NCBI GenBank assembly: GCA_029254745.1
Contig: JAQWWZ010000033.1
Location: forward strand, 1-64,000
Length of the DNA: 64,000 nt
Direction: 5' to 3'
DNA from: Opitutales bacterium
GTDB taxonomy: Bacteria; Verrucomicrobiota; Verrucomicrobiia; Opitutales; Seribacteraceae
Below are positions 1 to 64,000 of this stretch, one piece after another (position 1 is the stretch's first letter; each line of letters begins with the position of its first letter). The position numbers and the translations under genes were made by a program. The notes below the pieces were generated by a model that worked only from the letters and a program-made list of their open reading frames with translations, did no database searches and was not told the DNA's origin.

Positions 1-2180
1 GTCGATAAAATTTCAATTTCTAGCCCGGAAATACAAAGTTTATCAAATTCGTGGTGGTTTAGACTTTGAAAGTTATCACGGATTTCCAGTATTTTTTTTG
101 ATTGGTTAGACTCGTCAATAGCGTACACATTGTAGTCTTTCACGATGGAGGGAATAAAATAGTGATCATAACTTCTGGGGAAGCTTGGAAAATGGTAATT
201 ATAAGCACCGTCAAATGTGATATCTAAATGATTAATCTCTATCGGGGATGGCCAATTTAATTCAACAAATTCTGGATATTTGAAGTCTGTTTTTTGAGAT
301 ATCCAAAGATTTGGGAGTTCAGTAGACCGAAAATTTGCGTTGGTTAAGTTTGAAGGACAGAAAAGATTCTGGGGAGGTGAGACATCAATCATCGGGCCTT
401 GATGTAGACATGTAATGCCACTATTAAAGGGGTGAAATAAAGAATAAGGGTTCTTGGTCTTATTTTTTAGTACAGAAAGCTTAGTGTGAAGAGAAGTTCC
501 GCAAGGGGAGTTATGTTCAAGTTCTATACCAAATTTTTCATTCGCTTGCAGTTCCAAGAAATGCCAACCGGGGGTGGTAATCTTACACGCCAAAGATAGC
601 TCCTGTTTATTAACTTTCTGCGGTTGAAAAGTAATCCTGTCACTCATCAAACATTTTCCCGGGAATGCTAAGTTTTGAGAAGAGCCTTCCAAGAGCTTAA
701 TTTCAATAATCGTTTCCTGTGGAAACTCTAGTGATACCTGAATCTTTTCAATTTTAGATGATAGGAATGGGATCTGCACAAGAAAATGATCAGAAAACGA
801 AATGCTACATTTTTCCTTAAAGTTGTTTGAGCTCACTGAATAAGTAGATGAAGCAGTCACTTTGGACTTAGATGCTTTATTTTCTTGGTTTGATTGATTT
901 GTTAATGCCGTTAGTTGATTGTCGCGATTCAGGCTTTTCTGAACCTCCCTAATAAATGAGGGATCTGAGAAGTTTCTCCCAGAATCACAGAGCAGAGCAG
1001 TTGCAACGCCACAAGCACTTCCAAGATTTGACAGGGTGGGAGTGTGAACCAAGGACAAGTGCACTTCTGCAGGACTAAATATGTTATCGCCTACCCAAAA
1101 TAAGTTACTGATTGTTTCAGCACGAAGGCTTCGAAGAGGGATTTCAAAAGGCTCAGAAATCGCGATCTGATTTCTAGATGAAAACTGCAAGCTCTCAGGA
1201 GAGGGGAGGGGGGCGTAGGAAATAGCAATTGAATCCGGGTAAGCTTTCCCGGATTCAATATCACAGGTGTTCAAATCGAAAACACTTTTCCCTCTGTATT
1301 CTTTGCTTACCACAGCATGAGTAGAGATGCTATCCATATAATAATTCCGAAGAACCTCTGAAACAGGTGATCTGTTTTTGAGATAATCCCATGCACACCA
1401 AGCAAGTCCTTCTGATGACATCAACTCAGGGCGGGATGATCCATGCCATTCAATCAAATGCTCTCCCTCCAAGGAGATTTCGAGTGACTCCATCAGGTCA
1501 ACTTTTGCCAGCAATGAATTCTCCTCCCATTTCCAAGTAATCCATTCGGGCGAAGAGAATGGCATATCCTTTAAGCTCTTTCTGAGTGTAATGACGCTAG
1601 ACAGCTTTTGGGATAAGCCAACTGACTGCATGATGTTCTGCCCGTGGTCATGCTCAATTGGTACAAATGCAGGGGATAGGCCCGCCACCTGGCTATTTTC
1701 CGTACAGTCAATAAAGAATTTACTTTTAAAAGTCCTCCGGTGTAAGCGAGTCGGGTCAAACACTTGAAGAAAAAGCATCGAGCTTCCATCGGGTGAAAAC
1801 TCTACATTGACTGGAATGCAGTTAAAGAAAAGCGATACCCTTTCCTCATTGCTTATTATTTCCTGTAATACCCTTGATTGACCGAGGTGAGTTCCCTCCT
1901 GATTGAATCGCAAAATCCTTAGGCATATTTCTTCATAAATCCCACCTTCCCTGGCATGAGGAAAGCAATTTTCCGGTGCAATCGCTGCAGGGAACTTTGA
2001 ATATTGGTCCTGAAGCCCACCGAGGGTAGTGTCCTTCACTAAAAGAGCAACATTCGCACCTTGCCTTGCCGCTGAAATTGCCGCACAGATACCAGCAAAC
2101 CCACCCCCAACGATCACAACATCTTTTCTCTCTGATGATACCTTCAAAATTTTACCATGATTTTTATTACTCTTATTCAA
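1..2180 (-). CDS. FAD-dependent oxidoreductase (FAD_oxidored-like), 3' end outside window
   Basis: The frame is open without a stop from the left edge to 2180, giving more than 720 residues of an incomplete protein. The N-terminus carries a classic Rossmann FAD-binding loop (DVVIVGGGFAGICAAISAAR), followed by a redox-type segment (TTLGGLQDQYSKFP) and a late FAD-domain motif (ADNIFSPAEVHLSLVHTP region, read as VGDNIFSPAEVHLS). The last roughly 400 residues look beta-rich and resemble the carbohydrate-binding or sandwich regions that often follow FAD_oxidored domains in Planctomycetes and Verrucomicrobia. I chose the TTG at 2180 because a GGAG lies about 6 nt upstream; a TTG at 2147 is the alternative. 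Substrate unknown. It is transcribed divergently from the respiratory operon. Confidence 0.8.
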   Translation of the reverse strand, partial: MNKSNKNHGKILKVSSERKDVVIVGGGFAGICAAISAARQGANVALLVKDTTLGGLQDQYSKFPAAIAPENCFPHAREGGIYEEICLRILRFNQEGTHLGQSRVLQEIISNEERVSLFFNCIPVNVEFSPDGSSMLFLQVFDPTRLHRRTFKSKFFIDCTENSQVAGLSPAFVPIEHDHGQNIMQSVGLSQKLSSVITLRKSLKDMPFSSPEWITWKWEENSLLAKVDLMESLEISLEGEHLIEWHGSSRPELMSSEGLAWCAWDYLKNRSPVSEVLRNYYMDSISTHAVVSKEYRGKSVFDLNTCDIESGKAYPDSIAISYAPLPSPESLQFSSRNQIAISEPFEIPLRSLRAETISNLFWVGDNIFSPAEVHLSLVHTPTLSNLGSACGVATALLCDSGRNFSDPSFIREVQKSLNRDNQLTALTNQSNQENKASKSKVTASSTYSVSSNNFKEKCSISFSDHFLVQIPFLSSKIEKIQVSLEFPQETIIEIKLLEGSSQNLAFPGKCLMSDRITFQPQKVNKQELSLACKITTPGWHFLELQANEKFGIELEHNSPCGTSLHTKLSVLKNKTKNPYSLFHPFNSGITCLHQGPMIDVSPPQNLFCPSNLTNANFRSTELPNLWISQKTDFKYPEFVELNWPSPIEINHLDITFDGAYNYHFPSFPRSYDHYFIPSIVKDYNVYAIDESNQSKKILEIRDNFQSLNHHEFDKLCISGLEIEILS

Positions 2181-2224
2181 ACAAACTCCACTTGTGAAAC
2201 CGAGCTAATAATTTTTATTAAGTT

Positions 2225-2252
2225 TTGTTAATAGTAGAGGTTAAGATATTTT
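2225..2252 (+). promoter_or_regulatory. Candidate sigma-70 promoter for the act operon
   Basis: TTGTTA (2225-2230) and TATTTT (2247-2252) are separated by 16 nt, each matching the -35/-10 consensus at four of six positions. It lies in the 140-nt gap between the divergent oxidoreductase gene and actA. Judged by eye only; AT-rich DNA gives many such matches. Confidence 0.3.
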
Positions 2253-2324
2253 ACTATTGTGCATCCTTGCCTCCTAGCATAGACAACTTCTCGTGCCCGT
2301 TTCAAATATCTATAACTCCCTTTG

Positions 2325-3065
2325 ATGAGGAACTTATTTCCAAGGTGGTCCAACACCATTCCTCTTAAGTTTATCATCGCCTTAGGCCTCCTAGGTGGGG
2401 CTGTTGTGGCAGCGATCACTTATTACGCCACCCCCAAGTATACCCGTGTCGGATATCAACCGACGCAACCTGTTCCTTACGATCACAGCTTCCACGCTGG
2501 TCAACTTGGTCTTGATTGCAGATATTGCCACCACGGTGTTGAGAAATCCTCTCATGCTAATATCCCTTCAGCCAATGTATGCATGTCATGCCACAAAAAT
2601 GTTAAAGCAGATTCTCCTTTATTAGAGGTTGTACGCCAGTCTTATTTTGGTGAAGACTCAAACCGGGACGGAAAGCTTTCAGAGGACGAGGATTTAAATG
2701 GTGACGGTTTACTCACTGAGGGGCCTGCTGTTCCATGGGTTCGGATTCACAAAGCACCAGATTATGTTTATTTTAACCATGCTATTCATGTCAACAGAGG
2801 CGTTAGTTGCGTTGAATGTCACGGTCGTATTGATGAGATGGAAGAGGTTTACCATGCGAAACATCTGAGTATGTCGTTTTGCCTCGAATGTCACCGGAAC
2901 CCCGAAAAGGCATTACGTCCTACTAGTGAAGTTACGAATTTAGCTTGGTCTGTTAAAGCAGACCCCGATGAAGATCCTGATTTAGCCCAAATTCATGCTG
3001 GGCTAGAACTCAAAAACAATTGGGGTGTAAATCCCCCACTTAGTTGTACTGGTTGCCATAGATGA
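2325..3065 (+). CDS. actA: Alternative complex III pentaheme cytochrome c, ActA
   Basis: ActA is the multiheme cytochrome subunit of alternative complex III, a membrane quinol:cytochrome c oxidoreductase that replaces the bc1 complex. The protein has an N-terminal membrane anchor (about residues 15-35) and exactly five CxxCH heme sites: CRYCH, CMSCH, CVECH, CLECH and CTGCH. Between the second and third hemes is an insertion with two EF-hand-like loops (DSNRDGKLSEDE and DLNGDGLL), which I do not expect in typical ActA. The ATG at 2325 is preferred over the TTG at 2322; neither has a clear Shine-Dalgarno sequence. The stop overlaps the actB start by 4 nt (ATGA), so translation is probably coupled. 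Confidence 0.93.
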   Translation: MRNLFPRWSNTIPLKFIIALGLLGGAVVAAITYYATPKYTRVGYQPTQPVPYDHSFHAGQLGLDCRYCHHGVEKSSHANIPSANVCMSCHKNVKADSPLLEVVRQSYFGEDSNRDGKLSEDEDLNGDGLLTEGPAVPWVRIHKAPDYVYFNHAIHVNRGVSCVECHGRIDEMEEVYHAKHLSMSFCLECHRNPEKALRPTSEVTNLAWSVKADPDEDPDLAQIHAGLELKNNWGVNPPLSCTGCHR

Positions 3066-6000
3066 TTAAAGAAAATGATAGTTTACCTCTCCTTTCAGGG
3101 AAACAGTATTGGAAGAGTCTCGATGAGCTAGCAGAAACCCCTGAGTTTCGCTCTTGGGTTGATAAAGAGTTTCCAGAAGGTGCGGAACTGTTAGACAATG
3201 TCCAGCGCCGAGGCTTCCTCAAAACAATGGCAGCGTCATTTGGCCTTGCAGGTCTTGGCATGTCAGGTTGTAGAAGACCCGAGCACACCATCCTTCCATA
3301 CGGCAAGAGTCCGGAAGAGTTAATCCCCGGAATCCCAAGCTTTTACGCCACATCCCGCCCAACTCCATTTGGTTTTTTGCCCTTAATTGCCGAAAGTCAT
3401 CAAGGTAGACCTACCAAAATCGAGGGTAACCCTTCATTCACAATTGCGGGTGGAAGTACAGATATATACTCGCAAGCTTCTGTGCTTGATTTGTACGATC
3501 CAGATCGTTCTAGAGGTTCATTTTCCCGCGAAATTTTACGCAAGGGTGATGAAAGCTCTGTTCGCTGGAAAAAGCTATCCTCAGCAAAGCTTGCCTCCGA
3601 AATATCAAATTGGTCTGATTCCGGTGGGCTTGCTATCATTACTGATTCTGCTGATTCTTTACTAAGGAATGAATTAATCGAGAATCTTGTTTCTACTGGA
3701 GTAAAGCATCTTGAATACGAAGCAATTGATCCTCACCTTCCTGAGAAAACTTTAGCATCATCACTTGGTGTAGCTGAAAACCTTAGACTTATACCACAAC
3801 TTCATAAAGCGAAAAAGGTGCTTTCCTTGGATTGTGATTTCCTGGGAAATAGGGAACCAAATTCAACTGTCAACTCCCGACAGTTTATGTCCGGCAGAAA
3901 AGTCCTCAGTGCTTCTGACGCGAGTAAAATGAATCGCCTTTACGCCGTTGAGTCTGACCTCACACTAACCGGTGGGGTCGCTGACCACAGGCTAAGGTTA
4001 CCATCCTCTAGAATGGAGGCATTCGCAGCGCTCTTTTACGCTGAAATTCTCAAATTACAAAAAAGCAAAGATTCTAATCTTATATCTCACCTGCTTAAAA
4101 TTGGCGGGGATTCCGAGTTTGATCGAAAATGGATTTCAGAATGCGCAAAAGACTTATTGTCAAAGTCGCAAAATTCCGTTGTTTTACCCGGCTTACATCA
4201 AAACAAAAACCTTCATTTGTTGGCTTTTGCTATCAACCAATCACTTGGTTCAATTGGTACTTGCGTAACTTACCTTCCTGTTTCCAAGAGATCATCTTAT
4301 TCCTTTGAAGATTTAGCTATTGATGTTAAGGAAAAGCGTATTAGTTCTATTCTCGTCCTCGGTGGCAATCCAGTTTACAACTGCCCAAATTCTGGATTAC
4401 AAGATCTTCTAAGTAAGGTTGAGAATTCCGCACATCTTGGCCAATCAATTGATGAAACTTCTTTGCATTGTAAGCTTCATATTGGTCAATCACACTTCCT
4501 TGAAAGTTGGGATCTAGGCTACTCTTGGGATCAATCGTGCATCACTCCAGTTCAACCTCTTATTGCACCTCTCTATGACACGATATCTGACATAGAACTC
4601 TTAGCGGCAGTAAATAAAAATACGAGCTCATCGCATGATCTAGTCGTTGCTGCCTACAACAATTTATCGAATACTGATGTTGCATTTGATGATTTTCTTC
4701 GCATTGGCATTCACAAAATCAAGCAGTCATTCAAAACTGTATTTCCCGATACATCTCCTTTTTTGCAAAAACTGAAGCCTGCAAACTTACAGTTGGATGA
4801 ATCCTCGCTTGAAGTGCTTCTTACCCCGGACTTTCACACATGGGATGGAAGGTTTTCTAACAATGGTTGGATGCTAGAGTGCCCTGACCCTATATCCAAA
4901 TTAACATGGGATAATGCTCTTCTTGTTAGCCCAGTTTTTGCCAAGCATTTAGAGTCCAAATATCCTGGACTCGGTCTTTTGCCAAAGCCAACCATGTTAA
5001 ACAAAAGCGGGCAGATAGCACCTGACGCAGCGGTCTTTGATGATGGCAAGCAAAAGGCCCCAATTGTCACCATCCAAGTAGGATCTGATCATAGCATTAC
5101 AGGACCAGTTTATGTACAACCTGGTCTTGCTGATTTTACGATTGTTGCTTCTCTCGGATTTGGGAGAAAACATACGGGGCGAATCGGTAATGATCTTGGC
5201 TACAATGCCTCATCCCTTACCCACTTTGGACAAAGCAGAATACTAACAAATGCATCCTGCGTACCCACCGGTGAGTTTAAGACTTTAGCAAATGTACAAG
5301 AGCATTGGTCCATGGAGGGTCGTGCGATTGTGAGAGAAGCGAATGCAGCAGAATACCAGTCTGATACTTCTTTTGCTCATCACATGGGTGCTGAATCACA
5401 TTCTCCCCCCATCTATGGCAAAGACCTAGATAAAGATCTCGTTTTTAAGTCCCAAACTACTCCTCGAGGAAACTCCTCTTATGAGCATCCAGATCATAAT
5501 CATGAGAAATCTGAGGAACATGGTTTACACCAATGGGGAATGTCAATCGACCTGAATCAATGCACAGGATGTAGTGCATGTGTCGTTGCATGTCAAAGTG
5601 AGAACAATATTCCCGTTGTTGGGAAAGATCAGGTTTTGCGCGGCAGGGAGATGCACTGGATACGGCTTGACCGTTACTTTAGTTCCACGCAAAGAGATGG
5701 GGCAGAGCTACCATCAGATGTCCAAGTTTCTTTTCAAGGTGTTGCCTGTATGCATTGTGAAACAGCCCCTTGCGAAACAGTCTGTCCAGTAAATGCTACT
5801 GTTCACGATGAAGAAGGTCTGAATGCCATGGCTTACAATCGCTGCGTAGGCACACGTTATTGTGCAAATAACTGTCCGTACAAAGTTCGTCGATTCAACT
5901 TTTTTGATTGGAACAAGAGAAAAACAGATGAACTCTACGAGGGTCCGTTAGGAGATGAAAATGAACCTGTCACAGCCATGGGTAAAAATCCTGATGTTAC

Positions 6001-6445
6001 CGTTAGGATGCGTGGTGTTATGGAGAAATGTACTTATTGCACTCAGCGCATACAGGAATCTAAAATCCGCACAAAAATCAAAGCACAGAGACAGAAAACT
6101 CTTAAAACCGGTAATGACGGTAAAGATCTTATCCTTGAGCGTGATGAATTAAAAGTCGCAGATGGTGGTATCAAAACTGCTTGCCAACAAGTTTGCCCGA
6201 CTGATGCAATTGTGTTTGGAGATATATCCGATCCTACTAGCGAAGTTAGTAAGCTAAAATCCAATCCACGAGATTATTCTGTATTAGGTTATTTAAATAC
6301 ACGCCCTCGGACAACATTTCTCGCAAAAGTCCGAAACCCAAATCCTCGTATGCCAGATCATGCCGTCTCACCTCACTCTGCCCGCGAGTATCACGATAAA
6401 GCGCACCCAAGTCACCACGATGAGGAGCACTCCAGTCCACATTAA
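3062..6445 (+). CDS. actB: Alternative complex III iron-sulfur/molybdopterin-like subunit, ActB
   Basis: This 1127-aa protein is the large periplasmic subunit of alternative complex III. A twin-arginine export signal is visible (QRRGFLKTM, residues 48-56), followed by a possible lipobox-like LGMSGC. The first 800 residues resemble a molybdopterin oxidoreductase fold, which in known ActB proteins carries no molybdenum cofactor. The C-terminal third is an NrfC-like ferredoxin module with cysteine clusters CTGCSAC (about 834), [14 protein letters not shown] (about 897), [12 protein letters not shown] (about 928), CTYC (about 990) and CQQVCP (about 1041). These fit three 4Fe-4S and one 3Fe-4S cluster as in the family. 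The C-terminus is His-rich. It relays electrons from the quinol site in ActC to the hemes. Confidence 0.94.
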
Positions 6446-6447
6446 TC

Positions 6448-7869
6448 ATGGCAACTCTTTCAAATCCAGAATCTACTGAAGATCGACCTGCTATCTTGGA
6501 CAAGGTTAACCCCGCTCCTTGGCATGAAGCCCCCCTTGTTTTAAACAATCGAAGTTTTAATTGGGTTACGGAGAAAATTTGCGGTATCGTTGAAAGTAAG
6601 ACTCCTACATGGTGGTGGTGGTGTTTTATAACTGCGATGATCATTGCTAGTTTCACAGGTATTGGACTTGTTTATCTAGTCTCCACAGGAGTTGGTGTTT
6701 GGGGTAACAACAACCCGGTAAATTGGGGTTGGGCAATTGTAAATTTTGTTTTCTGGATCGGTATTGGCCATGCAGGAACACTCATTTCTGCCATTCTTTG
6801 CTTACTCAAGCAAAAATGGAGAACTTCAATCAACCGAGGTTCCGAAGCTATGACAGTATTTGCAGTCATGTGTGCGGGTATTTTTCCTCTTTTCCATGTT
6901 GGGCGTGTATGGTTTGCTTGGTGGTTGTTTCCCTTACCAAACGCAAATGCCATTTGGCCTAATTTCAGGAGTCCGTTAGAGTGGGATGTTTTTGCTGTTT
7001 CTACTTATTTCACTGTATCGATACTTTTCTGGTATATGGGAATGATACCTGACTTAGCAGTTCTACGAGATCGAGCAAAAGAAACATGGAGGAAGTACTT
7101 TTACGGTTTTCTTGCAATGGGTTGGCGGAATGCGAACAACCATTGGCGAAATTTTGAGATGGCATACTTATTGTTAGCTGGTCTTTCTACTCCACTTGTT
7201 CTATCCGTACATACAATTGTATCCTTCGACTTTGCTGTGGCTAACCTTCCGGGTTGGCATACAACAATCTTCCCACCATATTTTGTTGCGGGGGCTATCT
7301 TTTCTGGATTTGGAATGGTGCTAACACTACTCCTTCCATTGAGGGCGGTGTTTGGACTTCATGACCTCATAACCCAGACGCACATAGATAATATGTGCAA
7401 AATAACCTTAGCGACTGGTAGTATAGTTGGCTATGCCTATTCCATGGAATTTTTCATTGCTTGGTACGGAGCCAATTCGTACGAAGGGTTTGCCTTTATA
7501 AACCGGGCATTCGGAAACTATTGGTGGTCCTATTGGATTATGGTTTCATGTAATGTTATTTGCCCACAACTCTTCTGGTTTAAGAAGATTCGTGAAAATA
7601 CTCCGCTTGTTTGGATAATCTCTATCTTTGTAAATGTGGGGATGTGGTTTGAACGTTTCGTCATAGCGAACACTACACTCTCCCGTGACTTTTTACCATC
7701 AAGCTGGGGGTATTACTCACCTACCGTTGTAGACATCTTCACTTTCTTCGGTACCTTCGGTTTTTTCTCTGTTCTATTCCTTTTATTCCTGCGTTTTCTT
7801 CCACTAATGCCCCTTGCTGAAGTTAAATCAGTAATGCCACAGGCTGACCCACATGGCGGAAAACATTAA
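6448..7869 (+). CDS. actC: Alternative complex III NrfD-like quinol-oxidizing membrane subunit, ActC
   Basis: A 473-aa polytopic membrane protein of the NrfD/PsrC type with about ten hydrophobic segments, rich in Trp and His (a WWWWC stretch near residue 52). In alternative complex III, ActC holds a quinol-binding site close to the ActB iron-sulfur clusters. The start lies 2 nt after the actB stop. Length and position (third gene of actABCDEF) are typical. The last codons overlap the longest reading of actD by 17 nt. Confidence 0.93.
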
Positions 7870-8434
7870 TAACCTTGCCATGACAACAAAGACGATGGAC
7901 ATCAAATACGGAATATCAGCTACATTTAGCTCTGCTAAAGATATTTTCGATGCTGCTGGAAAGATTCGTGAGGAGGGATACAAGAAGTGGGAGTGCTATA
8001 CACCAATTCCTGTACATGGATTAGATGACCAAATGGGAGTTGGTAGGTCAAAAGTACCTTGCTTTACTCTTTTGGGCGGTGTAACTGGTTTCCTTACAGG
8101 GATGCTACTAGTTTGGTTTATGAATGCCTATGATTATCCATTGATAGTTGGCGGAAAGCCCTACTTTAGCCCTATATACCCCTTTCCTGTTTTTTATGAG
8201 CTAACCATTCTTTTTGCTGCCTTTGGGACTTTGTTTGGTATGTTCTTTTTGAATCGTCTGCCTCAACACAATCATGCCGTCTTTGAACACCCCAATTTTG
8301 GGAAAACAGGGGATGACAAATTCATGGTAGTTGTTGAGATTGAAGATCCAAAATTCGACGATGAAGATACTCCGGTTTTTCTCAAAAGCTTAGGCGGAAA
8401 AAGTATTACAACCATCAAAGAATCGATTGTTTGA
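7853..8434 (+). CDS. actD: Alternative complex III membrane subunit ActD (DUF3341)
   Basis: A DUF3341-type protein of 193 aa with a cytoplasmic N-terminal domain and two central membrane helices separated by a short loop with [10 protein letters not shown], the pattern expected of ActD. The start is uncertain: ATG at 7853 overlaps actC by 17 nt, while ATG at 7880 begins just after the actC stop and gives [11 protein letters not shown]. The conserved part of the family begins near KYGISATF, so either start works. Confidence 0.9.
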
Positions 8435-8438
8435 TCAT

Positions 8439-9104
8439 ATGAGATATTTTATAGCAATCTACATCATACTTATCGTCCTTACAGTTTCCATACTTGGCTT
8501 TCGGGGTAGCACTTCAAAAAATACTCCTGTGGAAGTTTTTCCGGATATGGACAGGCAAGCTAAATTCAAGGCTCAAACTGTAAATCCTATTTTCTCGGAT
8601 GGTTCCGCGGACAGACTACCTGTTTTAGGTACTGCATCTAGAGGAAACGCTTATGACCTTGAAAATGTATTTTCTTCCAAACCAGTCCTAAAAAGTCATG
8701 CTTTCAAAACTGGAAAAGCACTTTCCGGTGATTGGGTTAAAAATACCTCCTCAGTAGTTAAAGTAGACTTACCACTAATCCGGTTAGGGAAAGAAAAATA
8801 CGACATCCATTGCTCTGTTTGTCACGGTGAATACGGTAACGGCTTAGGAGTTTTATCAAAATTTGGTTTGGCTCCTCGTAATTTATCTGACCCTTCCCAG
8901 ATGGGCACTTATCTCGAGTCATCTGGTGAATGGACTGATGGACAAATTTACCATGCTATCTCTATGGGTTCAGCTTCAGGGATTATGCTTGGCTTAAGCG
9001 ACAAGCTCACACCCCAAGAAAGATGGGCTATCGTATTGTATGTCAGAACCTTACAGAACTTCGTAGGACAAGCGACCACTTCCAGCAAGAAAATGGGATC
9101 ATGA
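8439..9104 (+). CDS. actE: Alternative complex III monoheme cytochrome c subunit, ActE
   Basis: A 221-aa protein with an N-terminal hydrophobic anchor and one heme motif (CSVCHGEYGNG). A methionine near the C-terminal end of the cytochrome domain (SGIMLGLSDKLTPQERWAI region) is the probable sixth ligand. This matches the single-heme cytochrome c subunit ActE, a likely exit point for electrons. The ATG at 8439 follows the actD stop by 4 nt and is preferred over a TTG at 8427 that would overlap actD. The stop overlaps the actF start (ATGA). Confidence 0.9.
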   Translation: MRYFIAIYIILIVLTVSILGFRGSTSKNTPVEVFPDMDRQAKFKAQTVNPIFSDGSADRLPVLGTASRGNAYDLENVFSSKPVLKSHAFKTGKALSGDWVKNTSSVVKVDLPLIRLGKEKYDIHCSVCHGEYGNGLGVLSKFGLAPRNLSDPSQMGTYLESSGEWTDGQIYHAISMGSASGIMLGLSDKLTPQERWAIVLYVRTLQNFVGQATTSSKKMGS

Positions 9105-10414
9105 GTACTCATACAACAGATACAACTCCTCAAAGCTTCGGAATTTCAACCAAACTTTTAGTAGGTGCTATTTTAGGTATAGGAGGTGGGCTGATCGGAT
9201 TAGCTACAGGTTTCCAAACCGGAGATAATGCACCATTCCTGGGTTGGTTATGGGGATGCTCTTTTTGGCTGAGTATTGCCATTGGGATGCTCATGCTCAT
9301 TATGATCTTTCGAATTTTTAATTCTAAATGGAGCCCTGTAGTTCGCCGACAGTTGGAACACGGTATAGCTGCGTTTCCATGGATTGGAGTTTGTTTTATC
9401 CCGCTTCTGTTAGTTGTTTGGTTTGGTGGAGATAATTCTGGTATTTTATGGTCGTGGGTTAATTTAGACAGCCCTACCATGGAAGCCAACGCAATAATTA
9501 CGGTCCAAGATGATGTGCTGCACCAAAAGAAAGCTGGATATTTAAATGTTTATTTTTTCAGTATCAGACTTGTTTGTTACTTCGCCGTTTTTTGCGGCCT
9601 TAGCTATTGGCTCAGAAAAGTTTCTTTTGCACAAGATAAGGACGGTAACCCTAACTGGACTAGGTTAGGATCTAAAATATCAGCAGCGGGTATTCCTGCT
9701 GCAGCACTAGCATTAACATTCGGTGCTTTTGATTTATTCATGAGCCTTGAATACCAATGGTTTTCTACAATGTATGGCGTCTGGTTTTTTGCATCCGGCA
9801 TGAGAGCAGCTCTAGCTGTGACAATCATTGCTTGTTTATACCTCAAGACAAAAAGTGGTTCAGGTGGCCTCAAAGGCTTGTATCAACAGGCTCACCAATA
9901 CGATCTTGCATGCCTTTCGTTAGCCTTCACTGTTTTCTGGGCTTACATCAGTTTCTCTCAATACTTTCTCATATACAGTGCTAATATCCCAGAGGAGACA
10001 TTTTGGTACAGCATACGCGAGATAAATCCCAACACAGGTGAAATCTCTGGATGGTTTTGGGTAAGCATGGGCCTCATTTTCGGTCATTTCTTTTTCCCTT
10101 TTCTCTACTTGCTCTTTTATCGTAACAAAATCGTTGGTGGAAAATTACTTTTCATTGTTCTTTGGATCCTGGTATTTCATGCCTTGGATCTGTATTGGAA
10201 TATTATACCGGGTCGTGAAATTGTTCCTGGGGCGTTTGTTGGTTACGAAGCAAGAGGAGTGTGGGGGCTTCACTTACCGTGGGGATTAGTAACTTTGTTT
10301 GGAGTTGGTTGTTTAAGCGCATGGGCCGTACTTAAAAGTTTCACATCCGATGTTGCTGAAGTCATTCCGGTCAGAGATCCAAGAATTTTAGAATCGATTC
10401 ATCATCATGAGTAA
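9101..10414 (+). CDS. actF: Alternative complex III NrfD-like membrane subunit, ActF
   Basis: A 437-aa polytopic membrane protein of the same NrfD-like type as ActC, with about ten hydrophobic segments. In the known complex ActF is the second large membrane subunit and may contain a proton pathway. I start it at ATG 9101 (MSTHTTD) because this gives an ATGA overlap with the actE stop; a longer reading from 9023 would run 80 nt into actE and adds a non-conserved leader. It ends in an ATGAGTAA overlap with the next small gene. Confidence 0.92.
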   Translation: MSTHTTDTTPQSFGISTKLLVGAILGIGGGLIGLATGFQTGDNAPFLGWLWGCSFWLSIAIGMLMLIMIFRIFNSKWSPVVRRQLEHGIAAFPWIGVCFIPLLLVVWFGGDNSGILWSWVNLDSPTMEANAIITVQDDVLHQKKAGYLNVYFFSIRLVCYFAVFCGLSYWLRKVSFAQDKDGNPNWTRLGSKISAAGIPAAALALTFGAFDLFMSLEYQWFSTMYGVWFFASGMRAALAVTIIACLYLKTKSGSGGLKGLYQQAHQYDLACLSLAFTVFWAYISFSQYFLIYSANIPEETFWYSIREINPNTGEISGWFWVSMGLIFGHFFFPFLYLLFYRNKIVGGKLLFIVLWILVFHALDLYWNIIPGREIVPGAFVGYEARGVWGLHLPWGLVTLFGVGCLSAWAVLKSFTSDVAEVIPVRDPRILESIHHHE

Positions 10415-10706
10415 GCCAACAGAACAGAGAGCGGATGGTTGCAGCATCTTCTTTACATTGATAATTGTCGTATTATTATCGAGTGCATTTATTTGGATAC
10501 ATTCTATCTTGCAGCCAAATGAACCTGGGGATGTTTCTCTGATGACCGACAAAGATAGGGCTCAAAAGATCGAGTCTCACCAAAAAGAGAACCAAATCTT
10601 CATTTCAAGGATAAACCAATATCACTCTGATCAAAATTCTTCCTTGAATGTTATTATGTCAAATGTCGTATCGAAGTACAACACCTTGGAGAAAAACAAC
10701 AATTAA
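10407..10706 (+). CDS. Small single-span membrane protein between actF and the CcoN-like gene
   Basis: A 99-aa protein with one transmembrane segment (about residues 13-33) and a hydrophilic, Gln/Asn/Ser-rich tail of about 60 residues predicted to lie outside the membrane. The start overlaps the actF stop by 8 nt and the gene ends 8 nt before the CcoN-like gene, so it is tightly embedded in the operon. No heme or metal motif is visible. I do not recognise the family. Position suggests an accessory subunit or assembly factor linking alternative complex III to the oxidase-like genes. Confidence 0.75.
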   Translation: MSKPTEQRADGCSIFFTLIIVVLLSSAFIWIHSILQPNEPGDVSLMTDKDRAQKIESHQKENQIFISRINQYHSDQNSSLNVIMSNVVSKYNTLEKNNN

Positions 10707-10714
10707 TTTGTATT

Positions 10715-12127
10715 GTGAAGCAAAACTCAGAACAGATAATAGATAAGTCACTCAAGCTTACTGTGTGCTTTTTCGTAGCTTCTGCAGGCCTTTGGTTATT
10801 AGCCGCTGCCTTGCTTGCATACATCTCAGCTGCCAAATTGACAGATCCATTTTTTCTCTCGTCATTTGAATTCCTCAGTTACGGAAAAGTTAAGATAGCT
10901 CAGGCAAATGCTTTTGTTTACGGCTGGGGTGGAAACTCGATTTTCGCAGTTACCCTATGGGTGGTAGCTCGCTTATCCCAAGCTGAAGCCAGAGGGAAAG
11001 TTATTGTTTTATTTGCTGGGTTCATTTGGAACTTGGCAATTACGTTCGGATTACTTGGTATTCTGGACGGTCACATGACGCCACATGAAATGTTAGAGAT
11101 GCCCGCTGAGATTTGGCCAGCCTTGTTTATTTCATATTCTATCATCGCCTTTTTTATTATTGTTACACACCGTTCTCGCAGGAACAGTAATACTATTGCC
11201 CCTCAGTGGTTTCTGCTTTCATCATTGCTGTGGTTTCCTATGCTTTTTTTAATAGCTTGGAATGGGTTAGAAATTAATCCAGCACGTGGCACGGTCCAAA
11301 GCGTTTTATCAATGTGGTTTGGACAAAGCCTTATCTGGCTTTGGCTGACACCCGTTGCTCTAGGAGCGGCTTATTACATCATACCTGCGATTTTAGGCAG
11401 AGCTATTGACAAGTATTACCTAGCGGTTTTTGGCTTTTGGTGTATTGCGTTACTGGCTCCTTGGTCCGTCGTACATCACTTGGAAGGTGGTCCCGTACCA
11501 ATGTGGATTCCTGCTATTGGAACGGTCATGAGTATTGCTATGATTTTTCCCATTGCAGTAGCGTCCACTAACTTCCATTCCACTGCTTTTTTGGATATCA
11601 GCAAGGTTTGGAACAGTCTCCCACTTCGCTTCGTAATATTTGGCACACTTTCCTACACTGCATCTAGTTACATTGGCGTTATCTTCTCACTTCCTGCCGT
11701 GGCTAAAATTACTCAATTTTCCATCATCAATGATTTTCATTTTAACCAACGAGTTTACGGTTTTTTCAGTATGATTATTTTCGGCATGGTCTACCACATC
11801 TTACCCAAAATTACCGGCAATGAAATTGCTAAAGGAGCAAAATCATTTCACTTTTGGACCTCAGCATTTGGGGTACTAATACTTTTACTCGCCTACCTTA
11901 TTGGCGGATTGACCCACGGAGTGTTAGCTCAACAACCTTCCTTAAATTGGGCATCATCCGTGATATCTTCCATTTTGCCATATTTCCAAATTACAGAATT
12001 AGCATTTGTTGTGCTTGGCTTCTCACAATTGGTTTTCGTTGTTAATGTTTGGAAAGCAATAATTCCAAATCCTTTTGCTTTTTTTACTAATGACGATGAT
12101 GCGACAAACTCGGAGGTATCCGCGTGA
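10715..12127 (+). CDS. CcoN-like heme-copper oxidase subunit I lacking several metal ligands
   Basis: The 470-aa, roughly 12-helix protein aligns by eye with cbb3-type cytochrome oxidase subunit I (NAFVYGWGGN; VVHHLEGGPVPMWIP; QRVYGFFSMIIFGMVYHILP). Key ligands differ. The helix-2 low-spin heme His is Gln63 (IAQANAFVYGW), the first CuB His is Gln204 (MWFGQSL), and the second low-spin heme His is Asn344 (DFHFNQRVYGFF). The paired CuB histidines (His254-His255) and the high-spin heme His (His342) remain. On this reading it cannot bind low-spin heme b normally and has an incomplete CuB site, so oxygen reduction is doubtful. The start is GTG at 10715. It overlaps the next cytochrome gene by 4 nt. 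It may be a structural or regulatory subunit, or a divergent enzyme. Confidence 0.85.
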   Translation: MKQNSEQIIDKSLKLTVCFFVASAGLWLLAAALLAYISAAKLTDPFFLSSFEFLSYGKVKIAQANAFVYGWGGNSIFAVTLWVVARLSQAEARGKVIVLFAGFIWNLAITFGLLGILDGHMTPHEMLEMPAEIWPALFISYSIIAFFIIVTHRSRRNSNTIAPQWFLLSSLLWFPMLFLIAWNGLEINPARGTVQSVLSMWFGQSLIWLWLTPVALGAAYYIIPAILGRAIDKYYLAVFGFWCIALLAPWSVVHHLEGGPVPMWIPAIGTVMSIAMIFPIAVASTNFHSTAFLDISKVWNSLPLRFVIFGTLSYTASSYIGVIFSLPAVAKITQFSIINDFHFNQRVYGFFSMIIFGMVYHILPKITGNEIAKGAKSFHFWTSAFGVLILLLAYLIGGLTHGVLAQQPSLNWASSVISSILPYFQITELAFVVLGFSQLVFVVNVWKAIIPNPFAFFTNDDDATNSEVSA

Positions 12128-13257
12128 ATAATCTTCTCAAATTTTCTCTCGGTATCTTTCTCAGTCTTGGCGTTGCCTGGCTTGCCTTTGTTGTAGGTGC
12201 ACGTGCTCAGTTTGGAGATTTAACTCCTTCCTCCGAAACTCTTGATGAGTTTGGAAATATCCCATCGGATTCTGATTTGTATCCCCTACCTGTATCAGGA
12301 TTAGCTGAGCAGGGCTCAAAAGAATACTTAGCCTTAGGCTGCATGACCTGCCATACCCAACAAGTTCGTATGGTTGAGGCAGGGTTTGATGTCGAGCGTG
12401 GGTGGGGGCAGCGTCCGTCGGTAGCGAGAGATTATATTCATCAGAAACATGTTTTGCTAGGTAACACTCGAATTGGCCCCGACTTGGCTAATGTGGGACT
12501 GAGGCAGCCTGATTTGGAATGGTTACACAAGCACCTGTTCGAACCCCAGTCTGTTGTGCCTCAATCATTGTGCCCACCAAGTCCATTTTTATATGAGCAA
12601 GTAGACCAAGCTTCTGGTAAAACTTTCACCGTCGTTAATGATAAAAATGAATCTCGTTTTATTGTACCAAGTATTCGTGCAAAGCGTTTGGTTTCTTACC
12701 TCAAATCATTGCATCAAAACTACGAACTCCCGGAAATGGCTTTTGTGGTCAATGAGGAAGAGAATATTGAAAAGAATGCAGAACTGTTAAATTTACCTGC
12801 CTCTGATGTAAACCAATCTTCTTTACCTTCATGGTTAGAAAAACAAATTGCATCAGGAAAAGAAATTTATATGAAAGCTGCTCCAGGCGGCGGACTATGC
12901 TTTACATGTCACCAACCGAGTGGTGAAGGGCTTGCTGGACAGTTCCCTCCATTGGCTGGATCTGACTGGGTTCTTGGTGATAAGGAGCGGTTAATCAAAA
13001 TTTCAATATATGGGTTGATGGGGGAAATCGAGGTTAATGGAGAAAAGTATAACAATGTGATGGCACCTCCTGGAATACCACCTGGATCTTTGACCAACCA
13101 ACAAATTGCAGATGTATTGACATACATAAGAAATGACTGGGGTAATTCCGCTTCTGCTGTCACTTCACTTGAAGTTTCTACAGTTCGTAATAAAATTAAA
13201 GGTAGAGCACCCATGCAAATGTGGACAGCAGCCGAATTAAGTGCAGTTGACGAGTAA
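12124..13257 (+). CDS. Diheme cytochrome c, CcoO-CcoP-like fusion
   Basis: A 377-aa protein with an N-terminal membrane anchor (about residues 5-27), then a CcoO-type domain (heme site CMTCHTQQVR at 73; NTRIGPDLANVG at 114-125) and a C-terminal class-I cytochrome c domain (CFTCHQ at 259, Met313 as likely ligand). In CcoO proteins the heme Met lies in a motif like SxMPxYxxL; here it reads SLCPPSPFL, so Cys150 stands where Met is expected. The protein probably partners the CcoN-like subunit upstream (4-nt overlap) and accepts electrons from alternative complex III. Confidence 0.86.
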   Translation: MNNLLKFSLGIFLSLGVAWLAFVVGARAQFGDLTPSSETLDEFGNIPSDSDLYPLPVSGLAEQGSKEYLALGCMTCHTQQVRMVEAGFDVERGWGQRPSVARDYIHQKHVLLGNTRIGPDLANVGLRQPDLEWLHKHLFEPQSVVPQSLCPPSPFLYEQVDQASGKTFTVVNDKNESRFIVPSIRAKRLVSYLKSLHQNYELPEMAFVVNEEENIEKNAELLNLPASDVNQSSLPSWLEKQIASGKEIYMKAAPGGGLCFTCHQPSGEGLAGQFPPLAGSDWVLGDKERLIKISIYGLMGEIEVNGEKYNNVMAPPGIPPGSLTNQQIADVLTYIRNDWGNSASAVTSLEVSTVRNKIKGRAPMQMWTAAELSAVDE

Positions 13258-13261
13258 TTCA

Positions 13262-13930
13262 ATGACAAAAGACACCACCAACAACCACCAACCAAGTTCG
13301 ATGTCCGACCATGATATGGTTGAAATACATTCGAAGCTAAATATTGAAAAACACCCTCCCACAAAAGGATTTTTGGTAGCTCCCCTGGTTTTTGTTTTCG
13401 TTTTTGGGTGCTTGATTTTTGTCTGTTCTATTCAGCTTGCACACAGCACTAATCAATTTCAATTACACCCGCCAACTGATATAGTTGTCCTTACTGAAGA
13501 AGAAAAAGAAACGGCTAGGTTAGACAGAAAAGTAGCTTCTGGAAAAAAAGTTTTTGGATTACGTTGCGCGTCCTGCCACCAAGCAAATGGGCTTGGAATT
13601 CAAGGTCAGTACCCCCCTCTGGCCGGATCAAAATGGGTTACCTCAGATCCGGCACTCATATCTAAGATCATCCTCAAGGGTCTCAAAGGCGAGATTATAG
13701 TTAAAGGGGAAGTATATGGAGCATCCGCAGCTGTGAATATGGCTGCTGTTCCAATCACTGATCGTGAGATTGCCAATGTAACCACCTATGTAAGAACTGC
13801 GTGGGGAAATGCTGCTTCCGAAATAACTGAAAATGAAGTTTCCTTATTTAGAGCTGAATCTGAAGATCAAGTTGAGCAGTGGACAGGGACACAATTGGTA
13901 GATATGTTTCCTTCCGTTTTCTCAAATTGA
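13262..13930 (+). CDS. Membrane-anchored monoheme cytochrome c
   Basis: A 222-aa protein with a 35-residue N-terminal cytoplasmic stretch, one transmembrane segment (about 36-60) and a class-I cytochrome c domain with heme site CASCH (102-106) and probable Met ligand at 160 (AAVNMAAVP). The domain closely resembles the C-terminal cytochrome of the preceding gene (both have QxPPLAGSxWV, GxIxVxGxxY and Y(I/V)R..WGN..S), suggesting duplication. ATG 13262 lies just past the upstream stop; a GTG at 13241 would overlap it. Last gene of the respiratory operon. Confidence 0.87.
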   Translation: MTKDTTNNHQPSSMSDHDMVEIHSKLNIEKHPPTKGFLVAPLVFVFVFGCLIFVCSIQLAHSTNQFQLHPPTDIVVLTEEEKETARLDRKVASGKKVFGLRCASCHQANGLGIQGQYPPLAGSKWVTSDPALISKIILKGLKGEIIVKGEVYGASAAVNMAAVPITDREIANVTTYVRTAWGNAASEITENEVSLFRAESEDQVEQWTGTQLVDMFPSVFSN

Positions 13931-13943
13931 CAGGTCCCTCTTT

Positions 13944-13970
13944 AACATTGAGCTTTTGTAGCTCAATGTT
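13944..13970 (+). terminator. Perfect 11-bp hairpin ending the respiratory operon
   Basis: AACATTGAGCT (13944-13954), a 5-nt loop, and AGCTCAATGTT (13960-13970) form a perfect stem. It lies 14 nt after the cytochrome c stop and just before the exporter genes. No run of T follows on the plus strand (ACCCTTAAAAAAA), so it may be a terminator of atypical form or an mRNA 3'-end stabiliser. Confidence 0.6.
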
Positions 13971-13982
13971 ACCCTTAAAAAA

Positions 13983-15311
13983 ATGAGACTAGTTCTTCTT
14001 ACCTTACTTTTTTACTGGTTTCATCATCTAACATTTGCAGGTGTTAGTATTAACCCTGTTGAGAGACCTGAGTTTCACTTTAAAGAACTCCAGCAAATTC
14101 TCGCACAACTTGAAGACAGGGCACTTCTTTCCCTTGAGGAAAAGAAAAGAATTGATGAAGCTTTGGCGAATACGTTGCTCGCTAAGTCTGCTGAAGGAAC
14201 CAAGATAAACCTTAACCTTCAAGGGCAATCAGTTTACGAGGATCGTCCTAATCAGTCCTATTATGGTAGAGAAAGATTCTTTGGCTCTCTTACACTTAGA
14301 CGGCCGTTATTTCATTGGGGGGCATTGAAGGCCCGAACAGAAATTGCATTTTTAGCACAGTCCACCGTTCAAAATAACTATAATTATCTACTTTCAGAAC
14401 TACAATTAAATGCACGGGGTTCATATTTAGATTTGATCGTCCTCAATAATCAAGTTGAACTAGGAAAAGCTAATCTCAAGGCAACCAATGATAATTTTAG
14501 AAAAATTGAGAAAAGAAATAAACTTGGACTTACCAGCGATCTAATTGTCAAAGATGCAAATATTCAGCTTCTGCGGCAAAGAATTATATTAGAAGACTTA
14601 AACCGATCTCTTGTTACAGCAAAAAATAATTTTGCCCAACTCTCCGGATGGAACGATCCATTAAAGTTTCAAGAAATAAATAATTCTTTTAAGTCCCTTC
14701 AACTTAATCATGATTTTGGAAAATCAATTCCAGTACTCATAACTAGTCATTCATCAAGATCTGCAAAACAAATCGAAGTTGAAATTAGTGCTGAAAAGAA
14801 ACGCGTAGTAATAGCTGAAAGTGGTCTTAAACCAAAAGTTAATTTGGTCGGTACCTTCTACCAGGATCAAGTTCCCTTGGCTAATAATGAGAATAGCTTT
14901 GTGCGAAATAATTATTTATTCGGGCTCGAAGTTAATTGGGCTTTATGGGATTCTTCAAAAAGTAAAGCAGAGAAATATAAAGCCTTAGCGAATAAAAGAA
15001 GATTAGAAATTAATCTGGAAAGGGAAAGTAAATCTTTTCGCCTTGAGCTGGAAAATATGAGAACTCAGTTAAATTCGATTGCCAAACAAGTTGATATGGC
15101 AAGAGCTCTCGTTATCTTAGCAGAAAAAAAGTTGGCCATTAGCAAAGTAGAATTCGAATCTGACCGAATTACACCCTCTCAATTCATGAATGCTAAAATA
15201 TCTTTGGATCGATCCAAAATTGATAGACTACAATCAATATGCGAATATATCAAAATCAGGAATCGCTACGAAATTCTGCTCAATCCGGACTATGAAAAGC
15301 TCAAAAAATAA
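13983..15311 (+). CDS. TolC-like outer membrane efflux protein
   Basis: A 442-aa protein with a short signal peptide (about residues 1-19) and the two-fold repeated, coiled-coil-rich pattern of outer membrane efflux proteins (OEP family): long helices at about 120-215 and 310-430 around strands such as GLKPKVNLVGTFYQDQ and NYLFGLEVNWALWDSSKS. It would form the outer membrane channel of the tripartite exporter encoded by the next three genes. Its end overlaps the membrane fusion gene by 17 nt. Substrate not inferable. Confidence 0.82.
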   Translation: MRLVLLTLLFYWFHHLTFAGVSINPVERPEFHFKELQQILAQLEDRALLSLEEKKRIDEALANTLLAKSAEGTKINLNLQGQSVYEDRPNQSYYGRERFFGSLTLRRPLFHWGALKARTEIAFLAQSTVQNNYNYLLSELQLNARGSYLDLIVLNNQVELGKANLKATNDNFRKIEKRNKLGLTSDLIVKDANIQLLRQRIILEDLNRSLVTAKNNFAQLSGWNDPLKFQEINNSFKSLQLNHDFGKSIPVLITSHSSRSAKQIEVEISAEKKRVVIAESGLKPKVNLVGTFYQDQVPLANNENSFVRNNYLFGLEVNWALWDSSKSKAEKYKALANKRRLEINLERESKSFRLELENMRTQLNSIAKQVDMARALVILAEKKLAISKVEFESDRITPSQFMNAKISLDRSKIDRLQSICEYIKIRNRYEILLNPDYEKLKK

Positions 15312-16437
15312 ACTCTTTTCCTTTCAAGTCATATTTTCTTTGGGAATCATCTCGATTCTATTGTTTTTGTTCTTTGCTTATCTTGGAGTACAAGAAAAAG
15401 TGCTTGTTGTTCGAGCTAAAGTTGGTGATATCAAAGATTCAATAAATGGTAATGTTGTTGTTCTTGCTGATCAGAGTTTTGATTTGCGCTCTGAGGCAAA
15501 TGCTCGCGCTGTCTTTTCAATACTTAGCCCCCATGGTAAACCAGTGGCAGTCGAAGCAAATCAAACATTGTTTATATTAGATAGCAGCGATTTAAACCGT
15601 AGTTTAAATAGTGTATTGCTGAGAAAGGATTACTATGTGAAGCGCCTAGAGGCAGGTTCTCAATTATCTTCTCAGATCAAGATTGAGGAAAAAGACCTCG
15701 AAGCCGTACGTGCGATTTCTCAAATTGATGCCATTGCCAGTCTCGATCTTGAAAAAAAAGAAAGTCATGTCGAAAGACTTCGAATTTCTTTAGCCCATGA
15801 AATTATATCCCAAGAAGAAACTTTGAATTCTCTCGATATGGAAATTGAGCGCTTAAAAAAGGAAATAAAAAAAAGTACCATTAAAAGTCCAATTTCAGGG
15901 ATCTTAGTCTCATCCACTGTAAAACCTGAGGATTTTGTTTTCAGTAGTCAAATTGTGGGAAAAGTAGTGTCACATTCTCGGTTGATTAAAGTTTCACTCA
16001 GTGAGGAAGATTTTTCGGACTTAAAGGAAGGGCATCTTGCAGGTGTTACTCTATTTGCATCAAAAAATAAAGTTTATGAAGGTATTGTCGATCGCATTGC
16101 TGCAACAATTGAGCCAAGTACTGGCCGCAGGAATGCATTTCTTAAACTTGATTCGACCTCTAGTCTCCCCATTGGTGGATCCGGTCGTGCTGAAATTATT
16201 AAACGAAAAGTTTCTCAGGCACTAATCATTCCAAGGAAAGCCCTCCTTGGTGACTCTGTTTTATGTGTTAGGAATAATAAAGTGTGCATTACCCCAGTGA
16301 AGGTGGGTGCAACGAGTTTAGAAGCCATCCAAATCCTCGAGGGTTTAGCGGAAGGTGATCTTGTAATCGCTGAAACGCCTCATCTCTTTTATGATGAACA
16401 GAAGGTGAATCCATCTATCATCAATTGGCTTAATTAA
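15295..16437 (+). CDS. Membrane fusion protein (HlyD/MacA type)
   Basis: A 380-aa periplasmic adaptor with an N-terminal membrane anchor (about 9-28), a long coiled coil (about 120-195) flanked by lipoyl-type half-domains (TIKSPISGILVSSTVKPED, with GILV and the preceding IKSPI), a beta-barrel domain and a C-terminal proximal domain (LLGDSVLCVRNNKVCITPVKVG). It bridges the ABC permease and the TolC-like channel. ATG 15295 is chosen because longer readings start deep in the upstream gene and lack the anchor at the N-terminus. Confidence 0.82.
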   Translation, partial: KSSKNKLFSFQVIFSLGIISILLFLFFAYLGVQEKVLVVRAKVGDIKDSINGNVVVLADQSFDLRSEANARAVFSILSPHGKPVAVEANQTLFILDSSDLNRSLNSVLLRKDYYVKRLEAGSQLSSQIKIEEKDLEAVRAISQIDAIASLDLEKKESHVERLRISLAHEIISQEETLNSLDMEIERLKKEIKKSTIKSPISGILVSSTVKPEDFVFSSQIVGKVVSHSRLIKVSLSEEDFSDLKEGHLAGVTLFASKNKVYEGIVDRIAATIEPSTGRRNAFLKLDSTSSLPIGGSGRAEIIKRKVSQALIIPRKALLGDSVLCVRNNKVCITPVKVGATSLEAIQILEGLAEGDLVIAETPHLFYDEQKVNPSIINWLN

Positions 16438-16445
16438 TCAATTCT

Positions 16446-17696
16446 GTGAATTTGCTCACCCTCGAAATCGCTTGCCGTTATGTAATCGGAAGAAAGCGAT
16501 CTATGGCAATGAGCTTGATCGGTATAGTTTTGGGAATTGCATTTTTTGTAATTACACAAGCTCAGACCTCAGGTTTTGAAGCCTTTTTTATCCGAACTAT
16601 TCTTGGTACAAATGGTGCGATTAAGATTTCAGATCGCTTTCAAGATATGGACGGAACCGTTAGCAAAGTCTCTAAAGACGGAAATTTCCAATTTTTCTTC
16701 CGCTCTCGAGAGGAGGCACAGTACACAGAGGGTATTCGATTCCCTGATGAGATCAGGAATGCTTTAGCAAGCTACCAAGACATCACTGGGATTTCTGAAG
16801 TGCTTGAAGGCACTGCGGAGTTGGCTGGTTCGAGTCGTTCATTTCCTGTCATTTTCCAAGGCATTAGATATCATGACCATAGTCAGGTTTCTGAGCTTAA
16901 CAATCAGTTGATTGCAGGTGCTATTGTTGATTTTGCAAAAGACCCGATGTCGATACTTGTAGGAAATAGAATTGCCGAAAGACTCATGCTCAAAATTGGT
17001 GACCGTATAGTTATGAAAGGTGGAACAGGAACTCTACAATTAAGAATTGCTGGAGTTTTTGAAACTGGAGTCAGTCAGATTGATAAAAAAAGGATTTACA
17101 TACATCTTTCAACAGCTAGACAATTTAAAGGCGAAAGGTTTGCGGGCTCTTTCTTTCAACTAGCACTCGACAATCCAGATAAGGCACCTGAACTAGCAGC
17201 TCAAATACAATACCATCTAGGTCACCGTTCAGTAAGTTGGCAGGAGCGGGAAAAAGTTTGGCTTGATGTTTTTAAAGCTTTGCGAATTTCTTCGGCCATA
17301 ACAGTTTCAAGCATTTTACTATTATCCGGATTAGGAATATTTAATGTTTTTGCCATCATGGTTATTGAAAAAACAAGAGATATTGCAATTTTAAGGTCTA
17401 TGGGATTTTCCCGCTTTGATGCTTCAGCAGTATTTCTCTGGCAAGGGCTTATCATCTTGTTTTTAGGCGTTTTACTGGGCTCATTTTTTGGTTTCTTAAG
17501 CACTTATTTTATTTCCGAAATCCCACTAAGAATACGAGGAATCTTTTCAACTGACAGCTTTGTTGTGAACTGGGATGTTTTTCATTATCTATGGGCCATC
17601 AGCTTAGCATCAGTCTTTGTTGTGATTGCTACTTGGGTACCAGCTCGAAGAGCCGGTAAAATTCAACCAGCCAAAATTATCAGAGAAACACTTTAG
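16446..17696 (+). CDS. ABC transporter permease, FtsX/MacB/LolC family
   Basis: A 416-aa permease with the MacB-type layout: one N-terminal helix (about 18-36), a periplasmic core domain of about 240 residues, then three C-terminal helices (about 283-305, 328-355, 378-400) including the typical IMVIEKTRDIAILRSMGFS coupling segment and a final ARRAGKIQPAKIIRE. The start codon is GTG at 16446. It works with the ATPase downstream and the adaptor upstream. Such systems export lipids, lipoproteins, peptides or macrolides; nothing here selects among them. Confidence 0.85.
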   Translation: MNLLTLEIACRYVIGRKRSMAMSLIGIVLGIAFFVITQAQTSGFEAFFIRTILGTNGAIKISDRFQDMDGTVSKVSKDGNFQFFFRSREEAQYTEGIRFPDEIRNALASYQDITGISEVLEGTAELAGSSRSFPVIFQGIRYHDHSQVSELNNQLIAGAIVDFAKDPMSILVGNRIAERLMLKIGDRIVMKGGTGTLQLRIAGVFETGVSQIDKKRIYIHLSTARQFKGERFAGSFFQLALDNPDKAPELAAQIQYHLGHRSVSWQEREKVWLDVFKALRISSAITVSSILLLSGLGIFNVFAIMVIEKTRDIAILRSMGFSRFDASAVFLWQGLIILFLGVLLGSFFGFLSTYFISEIPLRIRGIFSTDSFVVNWDVFHYLWAISLASVFVVIATWVPARRAGKIQPAKIIRETL

Positions 17697-17718
17697 CCAC
17701 GAAGTATGTAAGTTACCC

Positions 17719-18399
17719 ATGAAACATCCCCCATTACTTCAAGCAAAAAACCTAAAGTATTCTTTTAATGAAACTGGAACATCTACACATGTTTTGAATG
17801 ATGTTTCTATCGAACTATTTCCGGGAGAAATCACATCTATTGTGGGTCCATCAGGATGCGGGAAAAGCACCCTACTTTATTTACTTGGTCTCTTGGACCG
17901 TCCTGATAGTGGTGAGATTTCGTTAAACGAGAAGGATGTATTAAAGTGTGATGATAAAAAAAGAACGATTTTAAGGAATCACAAACTAGGATTCGTTTTC
18001 CAATTTCACTTTTTAATCAAAGAGTTGTCAGTTTTGGATAATGTTGCCTTGCCCATGCGCAAGGCAGGCAAATCAAAAACTGCTTCCTATGAAAAGGCTA
18101 GAGATGTTTTAGGCAAACTTGGCTTACTTGATAAATCCAATCGTTTTCCCCATAAATTGTCCGGAGGAGAACAGCAAAGAGTTGCGATTGCCCGGGCCAT
18201 TATCAATTCACCGTCGCTTATTCTTGCAGATGAGCCTACTGGAAATTTGGATACTGAAAATTCGAAAAAAGTTCATTCCGTTTTATCCAAACTTGCAATA
18301 GAAGAAAATATCTCTGTCTTGATCGTAACCCACAATCTTGAACTTGCTCAAAGTTGCGATCGAGTGATCAAGATGAGAGATGGGCGTATTATAGAATAG
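17719..18399 (+). CDS. ABC transporter ATP-binding protein, LolD/MacB type
   Basis: A 226-aa nucleotide-binding protein with Walker [10 protein letters not shown] (43-51), a Q-loop, signature LSGGEQQR, Walker [13 protein letters not shown] and an H-loop (VTHN). It belongs to the LolD/MacB/FtsE branch of ABC ATPases. ATG 17719 lies 22 nt after the permease stop; a longer reading from 17626 would run into the permease gene. The 3' end overlaps the convergent DnaJ-like gene by 11 nt. Confidence 0.9.
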
Positions 18400-19156
18400 T
18401 GCGATTTTTTTTGATTACTTCAAAAGCTTGATTGATTCTTGTAAGCTGTGAATTTGCAAAATCTAAAAATTCAGATGGAAGGCCTTTGCTACTAAGTTTA
18501 TCAGGGTGAAAATGAGACGCTTTTTGGCGGTAGGCTTTTTTAATCTTTTCACTTGTAGAATTGCTAGGTACACCAAGAGTTTCAAAAGATTCTTCCAAAG
18601 TAATATTATTATTTGAAGTATTTAGATTAGTGGGGCAGGGGGGAGAGTACCCGCCTTTGATCCATGATTTTATCGTACCTACTGGTAGTTTTAGTTTTTC
18701 CTCCCCAAGGAAAAGTATGCGCAATTGATTCCGATTGAAAGTTTTTCCGTTAGCCTGAACAATTTCAAAAAGACCACCCAGAAAGCTTTGACCAACGATT
18801 ACATCATATTGTATCAATTGCCCAAGCTCATGAAAATCTTTCTCAATATGCCTTTTACTTACCTTAGATTTTCTAAAAACATTTTTGGCAAAATCACTTG
18901 TTTTTTTATTTAAAGTTAGTCGATTAATAAGGCTTTGAGTTACTTCAATTTCTGATTCTGAGATAACTCCATCGGCTTTAGCAATTTTGCCGGCACAGGA
19001 GAAAAAATAAGCGAGGTATAGAATGCGTGCCTGTTGCTCATTCTTAGGCACAGTTTTATCATCGTACATATGACCGATAGCAGCGCCTGCCAATGCACCT
19101 ATGGGACCAACTAGCATTCCTACACCTGTGCCGACAAGTTTTCCCCACCAATTCAT
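18389..19156 (-). CDS. TerB/DnaJ-domain co-chaperone (DjlA-like)
   Basis: A 255-aa protein with three parts: an N-terminal Gly/Ala-rich membrane-associating segment (GTGVGMLVGPIGALAGAAIG), a TerB-like all-helical domain (about 45-165, with KADGVISESEIEV) and a C-terminal J domain (about 190-250) with the HPD motif (HFHPDKL) needed to stimulate DnaK. This order matches DjlA-type membrane co-chaperones, although those usually have a clearer transmembrane helix. Overlaps tail-to-tail with the ABC ATPase. Confidence 0.82.
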   Translation of the reverse strand: MNWWGKLVGTGVGMLVGPIGALAGAAIGHMYDDKTVPKNEQQARILYLAYFFSCAGKIAKADGVISESEIEVTQSLINRLTLNKKTSDFAKNVFRKSKVSKRHIEKDFHELGQLIQYDVIVGQSFLGGLFEIVQANGKTFNRNQLRILFLGEEKLKLPVGTIKSWIKGGYSPPCPTNLNTSNNNITLEESFETLGVPSNSTSEKIKKAYRQKASHFHPDKLSSKGLPSEFLDFANSQLTRINQAFEVIKKNRTIL

Positions 19157-19171
19157 AGTTGCTCTTTATAA

Positions 19172-19190
19172 ATCCTTTTGAATAAAGGAT
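19172..19190 (-). terminator. Small hairpin between HAD-like and DnaJ-like genes
   Basis: ATCCTTT (19172-19178) and AAAGGAT (19184-19190) form a 7-bp stem around a 5-nt loop. On the minus strand it lies about 75 nt after the HAD-like stop and 16 nt before the DnaJ-like start, with a weak TTTATA after it. It could be a weak terminator or a leader structure. Confidence 0.25.
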
Positions 19191-19264
19191 CAAAATAAAA
19201 GATTTACACCACCAACATATAATTATGAGCTATTGCCTGCGATGGATTATGTCAAATTGGATAC

Positions 19265-19720
19265 CTAAGTCCGCCTGTAAGGCTCAGGATTGGGTCCAAT
19301 TGGATTTCCTGTATTTGGTATAACTTGAACGCAACGATCATCCCAAAGCTCAATCATGTCCATGTCTTTAGCATTTGTAATTTCAAGATTGGGCAACCCA
19401 TGCTGTGATAGCCATTTTTGGATCGGAGGAATAGCAAGTTCTGGATTTTGTGCTCGTGCCGTAACAATTTTCACTTTGTAACCAAGTTCTAACCAAACCT
19501 TTACTCGCTTAAGCATATTCGGTACAGGTTTCCCAATGTGCTCAAACCCCTTCCATGGGTCGGCATTAGCCAGCGTTCCATCTAGGTCTACACCAATCCA
19601 TTGCCTGGATTCTTGCTCTTCACCAAATTGATTCATATCGGTTAAAGATAAGCCTTTGGTGTGTGGGACGCGAACATTGAGCTTTGTTTTAAAAATTCTA
19701 TTGTAAAGAAATCGAAACAT
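19265..19720 (-). CDS. HAD-superfamily hydrolase-like protein
   Basis: A 151-aa protein with HAD motif I (WIGVDLDGTLAN, Asp45 and Asp47), motif II-like Thr in VKIVTARAQNP and an acidic motif near ELWDDRCVQVI. The small size and the layout (about 40 leader residues, then a capless HAD core) resemble the short HAD-like proteins found in phages and bacteria. Substrate unknown. An ATG at residue 29 is a possible shorter start, because the leader looks non-conserved. Confidence 0.7.
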   Translation of the reverse strand: MFRFLYNRIFKTKLNVRVPHTKGLSLTDMNQFGEEQESRQWIGVDLDGTLANADPWKGFEHIGKPVPNMLKRVKVWLELGYKVKIVTARAQNPELAIPPIQKWLSQHGLPNLEITNAKDMDMIELWDDRCVQVIPNTGNPIGPNPEPYRRT

Positions 19721-19759
19721 AAATGATTGCTATATTATTATACTTCGCGCATCCAATGA

Positions 19760-20320
19760 ATGTATTCAAGATCATTTAATAATATGTATATTTTGGGAAA
19801 CATAAATTATTTTAGCTTAGAAGGTCTACCTTGGCTCTTGCTTGCATGGTTTTCTGTCTACACGTTTCGCTCGCTCGCTACATTTATACATGAAATGGGG
19901 CATCTAATTCCAGCTCTTTTATTCACCCAAGGACCTATCCTTATAAATGTCGGAGGAGAACCTTATTTCAAAAGCAAAATAGGAAGATGTGAATTTAATA
20001 TTTCCTTTTACTCACCCTTAGCTGGGTATGTTAGTTTTAATGATCAAGAACTAACTCTGCTAAAGAAAGTTAGTATTCTTTTAGCAGGCCCGGTCCTGTC
20101 ATTACTAATTGTATTTATAACACCTGTCATAATTTTTAGGTGTGCTTTATATACATGGATTGAAGTGCTGCTTGTGGGATTTTTTTGCTCTAATCTGATC
20201 TGCTTTCTACGATCGATACTACCCTTAAATCTTCGTGATAATAAGTCATTTTCCAAAGGAGTACCCAGTGATAGCTTGCAAATAATCAATCTATTAAAAA
20301 GTAACAGCGACGGGAAGTGA
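19760..20320 (+). CDS. Small M50-like membrane metalloprotease homolog
   Basis: A 186-aa polytopic membrane protein with a zinc-binding HEMGH motif (residues 44-48) inside a hydrophobic segment and a distal PSDSLQII motif that fits the Asp-containing NxxP...SDG region of M50B-type peptidases, with Ser in place of Gly. It has about four hydrophobic segments. It may be an intramembrane protease or a non-proteolytic relative. It stands alone, convergent with the ABC exporter gene. Confidence 0.6.
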   Translation: MYSRSFNNMYILGNINYFSLEGLPWLLLAWFSVYTFRSLATFIHEMGHLIPALLFTQGPILINVGGEPYFKSKIGRCEFNISFYSPLAGYVSFNDQELTLLKKVSILLAGPVLSLLIVFITPVIIFRCALYTWIEVLLVGFFCSNLICFLRSILPLNLRDNKSFSKGVPSDSLQIINLLKSNSDGK

Positions 20321-20336
20321 AAAGCCGCAAACTCTC

Positions 20337-22118
20337 CTAACCCTGGCGGTCGTAAAGAGTTTTATATAATTCACAGTTTTGGTAAATTTCTTCATGTTTT
20401 CCATCAGCAACTATTTTACCACCATCCATTACAATAATTCGGGTGGCTAGCCGTATGGAACTGAATCGATGGGCTATAAGTATCGTGGTCTTTCCCTTTA
20501 TAAGCTTTGCCATAGACTCGTGGATTATATTTTCATTTTCGGAATCTAAAGCAGAAGTTGCTTCATCAAGGATCAGAATTGGGGAGTTTTTGTAAAAGGC
20601 TCGAGCCATAGCAAGTCGCTGGATTTGCCCCCCTGAAAGCCTGTTTCCATTCTCCCCCAATCTCTCCTCTAATTTACCAGGTAATTGTTCGACAAAATCA
20701 GCTGCATTCGCATTTTTAACAGAATCAAGAATAGATTCTCCAGTATACTGAGATTTCCCAAGTTTGATATTTTTCTCAACTGACAAATCAAACAAAAAGG
20801 GTTTTTGCGGCACCAAAGCAATAGATTCCCGTAGGTTATGTAGACTGAGGTGTGCTATATCTACTCCGTCAATCAGGATATTGCCCGCTGTTGGATCAAA
20901 AAATCTTGGCAATAAGCCAGCTAGTGTTGTTTTTCCAGCACCGCTTGGTCCCACGAGTGCGACTACTTCGCCAGGCTCAATAACTAAATTGACACGATGA
21001 AGGGTAGGGGATGCTTTACCTATTTCATCATAGGAGAACGATACATTTTGAAATTGGATTTTACCGTCGAGCTTTTTAGAGATCGGATTTAACGGGTCGA
21101 CCACACTTTCATCTGCATCCAATATGTCATCAATTCTCTGGATGGATGCAAGTGCCTGCTTCAGCTGATTTTGGATTGAACCGAGTTTTTTTATGGGTTC
21201 ATAGGACATGTACAGTGCCATAATGACTGGAATAAATGCTTCCAGTTTAATTCCGGTGCTAGAGGCTTGGAATATAGCAACCGAAATTCCAATCGCAGTA
21301 ATGATTTCAATAATTGGGGTAAGCAAGTGAGAATATTTAATTACCTTCATTCTTGCCCACAAGTACTCCCTAGAAGCATCCCTAAATCTTAGGATTTCCC
21401 TGTCTTCAAGATTAAAGGCTCTAATTTCTCGGGAAGCTGAAAGATTTTCACTTAATATAGCGGTCATATCGCCAGCAGTTTCCTGCATGCCTAGGGCTTT
21501 AACTAAAAGAACTTGCCCAATTTTTCTAATTGGAAAAATACAAATAGGTACGACTAAAAGGCACAACAGAACAAAGGACATACCTTCGTTCTGTAGTGCA
21601 ATTAGAGCGAGTGCAGCAACAGCACCAATGAATGTAATGGGTTGCCTGACTAAATCATTACTGATGGAGAGCACAGCATTCTGCAACTGACCCGTATCAT
21701 TGCTCACGCGGCTAAGTAAATCACCTTCTTGATTCTTGTGATGGAAAGAAAGGGGAAGCTTTTGTAATTTAGTAAAAACTTGAACACGGATTTTTTCCAG
21801 TATTTTAACTCCACAAAAGTTAATCAAATAAGTGTTGAAATAACCACTTACACCACGAATTAAAAAGACCAAAGGAAACCACCCAATGTATAAAACTAAC
21901 TCAAGCGTTCCAAGTTTTAGACCATCATCTAGGTTATCGCCTGGAAAAATCTTTGGGAAAATCTGATCGATCATGAAAGGCAAACCAAATCCGCTTGAAA
22001 TTCCATAAATGATACCACAAATGAGAGCCCCTCCGAAAGGCAACCAAAGGGGCTTCAAAAGTAAAAAATAAGGAAAGATTCGACTAATCTTAATTTCTTT
22101 TTTCAGATCTCCGTTCAT
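20337..22118 (-). CDS. MsbA-type ABC exporter, fused permease and ATPase
   Basis: A 593-aa half-transporter with a six-helix ABC_membrane domain (about 20-310) and a C-terminal ATPase (about 345-590): Walker A GPSGAGKTT, signature LSGGQIQR, Walker B ILILDEATSALD, H-loop IAHR. Two copies would dimerise. The family exports lipid A, lipids or hydrophobic compounds; lipid A flipping is plausible but not shown. It follows malQ by 14 nt in the same direction. Confidence 0.86.
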   Translation of the reverse strand: MNGDLKKEIKISRIFPYFLLLKPLWLPFGGALICGIIYGISSGFGLPFMIDQIFPKIFPGDNLDDGLKLGTLELVLYIGWFPLVFLIRGVSGYFNTYLINFCGVKILEKIRVQVFTKLQKLPLSFHHKNQEGDLLSRVSNDTGQLQNAVLSISNDLVRQPITFIGAVAALALIALQNEGMSFVLLCLLVVPICIFPIRKIGQVLLVKALGMQETAGDMTAILSENLSASREIRAFNLEDREILRFRDASREYLWARMKVIKYSHLLTPIIEIITAIGISVAIFQASSTGIKLEAFIPVIMALYMSYEPIKKLGSIQNQLKQALASIQRIDDILDADESVVDPLNPISKKLDGKIQFQNVSFSYDEIGKASPTLHRVNLVIEPGEVVALVGPSGAGKTTLAGLLPRFFDPTAGNILIDGVDIAHLSLHNLRESIALVPQKPFLFDLSVEKNIKLGKSQYTGESILDSVKNANAADFVEQLPGKLEERLGENGNRLSGGQIQRLAMARAFYKNSPILILDEATSALDSENENIIHESMAKLIKGKTTILIAHRFSSIRLATRIIVMDGGKIVADGKHEEIYQNCELYKTLYDRQG

Positions 22119-22132
22119 TTATAGAATTAATA

Positions 22133-23647
22133 TCACAGTCTAGCAAGTAGCCGACCACAAATTTTTGCCTGTTCCCGGAGACATTTTGTGTGCGAGAAAT
22201 GAAGTTGCTGAAGTTGGTCAGAAGTTAATCGCCAAGTCCAATTTCCTTGAGGAATACCGGGTTGATTCAATCTCGCATGAGTGCCTAGTCCTAAAATGTC
22301 TTGGACGGGCAATATGACGAGAGGAGAAACCGTTCGGTATGCACAGCGAAGCATGTCCCAACTTACATCATGACCAGAGACATTAAGGTAGGAGCGAAAG
22401 TTATCTTTAATTTCTTGAGATAAGCTGTCGTACCACCCGATGCTTGTGTCATTGTCATGTGTTCCTGTGTACAAAACAAGATTATGAGTAAGATTGTGTG
22501 GCAGGTAGAGGTTGAGGGAGTCACCATCAAATGCAAATTGAAGAACTGCCATGCCTAGAAGGGATGCGTCACTCCTCAATTTGCGGACTTCATCTGAAAT
22601 TAAACCCAAATCTTCGGCTAAAAAGGGCATGGAGGGAAAGTTTTCTAAAGTAACCCTCCAAAAATCCAAACCTGGGCCCTTAACCCAATTCCCTAACTTT
22701 GCATCTTTGTGCTCTGTGCTTATGCTCCAAAAGTCATTAAAACCTCGAAAATGGTCAATTCGTACGACATCAAAAAGTTCAAGCTGCGAAGACAAACGCT
22801 TCATCCACCAAGAATAGTTACTTTCGACATGTTTATCCCAAGCATAGAGAGGATTACCCCAATATTGACCATTTTCATTAAAATAATCGGGGGGAACACC
22901 TGCCACATTGGTGAAAAAAGATGATTCAACATCAATTTCAAATAATTCTGGTGCACTCCACACGTCGGAGGAGTCTGGAGCGCAATAAATGGGAAGATCT
23001 CCAATTAACTTTATATTTTTACTTTCAGCATATTCTTTAAGTTTAGACCATTGCCCACGGAAAACATATTGTAAGTACTGATGAAATTTAAATTCAGGGT
23101 CTTCCCTAACTAGCTCGATATCATCATTGTAGTCGCTTGGCCATTCCCACCAGGGTAGGTTGTTGTATTCTTTTTTTAAGGACTGAAAATGACAGTAAGG
23201 GGTGAGCCACTCTTTATTTTTTTCTAAAAAAGATGAAAAACTCCCGTAAAGATGTTCTAAAACAGATTGGTTGGTTGAAAACCTTTGAAAGGACTTACGA
23301 GCTATGGGAAAGAAATTTTCATATAATCCACCATAATCAACTTGATCCCGTGGGAGGTTATGCAGGCTTTGTAATTCATGATCAAGGACAAGGCGAACAT
23401 CTTGAATAGGCTTCCAATCGATGAGATAGGGATTACCGGCAAAGGAAGAAAAAACTTGGTAAGGCGAATCACCAAACCCGGTAGGTCCAACTGGGCACAA
23501 TTGCCAAAATTGGAAGCCGGCATTTTCAAGAAATGAGATAAATGAAAAAGCATTTTCACCTAAATTTCCTATTCCAGTAAGAGATGGTAGGGATGTTATG
23601 TGCAAAAGTCCACCAGCTGCACGTTGCGGTAACCAATCAGCCTTCAT
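22133..23647 (-). CDS. malQ: 4-alpha-glucanotransferase
   Basis: A 504-aa GH77 enzyme that transfers alpha-1,4-glucan segments in glycogen and maltodextrin metabolism. Seen motifs include RAAGGLLHITSLPS, WQLCPVGPTG, LIGDLPIYCAPDSSDVW, the nucleophile region VVRIDHFRGF, the acid/base AEDLGLIS and TGTHDNDTS. Length is typical of bacterial MalQ. It sits between lepB and the ABC exporter, all minus strand; no functional link is obvious. Confidence 0.93.
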   Translation of the reverse strand: MKADWLPQRAAGGLLHITSLPSLTGIGNLGENAFSFISFLENAGFQFWQLCPVGPTGFGDSPYQVFSSFAGNPYLIDWKPIQDVRLVLDHELQSLHNLPRDQVDYGGLYENFFPIARKSFQRFSTNQSVLEHLYGSFSSFLEKNKEWLTPYCHFQSLKKEYNNLPWWEWPSDYNDDIELVREDPEFKFHQYLQYVFRGQWSKLKEYAESKNIKLIGDLPIYCAPDSSDVWSAPELFEIDVESSFFTNVAGVPPDYFNENGQYWGNPLYAWDKHVESNYSWWMKRLSSQLELFDVVRIDHFRGFNDFWSISTEHKDAKLGNWVKGPGLDFWRVTLENFPSMPFLAEDLGLISDEVRKLRSDASLLGMAVLQFAFDGDSLNLYLPHNLTHNLVLYTGTHDNDTSIGWYDSLSQEIKDNFRSYLNVSGHDVSWDMLRCAYRTVSPLVILPVQDILGLGTHARLNQPGIPQGNWTWRLTSDQLQQLHFSHTKCLREQAKICGRLLARL

Positions 23648-23689
23648 TATTCAATTAGACATAATGCATATTGTGCGAAATAATCAAAC

Positions 23690-25072
23690 TTACTCTGAAA
23701 ACCCCCATCTTTTAGTGAATGGATAATATACAAATAAAGCTTTTCCAATGATTTCATTTTCAGGAACAAATCCCCACGACCTGCCATCTAAACTATCAGT
23801 TGAATTATCACCCATAGCAAAAAAGGCTTTTTTGTTGGTTGGGTTATCTGAACTGTTCCGATCAGGCACCTGTAGTAAGCTTTTATTAGATAACAATCCA
23901 TCCGCACGATAGCCTGGATAACCTAGTAAATTTTCTTGATCAGGTTTTCTTGCAAGGATTTCTGTTCTATTTCTGTTTTCGATGAAGGCAGTCTTACCTG
24001 TAATTGCTTTACCATTTCTAAAGAGTATTCCGGGGACTCCTTTTCTAAGATCTGTACCATTTGTAAAAATAGATTCGGGCACTCTGATTTCAAGGGTATC
24101 ACCGGGCTCGCCAACGAGTCTTTTTATATAATACTTATCTTCTCCTATTGGACGAACTGGCATGGCCAGAGAACGGTTAAACTGATCAATACTACCCGTT
24201 CTAAAGACTGCTGGGTCTCCAGATTTCGGGGTTACAAAATTATAGCTCATACGATCAACAAACAAGGCATCTCCAAGTAGAATATCGAAAGCAAGAGCGA
24301 TTTCGCCTTTTTGAATAATTTGATCACTGAGTTTAAGGCGTTTACCCATGAAGCCATGATCTTGGGAAACAATCAAAGGAAGATCCCTCAGGTCCTCTAT
24401 ACCCGCAAATTTTCGAGCTAACAACTCGTCTAAATCAAATTCAGCAGGCACCAAAAGTTTGTGCTCTTTACCACCAATTTCAAAAATGTACTCCTTAAGC
24501 GTATTGGGAAAAATGAAAAACCTCCCATTGGGAAATGTACCTTGAACAAATCGGAATGGTGCTCCACCTTGGAGCTTGAGATATAATTTTCCTTTAGTTT
24601 CAGATTCTACGCTGAAATGAGATGCTCCCAGCAGAATCTTATCGATTGCTCGCTCCGCAATATTTGGGATATCTTCATTGTCATCGTAGACATTTGGCTG
24701 CATTCCAAAAAAAGATGGATACATCGAGTTTGTAGGAATTATAAAAGGCTGAACGAAAAAACTCCTAATTCCGATTACGACAATCGCTGCAACTAAGAGC
24801 ATCTCCACATTTTCAACCCAAGATTTTTTGTGATAATATAATGAGCCCGAGTTATTTAAAGCTCGGTCTACTCTCTTGGCAGCTTTCTCAAGATCTACGG
24901 AATAAACAGGTCTTGTTTTTATTTGATTAGCTAGTTCTGTGTTGGCTGATTCCAGTTCTTTCCTTTCTTGAGAAGAAATAATATCTTTTCGATAAGCGAA
25001 CACTTTGAGACCTAAGCGCAATATTTCTTTCGCCCCTTTTTTTTCTGTACGAGTTGCTTTTTTTTGGTTCAT
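23690..25072 (-). CDS. lepB: Signal peptidase I, enlarged form
   Basis: Membrane serine protease that removes signal peptides from secreted proteins. A transmembrane segment (about 89-107) is followed by the Ser116 motif (IIPTNSMYPS), the general-base Lys317 (YYIKRLVGEPGD) and box E (MGDNSTDSLDGRSWG, 420-434). At 460 aa it is longer than the usual 250-320 aa: an 85-residue charged N-terminal extension and about 170 residues inserted between the Ser and Lys boxes. It follows lepA by 6 nt, as in the classic lepA-lepB pair. Confidence 0.92.
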   Translation of the reverse strand: MNQKKATRTEKKGAKEILRLGLKVFAYRKDIISSQERKELESANTELANQIKTRPVYSVDLEKAAKRVDRALNNSGSLYYHKKSWVENVEMLLVAAIVVIGIRSFFVQPFIIPTNSMYPSFFGMQPNVYDDNEDIPNIAERAIDKILLGASHFSVESETKGKLYLKLQGGAPFRFVQGTFPNGRFFIFPNTLKEYIFEIGGKEHKLLVPAEFDLDELLARKFAGIEDLRDLPLIVSQDHGFMGKRLKLSDQIIQKGEIALAFDILLGDALFVDRMSYNFVTPKSGDPAVFRTGSIDQFNRSLAMPVRPIGEDKYYIKRLVGEPGDTLEIRVPESIFTNGTDLRKGVPGILFRNGKAITGKTAFIENRNRTEILARKPDQENLLGYPGYRADGLLSNKSLLQVPDRNSSDNPTNKKAFFAMGDNSTDSLDGRSWGFVPENEIIGKALFVYYPFTKRWGFSE

Positions 25073-25078
25073 TATAAG

Positions 25079-26896
25079 TTAGGATGAGCTTTTCAGAATT
25101 TGAACGAAAGCTTCCTGGGGAATGTTTACACTTCCTATTTGCTTCATTCTTTTTTTCCCTTCTTTTTGCTTGTCTAGGAGTTTTCTTTTTCGGCTTATAT
25201 CTCCACCGTAACACTTCGCAGTCACATCTTTGCGCATTGCACTAATTGTCTCTCGGGCAATCACCTTACCACCGACCCCAGCTTGTAAGGAAATCTTGAA
25301 GAGTTGCCGGGGCAAAATCTCTTTAAGTTTTGAGCAAAGTGCCCTACCCCTTGTTTCTGCTTTATCTTTATGTACGATGGTTGAAAATGCATCCACAGGT
25401 TCAGAATTGACTAATATTTCCATACGAACCAAATCTGATTCAACATAATCATCCATATCATAATCCATCGAGCCATACCCATGGGTTACACTTTTCAATC
25501 GGTCATTAAAATCTACCAGAATCTCATTCAGAGGAAGGTGGCAAGTAAGCATGACCCTGGTTTCGTCAATTGTTTCTGTATTACTGCAAGAGCCTCTTTT
25601 TTCAGTAACAAGGGCAAGTAAATCCCCAATGCAATGATTTGGTGCATGGATTCTTGCCAGAATTGTGGGCTCTTCAATTTTCGATATTTCCGTGATGTCC
25701 GGCAACTCCAGGGGATTATCGACCTCGAGCTCAATGCCTGTGGTCATGTGGACTCGGTATACCACACTTGGGTATGTAGAAATAAGATCAAGGTCATACT
25801 CTCTACGAAGCCTCTCTTGAATAATCTCCATATGTAGAAGCCCGAGGAATCCGCACCGAAACCCAAAACCTAACGCTACAGAGGTTTCGGACTGAAAGGT
25901 AAACGCAGCATCGTTTAAACGGAGTTTACCAACACTTTTCTTCAGCTTGGCATAATCGGATGTATCGAGCGGATAAAGGCCACTAAATACCATGGGGCGA
26001 ACATCCTTGTAACCTGGAAGCATTTTATCCGCCTCATTGTCAGCTAATGTTAGCGTGTCCCCAATTTTAATTTCGGCTACATCTCTGATCCCAGTCACAA
26101 TATAACCAACCTCTCCTACGCTTAAAGATTCCGTGGGTACTGGCTGGGGACAAAATTGACCGATTTCTTTGATTTGAGATTTACGTTTATCACTCATCAG
26201 AAGTAAATTACCGCTCTTGGGAAATGATCCTGAAAAAACTCTGACATAGCAGATTACTCCCTTGAATGAATCAAATTGATTGTCAAAAACTAGAGCTCGT
26301 GGCTTGCTGTATTCGCTCCAGCGGGGAGGAGGAAGGCGGTGAACAACCGCTTCTAGTATTTCATTCACCCCAATTCCGGATTTACCACTCGCATGAATTG
26401 CTTCCTCGGCGGGAATGGCAAGAATGTCCTCAATTTGCTTGGATACTCGATCAATGTCAGCACTGGGAAGGTCTACTTTATTTATAACTGGAATAATTTC
26501 CAAACCCTGAGACTCAGCAAGCTGGGCATTTGCAAGAGTTTGTGCTTCTACTCCCTGTGATGCATCAATTAAGAGTAACGCACCTTCACAAGCTGCCAGA
26601 CTACGAGATACTTCATAAGAAAAATCAACATGCCCTGGTGTGTCGATAAGGTTGAATAGGTACTCATTTCCATCTTGTGACTTGTAGGTCATTGAAACCG
26701 GATGGCATTTAATTGTAATACCGCGTTCCCGCTCAAGATCCATGGAGTCGAGCAACTGATCTTTCATCTCACGCTTCAAAACGGTCTGTGTACTCTCCAA
26801 TAATCGATCAGACAGGGTAGTCTTGCCATGATCGACATGCGCTATTATGCAAAAATTACGAATCTTTTGAGTTTCCACCATTAAAAAGTTGACCAC
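25079..26896 (-). CDS. lepA: Elongation factor 4 (LepA), ribosome back-translocating GTPase
   Basis: A 605-aa translational GTPase with G1 AHVDHGKTTL, a G2 region RERGITIKCH, G3 DTPGHVDF, G4 NKVDLP and the LepA-specific C-terminal domain rich in Lys (GGDISRKRKLLDKQKEGKKRMK split over the tail). It remodels stalled ribosomes. The GTG at 26896 has GGAGGG about 9 nt upstream, supporting it over the ATG at 26881. First gene of the lepA-lepB-malQ-ABC run; divergent from dapA. Confidence 0.95.
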   Translation of the reverse strand: MVNFLMVETQKIRNFCIIAHVDHGKTTLSDRLLESTQTVLKREMKDQLLDSMDLERERGITIKCHPVSMTYKSQDGNEYLFNLIDTPGHVDFSYEVSRSLAACEGALLLIDASQGVEAQTLANAQLAESQGLEIIPVINKVDLPSADIDRVSKQIEDILAIPAEEAIHASGKSGIGVNEILEAVVHRLPPPRWSEYSKPRALVFDNQFDSFKGVICYVRVFSGSFPKSGNLLLMSDKRKSQIKEIGQFCPQPVPTESLSVGEVGYIVTGIRDVAEIKIGDTLTLADNEADKMLPGYKDVRPMVFSGLYPLDTSDYAKLKKSVGKLRLNDAAFTFQSETSVALGFGFRCGFLGLLHMEIIQERLRREYDLDLISTYPSVVYRVHMTTGIELEVDNPLELPDITEISKIEEPTILARIHAPNHCIGDLLALVTEKRGSCSNTETIDETRVMLTCHLPLNEILVDFNDRLKSVTHGYGSMDYDMDDYVESDLVRMEILVNSEPVDAFSTIVHKDKAETRGRALCSKLKEILPRQLFKISLQAGVGGKVIARETISAMRKDVTAKCYGGDISRKRKLLDKQKEGKKRMKQIGSVNIPQEAFVQILKSSS

Positions 26897-26966
26897 AGAA
26901 ATTTTCCCTCCGAGAAAGGAAGATGAAAATTAACGCGGGAATCTCTTTCTCTCATATTTATTCATA

Positions 26967-27857
26967 ATGGACAAGAATCTACTTCACGGTACTCACACAG
27001 CACTCATCACTCCCATGCAAGATGGAGACGTAAATTATACGGACCTATCAAAGTTACTTGAAAGGCAATTAAAGGGTGGCGTATCTGGGGTTGTGCCCTG
27101 CGGCACAACTGGAGAGTCCCCTACCCTTCGAGAAAATGAACATCTTCAGGTTATTCAGGAGACTGTAAATCACATGGGAGGAAAAATTCCTGTCATTGCC
27201 GGAACAGGTGCAAATTCTACAGAAGAGGCACTGCAACTCACTCGAAAAGCAGATAACTTAGGTGCAGATGCTTTTCTTTTGGTAGCACCGTACTACAACA
27301 AGCCTAGTCAGGATGGGTTATATTCTCATTTTTCTGCTCTTGCGGAAGCAACAGAGAAACCAATTGTTCTTTATTCCATACCTTCTCGATGCGGGATTGA
27401 AATATCTACCTCTACCGTCTTGCGACTTAGAGATAAGCACCCAAATATTTGCGCACTTAAAGAAGCAGGTGGTAAATCTTCCAAAGTGTCTGAGACAGTG
27501 GCTGTTATTGATGATGACTTCATTGTTCTTTCTGGCGATGACGGGTTGACATTGCCTTTCATGGCGTGCGGAGCCAAGGGAGTTATTAGTGTAGCATCAA
27601 ACATTATCCCTGAGAAAGTATCGATGTTAGTTTCTTTTCTGCAAAATGGTCAATTACAGGAAGCGAGGAAACTTCATCTTTCAAACTATTCATTTTTTAC
27701 CGACCTATTCTGTGAACCAAATCCTGTCCCTGTTAAAATACTCTTAGAGTTAAAGGGGGTAATATCGTCAGCTGAAGTAAGGTTGCCCTTATGCCCACCA
27801 TCAGCCCAGAATTTTGATTTACTAAAGAAAATAGCAGAGAACCTAATAATTTCATGA
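26967..27857 (+). CDS. dapA: 4-hydroxy-tetrahydrodipicolinate synthase
   Basis: A 296-aa TIM-barrel aldolase condensing pyruvate with aspartate semialdehyde, the first step of lysine/diaminopimelate synthesis. Seen: GTTGESPTL (47-54), Tyr136 in LYSIPSRCGI and the Schiff-base Lys165 (ALKEAGG). It overlaps dapB by 4 nt (ATGA), so consecutive pathway enzymes are co-translated. Confidence 0.96.
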   Translation: MDKNLLHGTHTALITPMQDGDVNYTDLSKLLERQLKGGVSGVVPCGTTGESPTLRENEHLQVIQETVNHMGGKIPVIAGTGANSTEEALQLTRKADNLGADAFLLVAPYYNKPSQDGLYSHFSALAEATEKPIVLYSIPSRCGIEISTSTVLRLRDKHPNICALKEAGGKSSKVSETVAVIDDDFIVLSGDDGLTLPFMACGAKGVISVASNIIPEKVSMLVSFLQNGQLQEARKLHLSNYSFFTDLFCEPNPVPVKILLELKGVISSAEVRLPLCPPSAQNFDLLKKIAENLIIS

Positions 27858-28597
27858 GTTTTAAAAAAATATTACTAAGCGGAGCCCGCGGGCGAATGGG
27901 TCAAGCCATTCAGTCCATTGCGAAGGAACACGATTGTGAAATATCTTATCCGGTTGATCTTGGAGACGATCCACAAGAGTTTATTGAAGGCAGTGATGTA
28001 GTGATTGATTTTTCATTACGGGATGCAACGCTTCCCCTGGCAAAAGTAGCTGCTAAGTACAATAAGCCCATGGTAATTGGCACAACTGGGCATGAAAAAC
28101 AAGTTCGCGAAGATATTGTCGCACTCACTCAGAAAATTCCAATTGTATGGGCAGGTAATTTTTCGACGGGTGTAAATTTATTGTTTTATCTCACCGAGCA
28201 AGCCTCGCGCGTACTGAACGCATCCAGCGACTTTGATCCTGAAGTGATAGAAATGCACCACCGCTTAAAAAAAGATGCACCAAGCGGTACGGCTGACCGT
28301 TTACTCGAAATCCTCAAGGAATCGAGAGGGTTGGATGATAAAAACCTTTGCCATGGACGTGACGGCATGGTGGGTGAACGCCCAAGAGATGAGATTGGTT
28401 CGCACGCTCTTCGTGGCGGTGATGTAGTGGGAGAACACACGGTAATGTTTGCTGGCATTGGAGAGCGTATAGAATTAACTCACCGGGCAACAGATCGTAT
28501 CATTTTTGCAGCGGGTGCACTGCGTGCATCAAAATGGGTCATCGGCAAAGCACCCGGACTTTATTCGATGCAGGATGTCTTAGGCCTAACCAGTTAA
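27854..28597 (+). CDS. dapB: 4-hydroxy-tetrahydrodipicolinate reductase
   Basis: A 247-aa NAD(P)H-dependent reductase acting right after DapA. The dinucleotide loop (SGARGRMGQAI), the substrate-site motif EMHHRLKKDAPSGTA and GTTGH are visible. Its start is embedded in the dapA stop. RuvA follows after 13 nt. Confidence 0.96.
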   Translation: MSFKKILLSGARGRMGQAIQSIAKEHDCEISYPVDLGDDPQEFIEGSDVVIDFSLRDATLPLAKVAAKYNKPMVIGTTGHEKQVREDIVALTQKIPIVWAGNFSTGVNLLFYLTEQASRVLNASSDFDPEVIEMHHRLKKDAPSGTADRLLEILKESRGLDDKNLCHGRDGMVGERPRDEIGSHALRGGDVVGEHTVMFAGIGERIELTHRATDRIIFAAGALRASKWVIGKAPGLYSMQDVLGLTS

Positions 28598-28610
28598 ATA
28601 TTAGTTATAT

Positions 28611-29237
28611 ATGATCGCATTTATTGAAGGAAATCTTATCGAGTGCCAATTAAATATGGCAATTATTCAAATTGGAGGAATTGGATATGAAACTCTTATT
28701 CCTCTTACTACTTCAGAGAAGTTGCCCGCTCTTGGACATAAGGTTAAACTTCATACTCACGCAGTTTACAAAGAGGACTCGCAAACCTTATATGGTTTTA
28801 TTGATCGCGAATCCCGTGATTTTTTCCAAATGATTGTGAATAAGGTATCCGGAATAGGTCCAAAGATAGCGATTAACTTACTAGGCTCTCTATCATTACC
28901 TATGCTCAAAACATCTATTGCGAGTGGGGATGTAGCCATGCTCTCCAAGGCACAGGGTTTGGGGAAAAAGACGGCGGAAAGAATTGTTGTTGAACTCAAA
29001 GATAAAGTGTTACCGAAATCAGTAACAATAGAATCTACTCCCTCGTTAAACAAGAGCGGTGAATCGGTGAGTGAAGAAATACCTATTGAATTTGCAACCT
29101 ACCAGGATGCGGTTTCCGCCTTATTAACACTTGGGTACAAGGCTACTGATGCGGATCAAGCGATCCGAAAAGCATCCGATGCTCTGGGAAAAGGAGTGAG
29201 TACCGAAGAATTAATCAGAAAAGCTCTTGGTCGTTAA
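28611..29237 (+). CDS. ruvA: Holliday junction branch migration protein RuvA
   Basis: A 208-aa protein with an N-terminal OB-fold domain (MIAFIEGNLIECQL; VKLHTHAVYKEDSQTLYGF), helix-hairpin-helix motifs (VSGIGPKIAINLLG and AQGLGKKTAERIVVELKDK) and a C-terminal domain III (YQDAVSALLTLGYKATDADQAI) that contacts RuvB. RuvA tetramers bind Holliday junctions. ruvB and ruvC are not in the window. The 3' end overlaps thiD tail-to-tail by 4 nt. Confidence 0.95.
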   Translation: MIAFIEGNLIECQLNMAIIQIGGIGYETLIPLTTSEKLPALGHKVKLHTHAVYKEDSQTLYGFIDRESRDFFQMIVNKVSGIGPKIAINLLGSLSLPMLKTSIASGDVAMLSKAQGLGKKTAERIVVELKDKVLPKSVTIESTPSLNKSGESVSEEIPIEFATYQDAVSALLTLGYKATDADQAIRKASDALGKGVSTEELIRKALGR

Positions 29238-29989
29238 GCATTTGGTCGAATGGTGGACTGGATATAGCGTTCGACCACTGCAGTAGCATTTTCAACTGCA
29301 ACAGAAAGATTGTCATTGCAGGCCATAAAATAAGCAATAGCGGTTGATAAACGACACCCTGTACCACGACACACTAAAAGATTCTTAATTCTTTCCTTAG
29401 TAAATATTTTTGGCGGTTGATTTTTTTGAAGAAGAATATCAGTGCATGCTGGACCGAGTAGATGACCTCCTTTGATTAAGACAGCTTGCACGCCAAGTTT
29501 TAAGAAAAGCTCAGCACTCTGCTCTGCATCTTCAACATTTTGACAGTCGTGACCGGTAATTTCTTTTGCTTCAAGCGCATTTGGAGTTACGAGAGATACC
29601 TTTGTCAAAAGTTCTTTTTTAAGAATATTTATGTCTTTAAAATTGATAAGCTTCCCACCGCTTGTTGTAGATAATACAGGATCCATTATAATTGGGATCG
29701 AAGTATGATTATCCAGGAACTTACTTACTACTTGAATGGCAGAATCATCGGGTATCATGCCAATCTTAATCGCATCTATTGATAAAGATTCAGATGATTT
29801 AAGCTGAGCCTGTAATCCGTCAACGGAGACAGGGTGAGACGAAAAAAATCTTTCATCGCTTTGTGCTGTTATCGAAGTAATCGCAAGTATTCCTTTTGCT
29901 CCGAGTACTTTTAGCACCTCCAGATCAGCAGTTACCCCTGCACCTGTTGAACTATCAACTCCTCCAATGCAAAGTATACGCTTACTCAT
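29234..29989 (-). CDS. thiD: Hydroxymethylpyrimidine (phosphate) kinase
   Basis: A 251-aa ribokinase-fold kinase phosphorylating HMP and HMP-P for thiamine synthesis. The N-terminal RILCIGGVDSSTGAGVTADL, TSITAQ and the anion-hole region near GTGCRLSTAIA are recognisable; the usual GTGCTLS has Arg here. Last gene of the riboswitch-controlled thi operon, 15 nt after the ThiF-like gene. Confidence 0.9.
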   Translation of the reverse strand: MSKRILCIGGVDSSTGAGVTADLEVLKVLGAKGILAITSITAQSDERFFSSHPVSVDGLQAQLKSSESLSIDAIKIGMIPDDSAIQVVSKFLDNHTSIPIIMDPVLSTTSGGKLINFKDINILKKELLTKVSLVTPNALEAKEITGHDCQNVEDAEQSAELFLKLGVQAVLIKGGHLLGPACTDILLQKNQPPKIFTKERIKNLLVCRGTGCRLSTAIAYFMACNDNLSVAVENATAVVERYIQSTIRPNA

Positions 29990-30004
29990 GGGGTCAGAAA
30001 ATAG

Positions 30005-31123
30005 TCAAGGGTGGGTAGAACTTTCCCACTCCATGATACCACCACTAAGGTTATACAAGTTTTTATATCCCATTGCTTCTAATGATTTACATGCCATCCT
30101 ACTTCTTACCCCAGCTTTGCAATAAAGTATGATATGGGAACTTTTAGAAATGAGTTCAGAGAATTCAATTTGGTCAGGCTGCTCGAATTGTCCAAGAGGG
30201 ATATGAACAGAGGAAGGGATCATCGAAAGTTCCCTTTCCCATAGTTCTCGAACATCAATAATAAGATCTGTTTTACCAGACTCGTTCATTGCCCTCATTG
30301 AAATAGAGTCGATTTCTTGGGCAACCGAACCTGCATTCTCGGAGGTTGCACATTTCAGATTTATGGGGGCCAGGGATTTTATGTTTCTGGATTCAGGCCT
30401 AAGATTAACTTGGATAAACTGAGTTTTGAGGCTTAACGCATCCAATAATAATAGCTTTCCTGAAAGAATGTCCCCAATACCAGTGATTACTTTTATTGCT
30501 TCATTTGCTTGTATTGTACCGACAATCCCTGGAAGAACACCAAGTACACCACCTTCAGTACAAGGTGGTAATGCATTCACGCCAGGGGGCTCTGGAAATA
30601 AACAACGATAGGTTGGTCCGCAATTGAAATTGAACACACTAACCTGAGCTGAAAATTCAGAAATAGATCCATAAATTAAAACTTTGTTAAATATTACACT
30701 TGCATCATTGAGAAGGTATTTAGTTTCAAAATTATCGCTCCCGTCCAATATAATTGAATATTTCTCTAATCGCTTCTTAATATTTTCAGTACATAGCCTG
30801 TCATTAAAATATTCGATTTCTATATGGGGGTTTAATCGAGATATTTTATTCTTTGCAGTTTCGGCCTTATACTTTCCAATGTCATCATAATTGAATAAAA
30901 TTTGTCTTTGTAAATTTGACTGCTCAACTTGATCACTGTCAATAATTCCAATCCTACCCACCCCAGCGGCAGCCAAATACTGCAAAGCTGGACAGCCTAG
31001 GCCACCTGCTCCGACAACAAGAATAGAGGATTCCTTGAGCTTTTTTTGCCCTGATTCTCCAATCTTTTCCAAGCTGAGATGCCGTTGATAATGAGATATT
31101 TCTGAAGGTGAAAAACAACTCAT
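30005..31123 (-). CDS. thiF: ThiF/MoeB-type adenylyltransferase fused to a rhodanese domain
   Basis: A 372-aa E1-like enzyme that adenylates the C-terminal Gly of a sulfur carrier (ThiS here by context). The N-terminal part has GAGGLGCPALQYLAAAGVG, IIDSDQVEQSNLQRQ and the ALPPCTEGGVLGVLPG region. The last 100 residues form a rhodanese domain with active Cys in LYCKAGVRSRMA. The fusion could supply persulfide sulfur directly to ThiS. MoeB-like moonlighting in molybdopterin synthesis is possible. It overlaps thiH by 4 nt. Confidence 0.88.
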   Translation of the reverse strand: MSCFSPSEISHYQRHLSLEKIGESGQKKLKESSILVVGAGGLGCPALQYLAAAGVGRIGIIDSDQVEQSNLQRQILFNYDDIGKYKAETAKNKISRLNPHIEIEYFNDRLCTENIKKRLEKYSIILDGSDNFETKYLLNDASVIFNKVLIYGSISEFSAQVSVFNFNCGPTYRCLFPEPPGVNALPPCTEGGVLGVLPGIVGTIQANEAIKVITGIGDILSGKLLLLDALSLKTQFIQVNLRPESRNIKSLAPINLKCATSENAGSVAQEIDSISMRAMNESGKTDLIIDVRELWERELSMIPSSVHIPLGQFEQPDQIEFSELISKSSHIILYCKAGVRSRMACKSLEAMGYKNLYNLSGGIMEWESSTHP

Positions 31124-32313
31124 GCTACTACGGTTAATGGGGTAGATTTTTCTTTTCTACGAAGAGGAATGCTACTTTGATCAGTTAGGTTATAGGAATG
31201 ATCCCAGTCTTTCCATACCGGGTCATATCCCTTATGTTGTAAGAGATCGAAGATTTCTTTCGGACTACGGTCATCAGAAATTTCGAATTGTTCCAAAGAA
31301 TTTTCTTCTACGGCATAACCGCCTGGATTTGTTTTGGAACCTGCGCTGAGAGTGGTTACCCCCAAAGGAAGAAGATTTTCTCTTAAAGTAGGTGTTTCAC
31401 GAGTAGAAATACTAAGCTCTAGCTCATGGCTTAATATCCTGAAAGAACAGAGAAGTTGGACAAGGTCACGGTCTTCCAGCACGATTGCAGGCTCGGTTTC
31501 GCCTTTACAAGGACGCAGTCGGGGGAACGACATAGAGTAGGATGTCTGCCAGTATCTTTTCTCAAGGTAAGAAAGATGATGAGCAGCGAAATAGGCATCA
31601 GTACGCCAATCGTGCGTAAGACCATAGAGGCACCCAAGTCCAATTTTTTTTATCTGTGCCCGCCCTAGCCTGTCAGTGGTTTGAATGCGCCAATCAAAAT
31701 TCCTTTTTTTCCCTTTGAGGTGATGCTTTGCATAACTTTCTCGATTGTAGGTTTCTTGGTATACAAAAACAGAATGAAGGCCATGTTCTATTAAGACCTC
31801 ATATTCATCTTGCTTTAACGGTTGGACTTCAATGGAGAGATTTGAAAAATAAGGAGTCAATGTAGTAATGGCATCCTTTAAGTAAGAAAGATCAACCACT
31901 TGAGCAGATTCACCTGTAACGAGCAAAATATGCTCAAAGCCTCTCTTTCTGAGAGAACCTGCTTCTTTTATGATTTCTATCGGAGTCAGTGTTTTTCTAG
32001 GGATATTATTGCCAAGACTAAAGCCACAGTAATCGCATACATTATTGCATTCATTGGACAGATACAAGGGTGCAAACAAACGAATCGCTTTGCCAAATCT
32101 TTGTTCAGTTAAGCGGTTGCTAAGAACTGCCATTTCTTCAAGATATTCCTTGGAAGCGACTGGGGAAATGAGCGCGGCAAAGTCCCGTAATCCTCCAGCA
32201 CCTTTTTGATCTAAAGCTCGTTCAACATCTTGGGGTGTTATGCTCCCTATGAGCCTTGAAACCTCTCCCCAATCAGACTGGTTGAAAAGCTCAAGGTATG
32301 ATTCAGATTTCAT
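31120..32313 (-). CDS. thiH: 2-iminoacetate synthase (tyrosine lyase) ThiH
   Basis: A 397-aa radical SAM enzyme that cleaves tyrosine to dehydroglycine for thiazole synthesis. The cluster motif CNNVCDYC (Cys89, Cys93, Cys96) and the C-terminal biotin/thiamin-associated region (KTNPGGYAVEE, EQFEISDDRSP) are present. ThiH is oxygen-sensitive, yet the neighbouring genes point to aerobic life; no ThiO glycine oxidase is seen here. Confidence 0.94.
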   Translation of the reverse strand: MKSESYLELFNQSDWGEVSRLIGSITPQDVERALDQKGAGGLRDFAALISPVASKEYLEEMAVLSNRLTEQRFGKAIRLFAPLYLSNECNNVCDYCGFSLGNNIPRKTLTPIEIIKEAGSLRKRGFEHILLVTGESAQVVDLSYLKDAITTLTPYFSNLSIEVQPLKQDEYEVLIEHGLHSVFVYQETYNRESYAKHHLKGKKRNFDWRIQTTDRLGRAQIKKIGLGCLYGLTHDWRTDAYFAAHHLSYLEKRYWQTSYSMSFPRLRPCKGETEPAIVLEDRDLVQLLCSFRILSHELELSISTRETPTLRENLLPLGVTTLSAGSKTNPGGYAVEENSLEQFEISDDRSPKEIFDLLQHKGYDPVWKDWDHSYNLTDQSSIPLRRKEKSTPLTVVA

Positions 32314-32320
32314 TACCTTG

Positions 32321-33100
32321 TTAATCTAAAAAACTAGTTAACGGGGAACTTGCATTGGCTAGGTTTGATGTTTGCCCTAAACCTGCCATGAAACCAGAGC
32401 GTCCTGCATCCACCGCCAACCGGAAGGCTTCAGCCATCCTTATTGGATCCTGAGACACTGCCATCGCTGTATTAATTAACACCGCGTCAGCCCCTAATTC
32501 AAAAGCTTCTGCAGCTTGTGAAGGTTTCCCAATCCCAGCATCAACTACTACGGGTATTTCAGCCTGTTCAATGATAATGCGGAGAAACTCTCTACTTTCC
32601 AATCCTTTGTTACTGCCGATGGGAGAACCAAGGGGCATAACTGCTGCTGCCCCAACCTCCTCCAATTGCTTACATAGCACTGGATCTGCATGGCAATATG
32701 GTAATACGATAAACCCATCCTTTACCAGTTCTCTGGTGGCTTGCAATGTTTCCACAGCGTCAGGCATGAGGTATTTGGGATCGGGATGAATTTCTAATTT
32801 AAGCCAGTTTGTTTGAAGTGCTTCCCGTGCCATTTGAGCAACAAAAACTGACTCCTTTGCATTTCTTACTCCCGATGTATTTGGAAGAACCTGGACATCA
32901 TGCTGTTTCAGATAAGACAGAATGGAATCATGATTCCCGGTCGGATTGGCTCTCTTCATTGCAACGGTCACCATTTGCGTACCACTTGCTTTGACCACTT
33001 CACCAAGAGCTTCTCCTGAAGAAAATTTTCCCGTCCCAATAAAGAGGCGAGAGTGAAAGCTTTTCCCTCCTAATTCTAAGTTGTCAGCTTGTTTGGCCAT
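32321..33100 (-). CDS. thiG: Thiazole synthase ThiG
   Basis: A 259-aa TIM-barrel enzyme that builds the thiazole phosphate ring from deoxyxylulose phosphate, dehydroglycine and ThiS-thiocarboxylate. Typical segments: [38 protein letters not shown] and [24 protein letters not shown] (split here as [19 protein letters not shown]). Its start overlaps the thiE stop by 17 nt. Confidence 0.95.
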
Positions 33101-33764
33101 AGTATTTCATTGATTCAGCAGTGTAGTTTGCTAAGTGAGATCCAAAGTCATGCGTGGAGCTTATACCAGAGCATACACATATTCCTTTTGCTCCAGTTTT
33201 GGCTAGTAAAGAAAAATCTCCTAGGGATAATCCGCCAATAAGAAAACAAGGAGTTGGAGAAAGAAAAGAAATAAGACTAGAAATATCTTGTACGGACAAG
33301 CTCGCCTTGAGGTCAGGTTTGGTGGAGGAGTGACGAAAAGGGCCAATCCCTACATAATGACAAAATCCTGAAGATTTTACATATTGAGCATCATCCAAAG
33401 AGTGTACAGTGTGTCCAACTATTGTATCCCGCTTTGGTTCGAACTTACACTCCGTTGGGAGTGAGTCATGCCGACCGAGATGTACTCCATCTGCCCCCAA
33501 GGATTCGCAAAGCGTGTAATGATCATTGATGATGACGCAAGCACCGAGTGCCCTCGCATTTGAAATTGAAATTTTGAGCTGATCAAAGTGCAACGATGAC
33601 AAACTGATCTTAGACCTTACTTGAATAATTTTCACACCTGCTTTAGCCATTTGATCGACTTGTACCGCATGGGATGGCTTTGCATAATCAGATGTGAGAC
33701 AATAAAGTGGATGATCTAAAGAATGCATCTCACTGACGGGTTGATTTTGAAGCTGCGTAATCAC
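33084..33764 (-). CDS. thiE: Thiamine phosphate synthase
   Basis: A TIM-barrel enzyme coupling HMP-PP with thiazole phosphate. Seen: [29 protein letters not shown] (in pieces: [16 protein letters not shown]), [20 protein letters not shown] and a final IGGLSLGD phosphate loop. The GTG at 33764 gives a GTGA overlap with the upstream gene; an ATG at 33728 ([12 protein letters not shown]) is an equally plausible start. A longer reading to 33842 would run 80 nt into the upstream gene. Confidence 0.87.
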
Positions 33765-34381
33765 CGATTCTGTAATCGTGACATATTTTCTAAGGAATGA
33801 GTAAACTCTTTGTAGGCTACAACTGGATCTGGCTTTCCCCAAATTGATCCAAGTAAAGCAACTCCGTCAAATCCGGTTTCTACAATTGTGCTTATTTTAT
33901 TCCTTCTTATCCCACCAAGAGCAAAAACTAGAGGCCTTTTGGGTTTGGCATCTAACTTATCAAGGGCAGAGGTAAGGTGGGGAAGCGAAACCTTTGGTTT
34001 ATGACCTACTTTCGAGATTGAATGAAAAACAGGACCAAAAAATACATAATCAAGTAATTCGGTTTCAACCTGAAGCTCATTAATTTGATGAAGAGACCGA
34101 CTGCGCGCACAGGAAACTTCCCGTAATGGTTCATTTGACCGATGGTGATAGCCTCCCAACTCAAATTCATCGAGAAGTTCGGGAACTCGATGTAAAACAA
34201 TCCTATTATGGTAATCCGTAGGAATTTTTTTGAGTAATCGAGCAATACTAGAAGATGAGTGCTCAGGCTTGCGTAAATGAAACTTGCTGAGACCAGCTTT
34301 AAAGAGGTTGATCAACATTTTATCTTCACCATCCTTGAAGTTAGGAGATGAAATAATTGCGACCTGTAATGATAGACTCAT
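33761..34381 (-). CDS. Second ThiE/TenI-like protein
   Basis: A 206-aa thiamine-phosphate-synthase/TenI fold protein with HLRKPEHS, IVLHRVPELLDEFELGGYHHRS, DYVFFGPVFHSISK and FALGGIRRNKI. Several residues typical of active ThiE (the KDR and TxTT-type pyrophosphate contacts) are not obvious. It may be the TenI-type thiazole tautomerase that aromatises the ThiG product, which the operon otherwise lacks. Overlaps thiS by 4 nt. Confidence 0.8.
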   Translation of the reverse strand: MSLSLQVAIISSPNFKDGEDKMLINLFKAGLSKFHLRKPEHSSSSIARLLKKIPTDYHNRIVLHRVPELLDEFELGGYHHRSNEPLREVSCARSRSLHQINELQVETELLDYVFFGPVFHSISKVGHKPKVSLPHLTSALDKLDAKPKRPLVFALGGIRRNKISTIVETGFDGVALLGSIWGKPDPVVAYKEFTHSLENMSRLQNR

Positions 34382-34581
34382 CCTCCTTGGGTAGCTTGTA
34401 TCAGCAAAAGCCTGTCATCGTTTTTAAGAACCATTTGATCAAAATCTGTAGCCGAGATTACTTCTTCATTTAAAGCGATTGCCCAACCACTGAAATCTTC
34501 TAATTCCAAAGAGTGAAGAAAGCTTTTAAGATCCACATTATTTTGGGTTTCGTAACGGGCATCGTTTACAAAAACATTCAT
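34378..34581 (-). CDS. thiS: Sulfur carrier protein ThiS
   Basis: A 67-aa beta-grasp protein ending in the required Gly-Gly (IQATQGG). It is adenylated by the ThiF-like enzyme, converted to a thiocarboxylate and donates sulfur to ThiG. It begins directly at the thiC stop (adjacent bases) and overlaps the next gene by 4 nt. Confidence 0.92.
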   Translation of the reverse strand: MNVFVNDARYETQNNVDLKSFLHSLELEDFSGWAIALNEEVISATDFDQMVLKNDDRLLLIQATQGG

Positions 34582-36624
<2,043 letters not shown>

Positions 36625-36689
36625 AAACTTAAATATCATAAAAACGGGAAATGTAAGAAATGCAACCCTAAGAATTAAACTATTTACAT

Positions 36690-37817
36690 CTATACAATCT
36701 CATACCTTCCGTCCGTACGCTTAGAGATATAACCTGAAAGTTCAAGGGCTGTTAAAGTTGAAGCAATTGATTGCACTGGCATGGCTGTCCTGGAATTAAT
36801 TTCTTCGCTGTTCAGTGTGCCATCAGTTTGCAGTGCTTGCATGATGATCATTTCTTTCTCAGAATATATCTCGCTACTTTGCTTTTTTTGATTGTCTTCT
36901 GTGGTTAAGCTTGGAGTAATAAAATCAAAATCTAATGATGGAAGTAAATCATCGATAATGTCATTTGCATTTCGGATAAGAATTGCCCCGTCACGAATGA
37001 GTTGGTGGCAACCGATGGAACTGGTTTGATCGACCCTTCCGGGTACAGCAAAAACCGAACGCCCCTGTTCTCCCGCAAATCTAGCGGTGATGAGGCTGCC
37101 TCCCGTTGCCCCGGATTCCACCACCACCGTTCCAGATGAAATTCCTGAAACTAAACGATTTCTCATGGGGAATGTTTTTCGATCCGCTTTTCGTCCAAAA
37201 GAAAACTCAGATAATACTGCACCTTTAGATATAATCTCTTGATATAAGGTTAAATGTTCAGGCGGATAGATAATATCAATTCCAGTTCCTAAGAATGCAA
37301 TAGTTTTACCCTTGGCATCTAAAGCAGCTTGGTGGGCAATTGCATCAATTCCTCTGGCCATTCCACTGACTATACAAAATCCCTTCTTGGCCAAATTGAA
37401 GGATAGTTGTTGGCAAATTTTTTGAGCATACAAGGAAGGCATGCGAGTGCCCACTATAGAAATGTAAGGGCCATCAGGAATTGTACCTCTTTGGTACAAT
37501 CCAAGTGGGGTATCATAAATTTCATGAAGTGCACGCGGGATATCACCATCAATTATAAAGGACGCATTATGTTTCCTTATATTTCCAACCTCTTTCTCAA
37601 GCCAATTTTCGTTTTTTACATCTTGGATTGATGAGATCATAGCATCCCCAATCCCGCTAACCGAAAGAAGTTTTTGCTTACTTGCATGCAGAATTTTTTT
37701 TGGGTCCCCTTTAAATGCTGCCAATAATCGACTTGTACTAATCGGACCGAGCTTGGGTAATCCATTCAGTAAAATAAACGCTTCTTTCCTGCTAATATTA
37801 CTGAAATTCACATCCAC
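36690..37817 (-). CDS. dprA: DNA-processing protein DprA (Smf)
   Basis: A 375-aa protein that loads RecA on incoming single-stranded DNA during transformation. The Rossmann-like core shows ISIVGTRMPS, IVSGMARGIDAIAHQAAL, IAFLGTGIDIIYPPEH, FPMRNRLVSGIS and FAVPGRVDQTSSIGCHQLI. An N-terminal helix-hairpin-helix-like region (about 10-65) and a C-terminal winged-helix DprA domain (about 310-375) flank it. Length typical. No other competence gene is seen nearby. Confidence 0.93.
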   Translation of the reverse strand: MDVNFSNISRKEAFILLNGLPKLGPISTSRLLAAFKGDPKKILHASKQKLLSVSGIGDAMISSIQDVKNENWLEKEVGNIRKHNASFIIDGDIPRALHEIYDTPLGLYQRGTIPDGPYISIVGTRMPSLYAQKICQQLSFNLAKKGFCIVSGMARGIDAIAHQAALDAKGKTIAFLGTGIDIIYPPEHLTLYQEIISKGAVLSEFSFGRKADRKTFPMRNRLVSGISSGTVVVESGATGGSLITARFAGEQGRSVFAVPGRVDQTSSIGCHQLIRDGAILIRNANDIIDDLLPSLDFDFITPSLTTEDNQKKQSSEIYSEKEMIIMQALQTDGTLNSEEINSRTAMPVQSIASTLTALELSGYISKRTDGRYEIV

Positions 37818-37872
37818 ATAATTCCCCTAAAAGTATCATAAAGTAAAGACTTTTGGTCGAAAATTAAGCAAA

Positions 37873-38112
37873 CTATTTTACCAATTCAGAAAGTACCTTC
37901 ATTCGAGATGGATGCCTTAATTTCCGTAGAGCGGAGGCTTCAAGCTGACGAACTCTTTCCCGGGTTACCCCCAAAATGCTCGCAATCTCTTCGAGGGTGA
38001 ATTTCCTTCCCGGGCAGTGGATAGAGACCCAAACACAGGTTTTTCGCAGCCTTTGAGCCTGCGTGCCGGTAAATGTGGGAATGAGGAAAGGGTCATGCTT
38101 TTGTGCAGCCAT
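37873..38112 (-). CDS. Free-standing sigma-70 region 4-like helix-turn-helix protein
   Basis: A 79-aa protein whose second half ([19 protein letters not shown], residues 37-55, then [15 protein letters not shown]) is a near-canonical sigma-70 region 4 (the -35-recognising helix-turn-helix of RpoD-type factors). No regions 1-3 are present here and no upstream sigma frame was seen. The first 36 residues are not sigma-like. It might bind -35 elements or the RNA polymerase beta flap as a regulator. It sits alone between dprA and pseI. Confidence 0.75.
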
Positions 38113-38157
38113 ATTCTACTATAACATAGGATGAAGTTGTAAGCAAAAAATGGAGCC

Positions 38158-39207
38158 TCAACTAACATCCTCATCACTCAATGGATGTCCAACTGGTAAG
38201 TTTCTTGTGGCACTTTTTTTCAACACCTCGTCCCATTTACTCGGGCACATACCATCCCCTGGTCTAGCAATGCGCAAATTTTTGGCACTTAGTAATTCCC
38301 CCTTGCTTATGTTCTTACAAACAAGGATAGACCTTTTAAACCTTGAACCCTTTGGTGGCGTTTCCTTTATGTTTGTTCCTGATGTACAAACTTGCATTCC
38401 CTTATGTGCATCCCTAACCGCATTGCACAAATTATTAAACTCATACGGAAGCAAGGAAAACTCTCCGTCAATTGAAGTGCTTTTTTTGTCCAAAGTCAGG
38501 TGCTTTTCAATTACACATGCCCCAAGTGCTGTAGCTACAACCGCCATAAGATGTCCGGGTGAATGGTCAGATAAACCAACTTTGCAGCCAAATTTATCTT
38601 GAATTGCGGGAAGAGTTGATAATTCAAAATCTTCAATTTTGGCCGGGTATTCACTAATGCAGTATAAAAGAATAATCTCTGGGCACCCACTTTCTCTTAA
38701 TACTTGAAGTGCAAGACCAATTTCTTCATCCGTGGAAACCCCGATACTAGCGAGAACAGGTTTTTGTAATGCACCAATCTTTTTTAGCAGGGGAAAATGA
38801 TTAAGTTCAAAAGAAGCAATTTTATAAATCGGAGGGTCGATTTCATCTTCCAAAAACGCTACTGCTGATTCATCAAACGGTGAACTAAAACAAAAGAGGT
38901 TTTTTTCTTTTGCCCGGCATGCTAATCGGGGGTGCCATTCCCAGGGCGTCATGGCTTTTTCATAAAGTTCGTAGAGATACCTTCCCTTCCATAGACCTTC
39001 ATGTAACAAAAACCGATCGCATTTAGAATCTACGGTAATGGTGTTGGCTTTGTAGGTCTGTAATTTAATTGCATCTGCCCCAGCATCTGCAGCTGCATCG
39101 ACTAGCTCTAGTGCTTTATTTAGACTGCCACCATGGTTACCAGAGAGCTCAGCTACAACAAAAGGAGGAGAGTCTGTTGATATAAAGCTAGTTCTTTCAC
39201 TACTCAC
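38158..39207 (-). CDS. pseI: Pseudaminic acid synthase (NeuB family)
   Basis: A 349-aa enzyme that condenses phosphoenolpyruvate with a diamino-sugar to form a nonulosonic acid. NeuB-family motifs: FVVAELSGNHGGS, AIKLQTYKANTITV, FSSPFDESAVAFLE, KIASFELNHFPLL and GLSDHSPGH. A C-terminal SAF (antifreeze-like) domain (RSILVCKNISKGELLSAKN) is present. The TPWEWH segment is typical of PseI rather than NeuB sialic acid synthases. 12 nt from pseB. Confidence 0.88.
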   Translation of the reverse strand: MSSERTSFISTDSPPFVVAELSGNHGGSLNKALELVDAAADAGADAIKLQTYKANTITVDSKCDRFLLHEGLWKGRYLYELYEKAMTPWEWHPRLACRAKEKNLFCFSSPFDESAVAFLEDEIDPPIYKIASFELNHFPLLKKIGALQKPVLASIGVSTDEEIGLALQVLRESGCPEIILLYCISEYPAKIEDFELSTLPAIQDKFGCKVGLSDHSPGHLMAVVATALGACVIEKHLTLDKKSTSIDGEFSLLPYEFNNLCNAVRDAHKGMQVCTSGTNIKETPPKGSRFKRSILVCKNISKGELLSAKNLRIARPGDGMCPSKWDEVLKKSATRNLPVGHPLSDEDVS

Positions 39208-39219
39208 CCTACCAAGCCA

Positions 39220-40206
39220 TTACTTTTGGATGAAATCCTTAAGCAAGTCCTTAAGTGCAGACTCCGTGCAGTGTTCTGAATTTTTATTACTGGCGTAAAC
39301 AAATCCATCGCGGCACTTTTTCCCGCCTTTAATTCCAATTTTATTTCCCCAAAATGATTTGATCGGCTTGATTACAAAATGATCTTCAAATTCTAAAACA
39401 TTCCGAGATTCATCTTCAGGTATTAAAGTTTCGTGCATTTTCTCACCTGGTCTCAAACCTATTACATCCCACTCGCAATTAGGGGCAATCAACTTGGCAA
39501 TCTCTCCAACAGTGCAGGACGGAATCTTAGGAATAAAAAGTTCACCCCCAACCATGCCCTCTAATGATTTGAAAACAAACTCGGCTCCTTGCTTTATAGG
39601 TAACAGGAAACGAGTCATTTCCGGATTAGTAATGGTCAAGCTGCCTGCTGCTCTTTGCTTTTCAAAAATGGGAGCAACACTACCCCGACTTCCGACAACA
39701 TTACCATAACGAACTACAGAAAAGATGGTACCTTCACCTCCACCGTAACTATTGGCAGCAATAAAGACTTTGTCAGAGCATAGTTTAGTGGCACCATAGA
39801 GGTTTACCGGATTGACTGCTTTATCAGTACTTAAAGCTAATACTTTTTTAACCCCTGCTTTTAGGGATGCCTCGACCACATTTGTTGCACCATTGACATT
39901 GGTTTTTATAAATTCATGAGGATTATATTCTGCAGCAGGGACTTGCTTCAAGGCTGCGGCATGCACAACAAAGTCAACTCCTCGCATAGCCAGCTCTAAG
40001 CGGTCTCTGTCTCTTACATCGCCAAGAAAAAAACGCACAGCTGGGTCAGCAAACAATTGACTTGCCTGCATCTCACTTTGCTTCAACTCGTCTCTAGAAT
40101 ATATAATAATCTTCTTCAACCGGTACTTGGCCAGTGCTATCTGTACGAATTCTTTCCCAAAAGAACCAGTTCCGCCTGTGACTAATATGGACTTTCCATC
40201 AAACAT
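39220..40206 (-). CDS. pseB: UDP-GlcNAc 4,6-dehydratase (inverting), PseB-type
   Basis: A 328-aa short-chain dehydrogenase-fold enzyme for the first step of pseudaminic acid synthesis. Seen: the NAD loop ILVTGGTGSFGKEF, YSRDELKQSEM, VRFFLGDVRDRDRL, ALSTDKAVNPVNLYGATK (catalytic Lys where SDR proteins have YxxxK-like LYGATK) and VRYGNVVGSRGSV. Divergent from the Maf-type gene. The PseC aminotransferase that normally follows is not adjacent. Confidence 0.9.
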   Translation of the reverse strand: MFDGKSILVTGGTGSFGKEFVQIALAKYRLKKIIIYSRDELKQSEMQASQLFADPAVRFFLGDVRDRDRLELAMRGVDFVVHAAALKQVPAAEYNPHEFIKTNVNGATNVVEASLKAGVKKVLALSTDKAVNPVNLYGATKLCSDKVFIAANSYGGGEGTIFSVVRYGNVVGSRGSVAPIFEKQRAAGSLTITNPEMTRFLLPIKQGAEFVFKSLEGMVGGELFIPKIPSCTVGEIAKLIAPNCEWDVIGLRPGEKMHETLIPEDESRNVLEFEDHFVIKPIKSFWGNKIGIKGGKKCRDGFVYASNKNSEHCTESALKDLLKDFIQK

Positions 40207-40314
40207 ATTTCCTAATCATGTAGACTTTAAATATTTGAGTCGATTCGAAAGAAAGAGATATCTTTTTTATTTAAAAGATTGGCAATATCTTTAGTGCTTT
40301 GCTATTTCGAAGAG

Positions 40315-41844
40315 ATGTCCTTTTCATGGATATCAACTGTTGGCGAACCCAACGCCAAGCTCGCAATCATAATTGGAGAAGTAGCAGAAGATGTCATGAT
40401 TGAAGAATCAAAGAATCATACAGGTGGTATACTTTGGATCTGTGAGGATATGGGGGGTAAAAAGTTTCTCCTTGCCTCGGGCATACAACTTGTAGCCCCA
40501 TACAATACAGATTCTGTATTGTGCCAAAGAATGACAGATTTTATCGCTCTTGATTATCAGCATTTGCCTGTAGTTAAGGTAAGCTCATCTGTTCCTAATT
40601 CTCCTCATTATGATGATGTTCTACCCCTGGTTGTTTCCAAAATTGAAACGACCGCTAGAGCAAGAAGAACAAGGTATGCCACTGGATTTGACCGGCAGCA
40701 TCAAGTTTTTAAAAATCTACCAGGGTATTTATTGTCACGTGTCCCTTCTGAGTGGTCCAGTCTTGGCAAGAATTCGTTTGTGTTAGTGGTTGGTGCCGGA
40801 CCATCGATTGATATCACTTTACCGATTTTCAAAAAAGGCTTCCCTCGTCCTATAATTGTAGCTTGCGATAGTTCACTTCGAGCTCTCATGGTTGCCGGTA
40901 TAACACCAGATTTTGTCGTCAGCATGGACCCTTATAAGTCCTTTGAAAGTTGCTCCACAGACGGTTTTGCTCCTGGTATCGCGATCCTTTCATCTCAATC
41001 TCACAGTAGTTGGGCTAAGCAATGGGGGGAGCAAGCGAGATATATGTCCGGTCGTGTGTTAACGGAGGATTTGCTTGCTAAAAAAGGCGTTAGTAAGACA
41101 AATATATTGGCCGCAAACAACGCTGGGCTATCTGCCCTTGCATTTGCTCACTTCCTTAACCCTGCCTTGATTGTTACAGTTGGTATGGATCTGTGTTCAG
41201 GCGTCCACCCAAGCGACCGATATGCCAAGAATACAGGTAGATGTCATATTAAAGTTCACGCCGAACACTACCACAACATACCCGGAAATTATCAGAAAAC
41301 AGTAAAAACACCTTTTTTATCGGACTGGCAAGAAACCACAAAACTAGCTTCCGAAATTACTATCCGCCGCCCTATTTTCAATTTTACTGATCGTGGAGCA
41401 GTTTTAGAAGGTGCTACCCTTGTACACCCGGATGATGGTCCAGAGTTGAACAAAGCTATGCGTGATAACATTCAGCCTTTTGAGACAAAGGATGAACGGC
41501 TCGGACTTAAAAAACAAGTAACTGGAATAGGATTGGAGCAAATTCTTTCTCTTCTGGTTTCCTATTGCGACCAAATATGGGATTTGGTTGATAGATACGA
41601 AAAAGGGATTCCTGTAGATGAAGTACTGCAGGATATATTTAATGATTCAGATCTTACATCCATCCTCGGGGACTTTTCATTTGTTGTAATGCCCATGCTC
41701 CAACCACTCGTATCTGAAAAAGAAACCCTATTGCCTGCCGTGCAAGCATTGAAGGAATTCACCTATCTCTTGGAAGACGCAATTTTGAAGTGTAGCCCAA
41801 CAGATGAATTTTCAATAAACCACATTCTGGCTAAAAATCTTTAA
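40315..41844 (+). CDS. Maf-type motility accessory factor / flagellin nonulosonate transferase (DUF115)
   Basis: A 509-aa protein with the DUF115 (MptE-like) core: FVLVVGAGPSIDITLPIFKK, PIIVACDSSLRALMVAGITPDFVVSMDP, ANNAGLSALAFAHFLNP and LIVTVGMDLCSG. Maf proteins are thought to transfer pseudaminic or legionaminic acid onto flagellin, and this gene lies beside pseB/pseI and close to the flagellar block. I start at ATG 40315 (MSFSWIS); a start at 40279 adds 12 residues. Convergent 4-nt overlap with the aminotransferase gene. Confidence 0.82.
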   Translation: MSFSWISTVGEPNAKLAIIIGEVAEDVMIEESKNHTGGILWICEDMGGKKFLLASGIQLVAPYNTDSVLCQRMTDFIALDYQHLPVVKVSSSVPNSPHYDDVLPLVVSKIETTARARRTRYATGFDRQHQVFKNLPGYLLSRVPSEWSSLGKNSFVLVVGAGPSIDITLPIFKKGFPRPIIVACDSSLRALMVAGITPDFVVSMDPYKSFESCSTDGFAPGIAILSSQSHSSWAKQWGEQARYMSGRVLTEDLLAKKGVSKTNILAANNAGLSALAFAHFLNPALIVTVGMDLCSGVHPSDRYAKNTGRCHIKVHAEHYHNIPGNYQKTVKTPFLSDWQETTKLASEITIRRPIFNFTDRGAVLEGATLVHPDDGPELNKAMRDNIQPFETKDERLGLKKQVTGIGLEQILSLLVSYCDQIWDLVDRYEKGIPVDEVLQDIFNDSDLTSILGDFSFVVMPMLQPLVSEKETLLPAVQALKEFTYLLEDAILKCSPTDEFSINHILAKNL

Positions 41845-43067
41845 TTATCTATTTTACCATTAGTTTCTTCTAAGACTTGAGCAGTTTTTTGTATAGCTAA
41901 GTCTAAAGATTCAAATGTGTGCGAATTACTGATAAACCAGTTGTGGTGTGGGTGGAAATACAAACCTGCACCCGCACAAAGTCTGCAGAATCCTTGAATC
42001 TTAAATAAATTATGATCATCCTCAATAAAGGGGTAAGGCATTGATGCAGGGCCTGTCATGGAGAGGGGAATATCAAATTTTTTCGCTACTTCTGTAAGCT
42101 TATTACAAAAATAAGTTCCTTTGGCTAAGACTTGTTCCGCGACTTGTTCACGGGTTGATATAGATAAGGAAGTAATGGCAGCGGCCATAGCCACAGCATC
42201 ATTCCAGCAACTTCCAGTAAGAAAAACCTCTGAGGATGCAGATTTTTGATTCTTTTTCCCAACGCATGCAGAAATTGTATATCCATTCCCTAAAGCTTTG
42301 GAATAAACCGCTAAATCAGGAACGAAATCAAAATAACGATGCGACCCGTCATCATGGAGTCGCCCCCCTGCCCTTACATCATCTAAAATAAGTAAGGACC
42401 CTTCCTTCTCGCAGATCACACTTACTTCTTGCCAGAAGGTGGCATGAGGCATTTCGGATTTGGCAAAAGCCGGATGGTGGTAAGGGGTTAAAATAACACC
42501 TGCAATTTTATTCCCATATTTTTTGAATATCGATCTAAGCTGATCGGTATCATTCCATTCAAACTCTAAAATATCCTGCCTGTCGGAAGGGATACGACCA
42601 CCCATGCCTGGATCACACCAAGCGTCGACCCCGTGGTATGCACCTTTAGCTTTCACGATATAAGGGCGTTGAGTAAATTGCCTGGCAACTCTAATCGCCC
42701 AGGTTGTAAGGTCCGAACCATTTTTTGCAAATACTGCCCAATCAGCAAAATTTATCCTATCCACAAGTATTTCAGCCAATTCAACCATTTTTTCAGATGG
42801 TTGATTAAAGACAGCACCCATCTCTCTTTGCACCTTTGCTGCCGTTTCAATTTCTTGATTGGAGTAGCCATGAAGAATAGTTCCAAACCCACACATGAAA
42901 TCAATCCAATCCTTACCATCCACATCCACAAAGGTATGCCCCCTCGCTTTTTTGCAATAATGTGGGAAACTATCAGGTAATCCAGCAGCTGGAGCGACAT
43001 GGCCATAAATACCCCCGGGGATTACTTTCTCGGCTCTTTTAAAAATATTTATGGAATTATTTTGCAT
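41841..43067 (-). CDS. Class-III PLP aminotransferase, GSA-aminomutase-like
   Basis: A 408-aa fold-type I enzyme resembling glutamate-1-semialdehyde aminomutase: VIPGGIYGHVAP, FMCGFGTILHGYSNQEI, FAKNGSDLTTWAIRVAR, LLILDDVRAGGR (Asp contacting PLP) and Lys257 (VYSKALGNGY) as the Schiff-base lysine. The usual GSA motif with DEVMTG is altered, so it is probably not the tetrapyrrole enzyme. Position in a surface-glycan gene group suggests amination of a sugar or of a side-chain precursor. It overlaps the downstream unknown gene by 11 nt. Confidence 0.8.
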   Translation of the reverse strand: MQNNSINIFKRAEKVIPGGIYGHVAPAAGLPDSFPHYCKKARGHTFVDVDGKDWIDFMCGFGTILHGYSNQEIETAAKVQREMGAVFNQPSEKMVELAEILVDRINFADWAVFAKNGSDLTTWAIRVARQFTQRPYIVKAKGAYHGVDAWCDPGMGGRIPSDRQDILEFEWNDTDQLRSIFKKYGNKIAGVILTPYHHPAFAKSEMPHATFWQEVSVICEKEGSLLILDDVRAGGRLHDDGSHRYFDFVPDLAVYSKALGNGYTISACVGKKNQKSASSEVFLTGSCWNDAVAMAAAITSLSISTREQVAEQVLAKGTYFCNKLTEVAKKFDIPLSMTGPASMPYPFIEDDHNLFKIQGFCRLCAGAGLYFHPHHNWFISNSHTFESLDLAIQKTAQVLEETNGKIDN

Positions 43068-43764
43068 GCGTGTAGTTTGAAGGAGTTGGGACTTCCCTAG
43101 AGGCTATCCTAGCCACAAATCCAAATTTATCGAGCAGAGGAACCCTGCCACTTACCTGTATATTACCCAGTGCAGGGTCTGCAAGTGGATCAATCTGGCC
43201 ACGAGTTCCCCGGAGAGCTGATTGTAAGTCTTTAAAATTTAAGATGACCGATGAATCTTCATGGGGATTTACAGCCTTACATGTCCATTGAGTATTTTTA
43301 GATTTAGAAACCCTACCCAAAAAATAAGTTTCCTTTAAATAGAAGTCGATAGTGCCCACTTCATTATTCATTAACTCTTTTGCATGGGGATGATGGTTTA
43401 GATAGCAGGAGGTTGCTTCAAGTCCGGCACTGAAAAGGATGTGTACATTCTCCCGGTCCAAATCCCGATCATATAATTTCCTTATCTCTAAAAGAGTTTT
43501 TATACCATGAATGCTCATCATTGGATTGCGAAAAAGAGGAATAATTTTTGGAAAAGAAAATCCATTTTGGGCAGAACGTAACAAATTTTGATTAGTAAAG
43601 ACGATTTCATTACCAAAGGTCAGGCTAATTATTGAATCTGTGAGAATACGAGCAAAAAGCTGTTGAGTATTGGGTTTTCTTTTTTTGATTCCAATGCTTA
43701 TCGTTTCTAGAGAACGAGCCACTGCCCACGAAGCAAGTTGTCCTTTTACCGGGATATCAATCAT
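43057..43764 (-). CDS. Unknown protein in the glycan gene group, possible SCP2-like C-terminus
   Basis: A 235-aa soluble protein I do not recognise. The C-terminal part (ALRGTRGQIDPLADPALGN, IQVSGRVPLLDKFGFV) has the rhythm of SCP2-like sterol/lipid carrier domains, but that is only a guess by eye. No signal peptide. It is sandwiched by overlap between the MGDG-synthase-like glycosyltransferase (8 nt) and the aminotransferase (11 nt), so the three are almost surely one translational unit. Confidence 0.7.
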   Translation of the reverse strand: MIDIPVKGQLASWAVARSLETISIGIKKRKPNTQQLFARILTDSIISLTFGNEIVFTNQNLLRSAQNGFSFPKIIPLFRNPMMSIHGIKTLLEIRKLYDRDLDRENVHILFSAGLEATSCYLNHHPHAKELMNNEVGTIDFYLKETYFLGRVSKSKNTQWTCKAVNPHEDSSVILNFKDLQSALRGTRGQIDPLADPALGNIQVSGRVPLLDKFGFVARIASREVPTPSNYTHAK

Positions 43765-44866
43765 CTATGGCAAGGCTCTGAAGCATCTCAATAAGGGGTG
43801 GTTGCGCTGGCAATACATCCAGTAAAGAAGGTATTTCCCCAGATAGTAAAGGAGGCAGATCTTGGGCCGTCTTAATGCTAAAGTATTTTCCTTTTTTGAG
43901 GATCCAATAATTTAAGTTATTTGTTTCCTGAGGCATCACTCCACCACAAAGATTAAAAATTACAGGGGTTCCCATAGCGATCGCTTCCGCACTCAATCCT
44001 GCCCCGGGTCGGGCTAAGAGACAGGAAGCTTGGGATAAAAGGGCAGCCATACTCTCTGCATCAACTTCAGGCAGTACAATGAGTTTAATTGCGTTTTCCC
44101 CTTCATACTCAAGCAGTCTCTTCATTGTACCATGGTTTTTCCCGCAAAGGGCGACCACCTGCTTGTAATCGTGAGTCTTGGATAAGGATACTAATTTCTT
44201 GTAAATAAGCGGGTGGTTATTCGTCCCGTTGGCACCAGTACCGAGCAGAATAAATTTCTCACTTGGATTAATACCAAAAGATTTTAGAAGTTTATCAACC
44301 TTTTCAAATTTATTTTTTTCATAAAAAGCTTTTCGAAGGAGTAAGCCACCTTTTTTCAATTTTGATTCCGGCATCCCATATTTTTTAGCAGCAGAGCATG
44401 TAGATGTAAAAGGACCTGTAAATAAATCAGCCTTTGGGTTTATCCAATGCCGACTAAATCCATCGCCATCTGCAAACTCGCCACAATATATGACAAACTT
44501 AAGGTTGGGGATATGTTTTTTCGCTATGTCAAGGTAGGCATGATTAAGGTGAGCATGCATGCTTACAATGATCTTGGGCTTACAATCCCCCAAGAAACTG
44601 ATAAACTTTTTTTTTCCGATTAAAGTCTTTGTACTGCGGTGAAGGTTGGCATGCTCAAGAAAGCAAAAATAAAACCGGTGAGCCCAGGGAGCTTTCTTCT
44701 GAATAAAGTTATAAAGTTCTGTGCCAAATCGGTATAAAGCTGACCCTGATTCCAAGGGATGATATACCTCGGCTTTCAGCCCCAGTTTCTTCCACCAATA
44801 TTGAAGGGCAAAGGCTCTCATGTCGTGCCCACCACCAGTCGAAGCACTAAGAATGAGAAGTTTCAT
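43757..44866 (-). CDS. MGDG-synthase/MurG-like glycosyltransferase
   Basis: A 369-aa GT28/GT-B type protein. The N-terminus (KLLILSASTGGGHDMRA) and AWAHRFYFCFLEHANL-like segment match the MGDG-synthase N-domain of diacylglycerol glycosyltransferases; the C-domain has ILLGTGANGTNNH and the nucleotide-sugar loop LLARPGAGLSAEAIAMGTPVI. Such enzymes transfer hexose from UDP-sugar to lipids or other acceptors. Acceptor here unknown; glycolipid synthesis or a glycan step tied to its co-translated neighbours are options. Confidence 0.82.
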   Translation of the reverse strand: MKLLILSASTGGGHDMRAFALQYWWKKLGLKAEVYHPLESGSALYRFGTELYNFIQKKAPWAHRFYFCFLEHANLHRSTKTLIGKKKFISFLGDCKPKIIVSMHAHLNHAYLDIAKKHIPNLKFVIYCGEFADGDGFSRHWINPKADLFTGPFTSTCSAAKKYGMPESKLKKGGLLLRKAFYEKNKFEKVDKLLKSFGINPSEKFILLGTGANGTNNHPLIYKKLVSLSKTHDYKQVVALCGKNHGTMKRLLEYEGENAIKLIVLPEVDAESMAALLSQASCLLARPGAGLSAEAIAMGTPVIFNLCGGVMPQETNNLNYWILKKGKYFSIKTAQDLPPLLSGEIPSLLDVLPAQPPLIEMLQSLAIDD

Positions 44867-44933
44867 GGTTGAATGGAGCTACAATGTGGGCAGGTGCTGC
44901 GATATTGATCTTTGCAGCGCCTGATACCCCGTA

Positions 44934-46172
44934 TTATTCAAGCTCGTGAATGAATAATCCGCTTCGTAATTTTGGTTCAAACCAAGTTGTTTTTGGGGGC
45001 ATAATTTCCCCCGCATCTGCAATCGCAAGAAGTTCAGCCATAGATACTGGGTAGAGAGCAAACGCTACTTTCATCTCTCCTGAATCCACTCTTCTTTCTA
45101 ATTCCGTGAGGCCACGTATGCCCCCCACAAAATCGATTCTAGTATCTTTCCTTAAATCCTTAATTCCAAGAATGGGGTCGAGGACTTTTTCTGATAAAAA
45201 AGTTACATCAAGATTATCTTTGGGATTAGGTGAAGAAATAATTTCCCTTGGCTGCAATTTATACCACTTGGAATCGAGGTACATAGAAAAGGACCCTTTA
45301 GCGGATGGACTTTGTCCAGAACTCGATTCTGAAATCTCGAAAACTTCTGAAAGCTTTGCTTGAAATTCTTCCTTACTTTGGCCGTCAAGGTCTTTCACCA
45401 CACGATTGTAATCAAAAATCTTTAACTGATCATCGGAAAATAAAACAGCCATAAAGAAATTATATTCTTCGGTTCCATCATGGCTCAGGTTCTGCTCTTT
45501 TTTTTGTTGCCCCACCCTCGCAGCGGCAGCAGTACGGTGATGACCATCTGCGACATAAAGATCGGGGATGGTTTTAAATTCAGATTCAATCTGGGCAATA
45601 GCTTCATCATGTTCAATGGTCCATAGCTCATGCCTAATACCATCATCTGCCACAAAATCATAAGTTGGACTTAGTTTTGTGGTGTTAGAAATAATTTCAT
45701 TGATCGAATCAAGTCCACGATATGAAAAGAAGACGGGTTCTGCATTTGCATTTTGGGTCTCCACATGCCTTACACGATCATTTTCTTTGGCCGTTCTGGT
45801 TAGTTCATGCTTTTTTATATGTCCATCAAAGTATTCCTGGTAATTACAACATCCTACTATGCCTGTCTGCTCCCGGTTATTCATGGTAAGCCTGTAGATA
45901 TAAAAAGAAGGCTTTGCATCTTTCTGCAGAATATTTTCGGACCGTAACAGATTTAAATTTTTTAAACCCTGTTCATACACTTCTGTCCCATACGGGTCGA
46001 TGTCGTCTGACAACTCGAGCTCGGGCTTTATGACGCGAAGAAAGGAGTATTTATTGCCGTCGGCTTCTTCCCTTGCCTCTTGCGTATTTAATACATCATA
46101 AGGACGTGAAGCGACTGCTTTAGCGTGAATAGGTTGTGGGCGTAATGCTCTAAATGGTTTAAATATGGCCAT
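44934..46172 (-). CDS. DUF1015 family protein
   Basis: A 412-aa protein matching DUF1015: it opens with KPFRALRPQPIHAKAVASRPYDVLN, continues with FYIYRLTMNNREQTGIVGC, HELTRTAKENDRVRHVET and the conserved DLYVADGHHRTAAAARVG, and ends with VAFALYPVSMAELLAIADAG and MPPKTTWFEPKLRSGLF. The biochemical role of this widely distributed family is not settled. It lies downstream of csrA with a 42-nt gap. Confidence 0.88.
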   Translation of the reverse strand: MAIFKPFRALRPQPIHAKAVASRPYDVLNTQEAREEADGNKYSFLRVIKPELELSDDIDPYGTEVYEQGLKNLNLLRSENILQKDAKPSFYIYRLTMNNREQTGIVGCCNYQEYFDGHIKKHELTRTAKENDRVRHVETQNANAEPVFFSYRGLDSINEIISNTTKLSPTYDFVADDGIRHELWTIEHDEAIAQIESEFKTIPDLYVADGHHRTAAAARVGQQKKEQNLSHDGTEEYNFFMAVLFSDDQLKIFDYNRVVKDLDGQSKEEFQAKLSEVFEISESSSGQSPSAKGSFSMYLDSKWYKLQPREIISSPNPKDNLDVTFLSEKVLDPILGIKDLRKDTRIDFVGGIRGLTELERRVDSGEMKVAFALYPVSMAELLAIADAGEIMPPKTTWFEPKLRSGLFIHELE

Positions 46173-46214
46173 GGTGGTGCTATGATGGAAGTAATAAAAT
46201 GGTAAGGTTAATCC

Positions 46215-46517
46215 TTACTCTTCAAACTTTTTTTCGTGTGAAGCAACTTTTTTGGCTTTGAATTGCTCAATCAGTTTTTTAGCTGAACCAGCAGCCAATG
46301 TACTTTTAAGAAGTCCTTTCTGTTTCGGAATACCCGAGACTGCTGCTTCCTGATTGGATGATTGCATTTCCTCTAAGATCTCTCTTCGAAAGATTGAGAT
46401 TGATCGGGGTGCAGAGATCCCAATTTTAACAGAATCACCTTCAATTTTGGTTATAGAAATTTCAATTTCATCACCAATCTTTATGCCTTGCTCTACTTTA
46501 CGAGATAAAATCAACAT
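46215..46517 (-). CDS. csrA: Translational regulator CsrA with a C-terminal extension
   Basis: A 100-aa protein; the first 60 residues are canonical CsrA (MLILSRKVEQGIKIGDEIEI, VKIGISAPRSISIFRREILEEM) that binds GGA motifs in mRNA leaders and represses flagellin translation. Normal CsrA is 60-75 aa; here about 40 extra residues rich in Lys/Ala follow. Placed directly after fliW, whose product normally sequesters CsrA. Confidence 0.94.
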   Translation of the reverse strand: MLILSRKVEQGIKIGDEIEISITKIEGDSVKIGISAPRSISIFRREILEEMQSSNQEAAVSGIPKQKGLLKSTLAAGSAKKLIEQFKAKKVASHEKKFEE

Positions 46518-46534
46518 GGTCTCAAATTTTGAAA

Positions 46535-46996
46535 TTAGAGACCTTCACCACCAACATCAAGAATGTGGCGGGCAGAATAATCTTCATGATTATTGATGAT
46601 ACATTGTTTGCCGGTTAATGTCTTACGATTGACTATAATGGGACCGACAAGGTTGAGGGAAATTTTGTTAGCTTGGTCAGGAAGTAATGTGACAATGTTT
46701 AAAATCATGGTATCCTCGGGACCAGTGATTCCGAGTATTTTAATGTCAGCATCGGCAATTTCTACAGAATAATCTGGAAGAACTCCGCCAGGTTCTAAAA
46801 CCACAAAAGCCAATCCGTCTTCTTTTTCTTCTCTTAACCACATGAATGGCAACTCTTCCTTATCAAACATGAGTTCCATCGCTCGAATCTGAGAAAACCC
46901 AAACAATCCTTGCGGTAAAATTAGCTTATTTTGACTGATTGAAGCGTCAAGCTCCGGGTTGTTGGAATCTTCTCCTAAATTGAGTTTCATATGCAA
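46535..46996 (-). CDS. fliW: Flagellar assembly factor FliW
   Basis: A 153-aa beta-rich protein with the FliW hallmarks (LPQGLFGFSQIRAMELM, LPFMWLREEKEDGLAFVVLEP, MILNIVTL, NLVGPIIVN). FliW binds flagellin and CsrA alternately, coupling flagellin synthesis to secretion. The start is 4 nt from the flgL stop, and csrA follows after 17 nt. Confidence 0.93.
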   Translation of the reverse strand: MHMKLNLGEDSNNPELDASISQNKLILPQGLFGFSQIRAMELMFDKEELPFMWLREEKEDGLAFVVLEPGGVLPDYSVEIADADIKILGITGPEDTMILNIVTLLPDQANKISLNLVGPIIVNRKTLTGKQCIINNHEDYSARHILDVGGEGL

Positions 46997-47000
46997 AAAC

Positions 47001-50000
47001 TTACAGGTAATTCAGTAAGGATGTATTCAGAAGTTGTGCTCCTACTTGCATGGCTGCCTGGTAAGCTGTGGAGACACGAGAGAGCCTCATGATCGCTTCT
47101 GAAAGATCAATATCCAAGTCTCTGGAAATTCTTTGATCGAGTTGCATGAAGTAGTCTTCGTCATGAGCCTTGACTGTTTCCATACGAACCATACTCGCAG
47201 TGAGTTCACCCATTTTGTCAATAATGTTGTCTTCAAGCTCAATCAACTTTTTCTCCGAATCTTCAACTTCCTGGGAATAAAAAGAAGGAGTCGCGTCTGC
47301 TAAACCATCTCGGAGTTCAACCAAAGTGTTGACCACATCGCCCAATTCAGCGGTGCCACCATCGGCTGAATTTAAAAATGAAGTAATGGCACTTTCCTTG
47401 CCCACATAAAATTTAGAATTATTTTCAGACCCCGTGTACGAAACATTAATGATCTCCCCTTTTTCATTACGGTGATCAAGAAAAGTCTTCGATCCTGTAG
47501 CAAAGGAGAAGGTGTCACCGAGTCGGGGACCTGTTGGGGCAAGGCTTTGGATAGGCTCATCAGGTTGAATGAGCTCAAAACCAGCAATTCGGTACGGTCC
47601 CGGGTCATTGGGATTTTCTTGCCATAATACAGTTGCCTCTAGGATATCATTTCCGACTTGGATTGTAACTTTTTGGAAATCTTGAGGGATGCTACCATCC
47701 TGAAAGAAATATCTGCCTGCATCTTCAACTTTTAAACCGACTACATTTCCATTTGCATCGACAACAGCCTTGGCTGATGCATCGGAACCAGCTGCCCCGG
47801 CTGAAGGCACAGTAACTTTCGGAGCATCTTGACGATTGGCATCAAATTGAAGAACATGCTGTAGAGGGTTATCAACTACCTCCCATATATAGTTCGTAAC
47901 TTGGGATTGTCCGTCTACACTAGGAATTAGCTCAGAATCAGGCAAAATCATTTCGGTTGAGCCAAGAAAATCAGCTGATGGCAAGAAGTTATTGAAATTG
48001 TCGCGCAGGCTTCGGTAATATTGGCCGTCATAGAGAACAATGTCTCCAGAATGATATGTTTTGTTTGAAGACCACTCCGTACCTTGGGTTCGAACTTCAG
48101 CGGGAACTTTTAACATTTTGTTATTAGCCAAAAGAGCTTCAAAGGCTTCGTTGCTGTCAATGGTAGCTGTATCAGTTGAAACATAGTAAGCTTTTTCTTC
48201 CTGATGGAAAACATAATCACCAGTTTCTAGAGAAAGTTGAGTGTTTTCAGCAGCACTAGAAAAAACCTTTTCTTGTCCCTCTTTGGGCAGGGTTGTAAGT
48301 TTAAATACTGTACCGTCACTGCGAGCTGATGCTTCACGAATATTGGCTACAGATGCTGACGGATTACTTGGATCAAATCCTTCTGCGGTCGTGTCCGTAT
48401 TAGAATTAGCGGTTGCGATAAAGTATTTGTCAAGAGTCTCATCGTAAATGTACTCACCTTTTAATAAGTTAAAGGGTTCGCCCTCAGTGATTTCTATAAC
48501 ATTCGGCGGGAATTCATCTTGAATGGAAAGCCACAATGAACTATCAGTTACTAGCCCATCTTCCGAGGGGATGAAATACTGTCCTTCGAGTTGCTCCACG
48601 GGTTGCTCAAAAGTAATCATTTGGCTTGAAATCACCTGGCTTCCCTCAGCAGCCGCTGCTAGCCTGTATTCCTGAGTTTGGTGGTCAAAATAAACGGTTC
48701 CTTCAGATTCTGAACCACTAACATCAAAAGTGGCCACTGGGTAAGAAATTGTTTTAACCTTTTCTTCTGCAAGTTTATCCAAGTCTTCAGGAGTTGCACC
48801 GACCGGAAGTGCATCTTTTGAAAAAAGTAGAATGTTACTATTATGACTCTTGGCCTCCGAGAATTCGTTAAATAACATACCGTCTAATGAAACATGAAAT
48901 TCTTTGAGTGACATACCTGAAGCTTCGACACTCCAATCCTCTCGATCCACATTATAACCGGATGGTAGTTCTTTCCAGTAGTTCGAACTAGCTGAAGTAG
49001 GTTTGTGATTAAAATTATCGTTAATTTGGGATTCCCATAGTTTCCCTTCGAACTCAATAATGCTACCTAATTCATAGGTTTGAAGCCTCTTCCAAGGATC
49101 TGAATGCGTAACAGAAAGCTGTGTTGTTCCCTCAGTAGAAGAAATGCCCACACTGATTTCTTGCGTCCAAGTTGGATCAAGAGAATCTTTGGGAACTTCC
49201 TCAAAGGTGATGTTTTCATTCTCAGCGTTCACAGTTATGGGACTGAAGCTGTTTTGGTCGGCTAAATTAAATGATTGAAAGGAAGAACCAGTAAAATAAA
49301 CAGGCTCACCTTCCAGGAGTTCAGAAAAGTCAATATTTGCTGTTGTTGCTTGACCCTCAACAGCGGCGGTAACATCGGTCAAGACACCATTTGCTTTGGC
49401 AGAGACAGCAGCAATGGAAGATCCAAGACTAGACCACTTCGATGAATTCCCCGGGTTAGTAATGTCATAATCCGCAGAGGCAGCATCGTTGCTTACAGCG
49501 ACAGAAGCTTCATAATAAACACCGTTGTATCTAACCACAGAACCCTGTGCATAAGTAGAAACATTCCACTCTGTGGAAAGAGAAGACGCAGCAGCAGCAT
49601 CAAAAGAATAAAATGATCCACTATCTTGAACAACATCACCAGCAGAATAGTTAGCGAATGAGTCAAATTGCCCCTTCATGATCTCACCCGCAACAACAAC
49701 CTGCTGATTATCTGCCTGAAGAACCTCACCAGCAGAGTAGGCTAAGTTAGGATTAAAAGATTCAAGCCCTGCAGGATTGTGGGGCACATCGTTACTCTGG
49801 GTTCCATTTGGATCTACGACCTTGTGCCATACCCCATCATGAAAAACAAAATCATCCTTTACATACTCGTCTGGTCCCCAGTTACCTTTTACGGGTGCCT
49901 TAAACTGAAGAAAACGAGGATTTTCTGCATCGGTGATATCGTCATACACACGATCGCCTGCTTTGAAAGAAAGGTTGTCACTCCAAAGTGAAAATGAACC

Positions 50001-50984
50001 ATTTGGGGACTCAAATACAGCATCATCAACTGCTTTTTTCTCCGACGGAGTTAAATCACTGTAAGAGGAACCGGGATACAATATTTCAGTTTGATTTACC
50101 CTTTTGGCTTCAATTTGGTTAGGGTAATAATGGCTCGGATCCCATTGAGTTAAATACTCTGCCTTGGCATTGTAAGTTTTACCAACCGTACCATAGACAA
50201 GTAATTCTCCGTTGGTGGAAATTTCTGAGTAAAGATTGATGTCACTATCCCGTGGAGTACTTGAACCCACTGATCCTCGGATGAATGCGTTGTAGTTTTC
50301 CCCGCTAAGCGGAGTGAAATCAGCAAGAATTTCTGGATCAGAATTAACAAGTTCATTTGCAATTTCTGTAATTTTTTCCGTAGTCAGTCCATCAGCCGTT
50401 GCTTTGACAACATATTCTCTGCCGTTAAGGTGAAAGACTACCTCTTCCCCTGCTTTTATTTGCCTTAAACCATCGGGGCCAACTTCACCAACAAAACTGG
50501 CATCCAGCGATATTGTAGAGTTTTGCTCTTTGCCGAGTTGTACCACAGAATTTCCAAACTCAGGTTTGAGTTGAGTACCTGCAAAAAGTGCCCGTCCCCT
50601 GTGTGTTGCGTTTATGCGGTTCAGAGCCTCCTCAATAAGTTGGTTTATCTCGTTGCCATAGGTCTCCATCGCAGGACCATTTAAGCTCGAGCCTGCAACT
50701 CTTGATATTTCTTGAGCTCGTTGATTCAGTTCCCTAAGATTATCAAGATTAAGGTGTCCTGCATTGATGAACTCGGAAGCGTAGGAAGCATTCCTTTGGT
50801 ATTGAGCAAGTTTTCCTTTTTCAGTGTCAATATCAATGACACGCCCCAAACGCATTCCATCATCTTCGGGCAAGGTTATCTTTTGACCACTCGAGATTTG
50901 TTTGTCCAACTTGTAGCGCTGCATATCCAAATCACGAATAGTATTTGTGATGGAGTCGGAGACGCTGAGATTGGGTAGACGCAT
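47001..50984 (-). CDS. flgL: Giant hook-filament junction protein FlgL
   Basis: FlgL is normally 300-400 aa; this is 1327 aa. The N-terminal D0/D1 helices (about 1-140: RLPNLSVSDSITNTIRDLDM, EINQLIEEALNRINATHRGR, ALFAGTQL) and C-terminal helices (about 1215-1327: LVELRDGLADATPSFYSQEV, DIDLSEAIMRLSRVSTAYQA) are intact, so it can still polymerise at the hook tip. Residues about 165-1200 are an enormous acidic, Ser/Asn-rich insertion in the exposed D2/D3 position. It carries at least six Trp/Tyr-rich CBM5/12-like repeats and an NGNVVGLKVEDAG beta-repeat unit. It follows flgK by 9 nt. Confidence 0.9.
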   Translation of the reverse strand: MRLPNLSVSDSITNTIRDLDMQRYKLDKQISSGQKITLPEDDGMRLGRVIDIDTEKGKLAQYQRNASYASEFINAGHLNLDNLRELNQRAQEISRVAGSSLNGPAMETYGNEINQLIEEALNRINATHRGRALFAGTQLKPEFGNSVVQLGKEQNSTISLDASFVGEVGPDGLRQIKAGEEVVFHLNGREYVVKATADGLTTEKITEIANELVNSDPEILADFTPLSGENYNAFIRGSVGSSTPRDSDINLYSEISTNGELLVYGTVGKTYNAKAEYLTQWDPSHYYPNQIEAKRVNQTEILYPGSSYSDLTPSEKKAVDDAVFESPNGSFSLWSDNLSFKAGDRVYDDITDAENPRFLQFKAPVKGNWGPDEYVKDDFVFHDGVWHKVVDPNGTQSNDVPHNPAGLESFNPNLAYSAGEVLQADNQQVVVAGEIMKGQFDSFANYSAGDVVQDSGSFYSFDAAAASSLSTEWNVSTYAQGSVVRYNGVYYEASVAVSNDAASADYDITNPGNSSKWSSLGSSIAAVSAKANGVLTDVTAAVEGQATTANIDFSELLEGEPVYFTGSSFQSFNLADQNSFSPITVNAENENITFEEVPKDSLDPTWTQEISVGISSTEGTTQLSVTHSDPWKRLQTYELGSIIEFEGKLWESQINDNFNHKPTSASSNYWKELPSGYNVDREDWSVEASGMSLKEFHVSLDGMLFNEFSEAKSHNSNILLFSKDALPVGATPEDLDKLAEEKVKTISYPVATFDVSGSESEGTVYFDHQTQEYRLAAAAEGSQVISSQMITFEQPVEQLEGQYFIPSEDGLVTDSSLWLSIQDEFPPNVIEITEGEPFNLLKGEYIYDETLDKYFIATANSNTDTTAEGFDPSNPSASVANIREASARSDGTVFKLTTLPKEGQEKVFSSAAENTQLSLETGDYVFHQEEKAYYVSTDTATIDSNEAFEALLANNKMLKVPAEVRTQGTEWSSNKTYHSGDIVLYDGQYYRSLRDNFNNFLPSADFLGSTEMILPDSELIPSVDGQSQVTNYIWEVVDNPLQHVLQFDANRQDAPKVTVPSAGAAGSDASAKAVVDANGNVVGLKVEDAGRYFFQDGSIPQDFQKVTIQVGNDILEATVLWQENPNDPGPYRIAGFELIQPDEPIQSLAPTGPRLGDTFSFATGSKTFLDHRNEKGEIINVSYTGSENNSKFYVGKESAITSFLNSADGGTAELGDVVNTLVELRDGLADATPSFYSQEVEDSEKKLIELEDNIIDKMGELTASMVRMETVKAHDEDYFMQLDQRISRDLDIDLSEAIMRLSRVSTAYQAAMQVGAQLLNTSLLNYL
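47970..49890 (-). repeat. CBM5/12-like repeats inside FlgL
   Basis: Degenerate protein repeats of the form W-x(4-5)-Y-x2-G-D-x-V-x-Y-x-G-x-Y-Y-x-(A/S). Examples with residue numbers: NWGPDEYVKDDFVFHDGVWH (368-387), PNLAYSAGEVLQADNQQVVV (412-431), FANYSAGDVVQDSGSFYSF (443-461), WNVSTYAQGSVVRYNGVYYE (473-492), WKRLQTYELGSIIEFEGKLW (631-650) and WSSNKTYHSGDIVLYDGQYY (971-990). Weaker copies lie near 838-858 and 917-938. At DNA level two units share TCACCAGCAGA (near 49647 and 49727), suggesting local duplication. Confidence 0.75.
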
Positions 50985-50993
50985 GTAAGTAAA

Positions 50994-53900
50994 TTATTTA
51001 ACCAATCCAAGCACAACAAGTTCGAGCATTTTGTCGAGTGTATTTAATACGCGGGCAGAGGCTTGGAAAGATCGTTGAAATTGCATCAAGTCAGAAACTT
51101 CTTCGTCTACAGATACAGAGCTTACTGCACGGCGTTGATCCAGAAGCAGAGTTTCGAGTGATTTTTGGTGCTCGAGGTTATCATTAAGATCTGAAAGGGA
51201 ATTTCCAATGTCGGCATTCATTGTGGAAATATGAGTAGTAAACTCTCCATCATTGGCTAAGTCGCCAATCTTGAAAGCAATCTCATTAGCTCCTTCTGCG
51301 AAATCGTGCGTCGATTTTAGGTTATCAACTGTAAGATCATTATCAACCCTGAGACTACTCGCAAGATTCCAATCATTTTGTAAAACCGCATCAAAGGAAA
51401 AGTTATCACCGATAATAAATGCTTTTTCACCCTGTTCGATCCTGAATGGAATGGTCTCGTATCCAAGCAAAAGAGATCTACCGTCGTCGTCTGTTCCAAC
51501 TAGTTTGTCATTACCTGGGTAAGTTTCATCAACTTCTAAAGTAACATGCTGCATCCTTCGTGCAGAAGCATAGAACTGATAAATATCTGTGTTGTTGGGG
51601 TCATCAAGAAATAACTTCAAGTCATCACTTTCTCTCACCAATGCTTGGTTGGGGACTTGTTCAGGAAAAATAGGAGTAGTGTTAACAATGGTAAAGGTAT
51701 CAGATTCTGCTGTTGGCAGAGTCATGTTAACCTCATCCCTAAAGAGCTCCAATTCACCAGTTCCTTCAACCCCGTAAAGCCCATACTCTTCCTCCATAAT
51801 AAGATTGTTGCCAGCAACCGCACGGGTAAGAAAGGCATCGAATCCAAATAAATATCCACCCTGCTCGTCAGCGGGGTTGTAGATACTGTTCACTTGAGTC
51901 GCGAAATCTGAAACTAGATCATTGAGGCTCATCCGAAATCTTTCCATTTCGCCTGATCTTGCTGATTGATATCCATGAATAGATCCTGCGTTTAGATCCA
52001 ATTCAATACCGTCCGAAAATATTGCATCAGAGGATGGAAAAGAATTACCAGCATTGAGAAGATTAAAAGTGGTAATTTCACCATTCTTTACAACAGCTTC
52101 GGCAATGCCAATATTAACTTCTTGAAGAACACCATTTGAAAGATTGTGACCGGATGAAGAAACTTTACGGATGATGCTCGTGGGATCCGCATCAAGTGTT
52201 TTGGGTTTAAAGACATGGAAGTTTTTTGACCATTCAGCAGCAGAAGGATCAAATGAGGCAAGGACCTCTTGATCGGTTATGATATTAGGTGCGGAATCTA
52301 CAATAAAGTGCTGGTCACTCGCTTCATCATAATAAATTTCATTATCAAAAAATTGCAGTGATCCCTGACTAGGGTCTAATTTCTTTACTGTATCCACGAA
52401 AGAATTCATCCTCACAAAAGAATCTGAACTTTCAAAATTGGGTATATCTCCATCCGGCACATCTTTTACCGTTAAATAAAAGAGAGTTTCATTGGTGCTA
52501 TTAAGACTCGAAATAATATCACCTTTAGAAAAAGATACTTCATCATTTTCGTCTACACCTTCAGGTTTGGCATTAGTTATAGAGGCAAGGTTTTCTCCAA
52601 TAACCCATAAGCCGTCAAGTGCCTGATCACCTGGTACCTTCGCTGTTTCAGTTCCATCTTGGTTGGTATTTGTAAGGATACCGGATAGATCAGTTCCTTT
52701 ATTCAGATTTTGAAAAGCTTGGTAATAAGTGCCTTGGTATAAAATAACTTCACCCGCTAAATATGTTCGACTCGCAGTACCATCTGATCCTAGTTCTTCA
52801 GAAATAGGAGCCACTTCTTCTGTTGCTTGGAGAAATTTCCCTTCGTAGTAAATTTGATCACCCTGTTGAAAAGTCTCAATGTCTGAATGTCTCTTTTTAA
52901 TTTCTTGCACCTGCCCGTTTGGCCAAGTGGTAATTTTCATAAATTTCCGGGTATCAGTAACATCGTCTCCCTTTTGGCTATTTGTGAGAGCTTGGTAATA
53001 AGAATCACCTTGAAAAAAGACATCTCCCTCTTTGCGAGCAATTTCCGTCAAGACTGGAACAGTATTTAATTTCTGCCCTCCAGTAACAGTTGAAATCTCC
53101 CCACCATCATCTACGGGTGCGTTAATCCCCCCTTCTCCTCCAAGGAGAGCACCAGCATTTGCAACATCATTATTCGGAAGAACATCAACATTTACAAGTG
53201 GATCGCCCTGTTGAACTTCATCTCCCTCCTCTACAAAAACTTGATTAATTGTCCCACCTTTTGGAGCAGATACAACCTCACCGTTCTCAGTCTCAATGAG
53301 ATTAGATGTTGGTTTGGGCGGTAATAAGGATACAAGGATTGGACCATCAGAATCATTGTAAAGAGATCCACCATCAAGTACTTCGAACCGACCAAGGTTT
53401 CCATTTGCATCAACCTTTGCTCGAACCTTTGCTGTTTTCCCGTTGGGGTCAGCAGGTGCAGCAATTACAAACTCCTGTCCCCAGTCGTTGGATATATTTT
53501 TAGGCCCCATGGGGTCAAGAAGGTTGACCTTCTCGTTGGCGGTTCCATTAACATACAAATTGATAAAGCCAGATGGTTTTCCGTCTACAACATCCTCCTC
53601 GACTTTAAAGTCCATCAGTTGCGATAATTCTTCAAGTAATGCCTGTCTTTTATCACGGTAAGTTACAGCTTTACCTTTATCCTGAAGTTCAAAGCGACGA
53701 ACCTGTTTGTTCACTTCGTGAAGCTGTTCTAAAACACGGTTTACATCATCAACAGATCTTTTGACCGTTTCTGAGAGATCTTCCTCTATGGAGTCTAAGC
53801 TACTTCCAGCATCATTAAATCTTTTTACCAGCGTTTGAGTTTTGTTAAAAAGTTCTTGTTTAATCGTTGGCTCATCCGGAGAAGCGGATAGCTCTTGAAA

Positions 53901-54311
53901 TGCGTTAAAAAAGTCGTTGAGTGCCCGAGTAAGACTGCCAGGTGCAAGGTCACTATCGTGCAGATCATCAAGGCCTACATTAATGCCATTACGAGTTATG
54001 GTTTCACCCAATGCTCCCTGTAGAAGATCTAATATTTCTTTTTGGGCTTCGAGACTTGCTGTTTCTGATAGTTCATTAACAACTCGTTTGTCTAGTAATT
54101 CTGATCTGGCATGCTCCAAACCAGCGGCTTCAAGACCAGATGTTTGTAGTTCACCAAAACTACCATACATGACTCCCTCCCTAGCTAAGACTTTCTGGCG
54201 GGCGTAGGATTCGTCATTTACATGAGCCAAATTTTGGCCAGCAATTTCAGCAGTCTTCGCGTGATAGCGTAAAGCTTCACTGTTTTTGCTTATTTCACCT
54301 AGTAAGGACAT
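50994..54311 (-). CDS. flgK: Giant hook-associated protein FlgK (HAP1)
   Basis: FlgK is usually 450-650 aa; this is 1105 aa. The N-terminal FlgK domain (SLLGEISKNSEALRYHAKTA, AGQNLAHVNDESYARQKV, LTRALNDFFNAFQELSASPD, YRDKRQALLEELSQLMDFKV) and the C-terminal end (GNSLSDLNDNLEHQKSLETL, EEVSDLMQFQRSFQASARVL) are intact. The middle (about 290-780) is an insertion with an NGNLGRFEVLDGG unit, a biotinyl/lipoyl-like half motif (343-377) and Tyr/Gly-rich CBM5/12-like repeats (425-533, 588-613). It would join hook to filament below FlgL. Confidence 0.9.
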   Translation of the reverse strand: MSLLGEISKNSEALRYHAKTAEIAGQNLAHVNDESYARQKVLAREGVMYGSFGELQTSGLEAAGLEHARSELLDKRVVNELSETASLEAQKEILDLLQGALGETITRNGINVGLDDLHDSDLAPGSLTRALNDFFNAFQELSASPDEPTIKQELFNKTQTLVKRFNDAGSSLDSIEEDLSETVKRSVDDVNRVLEQLHEVNKQVRRFELQDKGKAVTYRDKRQALLEELSQLMDFKVEEDVVDGKPSGFINLYVNGTANEKVNLLDPMGPKNISNDWGQEFVIAAPADPNGKTAKVRAKVDANGNLGRFEVLDGGSLYNDSDGPILVSLLPPKPTSNLIETENGEVVSAPKGGTINQVFVEEGDEVQQGDPLVNVDVLPNNDVANAGALLGGEGGINAPVDDGGEISTVTGGQKLNTVPVLTEIARKEGDVFFQGDSYYQALTNSQKGDDVTDTRKFMKITTWPNGQVQEIKKRHSDIETFQQGDQIYYEGKFLQATEEVAPISEELGSDGTASRTYLAGEVILYQGTYYQAFQNLNKGTDLSGILTNTNQDGTETAKVPGDQALDGLWVIGENLASITNAKPEGVDENDEVSFSKGDIISSLNSTNETLFYLTVKDVPDGDIPNFESSDSFVRMNSFVDTVKKLDPSQGSLQFFDNEIYYDEASDQHFIVDSAPNIITDQEVLASFDPSAAEWSKNFHVFKPKTLDADPTSIIRKVSSSGHNLSNGVLQEVNIGIAEAVVKNGEITTFNLLNAGNSFPSSDAIFSDGIELDLNAGSIHGYQSARSGEMERFRMSLNDLVSDFATQVNSIYNPADEQGGYLFGFDAFLTRAVAGNNLIMEEEYGLYGVEGTGELELFRDEVNMTLPTAESDTFTIVNTTPIFPEQVPNQALVRESDDLKLFLDDPNNTDIYQFYASARRMQHVTLEVDETYPGNDKLVGTDDDGRSLLLGYETIPFRIEQGEKAFIIGDNFSFDAVLQNDWNLASSLRVDNDLTVDNLKSTHDFAEGANEIAFKIGDLANDGEFTTHISTMNADIGNSLSDLNDNLEHQKSLETLLLDQRRAVSSVSVDEEVSDLMQFQRSFQASARVLNTLDKMLELVVLGLVK
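52713..53039 (-). repeat. CBM5/12-like repeats inside FlgK
   Basis: Three clear units: RKEGDVFFQGDSYYQALTNS (426-445), TFQQGDQIYYEGKFLQA (480-496) and YLAGEVILYQGTYYQAFQNL (517-536). Units 1 and 3 share a longer pattern, QGxYYQA(L/F)xNxxKGxDx, and the DNA AGCTTGGTAATAAG occurs in both (near 52718 and 52988 on the plus strand), so one probably arose by duplication of the other. Confidence 0.7.
53181..53285 (-). other. Biotinyl/lipoyl-like half-motif inside FlgK
   Basis: Residues 343-377 read NGEVVSAPKGGTINQVFVEE followed by GDEVQQGDPLVNVDVL, the hammerhead pattern (V-x-AP-x-x-G-x-I-x-x-V-x-V-x-x-GD-x-V-x-x-GD-x-L) of biotinyl/lipoyl attachment domains and membrane-fusion proteins. The modified Lys of the MKM motif is absent. 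An unusual domain for a hook-associated protein; the call is by eye. Confidence 0.6.
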
Positions 54312-54327
54312 GTTAAAAAACTAAAAG

Positions 54328-54855
54328 TTAGGCAGATTCGTTGATACTTGAACGATTCTGAGAAAGATTATGTACATTGCCACTTCGACTGTATGTTTTG
54401 GAGTGGGCACTGGGGTTGGTTACACTTAGGATTTGTTCGGTAACTTCGCTTAAACGGCTGAGCAAGCGTTGGTTCTGCTCAATCTTTGAGCGAATCTTGC
54501 TGATTAAGTTATTAATTTCTTCAACCAAACTTTCAAACATGGGGCGGGTAACATCGGGAAAGTGAGGAATAAGCTCGGTTAAGTTTGATTCGACAGGTGC
54601 TCCAAAAGAATCAGCAAGACTGGTCACAAAACCCTTTCTTCTTCTTTGAAGAATTTGACTTGCTTCCATTTGAGTTTGAACAGACTGGTTGATTTCGAGG
54701 AGACTTTCAGGTCGTCTTTCTAAAATATTTTGCTGCTGAGCAGATAGCAAGCCAATCAGACCTCCGTATTCCTGAAGTTCATCACGAAGTAAACCGAGTA
54801 AATCTTCCCATTTGAAGGAGGAGATAGGAGCAGTGTTTTGTATGAGTGATGGCAT
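54328..54855 (-). CDS. flgN: FlgN-like export chaperone
   Basis: A 175-aa, mostly alpha-helical protein placed directly before flgK. The helical FlgN-type pattern (WEDLLGLLRDELQEYGGLIG, LLSAQQQNILERRPESLLEI, QRRRKGFVTSLADSFG, then NNLISKIRSKIEQNQRLLSR) fits FlgN, the type III chaperone that keeps FlgK and FlgL unfolded for export. The last 30 residues are Ser/Asn-rich and probably disordered. The assignment rests on pattern plus position. Confidence 0.75.
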   Translation of the reverse strand: MPSLIQNTAPISSFKWEDLLGLLRDELQEYGGLIGLLSAQQQNILERRPESLLEINQSVQTQMEASQILQRRRKGFVTSLADSFGAPVESNLTELIPHFPDVTRPMFESLVEEINNLISKIRSKIEQNQRLLSRLSEVTEQILSVTNPSAHSKTYSRSGNVHNLSQNRSSINESA

Positions 54856-54869
54856 AAAAAATGAAAGAT

Positions 54870-55208
54870 TTAATCTTTTTTAGAGTCCTGTACGGGTAAC
54901 TCAGGCTTTGAAAGTTGTTGTTGAAGGATATTAGAAACACCAAAACCACCTCCACTTGCAACGCTCTCGGATATGGCATCAGTGAAAAAGTGACGGTACA
55001 TTCGGTGGGCCCCGCCATCTTCATTGAAAACGCCCTTGAACATTGGTTTGAGAGCTTCTTTAAGAAATTGCTTTACGAGCACAGATTCAAATTGTTGACT
55101 AACTGCTGCAATTTTTTGGTTTTCAGATGCGTTTTTAGAGTGAGCCATCTCCATGAGCATGGAAGTGTCCATTCCCACATATTTATTCCCTGCGTCGTTT
55201 ATTTCCAT
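54870..55208 (-). CDS. flgJ: FlgJ-like rod-binding protein, without muramidase domain
   Basis: A 112-aa protein with the rod-binding domain of FlgJ (KIAAVSQQFESVLVKQFLKE, ALKPMFKGVFNEDGGAHRMY, FFTDAISESVASGGGFGVSN). It caps the growing rod in the periplasm. The C-terminal peptidoglycan hydrolase domain of enterobacterial FlgJ is missing, as in many other phyla. ATG 55208 is preferred; a start at 55247 would overlap flgI by 38 nt. Confidence 0.88.
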   Translation of the reverse strand: MEINDAGNKYVGMDTSMLMEMAHSKNASENQKIAAVSQQFESVLVKQFLKEALKPMFKGVFNEDGGAHRMYRHFFTDAISESVASGGGFGVSNILQQQLSKPELPVQDSKKD

Positions 55209-55209
55209 G

Positions 55210-56325
55210 TTAATTAATGATAAGCTCGGCCTGCAAAGCCCCTGCATTTTTAATGGATTGAAGAATGGATGTCATCTCTCTGGTTGTTAAACCTAGCTTG
55301 TTGAGTGCTGATGCTAATTCATTTACAGTAGATGCACCTGGAGGGTCCAACTCATCAAGTGACTCAAATCGTCCGACTTCTTCGATTAATTCAGCGTTTT
55401 CCCCTTGTAATACTTGCGTAGCACCTTGGGAAAATGGAAGCGGTTGGCTCACACCTGTGGTAGGGTTGAGGAAAAGAGTGATATTACTGCTACTTACTGC
55501 AACCGGAGATATGCGGACATTCTGAGTAGCAACAATTGTACCCGTACGCTCGTTGATTATGACACGGGCGGGGATGTCAGGCTTCACATCGATACCACCA
55601 ATCGCAGCGATGAAATTCGTGGATTGTCCCCTGAAATTCTGGGGAAGTCGTACATTAACTACTCCTCCATCTTCAGCAATGGAAGTACCAGGGTAAAATT
55701 TATTGATCGCATCTGCAATTTTAACGGCTGTTAAATGGTTGGGCGCACGAAGAAGAAGGTCGAGTGCGCCTGCACGCAAAACTTTGCTTTCAATTTCTTT
55801 CTCCACCAAAGCACCATTGGAAACAATACCAACTGTAGGATGATTAACTTGCACATTAGCACCTCCCGCATTTCCCGCTGACAAACCACCTATGGAAACT
55901 GCACCCTGTGCGACGGAGTAAACCTTACCGTCTGCTCCTTGTAAAGGGGTTTGAAGTAAAATACCACCCTGTAGAGAATCTGCATTACCTATGGAAGACA
56001 CAGTAACATCCATCCTTGACCCTTCTTTGGCAAAAGGGCCAATGTTTGCTGTGACCATGACTGCAGCAATATTTCTTGATTTATCAGCCTTGTCAGCTCG
56101 AATCCCGAGCCTTTCAAGAGAATTAAGTATGCCCAACTCTGTATACTCGATTCTTGAATCGCCCTGCCCTGCCAATCCAGTTACAATGCCATAACCAAAA
56201 AGTTGGTTGCTTCGAGCACCACGGATATCAGTAAGATCCTTGATCTGTGCAGCATACGATGAAGAAACCCCGATCAAAAATACGAAGAAAAAGGTTGTTC
56301 GAAAAAATGTTAGTCTAAAATTCAC
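55210..56325 (-). CDS. flgI: Flagellar P-ring protein FlgI
   Basis: A 371-aa periplasmic protein that polymerises into the P ring around the rod in the peptidoglycan. A signal peptide (about 1-25, ending VSSSYAA) precedes IKDLTDIRGARSNQLFGYGI, VTGLAGQGDS, MVTANIGPFAKEGSRMDVTV, GQSTNFIAAIGGIDVKPDIP, ARVIINERTGTIVATQNVRI and LASALNKLGLTTREMTSILQ. Length typical. Confidence 0.95.
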   Translation of the reverse strand: MNFRLTFFRTTFFFVFLIGVSSSYAAQIKDLTDIRGARSNQLFGYGIVTGLAGQGDSRIEYTELGILNSLERLGIRADKADKSRNIAAVMVTANIGPFAKEGSRMDVTVSSIGNADSLQGGILLQTPLQGADGKVYSVAQGAVSIGGLSAGNAGGANVQVNHPTVGIVSNGALVEKEIESKVLRAGALDLLLRAPNHLTAVKIADAINKFYPGTSIAEDGGVVNVRLPQNFRGQSTNFIAAIGGIDVKPDIPARVIINERTGTIVATQNVRISPVAVSSSNITLFLNPTTGVSQPLPFSQGATQVLQGENAELIEEVGRFESLDELDPPGASTVNELASALNKLGLTTREMTSILQSIKNAGALQAELIIN

Positions 56326-56330
56326 TGCGT

Positions 56331-56978
56331 TTAGAATGGGTTGATAATTGCAGCAAGTTTCTGGTACCAGCTTTCCTTTTGTGCATCATTGAGGCTGCCT
56401 TTAGACACAAATTCTATTTGTGCATCTGCAATATATTGGGACGAGACGATGTTGCGGTAACGAAGACCATCTTTGAAGCCAAACCCGATATCTTCTTGCC
56501 TGACGATACCTTTGAGCACGGCGTAATAACTCTCACCTGAAAAAGTAACCATTCTTGCACCTTCGAGAATGAGGTTTCCATTGGGGAGAACATCAATAAC
56601 CACTACGCTTACTCGGCCCTTGAGGTCTTGTGTGTTAGCGATGGAACCACCACCTTGATTCGAAGATTTAGATTCGATTTCAGTTCCCGGCAAACCACCA
56701 TTATGGGTGCCCATTTTGCTGTTGGCAAAAAGGAATTGGTTCACCGCATTTTCGATTTGTGACTGACGATTACGGACCGAATTTTGAGATGCAGCAAGGG
56801 ATGAACTTTCAGAAACATCAATCGTAATTAAGTCGCCTACTGTGTAAGCTCTTTTACCTGCAAAAATGCTACGCTGTGAATTTGTGCTTTTATTCCAAAG
56901 CGATGTGGCATTTAAATTACAGCTAATCAATAATACTAGAGATAGCCAAAAAGAAAGGTGTGAGGTTCGAGAAATCAT
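56331..56978 (-). CDS. flgH: Flagellar L-ring protein FlgH
   Basis: A 215-aa outer membrane L-ring protein. The N-terminal signal ends in a lipobox-like LLISC, as expected for a lipoprotein. Core motifs: YTVGDLITIDVSESSSLAAS, GRVSVVVIDVLPNGNLILEG and VSSQYIADAQIEFVSKGSLN. It overlaps flgA by 4 nt and precedes flgI by 5 nt. Confidence 0.94.
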   Translation of the reverse strand: MISRTSHLSFWLSLVLLISCNLNATSLWNKSTNSQRSIFAGKRAYTVGDLITIDVSESSSLAASQNSVRNRQSQIENAVNQFLFANSKMGTHNGGLPGTEIESKSSNQGGGSIANTQDLKGRVSVVVIDVLPNGNLILEGARMVTFSGESYYAVLKGIVRQEDIGFGFKDGLRYRNIVSSQYIADAQIEFVSKGSLNDAQKESWYQKLAAIINPF

Positions 56979-57802
56979 AGGTGAACTTTTACGCTATTCT
57001 CATTGAGCACTTTGGCGTGAAAAATTTTATCAGAGGATAAGTTTTTGATTTTGACTAATCCACCTTCGACTCCACTCTCGAGAGCCATACCCTTCATAGT
57101 CACATAAATACCATTTCCTGATGCAAAGACATCGACTACTTTTCCTTTTTGAACAAGGGTAACTTTTGAAAGTTGGTTCCATCGAATGGCAGCATTTGAT
57201 TTTACATTTGACGACAATTGGTAGCCAGTAAGTTTAGAGCTTGCAGGGACAGCACCAGCAAATTGTTTGAGCACATCGACTGGACGGGTTGTAAACATGG
57301 AGCCATCGAGACGGGCACCACGTGAAAATTGCTTGTCGCTAAAAAATACATCTACATAGTGGGCCAACCTCACAGGCTCTGCAAAATTGCCCAATAACTT
57401 ACCTTGATCCCAAATACTGAAACGAACAAAAGTACTGGATACTAATTCGTCCGGCATGCAATCGGTTATTTTAATGATAAAATTTGAACCGATTTCAAAC
57501 GATCGCCAATCTCGAGTGAGGAATGAAGAAACTTTCCCTGATGCTTGATATCTGTGAGCTAGAACTTCACTAAGCTTTTTTTCAACCAAAAGGCGGTCAA
57601 TAGTAACCTTACTTGATGGAATGTATTGAACTTCATGGATCTTTAAGTTTTGGGCAGGAACAACGAATCCAGAGGTTTTTACAAATTCTTCCTTAATTGA
57701 CTTGTTTTGCCCAAATGTGATGGGTTCGAGGAACCGACCAACTTCGCCTTGCAACACAGTTGATGCAATCAGGGCAAAAATGAGTATTAAGTTACTCGTC
57801 AT
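56975..57802 (-). CDS. flgA: Flagellar P-ring assembly chaperone FlgA
   Basis: A 275-aa periplasmic protein with a signal peptide (about 1-19) and the C-terminal SAF/ChapFlgA domain (GARLDGSMFTTRPVDVLKQF, VTLVQKGKVVDVFASGNGIY, VTMKGMALESGVEGGLVKIK, NENSVKVHL). FlgA assists P-ring formation by FlgI. Between flgG (2 nt) and flgH (4-nt overlap). Confidence 0.88.
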   Translation of the reverse strand: MTSNLILIFALIASTVLQGEVGRFLEPITFGQNKSIKEEFVKTSGFVVPAQNLKIHEVQYIPSSKVTIDRLLVEKKLSEVLAHRYQASGKVSSFLTRDWRSFEIGSNFIIKITDCMPDELVSSTFVRFSIWDQGKLLGNFAEPVRLAHYVDVFFSDKQFSRGARLDGSMFTTRPVDVLKQFAGAVPASSKLTGYQLSSNVKSNAAIRWNQLSKVTLVQKGKVVDVFASGNGIYVTMKGMALESGVEGGLVKIKNLSSDKIFHAKVLNENSVKVHL

Positions 57803-57804
57803 CT

Positions 57805-58587
57805 TTATCTTTTAAGTTGATTGACACGGGCAAGCATATCGTCCGATGTCTGTATCGACTTAGAATTAATCTCGTAAGCTCGCTGAGCAATAATCATATT
57901 CACCATCTCCTCAACAACATTAACATTAGACATTTCTAGGTAACCTTGCTGAAGGACACCGAAGCCGTTCTCTCCAGGAGCACCGATTTCAGGAGCACCG
58001 CTGGCTTCCGTCTCAGTGAATAAGTTACCTCCCTGTGCTTTCATACCTGCAGGATTTGGAAAGCGAACAAGTTCAAGTTGGCCAATGATTTGGCTACCAT
58101 CCGCAGTTTCCACTGAAACCTCACCTGTTGGCGAAACAAAAACATTGGTTACCTCGGGGTCAATTTGAAGACCAGCAGCTAGAGGTAGAGCGTCAGCAGT
58201 TGTAATTTGACCATCTGGTCCGATTTTAAAAGCACCATCCCGTGTGTAAGCTTCCGTGCCATCTGGTTTTTCAACTTGGAAAAAACCTACTCCGTCGATG
58301 GCTACATCCATTTTTTCGCTAGTCTGTGTAAGCTGACCTTGGGTGAAAATTTTAGCAGTGGAAACAACTTTGGTTCCGTTACCCATTTCTACACCTGTTG
58401 GGATCACATTTCCTGCACCAGTCTGCCCTCCGGCTTGGCGAGGATTTTGGTAAAGAAGATCTTGAAACTCAATTTTGTTCTTTTTGTACCCCGTGGTGTT
58501 AACATTCGCAATGTTGTTTGATATAACATTGAGATTGAGTTGTTGGGCCTGCATGCCTGTTGCTCCAGAATAAAGTGATAAGTTCAT
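57805..58587 (-). CDS. flgG: Flagellar distal rod protein FlgG
   Basis: A 260-aa rod protein with the conserved N-terminal motif (SGATGMQAQQLNLNVISNNI followed by ANVNTTGYKKNKIEF) and C-terminal NVNVVEEMVNMIIAQRAYEI. The central GFFQVEKPDGTEAYTRDGAF block is typical of FlgG and distinguishes it from the shorter proximal rod proteins. Confidence 0.95.
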   Translation of the reverse strand: MNLSLYSGATGMQAQQLNLNVISNNIANVNTTGYKKNKIEFQDLLYQNPRQAGGQTGAGNVIPTGVEMGNGTKVVSTAKIFTQGQLTQTSEKMDVAIDGVGFFQVEKPDGTEAYTRDGAFKIGPDGQITTADALPLAAGLQIDPEVTNVFVSPTGEVSVETADGSQIIGQLELVRFPNPAGMKAQGGNLFTETEASGAPEIGAPGENGFGVLQQGYLEMSNVNVVEEMVNMIIAQRAYEINSKSIQTSDDMLARVNQLKR

Positions 58588-58597
58588 AATTTAAATG

Positions 58598-59359
58598 TTA
58601 TTGGGTTTGCCCTAAAGTTCCGATGGCTTTACCGATGTTTTGATCAAAGGTCTGGATCATTTTTTGATTGGCTTCGTGAGCCCGAGAAACTTCAATGAGA
58701 CCAATCATCTCCTCAATTGGAGATACATTGCTACTTTCGAGGTAACCTTGCATGATAGTGAATTGCTCCGGTTCTGCTGGCTCTGGGGTAACCCCTTCTT
58801 CCTTGGCTACAAAGCCACCACCGACTTTTTGTAAATCAATAAGTGGATCTTCGAAAACGAAGACCCCAACTTGGCCAATATTCTGACCATTTTGATAAAT
58901 AAGGCCTTCTTTATCAATACTTAAGTCACCACCACCTGGAACAGTCTGAATAGACGAACCTCCAACATCTGAGAACTCATGCCCCATGCTATTAACCATA
59001 TTACCGTTGGCATTGACATAAAATTGACCATCGCGTGTATACACTGGATCCCCATTGCCATTCATTAGGGCAAAAAAGCCGTCGCCGCGTAGGGCCATGT
59101 CCATCGGGTTATTTGTTTCCCGCATTTCACCCTCATTAAAATCAACCTGGTTCTTCATCACCGGGAAGGAACCGGGCATTTCGTTACGAAGCCTGTCGTG
59201 AGTACTTCTTGCGATTTCCCCACCTTCAACAGCTTCGAAACTTACTGCTACTTTTTTAAAACCAGACACATGGCTAGCAGCAATGTTGTTGGCAATTACA
59301 TTTTGGTACTGCTCAAGCCCTCGTAATGCTGATGCGTTTTCGTATAATGACAAGTTCAC
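58598..59359 (-). CDS. flgF: Flagellar proximal rod protein FlgF
   Basis: A 253-aa FlgF/FlgG-family rod protein (NASALRGLEQYQNVIANNIA, ASHVSGFKKVAVSF, GDPVYTRDGQFYVNANGNMV, SSNVSPIEEMIGLIEVSRAH). It is paired with flgG, so FlgF is the natural call. The start codon is GTG at 59359 with no visible Shine-Dalgarno; the sigma-54-like promoter upstream predicts transcription starting one base before it. First gene of the flgF-csrA run. Confidence 0.9.
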   Translation of the reverse strand: MNLSLYENASALRGLEQYQNVIANNIAASHVSGFKKVAVSFEAVEGGEIARSTHDRLRNEMPGSFPVMKNQVDFNEGEMRETNNPMDMALRGDGFFALMNGNGDPVYTRDGQFYVNANGNMVNSMGHEFSDVGGSSIQTVPGGGDLSIDKEGLIYQNGQNIGQVGVFVFEDPLIDLQKVGGGFVAKEEGVTPEPAEPEQFTIMQGYLESSNVSPIEEMIGLIEVSRAHEANQKMIQTFDQNIGKAIGTLGQTQ

Positions 59360-59370
59360 ACAACATGATA

Positions 59371-59386
59371 AGCAAAATGCATGCCA
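59371..59386 (-). promoter_or_regulatory. Sigma-54-type (-24/-12) promoter upstream of flgF
   Basis: The minus strand reads TGGCATGCATTTTGCT, matching the RpoN consensus TGGCAYR-N4-TTGCW, with GG and GC exactly 12 nt apart. RpoN controls rod and hook genes in many bacteria. The predicted start is near 59360, immediately before the flgF GTG, implying a leaderless or very short leader. Confidence 0.6.
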
Positions 59387-59424
59387 TTCTTTTATTGTTT
59401 AGACAAAGAAAAAGGCGGCACTTT

Positions 59425-59458
59425 GAACAAGCCTCAAGGATTAACCAGGAGGTTGTTC
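59425..59458 (-). terminator. Candidate terminator hairpin after the motB-distal small gene
   Basis: GAACAA-g-CCTC (59425-59435) pairs with GAGG-TTGTTC (59449-59458), ten base pairs with one bulged base and a 13-nt loop, directly after the stop at 59460. On the minus strand a T-rich tract (CCTTTTTCTTTG) begins about 9 nt after the stem, further than in a classical terminator. Confidence 0.4.
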
Positions 59459-59459
59459 A

Positions 59460-59732
59460 TTAATATTTGCAGCCTATTGTTAGAAGACGACCGTCCTCTA
59501 AGTGAATTACAATCTTTTGGGGAATATTATCTTCAGTAACAACCTCAACTTTTGGACAATTGGCCTGGTCGTAAATTACTTCGGTCTTTAGGTTAGCGGA
59601 GGAATTGTCACCATCTTGATTTTTCAAACTTTCCTTCTCCGAGGACTTCTGTTCAAGAAATGGCCTGAAGGAGGGTTTAATACCCTCTTTTGAATCTGAT
59701 TTAACTCCTCGTCCTGAAAGATAACCTTGCAT
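59460..59732 (-). CDS. Unknown 90-aa protein in the flagellar operon
   Basis: A hydrophilic 90-aa protein, no signal peptide or membrane segment. The first 55 residues are low-complexity, charged and probably disordered; the last 35 (KVEVVTEDNIPQKIVIHLED, GRLLTIGCKY) look like a small beta hairpin unit. I recognise no family. It follows motB by 32 nt and ends just before a hairpin. Confidence 0.6.
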   Translation of the reverse strand: MQGYLSGRGVKSDSKEGIKPSFRPFLEQKSSEKESLKNQDGDNSSANLKTEVIYDQANCPKVEVVTEDNIPQKIVIHLEDGRLLTIGCKY

Positions 59733-59764
59733 ACAAATTATAATAGCAGTTCCCGTACCGAAAA

Positions 59765-60574
59765 TTATTTAAATTGGGCAAGGTCTTCCTTGCTCATATC
59801 TAAAACCAGGCTCAATTCAACCCTTCGGTTTTTGTCATGCTGGTTAGGATATCGGGTGTCATTTGGTTTCGTGTGTCCATGACCAGTAATTCTTTCAAGT
59901 TTCTCTTTTAAATCCCCGGCGGAATAATAATCTAATGCATCCACTACTTCTTTGGCTTGTAATAAGGACATTTCCCATGCACCTCCTCCATTTCCGCTCC
60001 TGCCTGACTCAAGGTGATTAGTGTGAGAATCAACTCGATATACAAGAACATGCTGGGACAGAAGCCATGACATTCTTAAGATAACCTTTTTACCGTGCGG
60101 AGTGAGGCTTGCCGAAGAGTTTTCAAAAAGAGGTTTATCATCCCCATGAAAAAGTACGACCTTCAGACCTTCTGAAGTTGCTTCTATTTGTATAACCGAG
60201 TCATCAATCTCATGAAGTTTAAGCCGCGTATACCAGTCTTGTGCGATACGATGTAAAACATCGATATCTATCGATGTAGTATCGTTTGTATTTCTCATGG
60301 TGGTATCAGAGCGACCAACGATTTGATCTACCATACTACCAGGTCTGGCGTCTTTTTGCTCAATTGGAGTCGATTTCGGAACACCAGCTTTGTAGGGATC
60401 ACGAAAGAAACGAGTGGTCGCAATAATTACTTCTTCATCTTGAGATAGAATCCAAAGAACAAGAAATAAAGACATCATGCCAGTAACAAAGTCGGCATAG
60501 GCAACTTTCCACGCGCCACCGTAGGCTGTAAATCTTTTTTTAGATAAAACCTTACTCTTGGGGATAAGGGGCAT
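59765..60574 (-). CDS. motB: Flagellar stator protein MotB
   Basis: A 269-aa protein with a single membrane helix carrying the proton-accepting Asp28 (WKVAYADFVTGMMSLFLVLW) and a C-terminal OmpA-like peptidoglycan-binding domain (VYRVDSHTNHLESGRSGNGG, ITGHGHTKPNDTRYPNQHDK, NRRVELSLV). With MotA it forms the torque-generating stator. No sodium/proton preference can be read safely from sequence alone. Confidence 0.93.
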   Translation of the reverse strand: MPLIPKSKVLSKKRFTAYGGAWKVAYADFVTGMMSLFLVLWILSQDEEVIIATTRFFRDPYKAGVPKSTPIEQKDARPGSMVDQIVGRSDTTMRNTNDTTSIDIDVLHRIAQDWYTRLKLHEIDDSVIQIEATSEGLKVVLFHGDDKPLFENSSASLTPHGKKVILRMSWLLSQHVLVYRVDSHTNHLESGRSGNGGGAWEMSLLQAKEVVDALDYYSAGDLKEKLERITGHGHTKPNDTRYPNQHDKNRRVELSLVLDMSKEDLAQFK

Positions 60575-60601
60575 AATTAAGGATTAAGGGTTGGTAAAGA
60601 A

Positions 60602-61462
60602 TTAGGCTCCTTTGGCCGCATCTTTACATTTCTCTTCAAGTTCGTCGGCGGTAGGTTGAATTTGCTTATCCAATGAACGACGCCCAATTTCCACAGCCAT
60701 AATCGGTGATAAACCAGTTGCAAATCCAGAAACAGTTCTTTCAACAATCCTGTAATATAAAAATTCCTGAGTTTGGTTAAGAGAAACAAGGCGTCCCAAG
60801 GGAATACCTATGCCGTAAGCAAGGAAAATGCCTAGGAAAGTACCACTTAAAGCCGCCGCCACCTTGTAACCTACTGATTCTGGGTCTTCTAAATTAGACA
60901 TCGTGTTGATGATGCCAAGAACCGCCGCCACAATACCAACTCCAGGCAAAGCATCAGAGATCATCTCAATTGCCTTTACCGAGCGGGTTGCCTCCGCTTC
61001 CCTACTCTGCAATTCAGCATTTAAGATTCCACCAATCTCACCAGGTTTGCATCTTCCATCGACTATCGGTCTGAGGGAATTGCATAAAAATTCAACTAGA
61101 CCAACATCATTTAAGAAGGATGGGTACTTAGTAAAAATAGAACTGTTTTGAGGGTCACTGACATGTTCGTCTAGCGCGGGTGTACCCTTACGGCGACCAA
61201 GCATGAAAAGTTCATAGAGTAGAACGAGGAGGTCTATAAACTTGCCTTGGTTAGCGATACCACCCTTGAAAGCCTTTAAAATATCAGACTTTAGACTCAT
61301 GAGTACACTCTTCGGACTGGAGACGATGAGGATACCAAGTCCAATCCCACAAATAATCATAATTTCTCCAGGGTGGATTAGAGAAATCGGATTTCCTCCA
61401 GCAGTTACGAATCCTCCAATACAGGAGACGAAAACGATGACCATACCAATAGCTAGTAACAT
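60602..61462 (-). CDS. motA: Flagellar stator protein MotA
   Basis: A 286-aa protein with four predicted helices: two near the N-terminus (GMVIVFVSCIGGFV, GEIMIICGIGLGILIV) and two after a large cytoplasmic loop (DALPGVGIVAAVLGIINTMS; AALSGTFLGIFLAYGIGIPL). It forms the ion channel with MotB and contacts FliG. 27 nt separate it from motB. Confidence 0.94.
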   Translation of the reverse strand: MLLAIGMVIVFVSCIGGFVTAGGNPISLIHPGEIMIICGIGLGILIVSSPKSVLMSLKSDILKAFKGGIANQGKFIDLLVLLYELFMLGRRKGTPALDEHVSDPQNSSIFTKYPSFLNDVGLVEFLCNSLRPIVDGRCKPGEIGGILNAELQSREAEATRSVKAIEMISDALPGVGIVAAVLGIINTMSNLEDPESVGYKVAAALSGTFLGIFLAYGIGIPLGRLVSLNQTQEFLYYRIVERTVSGFATGLSPIMAVEIGRRSLDKQIQPTADELEEKCKDAAKGA

Positions 61463-61471
61463 ATTAAGTAA

Positions 61472-62278
61472 TTATTTAGAGTCTAATGTTTGAAAGTTTG
61501 ATCGGAGACATAAAAGCGAATGTGATAGGATTTGACTGATTCGACCTTCGGTCAAGCTAAAGATTTGCGCAATTTCTGACAACTTTAATTCTTCATAGTA
61601 ATAAAGCATCAGAATTTTTTTGCTTTGATCCGGTAACTCTTTGATGAGGTCGCGTAAAATTTTTACTTTTTCTGACTTTTCCACTCGATCGGGAGCAGAT
61701 ACATCTGTGGGGTCTGAGAGTGTTTCAGATAAAGGTAAACAATCATCACTGCCTCCTTGTGAATCGGAAGATCCACCGTCGATGGGAATAAATGTTACGG
61801 GTTGTGTCTGCTTGAGCAACTTCTCGTACTCAGATTGTGATAATCCCAATTCCTTTTTAATTTCTGATATCGAGGGTGTTCGGTTGTGCATTGATTCAAA
61901 AGCGGAAATAGTAGCCTGCAAAGATCTAGCTTTGGCTCTATTTGACCGTGGCAGGGAATCAATGCGCCTCAATTCATCCAGCAAGGAACCTTTAATTCGC
62001 AAAGTTGCGTAATTCCCAAAGGATTTTCCTTTTGTGGAGTCAAATTTATTAACCGCAACCACAAGCGCCCTCGCTCCAATACCGTACATATCTTCCGAAT
62101 CGTAACTTTCAGGAAAGTGGTGCCTTAATCTTGAAACGATAGATTTTACAAGGGGCAGGTAGTTTTCAATCCATTCACTACGGGTCTTATCGTCCTTCAT
62201 GGCCTGCCTGTATTTTTCGGCAGCCTTCTCCATTCCTTTTAAAGAATAACCATAATCTGCTTGAGCTGGCATGGTCAT
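61472..62278 (-). CDS. fliA: Flagellar sigma factor FliA (sigma-28)
   Basis: A 268-aa sigma-70-family factor of the FliA/WhiG type: region 2 (ENYLPLVKSIVSRLRHHFPE, DMYGIGARALVVAVNKFD, FGNYATLRIKGSLLDELRRI), region 3 and region 4 (LPDQSKKILMLYYYEELKLS, EIAQIFSLTEGRISQILSHS). It directs late flagellar genes. AGGAG lies about 6 nt before the ATG. No anti-sigma FlgM was identified in the window. Confidence 0.93.
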   Translation of the reverse strand: MTMPAQADYGYSLKGMEKAAEKYRQAMKDDKTRSEWIENYLPLVKSIVSRLRHHFPESYDSEDMYGIGARALVVAVNKFDSTKGKSFGNYATLRIKGSLLDELRRIDSLPRSNRAKARSLQATISAFESMHNRTPSISEIKKELGLSQSEYEKLLKQTQPVTFIPIDGGSSDSQGGSDDCLPLSETLSDPTDVSAPDRVEKSEKVKILRDLIKELPDQSKKILMLYYYEELKLSEIAQIFSLTEGRISQILSHSLLCLRSNFQTLDSK

Positions 62279-62318
62279 TTAGCTCCTAGATTGTAGGTTG
62301 AAGTGCGTAGAATAGCGA

Positions 62319-62660
62319 TCATGACTGTAAACCTGAGTTAGCTAACCCTTTTTTGGTAGGATTTTTAAGCCTTGGACTGTTCTTTTTGGCAAGGATAGCA
62401 GGCTTTTTCTCTTGTCGAGCATGGTCAGTTGCCTGAGCGGAAATGGAGTCCTGAGCTTTAGCAGTTGGGGCTTTCAAGATCCCATTTAAAGCAAAGCCAA
62501 GAAGAAATCTACCAAATATTGAGAAAATCAAGCACCCTCCCGTTCCGTATACAAGGGCTGTAATGGTGTCCTTTTGAAGAAAAGAGGAAAACAGGAAAAA
62601 GATGACAAAGCCAGTAAAACCAGATAGGCAAAAGAAGAATTTAGCGTCGTCTTTAATCAT
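62319..62660 (-). CDS. Small two-helix membrane protein between flhF and fliA
   Basis: A 113-aa protein with two or three hydrophobic segments (about 8-28, 32-52 and possibly 44-60) and a Lys/Ala-rich cytoplasmic tail. No family recognised. Its start lies 3 nt after the flhF stop. Similar small genes are often found in this spot in flagellar operons. Confidence 0.65.
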   Translation of the reverse strand: MIKDDAKFFFCLSGFTGFVIFFLFSSFLQKDTITALVYGTGGCLIFSIFGRFLLGFALNGILKAPTAKAQDSISAQATDHARQEKKPAILAKKNSPRLKNPTKKGLANSGLQS

Positions 62661-62663
62661 GTT

Positions 62664-63824
62664 TTAGAGGTGTTGGTAGGAGGAAAACCCTTTGGCATAA
62701 AGTTCCTCGGGAAAAGTACGGGAAATCATTTGGTTGAGTACACCGGTCGTAAAATCTCCGGTAACATTCTGACCGTTACAAATACATAGTGGAGTGAGGT
62801 TACTTCTAATAATTAAAGGCCAAAGCTTGGTTGAGTTTGCAATTTCATCAAAATGGGTAATCGCTAAGTGCGTAGCCCCAAGGTGATTGGCAGTGTTTAT
62901 ATTCTTAAACAAAACATCTTTGTCATAAGCACCATTAATCACAAGAACCCGGGTACTAACTTCTAGTTCGTCCAATGTAGACTTTGTTGCGGACCAATCT
63001 TCTAGGTTGGACAGGGAGAGCCCAGGGAAGTCTAGGTATAAAGGTGCACTATCCGAAGCGGCAGGGACAGACTCAGCCTGCCTGAATAATGTGACCCCGA
63101 CCACTTCACAGAAAATCCTCAGTGCATCATCTGGATTAGGTACTCCACTTTCCACCTTCAATACCATCGGACATGTTTTGTTCATGAACACTTCATGGGC
63201 AAGGAATTTGCATAGAGTGGTGGTTTTGCCTACACCTGGCGATCCGATGAGGGCTATTTTATTAGTGGTTTTTAATTCAGTTGATGAACTGTATCGATCC
63301 GACAAACCAACCGTAATGTGCTTAAGTGCGTCAGCAAGCGGAAGGTCTTTAAAATCATTCCAATTTGACCAAGATTGGATATCCCGAAGTAAAGTTTGAT
63401 CAAATCCTGTTTTTTGAAGAAGCGACAGGGTATCGTTTTCGATAAGAGCCCCAGGGACATGATTTACAGTCTCTTCAAGAGGCCCATTTTTAGGACCTGA
63501 ACCACGGACATCCTTTACATTACCCTTCGAGGAATCAATGGGTGTGGGGGATGCATTATCTTCAAGTAATGGATCAGGTAAAGTAGACTTAACTTCATCC
63601 TTTTGATCATCGACTGGGGGCTGGATTTCGGCAATTACTTCTAATTTAGGTGATGAAATAAAACGTTTTAAACCTTCGCCTCCGACTTGCCTGACTGAAA
63701 GAACCTTAGCGTTATCCCCAAGTTTTTCCCTGATGACCCGAACCGCTTCTTCTGCTGAGCGGACAGTGAGCTTATAACGCTTACCCGCATTCGGTTCGCT
63801 TTGTTTTTCTGTTACAACTTCCAT
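62664..63824 (-). CDS. flhF: FlhF-like SRP-type GTPase with degenerate G motifs
   Basis: A 386-aa protein with the FlhF N-terminal module (RYKLTVRSAEEAVRVIREKL, GDNAKVLSVRQVGGEGLKRF), a disordered linker (70-125) and an SRP-type G domain. The P-loop is good (GSPGVGKTT, 194-202). The G3 region is DFPGLS (265-270) instead of DTAGR, the G4 region is THFDE (323-327) instead of TKxDE, and the DxYR motif of G2 is not seen. FlhF recruits early flagellar parts to the pole; GTP hydrolysis may be impaired here. Located just after flhA, as is usual. Confidence 0.82.
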   Translation of the reverse strand: MEVVTEKQSEPNAGKRYKLTVRSAEEAVRVIREKLGDNAKVLSVRQVGGEGLKRFISSPKLEVIAEIQPPVDDQKDEVKSTLPDPLLEDNASPTPIDSSKGNVKDVRGSGPKNGPLEETVNHVPGALIENDTLSLLQKTGFDQTLLRDIQSWSNWNDFKDLPLADALKHITVGLSDRYSSSTELKTTNKIALIGSPGVGKTTTLCKFLAHEVFMNKTCPMVLKVESGVPNPDDALRIFCEVVGVTLFRQAESVPAASDSAPLYLDFPGLSLSNLEDWSATKSTLDELEVSTRVLVINGAYDKDVLFKNINTANHLGATHLAITHFDEIANSTKLWPLIIRSNLTPLCICNGQNVTGDFTTGVLNQMISRTFPEELYAKGFSSYQHL

Positions 63825-63834
63825 AGTAAATCAA

Positions 63835-64000
63835 TTAGGCAGCAACAGGGACATCTCCAGGTACTTGTTGCTTCTCCATAGCATTAACAATTTCCGCAGG
63901 CAGGCTTTGCCCTGTAAGCGTGATGGCACCGAACGGTTCAATTTGAGTCTCCGCCGGTAATTCTTGGTATGCCAACACAATAAGCTGAGGGTATGAGGGT
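63835..64000 (-). CDS. flhA: C-terminal end of flagellar export gate protein FlhA (partial)
   Basis: Only the last 54 codons are in the window. The sequence HPQLIVLAYQELPAETQIEP continues with FGAITL and resembles the FlhA C-terminus (a V-L-x-Y-x-E-L-P-x-x-x-x-V-x-x-x-G-x-I pattern), followed by a 30-residue tail. It precedes flhF by 10 nt, the usual flhA-flhF order. The rest lies beyond the right edge. Confidence 0.75.
   Translation of the reverse strand, partial: PSYPQLIVLAYQELPAETQIEPFGAITLTGQSLPAEIVNAMEKQQVPGDVPVAA

Follow-up and report, generated by a model that had tools for sequence, protein, structure and literature searches.

Few residues in bioenergetics are as invariant as the ligands of heme-copper oxidases, and the locus described here raises the question of what an oxidase subunit contributes to a cell once half of them have been replaced. 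The window, by which we mean the whole stretch of 64,000 nucleotides that was analysed, comes from an Opitutales assembly of 2.45 Mb (96.5 % complete). It encodes a CcoN-like subunit I within an operon that begins with the genes of alternative complex III (ACIII), as follows.

2322..3065, + strand: actA, pentaheme cytochrome of ACIII, with five CxxCH motifs
3062..6445, + strand: actB, molybdoenzyme-like/iron-sulfur subunit of ACIII, assigned from its sequence and co-conserved in relatives
6448..7869, + strand: actC, NrfD-like quinol subunit of ACIII (Pfam NrfD)
7853..8434, + strand: actD of ACIII, assigned from gene order and conservation
8427..9104, + strand: actE, monoheme cytochrome c of ACIII, with one CxxCH motif
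9101..10414, + strand: actF, second NrfD-like subunit of ACIII, assigned from gene order and conservation (start set at 9101; 9023 in the list of open reading frames)
10407..10706, + strand: small protein of 99 aa between actF and ccoN, its position conserved in many relatives
10715..12127, + strand: ccoN-like gene; its product of 470 aa is a C-type (cbb3-like) heme-copper oxidase subunit I poor in ligands
12124..13257, + strand: ccoO-like subunit with a fused C-terminal cytochrome c domain (Pfam FixO and Cytochrom_C) and two CxxCH motifs (12340-12354 and 12898-12912)
13241..13930, + strand: ccoP-like monoheme cytochrome c (Pfam Cytochrom_C), with CASCH at 13565-13579

Identity of the CcoN-like subunit and its operon

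The ccoN frame is open across 10715-12127 from a GTG start codon. Its product matched Pfam COX1 with 132.5 bits, and the closest curated family was TIGR00780 ccoN with 113 bits; this is below the equivalog cut-off of 583 bits, so the protein does not qualify as an authentic cbb3 subunit. Profile and pairwise alignments matched it to the solved CcoN structures 9g6b, 8smr and 3mk7 with E values from 9e-31 to 2e-28. An AlphaFold model, computed from the window CcoN and 32 relatives, had a mean pLDDT of 90.4 and superposed on the CcoN chain 3mk7_D with a VIA-align Z of 50.6 and an rmsd of 2.0 over 444 residues. The next-best fold match was NorB (Z 44.1), and identity as a nitric oxide reductase was ruled out on this difference together with the E values (7e-72 for CcoN vs 2e-4 for NorB). 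By descent, the window CcoN is a C-type (cbb3-like) heme-copper oxidase subunit I, as its fold, its sequence and its ccoO and ccoP neighbours indicate. It resembles the cbb3 CcoN of 3mk7 in fold, helix motifs and neighbouring genes, but shares only 22 % identity with it and has lost the low-spin heme ligands, the helix-6 CuB His and the active-site Tyr.

The order actABCDEF, small open reading frame, ccoN, ccoO, ccoP forms a conserved operon across Verrucomicrobiia, with ccoN always placed after actABCDEF, which bears out the original prediction in its appeal to operon position. The order is identical whether or not the accompanying CcoN has kept its ligands. The 99-aa protein had no Pfam or NCBIfam match; most relatives have an open reading frame of similar size in the same place between actF and ccoN. 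Directly downstream of the respiratory operon (13983-18399) are TolC-like, membrane-fusion, FtsX-like and LolD-like genes. Genes of these kinds are also adjacent in other loci (L049, L052 and L054) and lie upstream of the act genes in two (L066 and L067).

Loss of ligands in the window clade and across the class

The residues of the window CcoN at the ligand positions and at the position of the active-site Tyr are listed below.

10901..10903, + strand: Gln63 (CAG), at the helix-2 low-spin-heme His position
11324..11326, + strand: Gln204 (CAA), at the helix-6 CuB His position
11456..11458, + strand: Ala248, at the helix-7 active-site Tyr position
11474..11479, + strand: His254-His255 (CATCAC), the helix-7 CuB His pair, kept
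11738..11746, + strand: His342-Phe-Asn344, in which the high-spin-heme His is kept (His342, CAT, 11738-11740) and the low-spin-heme His is replaced by Asn (Asn344, AAC, 11744-11746)

The reading frame and every codon named in the original prediction were confirmed. Its central claim, that Gln63, Gln204 and Asn344 occupy three invariant His sites, was upheld by both the profile and the pairwise CcoN alignments, none of which restored a His at any of the three. The alignment is not gap-free overall, as had been claimed, but the four motifs in helices 2, 6, 7 and 10 are unambiguous. Thus, three of the six His that bind low-spin heme (two), high-spin heme (one) and CuB (three) are replaced. In heme-copper oxidases the active-site Tyr is cross-linked to a CuB His, and in the C family it is located on helix 7. 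This Tyr was found in all 90 relatives with a complete ligand set and in five true cbb3 enzymes; the window CcoN has Ala248 in its place, corresponding to Y251 of Pseudomonas stutzeri CcoN (numbering by our own count), a further loss that had gone unnoticed. Alignment to solved CcoN therefore shows the loss of two ligands of low-spin heme, one of CuB, and the Tyr expected of a functional heme-copper oxygen reductase. These losses support the original inference that the subunit cannot act as a normal oxygen reductase.

To describe conservation, 23 loci were compared from genomes of the source genus and two neighbouring genera. The Gln/Gln/Asn replacements are fixed in all 23 and so did not arise by chance. 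The full set at the seven positions, Gln/Gln/Ala/His/His/His/Asn, occurs exactly in 22 loci of about 70-100 % identity, and one further locus has Asn254; His255 and His342 are accordingly present in 23/23 members and His254 in 22/23. Invariant columns make up 49 % of all CcoN columns in this clade. Where computable, dN/dS for ccoN was 0.025-0.047, similar to or lower than that of ccoO and actF, and no stop codons were found in ccoN of the clade. The open frame and a dN/dS below 0.05 rule out a pseudogene, in agreement with the original argument against decay. In a sister genus within this family (loci L027 and L029), all six His have been lost and the whole operon is retained.

A profile built from 18 members was used to search more widely. 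Matches were obtained in 227 of 286 genomes of the class, a count that includes true cbb3 enzymes, and in GTDB genomes at 80 named loci, nearly all from Verrucomicrobiota with a few from Planctomycetota. The two kinds could be told apart by score, family members reaching at least 395 bits and true cbb3 CcoN at most 230 bits. Among 170 distinct members that were aligned, 90 have all six His and the Tyr (intact), and 80 are without some or all of them (disarmed). The disarmed members show dozens of residue patterns, with replacements by Phe, Ser, Ala, Gly, Arg and others according to lineage. The window case, first treated as a single oddity, is therefore one of many recurrent losses across a class. 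Two Opitutaceae loci (L110 and L140) are intermediates that have kept the heme ligands and lost the helix-7 Tyr and CuB His; on sequence grounds they are candidates for heme-bearing, copper-poor versions. One Planctomycetia genome (G348) has a second, disarmed paralogue (L232, GSYLNQW) beside an intact copy, indicating that duplication and disarming are not confined to Verrucomicrobiota.

The number of losses depended on the gene used for the tree. The CcoN tree alone required only 4-5 state changes, a low count attributed to fast-evolving disarmed copies being drawn together, as long-branch warnings suggested. Losses were therefore counted on a tree of ActC, a slow-evolving neighbour in the same operon that provides an independent view (locus L185, a wrong open reading frame, was left out). 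This tree gave 24 state changes, of which at least 10 are forced by well-supported branches, the counts themselves carrying no direction. The ActC data rejected the hypothesis that the disarmed state arose only once (p-AU 3.9e-35); the CcoN data did not reject a single clade of disarmed and intact Opitutaceae-type members, the grouping seen on the ActC tree (p-AU 0.64). The intact state is taken as ancestral because the outgroups are intact (23 of 24 Planctomycetia relatives and all true cbb3 enzymes) and because regaining seven exact residues is implausible. At 70-75 % ActC identity, disarmed CcoN sequences share 36 % identity among themselves, compared with 60 % for intact ones. These comparisons indicate that the pocket is released in disarmed CcoN and that the gene is still under selection.

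Companion oxidases, CcoO cytochromes and a proposed role of disarmed CcoN

The source genome has exactly one other heme-copper subunit I, a complete A-type on contig C52. It belongs to a caa3 operon that also contains ctaB, sco and ctaG and whose subunit II carries a fused cytochrome c domain (gene names assigned from reading the translations). A search of the source genome for bd oxidase found none. An A-type subunit I (at least about 400 bits) was found in all 55 disarmed genomes examined and was missing from 5 of 25 intact genomes (Fisher p 0.002, a statistic that ignores kinship). A-type genes are located directly downstream at 20/56 disarmed loci and 6/70 intact loci. Elsewhere in the genus, one genome (G017, contig C1:4575-5840) has an A-type oxidase gene interrupted by in-frame stops, which may be due to faulty assembly. 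For the intact form, one genome of 1.7 Mb (G045, 99 % complete) has intact CcoN as its sole heme-copper oxidase and lacks bd oxidase; the intact CcoN of the family is therefore probably a working oxidase.

The neighbouring cytochromes are retained. A FixO-like CcoO gene bearing CxxCH follows ccoN at 164 of 170 loci (78 disarmed, 86 intact); the gene finder required CxxCH, and the six loci that gave none include some cut contigs. One residue of the window CcoO departs from the cbb3 pattern.

12571..12573, + strand: Cys150 of CcoO, at the cbb3 axial-Met position in the alignment to 3mk7_B (PESKMPSYPWL in cbb3, PQSLCPPSPFL in the window)

This change from axial Met to Cys was found in 36/78 disarmed loci vs 0/86 intact loci; examples include L182, L183, L186, L188-L192, L197, L202 and L207. 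A His/Cys heme is possible in the Cys-bearing CcoO; such hemes are usually of low potential. The axial residue changed six times on the ActC tree. A sign test of the Met to Cys change against CcoN loss was not significant, the independent pairs being too few, and coupling between the two is suggestive.

We consider it reasonably probable that disarmed CcoN is a non-catalytic platform for CcoO and CcoP between ACIII and a separate caa3 oxidase, and that intact subunits were converted to this role repeatedly. On this proposal, the ancestral state would be a C-type oxidase module built into the ACIII operon of Verrucomicrobiia. The presence of a separate A-type (caa3) oxidase would make the catalytic site of CcoN dispensable, leading to repeated disarming. 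The disarmed protein would stop reducing oxygen and would lack heme b, and it would remain needed in the membrane to hold the CcoO and CcoP cytochromes against ACIII in a putative complex. Electrons would then pass from menaquinol to ActB, to ActA/ActE, to CcoO/CcoP and on to caa3. The fact that fits a simple wire to caa3 worst is Cys150 of CcoO, unless the fused domain carries the current; the fused second cytochrome domain of the clade CcoO may indeed bypass the Cys-ligated heme. A further point against the platform proposal is that the caa3 genes of the source genome are on a different contig from the act-cco operon.

Of the three roles first suggested for the window subunit, structural partner of ACIII fits best, since the remaining His have also been lost in the sister genus and in numerous further lineages that kept the gene; retention of ccoN would then be independent of any bound heme. 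The sensor role was unsupported, and the one-heme protein is retained here as a rival. It would keep high-spin heme b on His342 and perhaps a metal on His254/255, and would bind O2, NO or CO, acting either as a sensor or as a minor reductase. The near-complete conservation of these three His in the window clade agrees with this, but is weak evidence of a bound heme where half of all columns are invariant, and L027 and L029, in the same family, have kept the gene and the operon without any of the six ligands. The protein also has neither the low-spin heme ligands nor the Tyr for catalysis, and the operon contains no sensor domain or regulator; we regard a one-heme protein as unlikely. A purely structural part, one that ACIII or the cytochrome subunits need for assembly or stability and that takes no share in electron transport to an oxidase, would account for the retention of gene and synteny after the ligands had gone, and the axial Cys in nearly half of the disarmed CcoO sequences is in keeping with it. 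It is rather improbable, however, in view of the CxxCH motifs kept in CcoO and CcoP and the extra fused cytochrome c domain, which point to continued redox work.

Two further explanations bear on the selection acting on ccoN. Strong purifying selection would be consistent with a catalyst of changed chemistry in which Gln, Asn or other residues hold the cofactors. The substituting residues differ among lineages, however, and the low identity among disarmed sequences at matched ActC divergence is that of a relaxed active site, making such a catalyst very unlikely. Random loss with stop codons in homologs, the sign of a decaying pseudogene, had been named in the original prediction as a refutation. 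This is borne out in part, as ligand loss does vary by lineage, but stop codons do not generally accompany the losses; ccoN has one in-frame stop in a small number of relatives from other parts of the class. Decay or an assembly artefact is also at odds with the open frames and low dN/dS of the window clade, with the overlap of the ccoN stop and the ccoO start at 12124-12127, and with conservation across more than 20 genomes that were assembled separately, and has a negligible probability.

The platform proposal can be extended to a class of pseudo-oxidases, in which CcoNOP modules would have been disarmed independently at least ten times and would now bridge ACIII and caa3 in supercomplexes by means of their cytochromes, the CcoO heme having been rewired through the change from axial Met to Cys in several lineages and through additional fused cytochrome domains. 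We hold this extension tentatively, as plausible and somewhat more doubtful than not.

Relation to described respiratory systems

C-type oxidase genes adjoining ACIII genes have been reported in verrucomicrobial methanotrophs and Opitutaceae (PMC8498564, PMC6688271), and the intact members are very likely this published oxidase. The available portions of both papers describe it as an active cbb3-type enzyme and make no mention of disarmed versions. An 'unknown group' of C-type oxidases has been set apart from authentic cbb3 enzymes, which have a mandatory Glu (Muntyan et al. 2015, as cited in PMC5492636). Compared through that citing description, the intact members may belong to this group. 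The Glu is absent from all 90 of them (Gln, Ile and Phe being the common residues), which fits this assignment, and the window CcoN has Ile at the position, residue 320.

In supercomplexes, ACIII passes electrons directly to caa3 or aa3 oxidases through bound cytochromes; in that of Rhodothermus, electrons from menaquinol follow an iron-sulfur and heme wire in ACIII and pass from ActE to caa3 (PMC5928083). The ACIII-caa3/aa3 systems of Rhodothermus marinus and Flavobacterium johnsoniae resemble the window in that an oxidase module comes after the ACIII operon. They differ in that their oxidases are catalytically complete A-type enzymes, with no ligand-less subunit in between. The link between ACIII and C-type oxidases is thus already known, and our literature searches, which covered papers available without subscription, did not turn up any account of the disarmed form or of other ligand-less heme-copper oxidase subunits.

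If these genes are annotated automatically as cbb3 oxidase, many Verrucomicrobiota will be assigned a high-affinity oxidase that they lack. Within one class and one operon, the state of CcoN ranges from intact through half-broken to wholly broken, and ACIII and the cytochromes are kept. This amounts to a natural experiment on the non-catalytic roles of an oxidase subunit, and on whether supercomplex architecture alone merits its retention.
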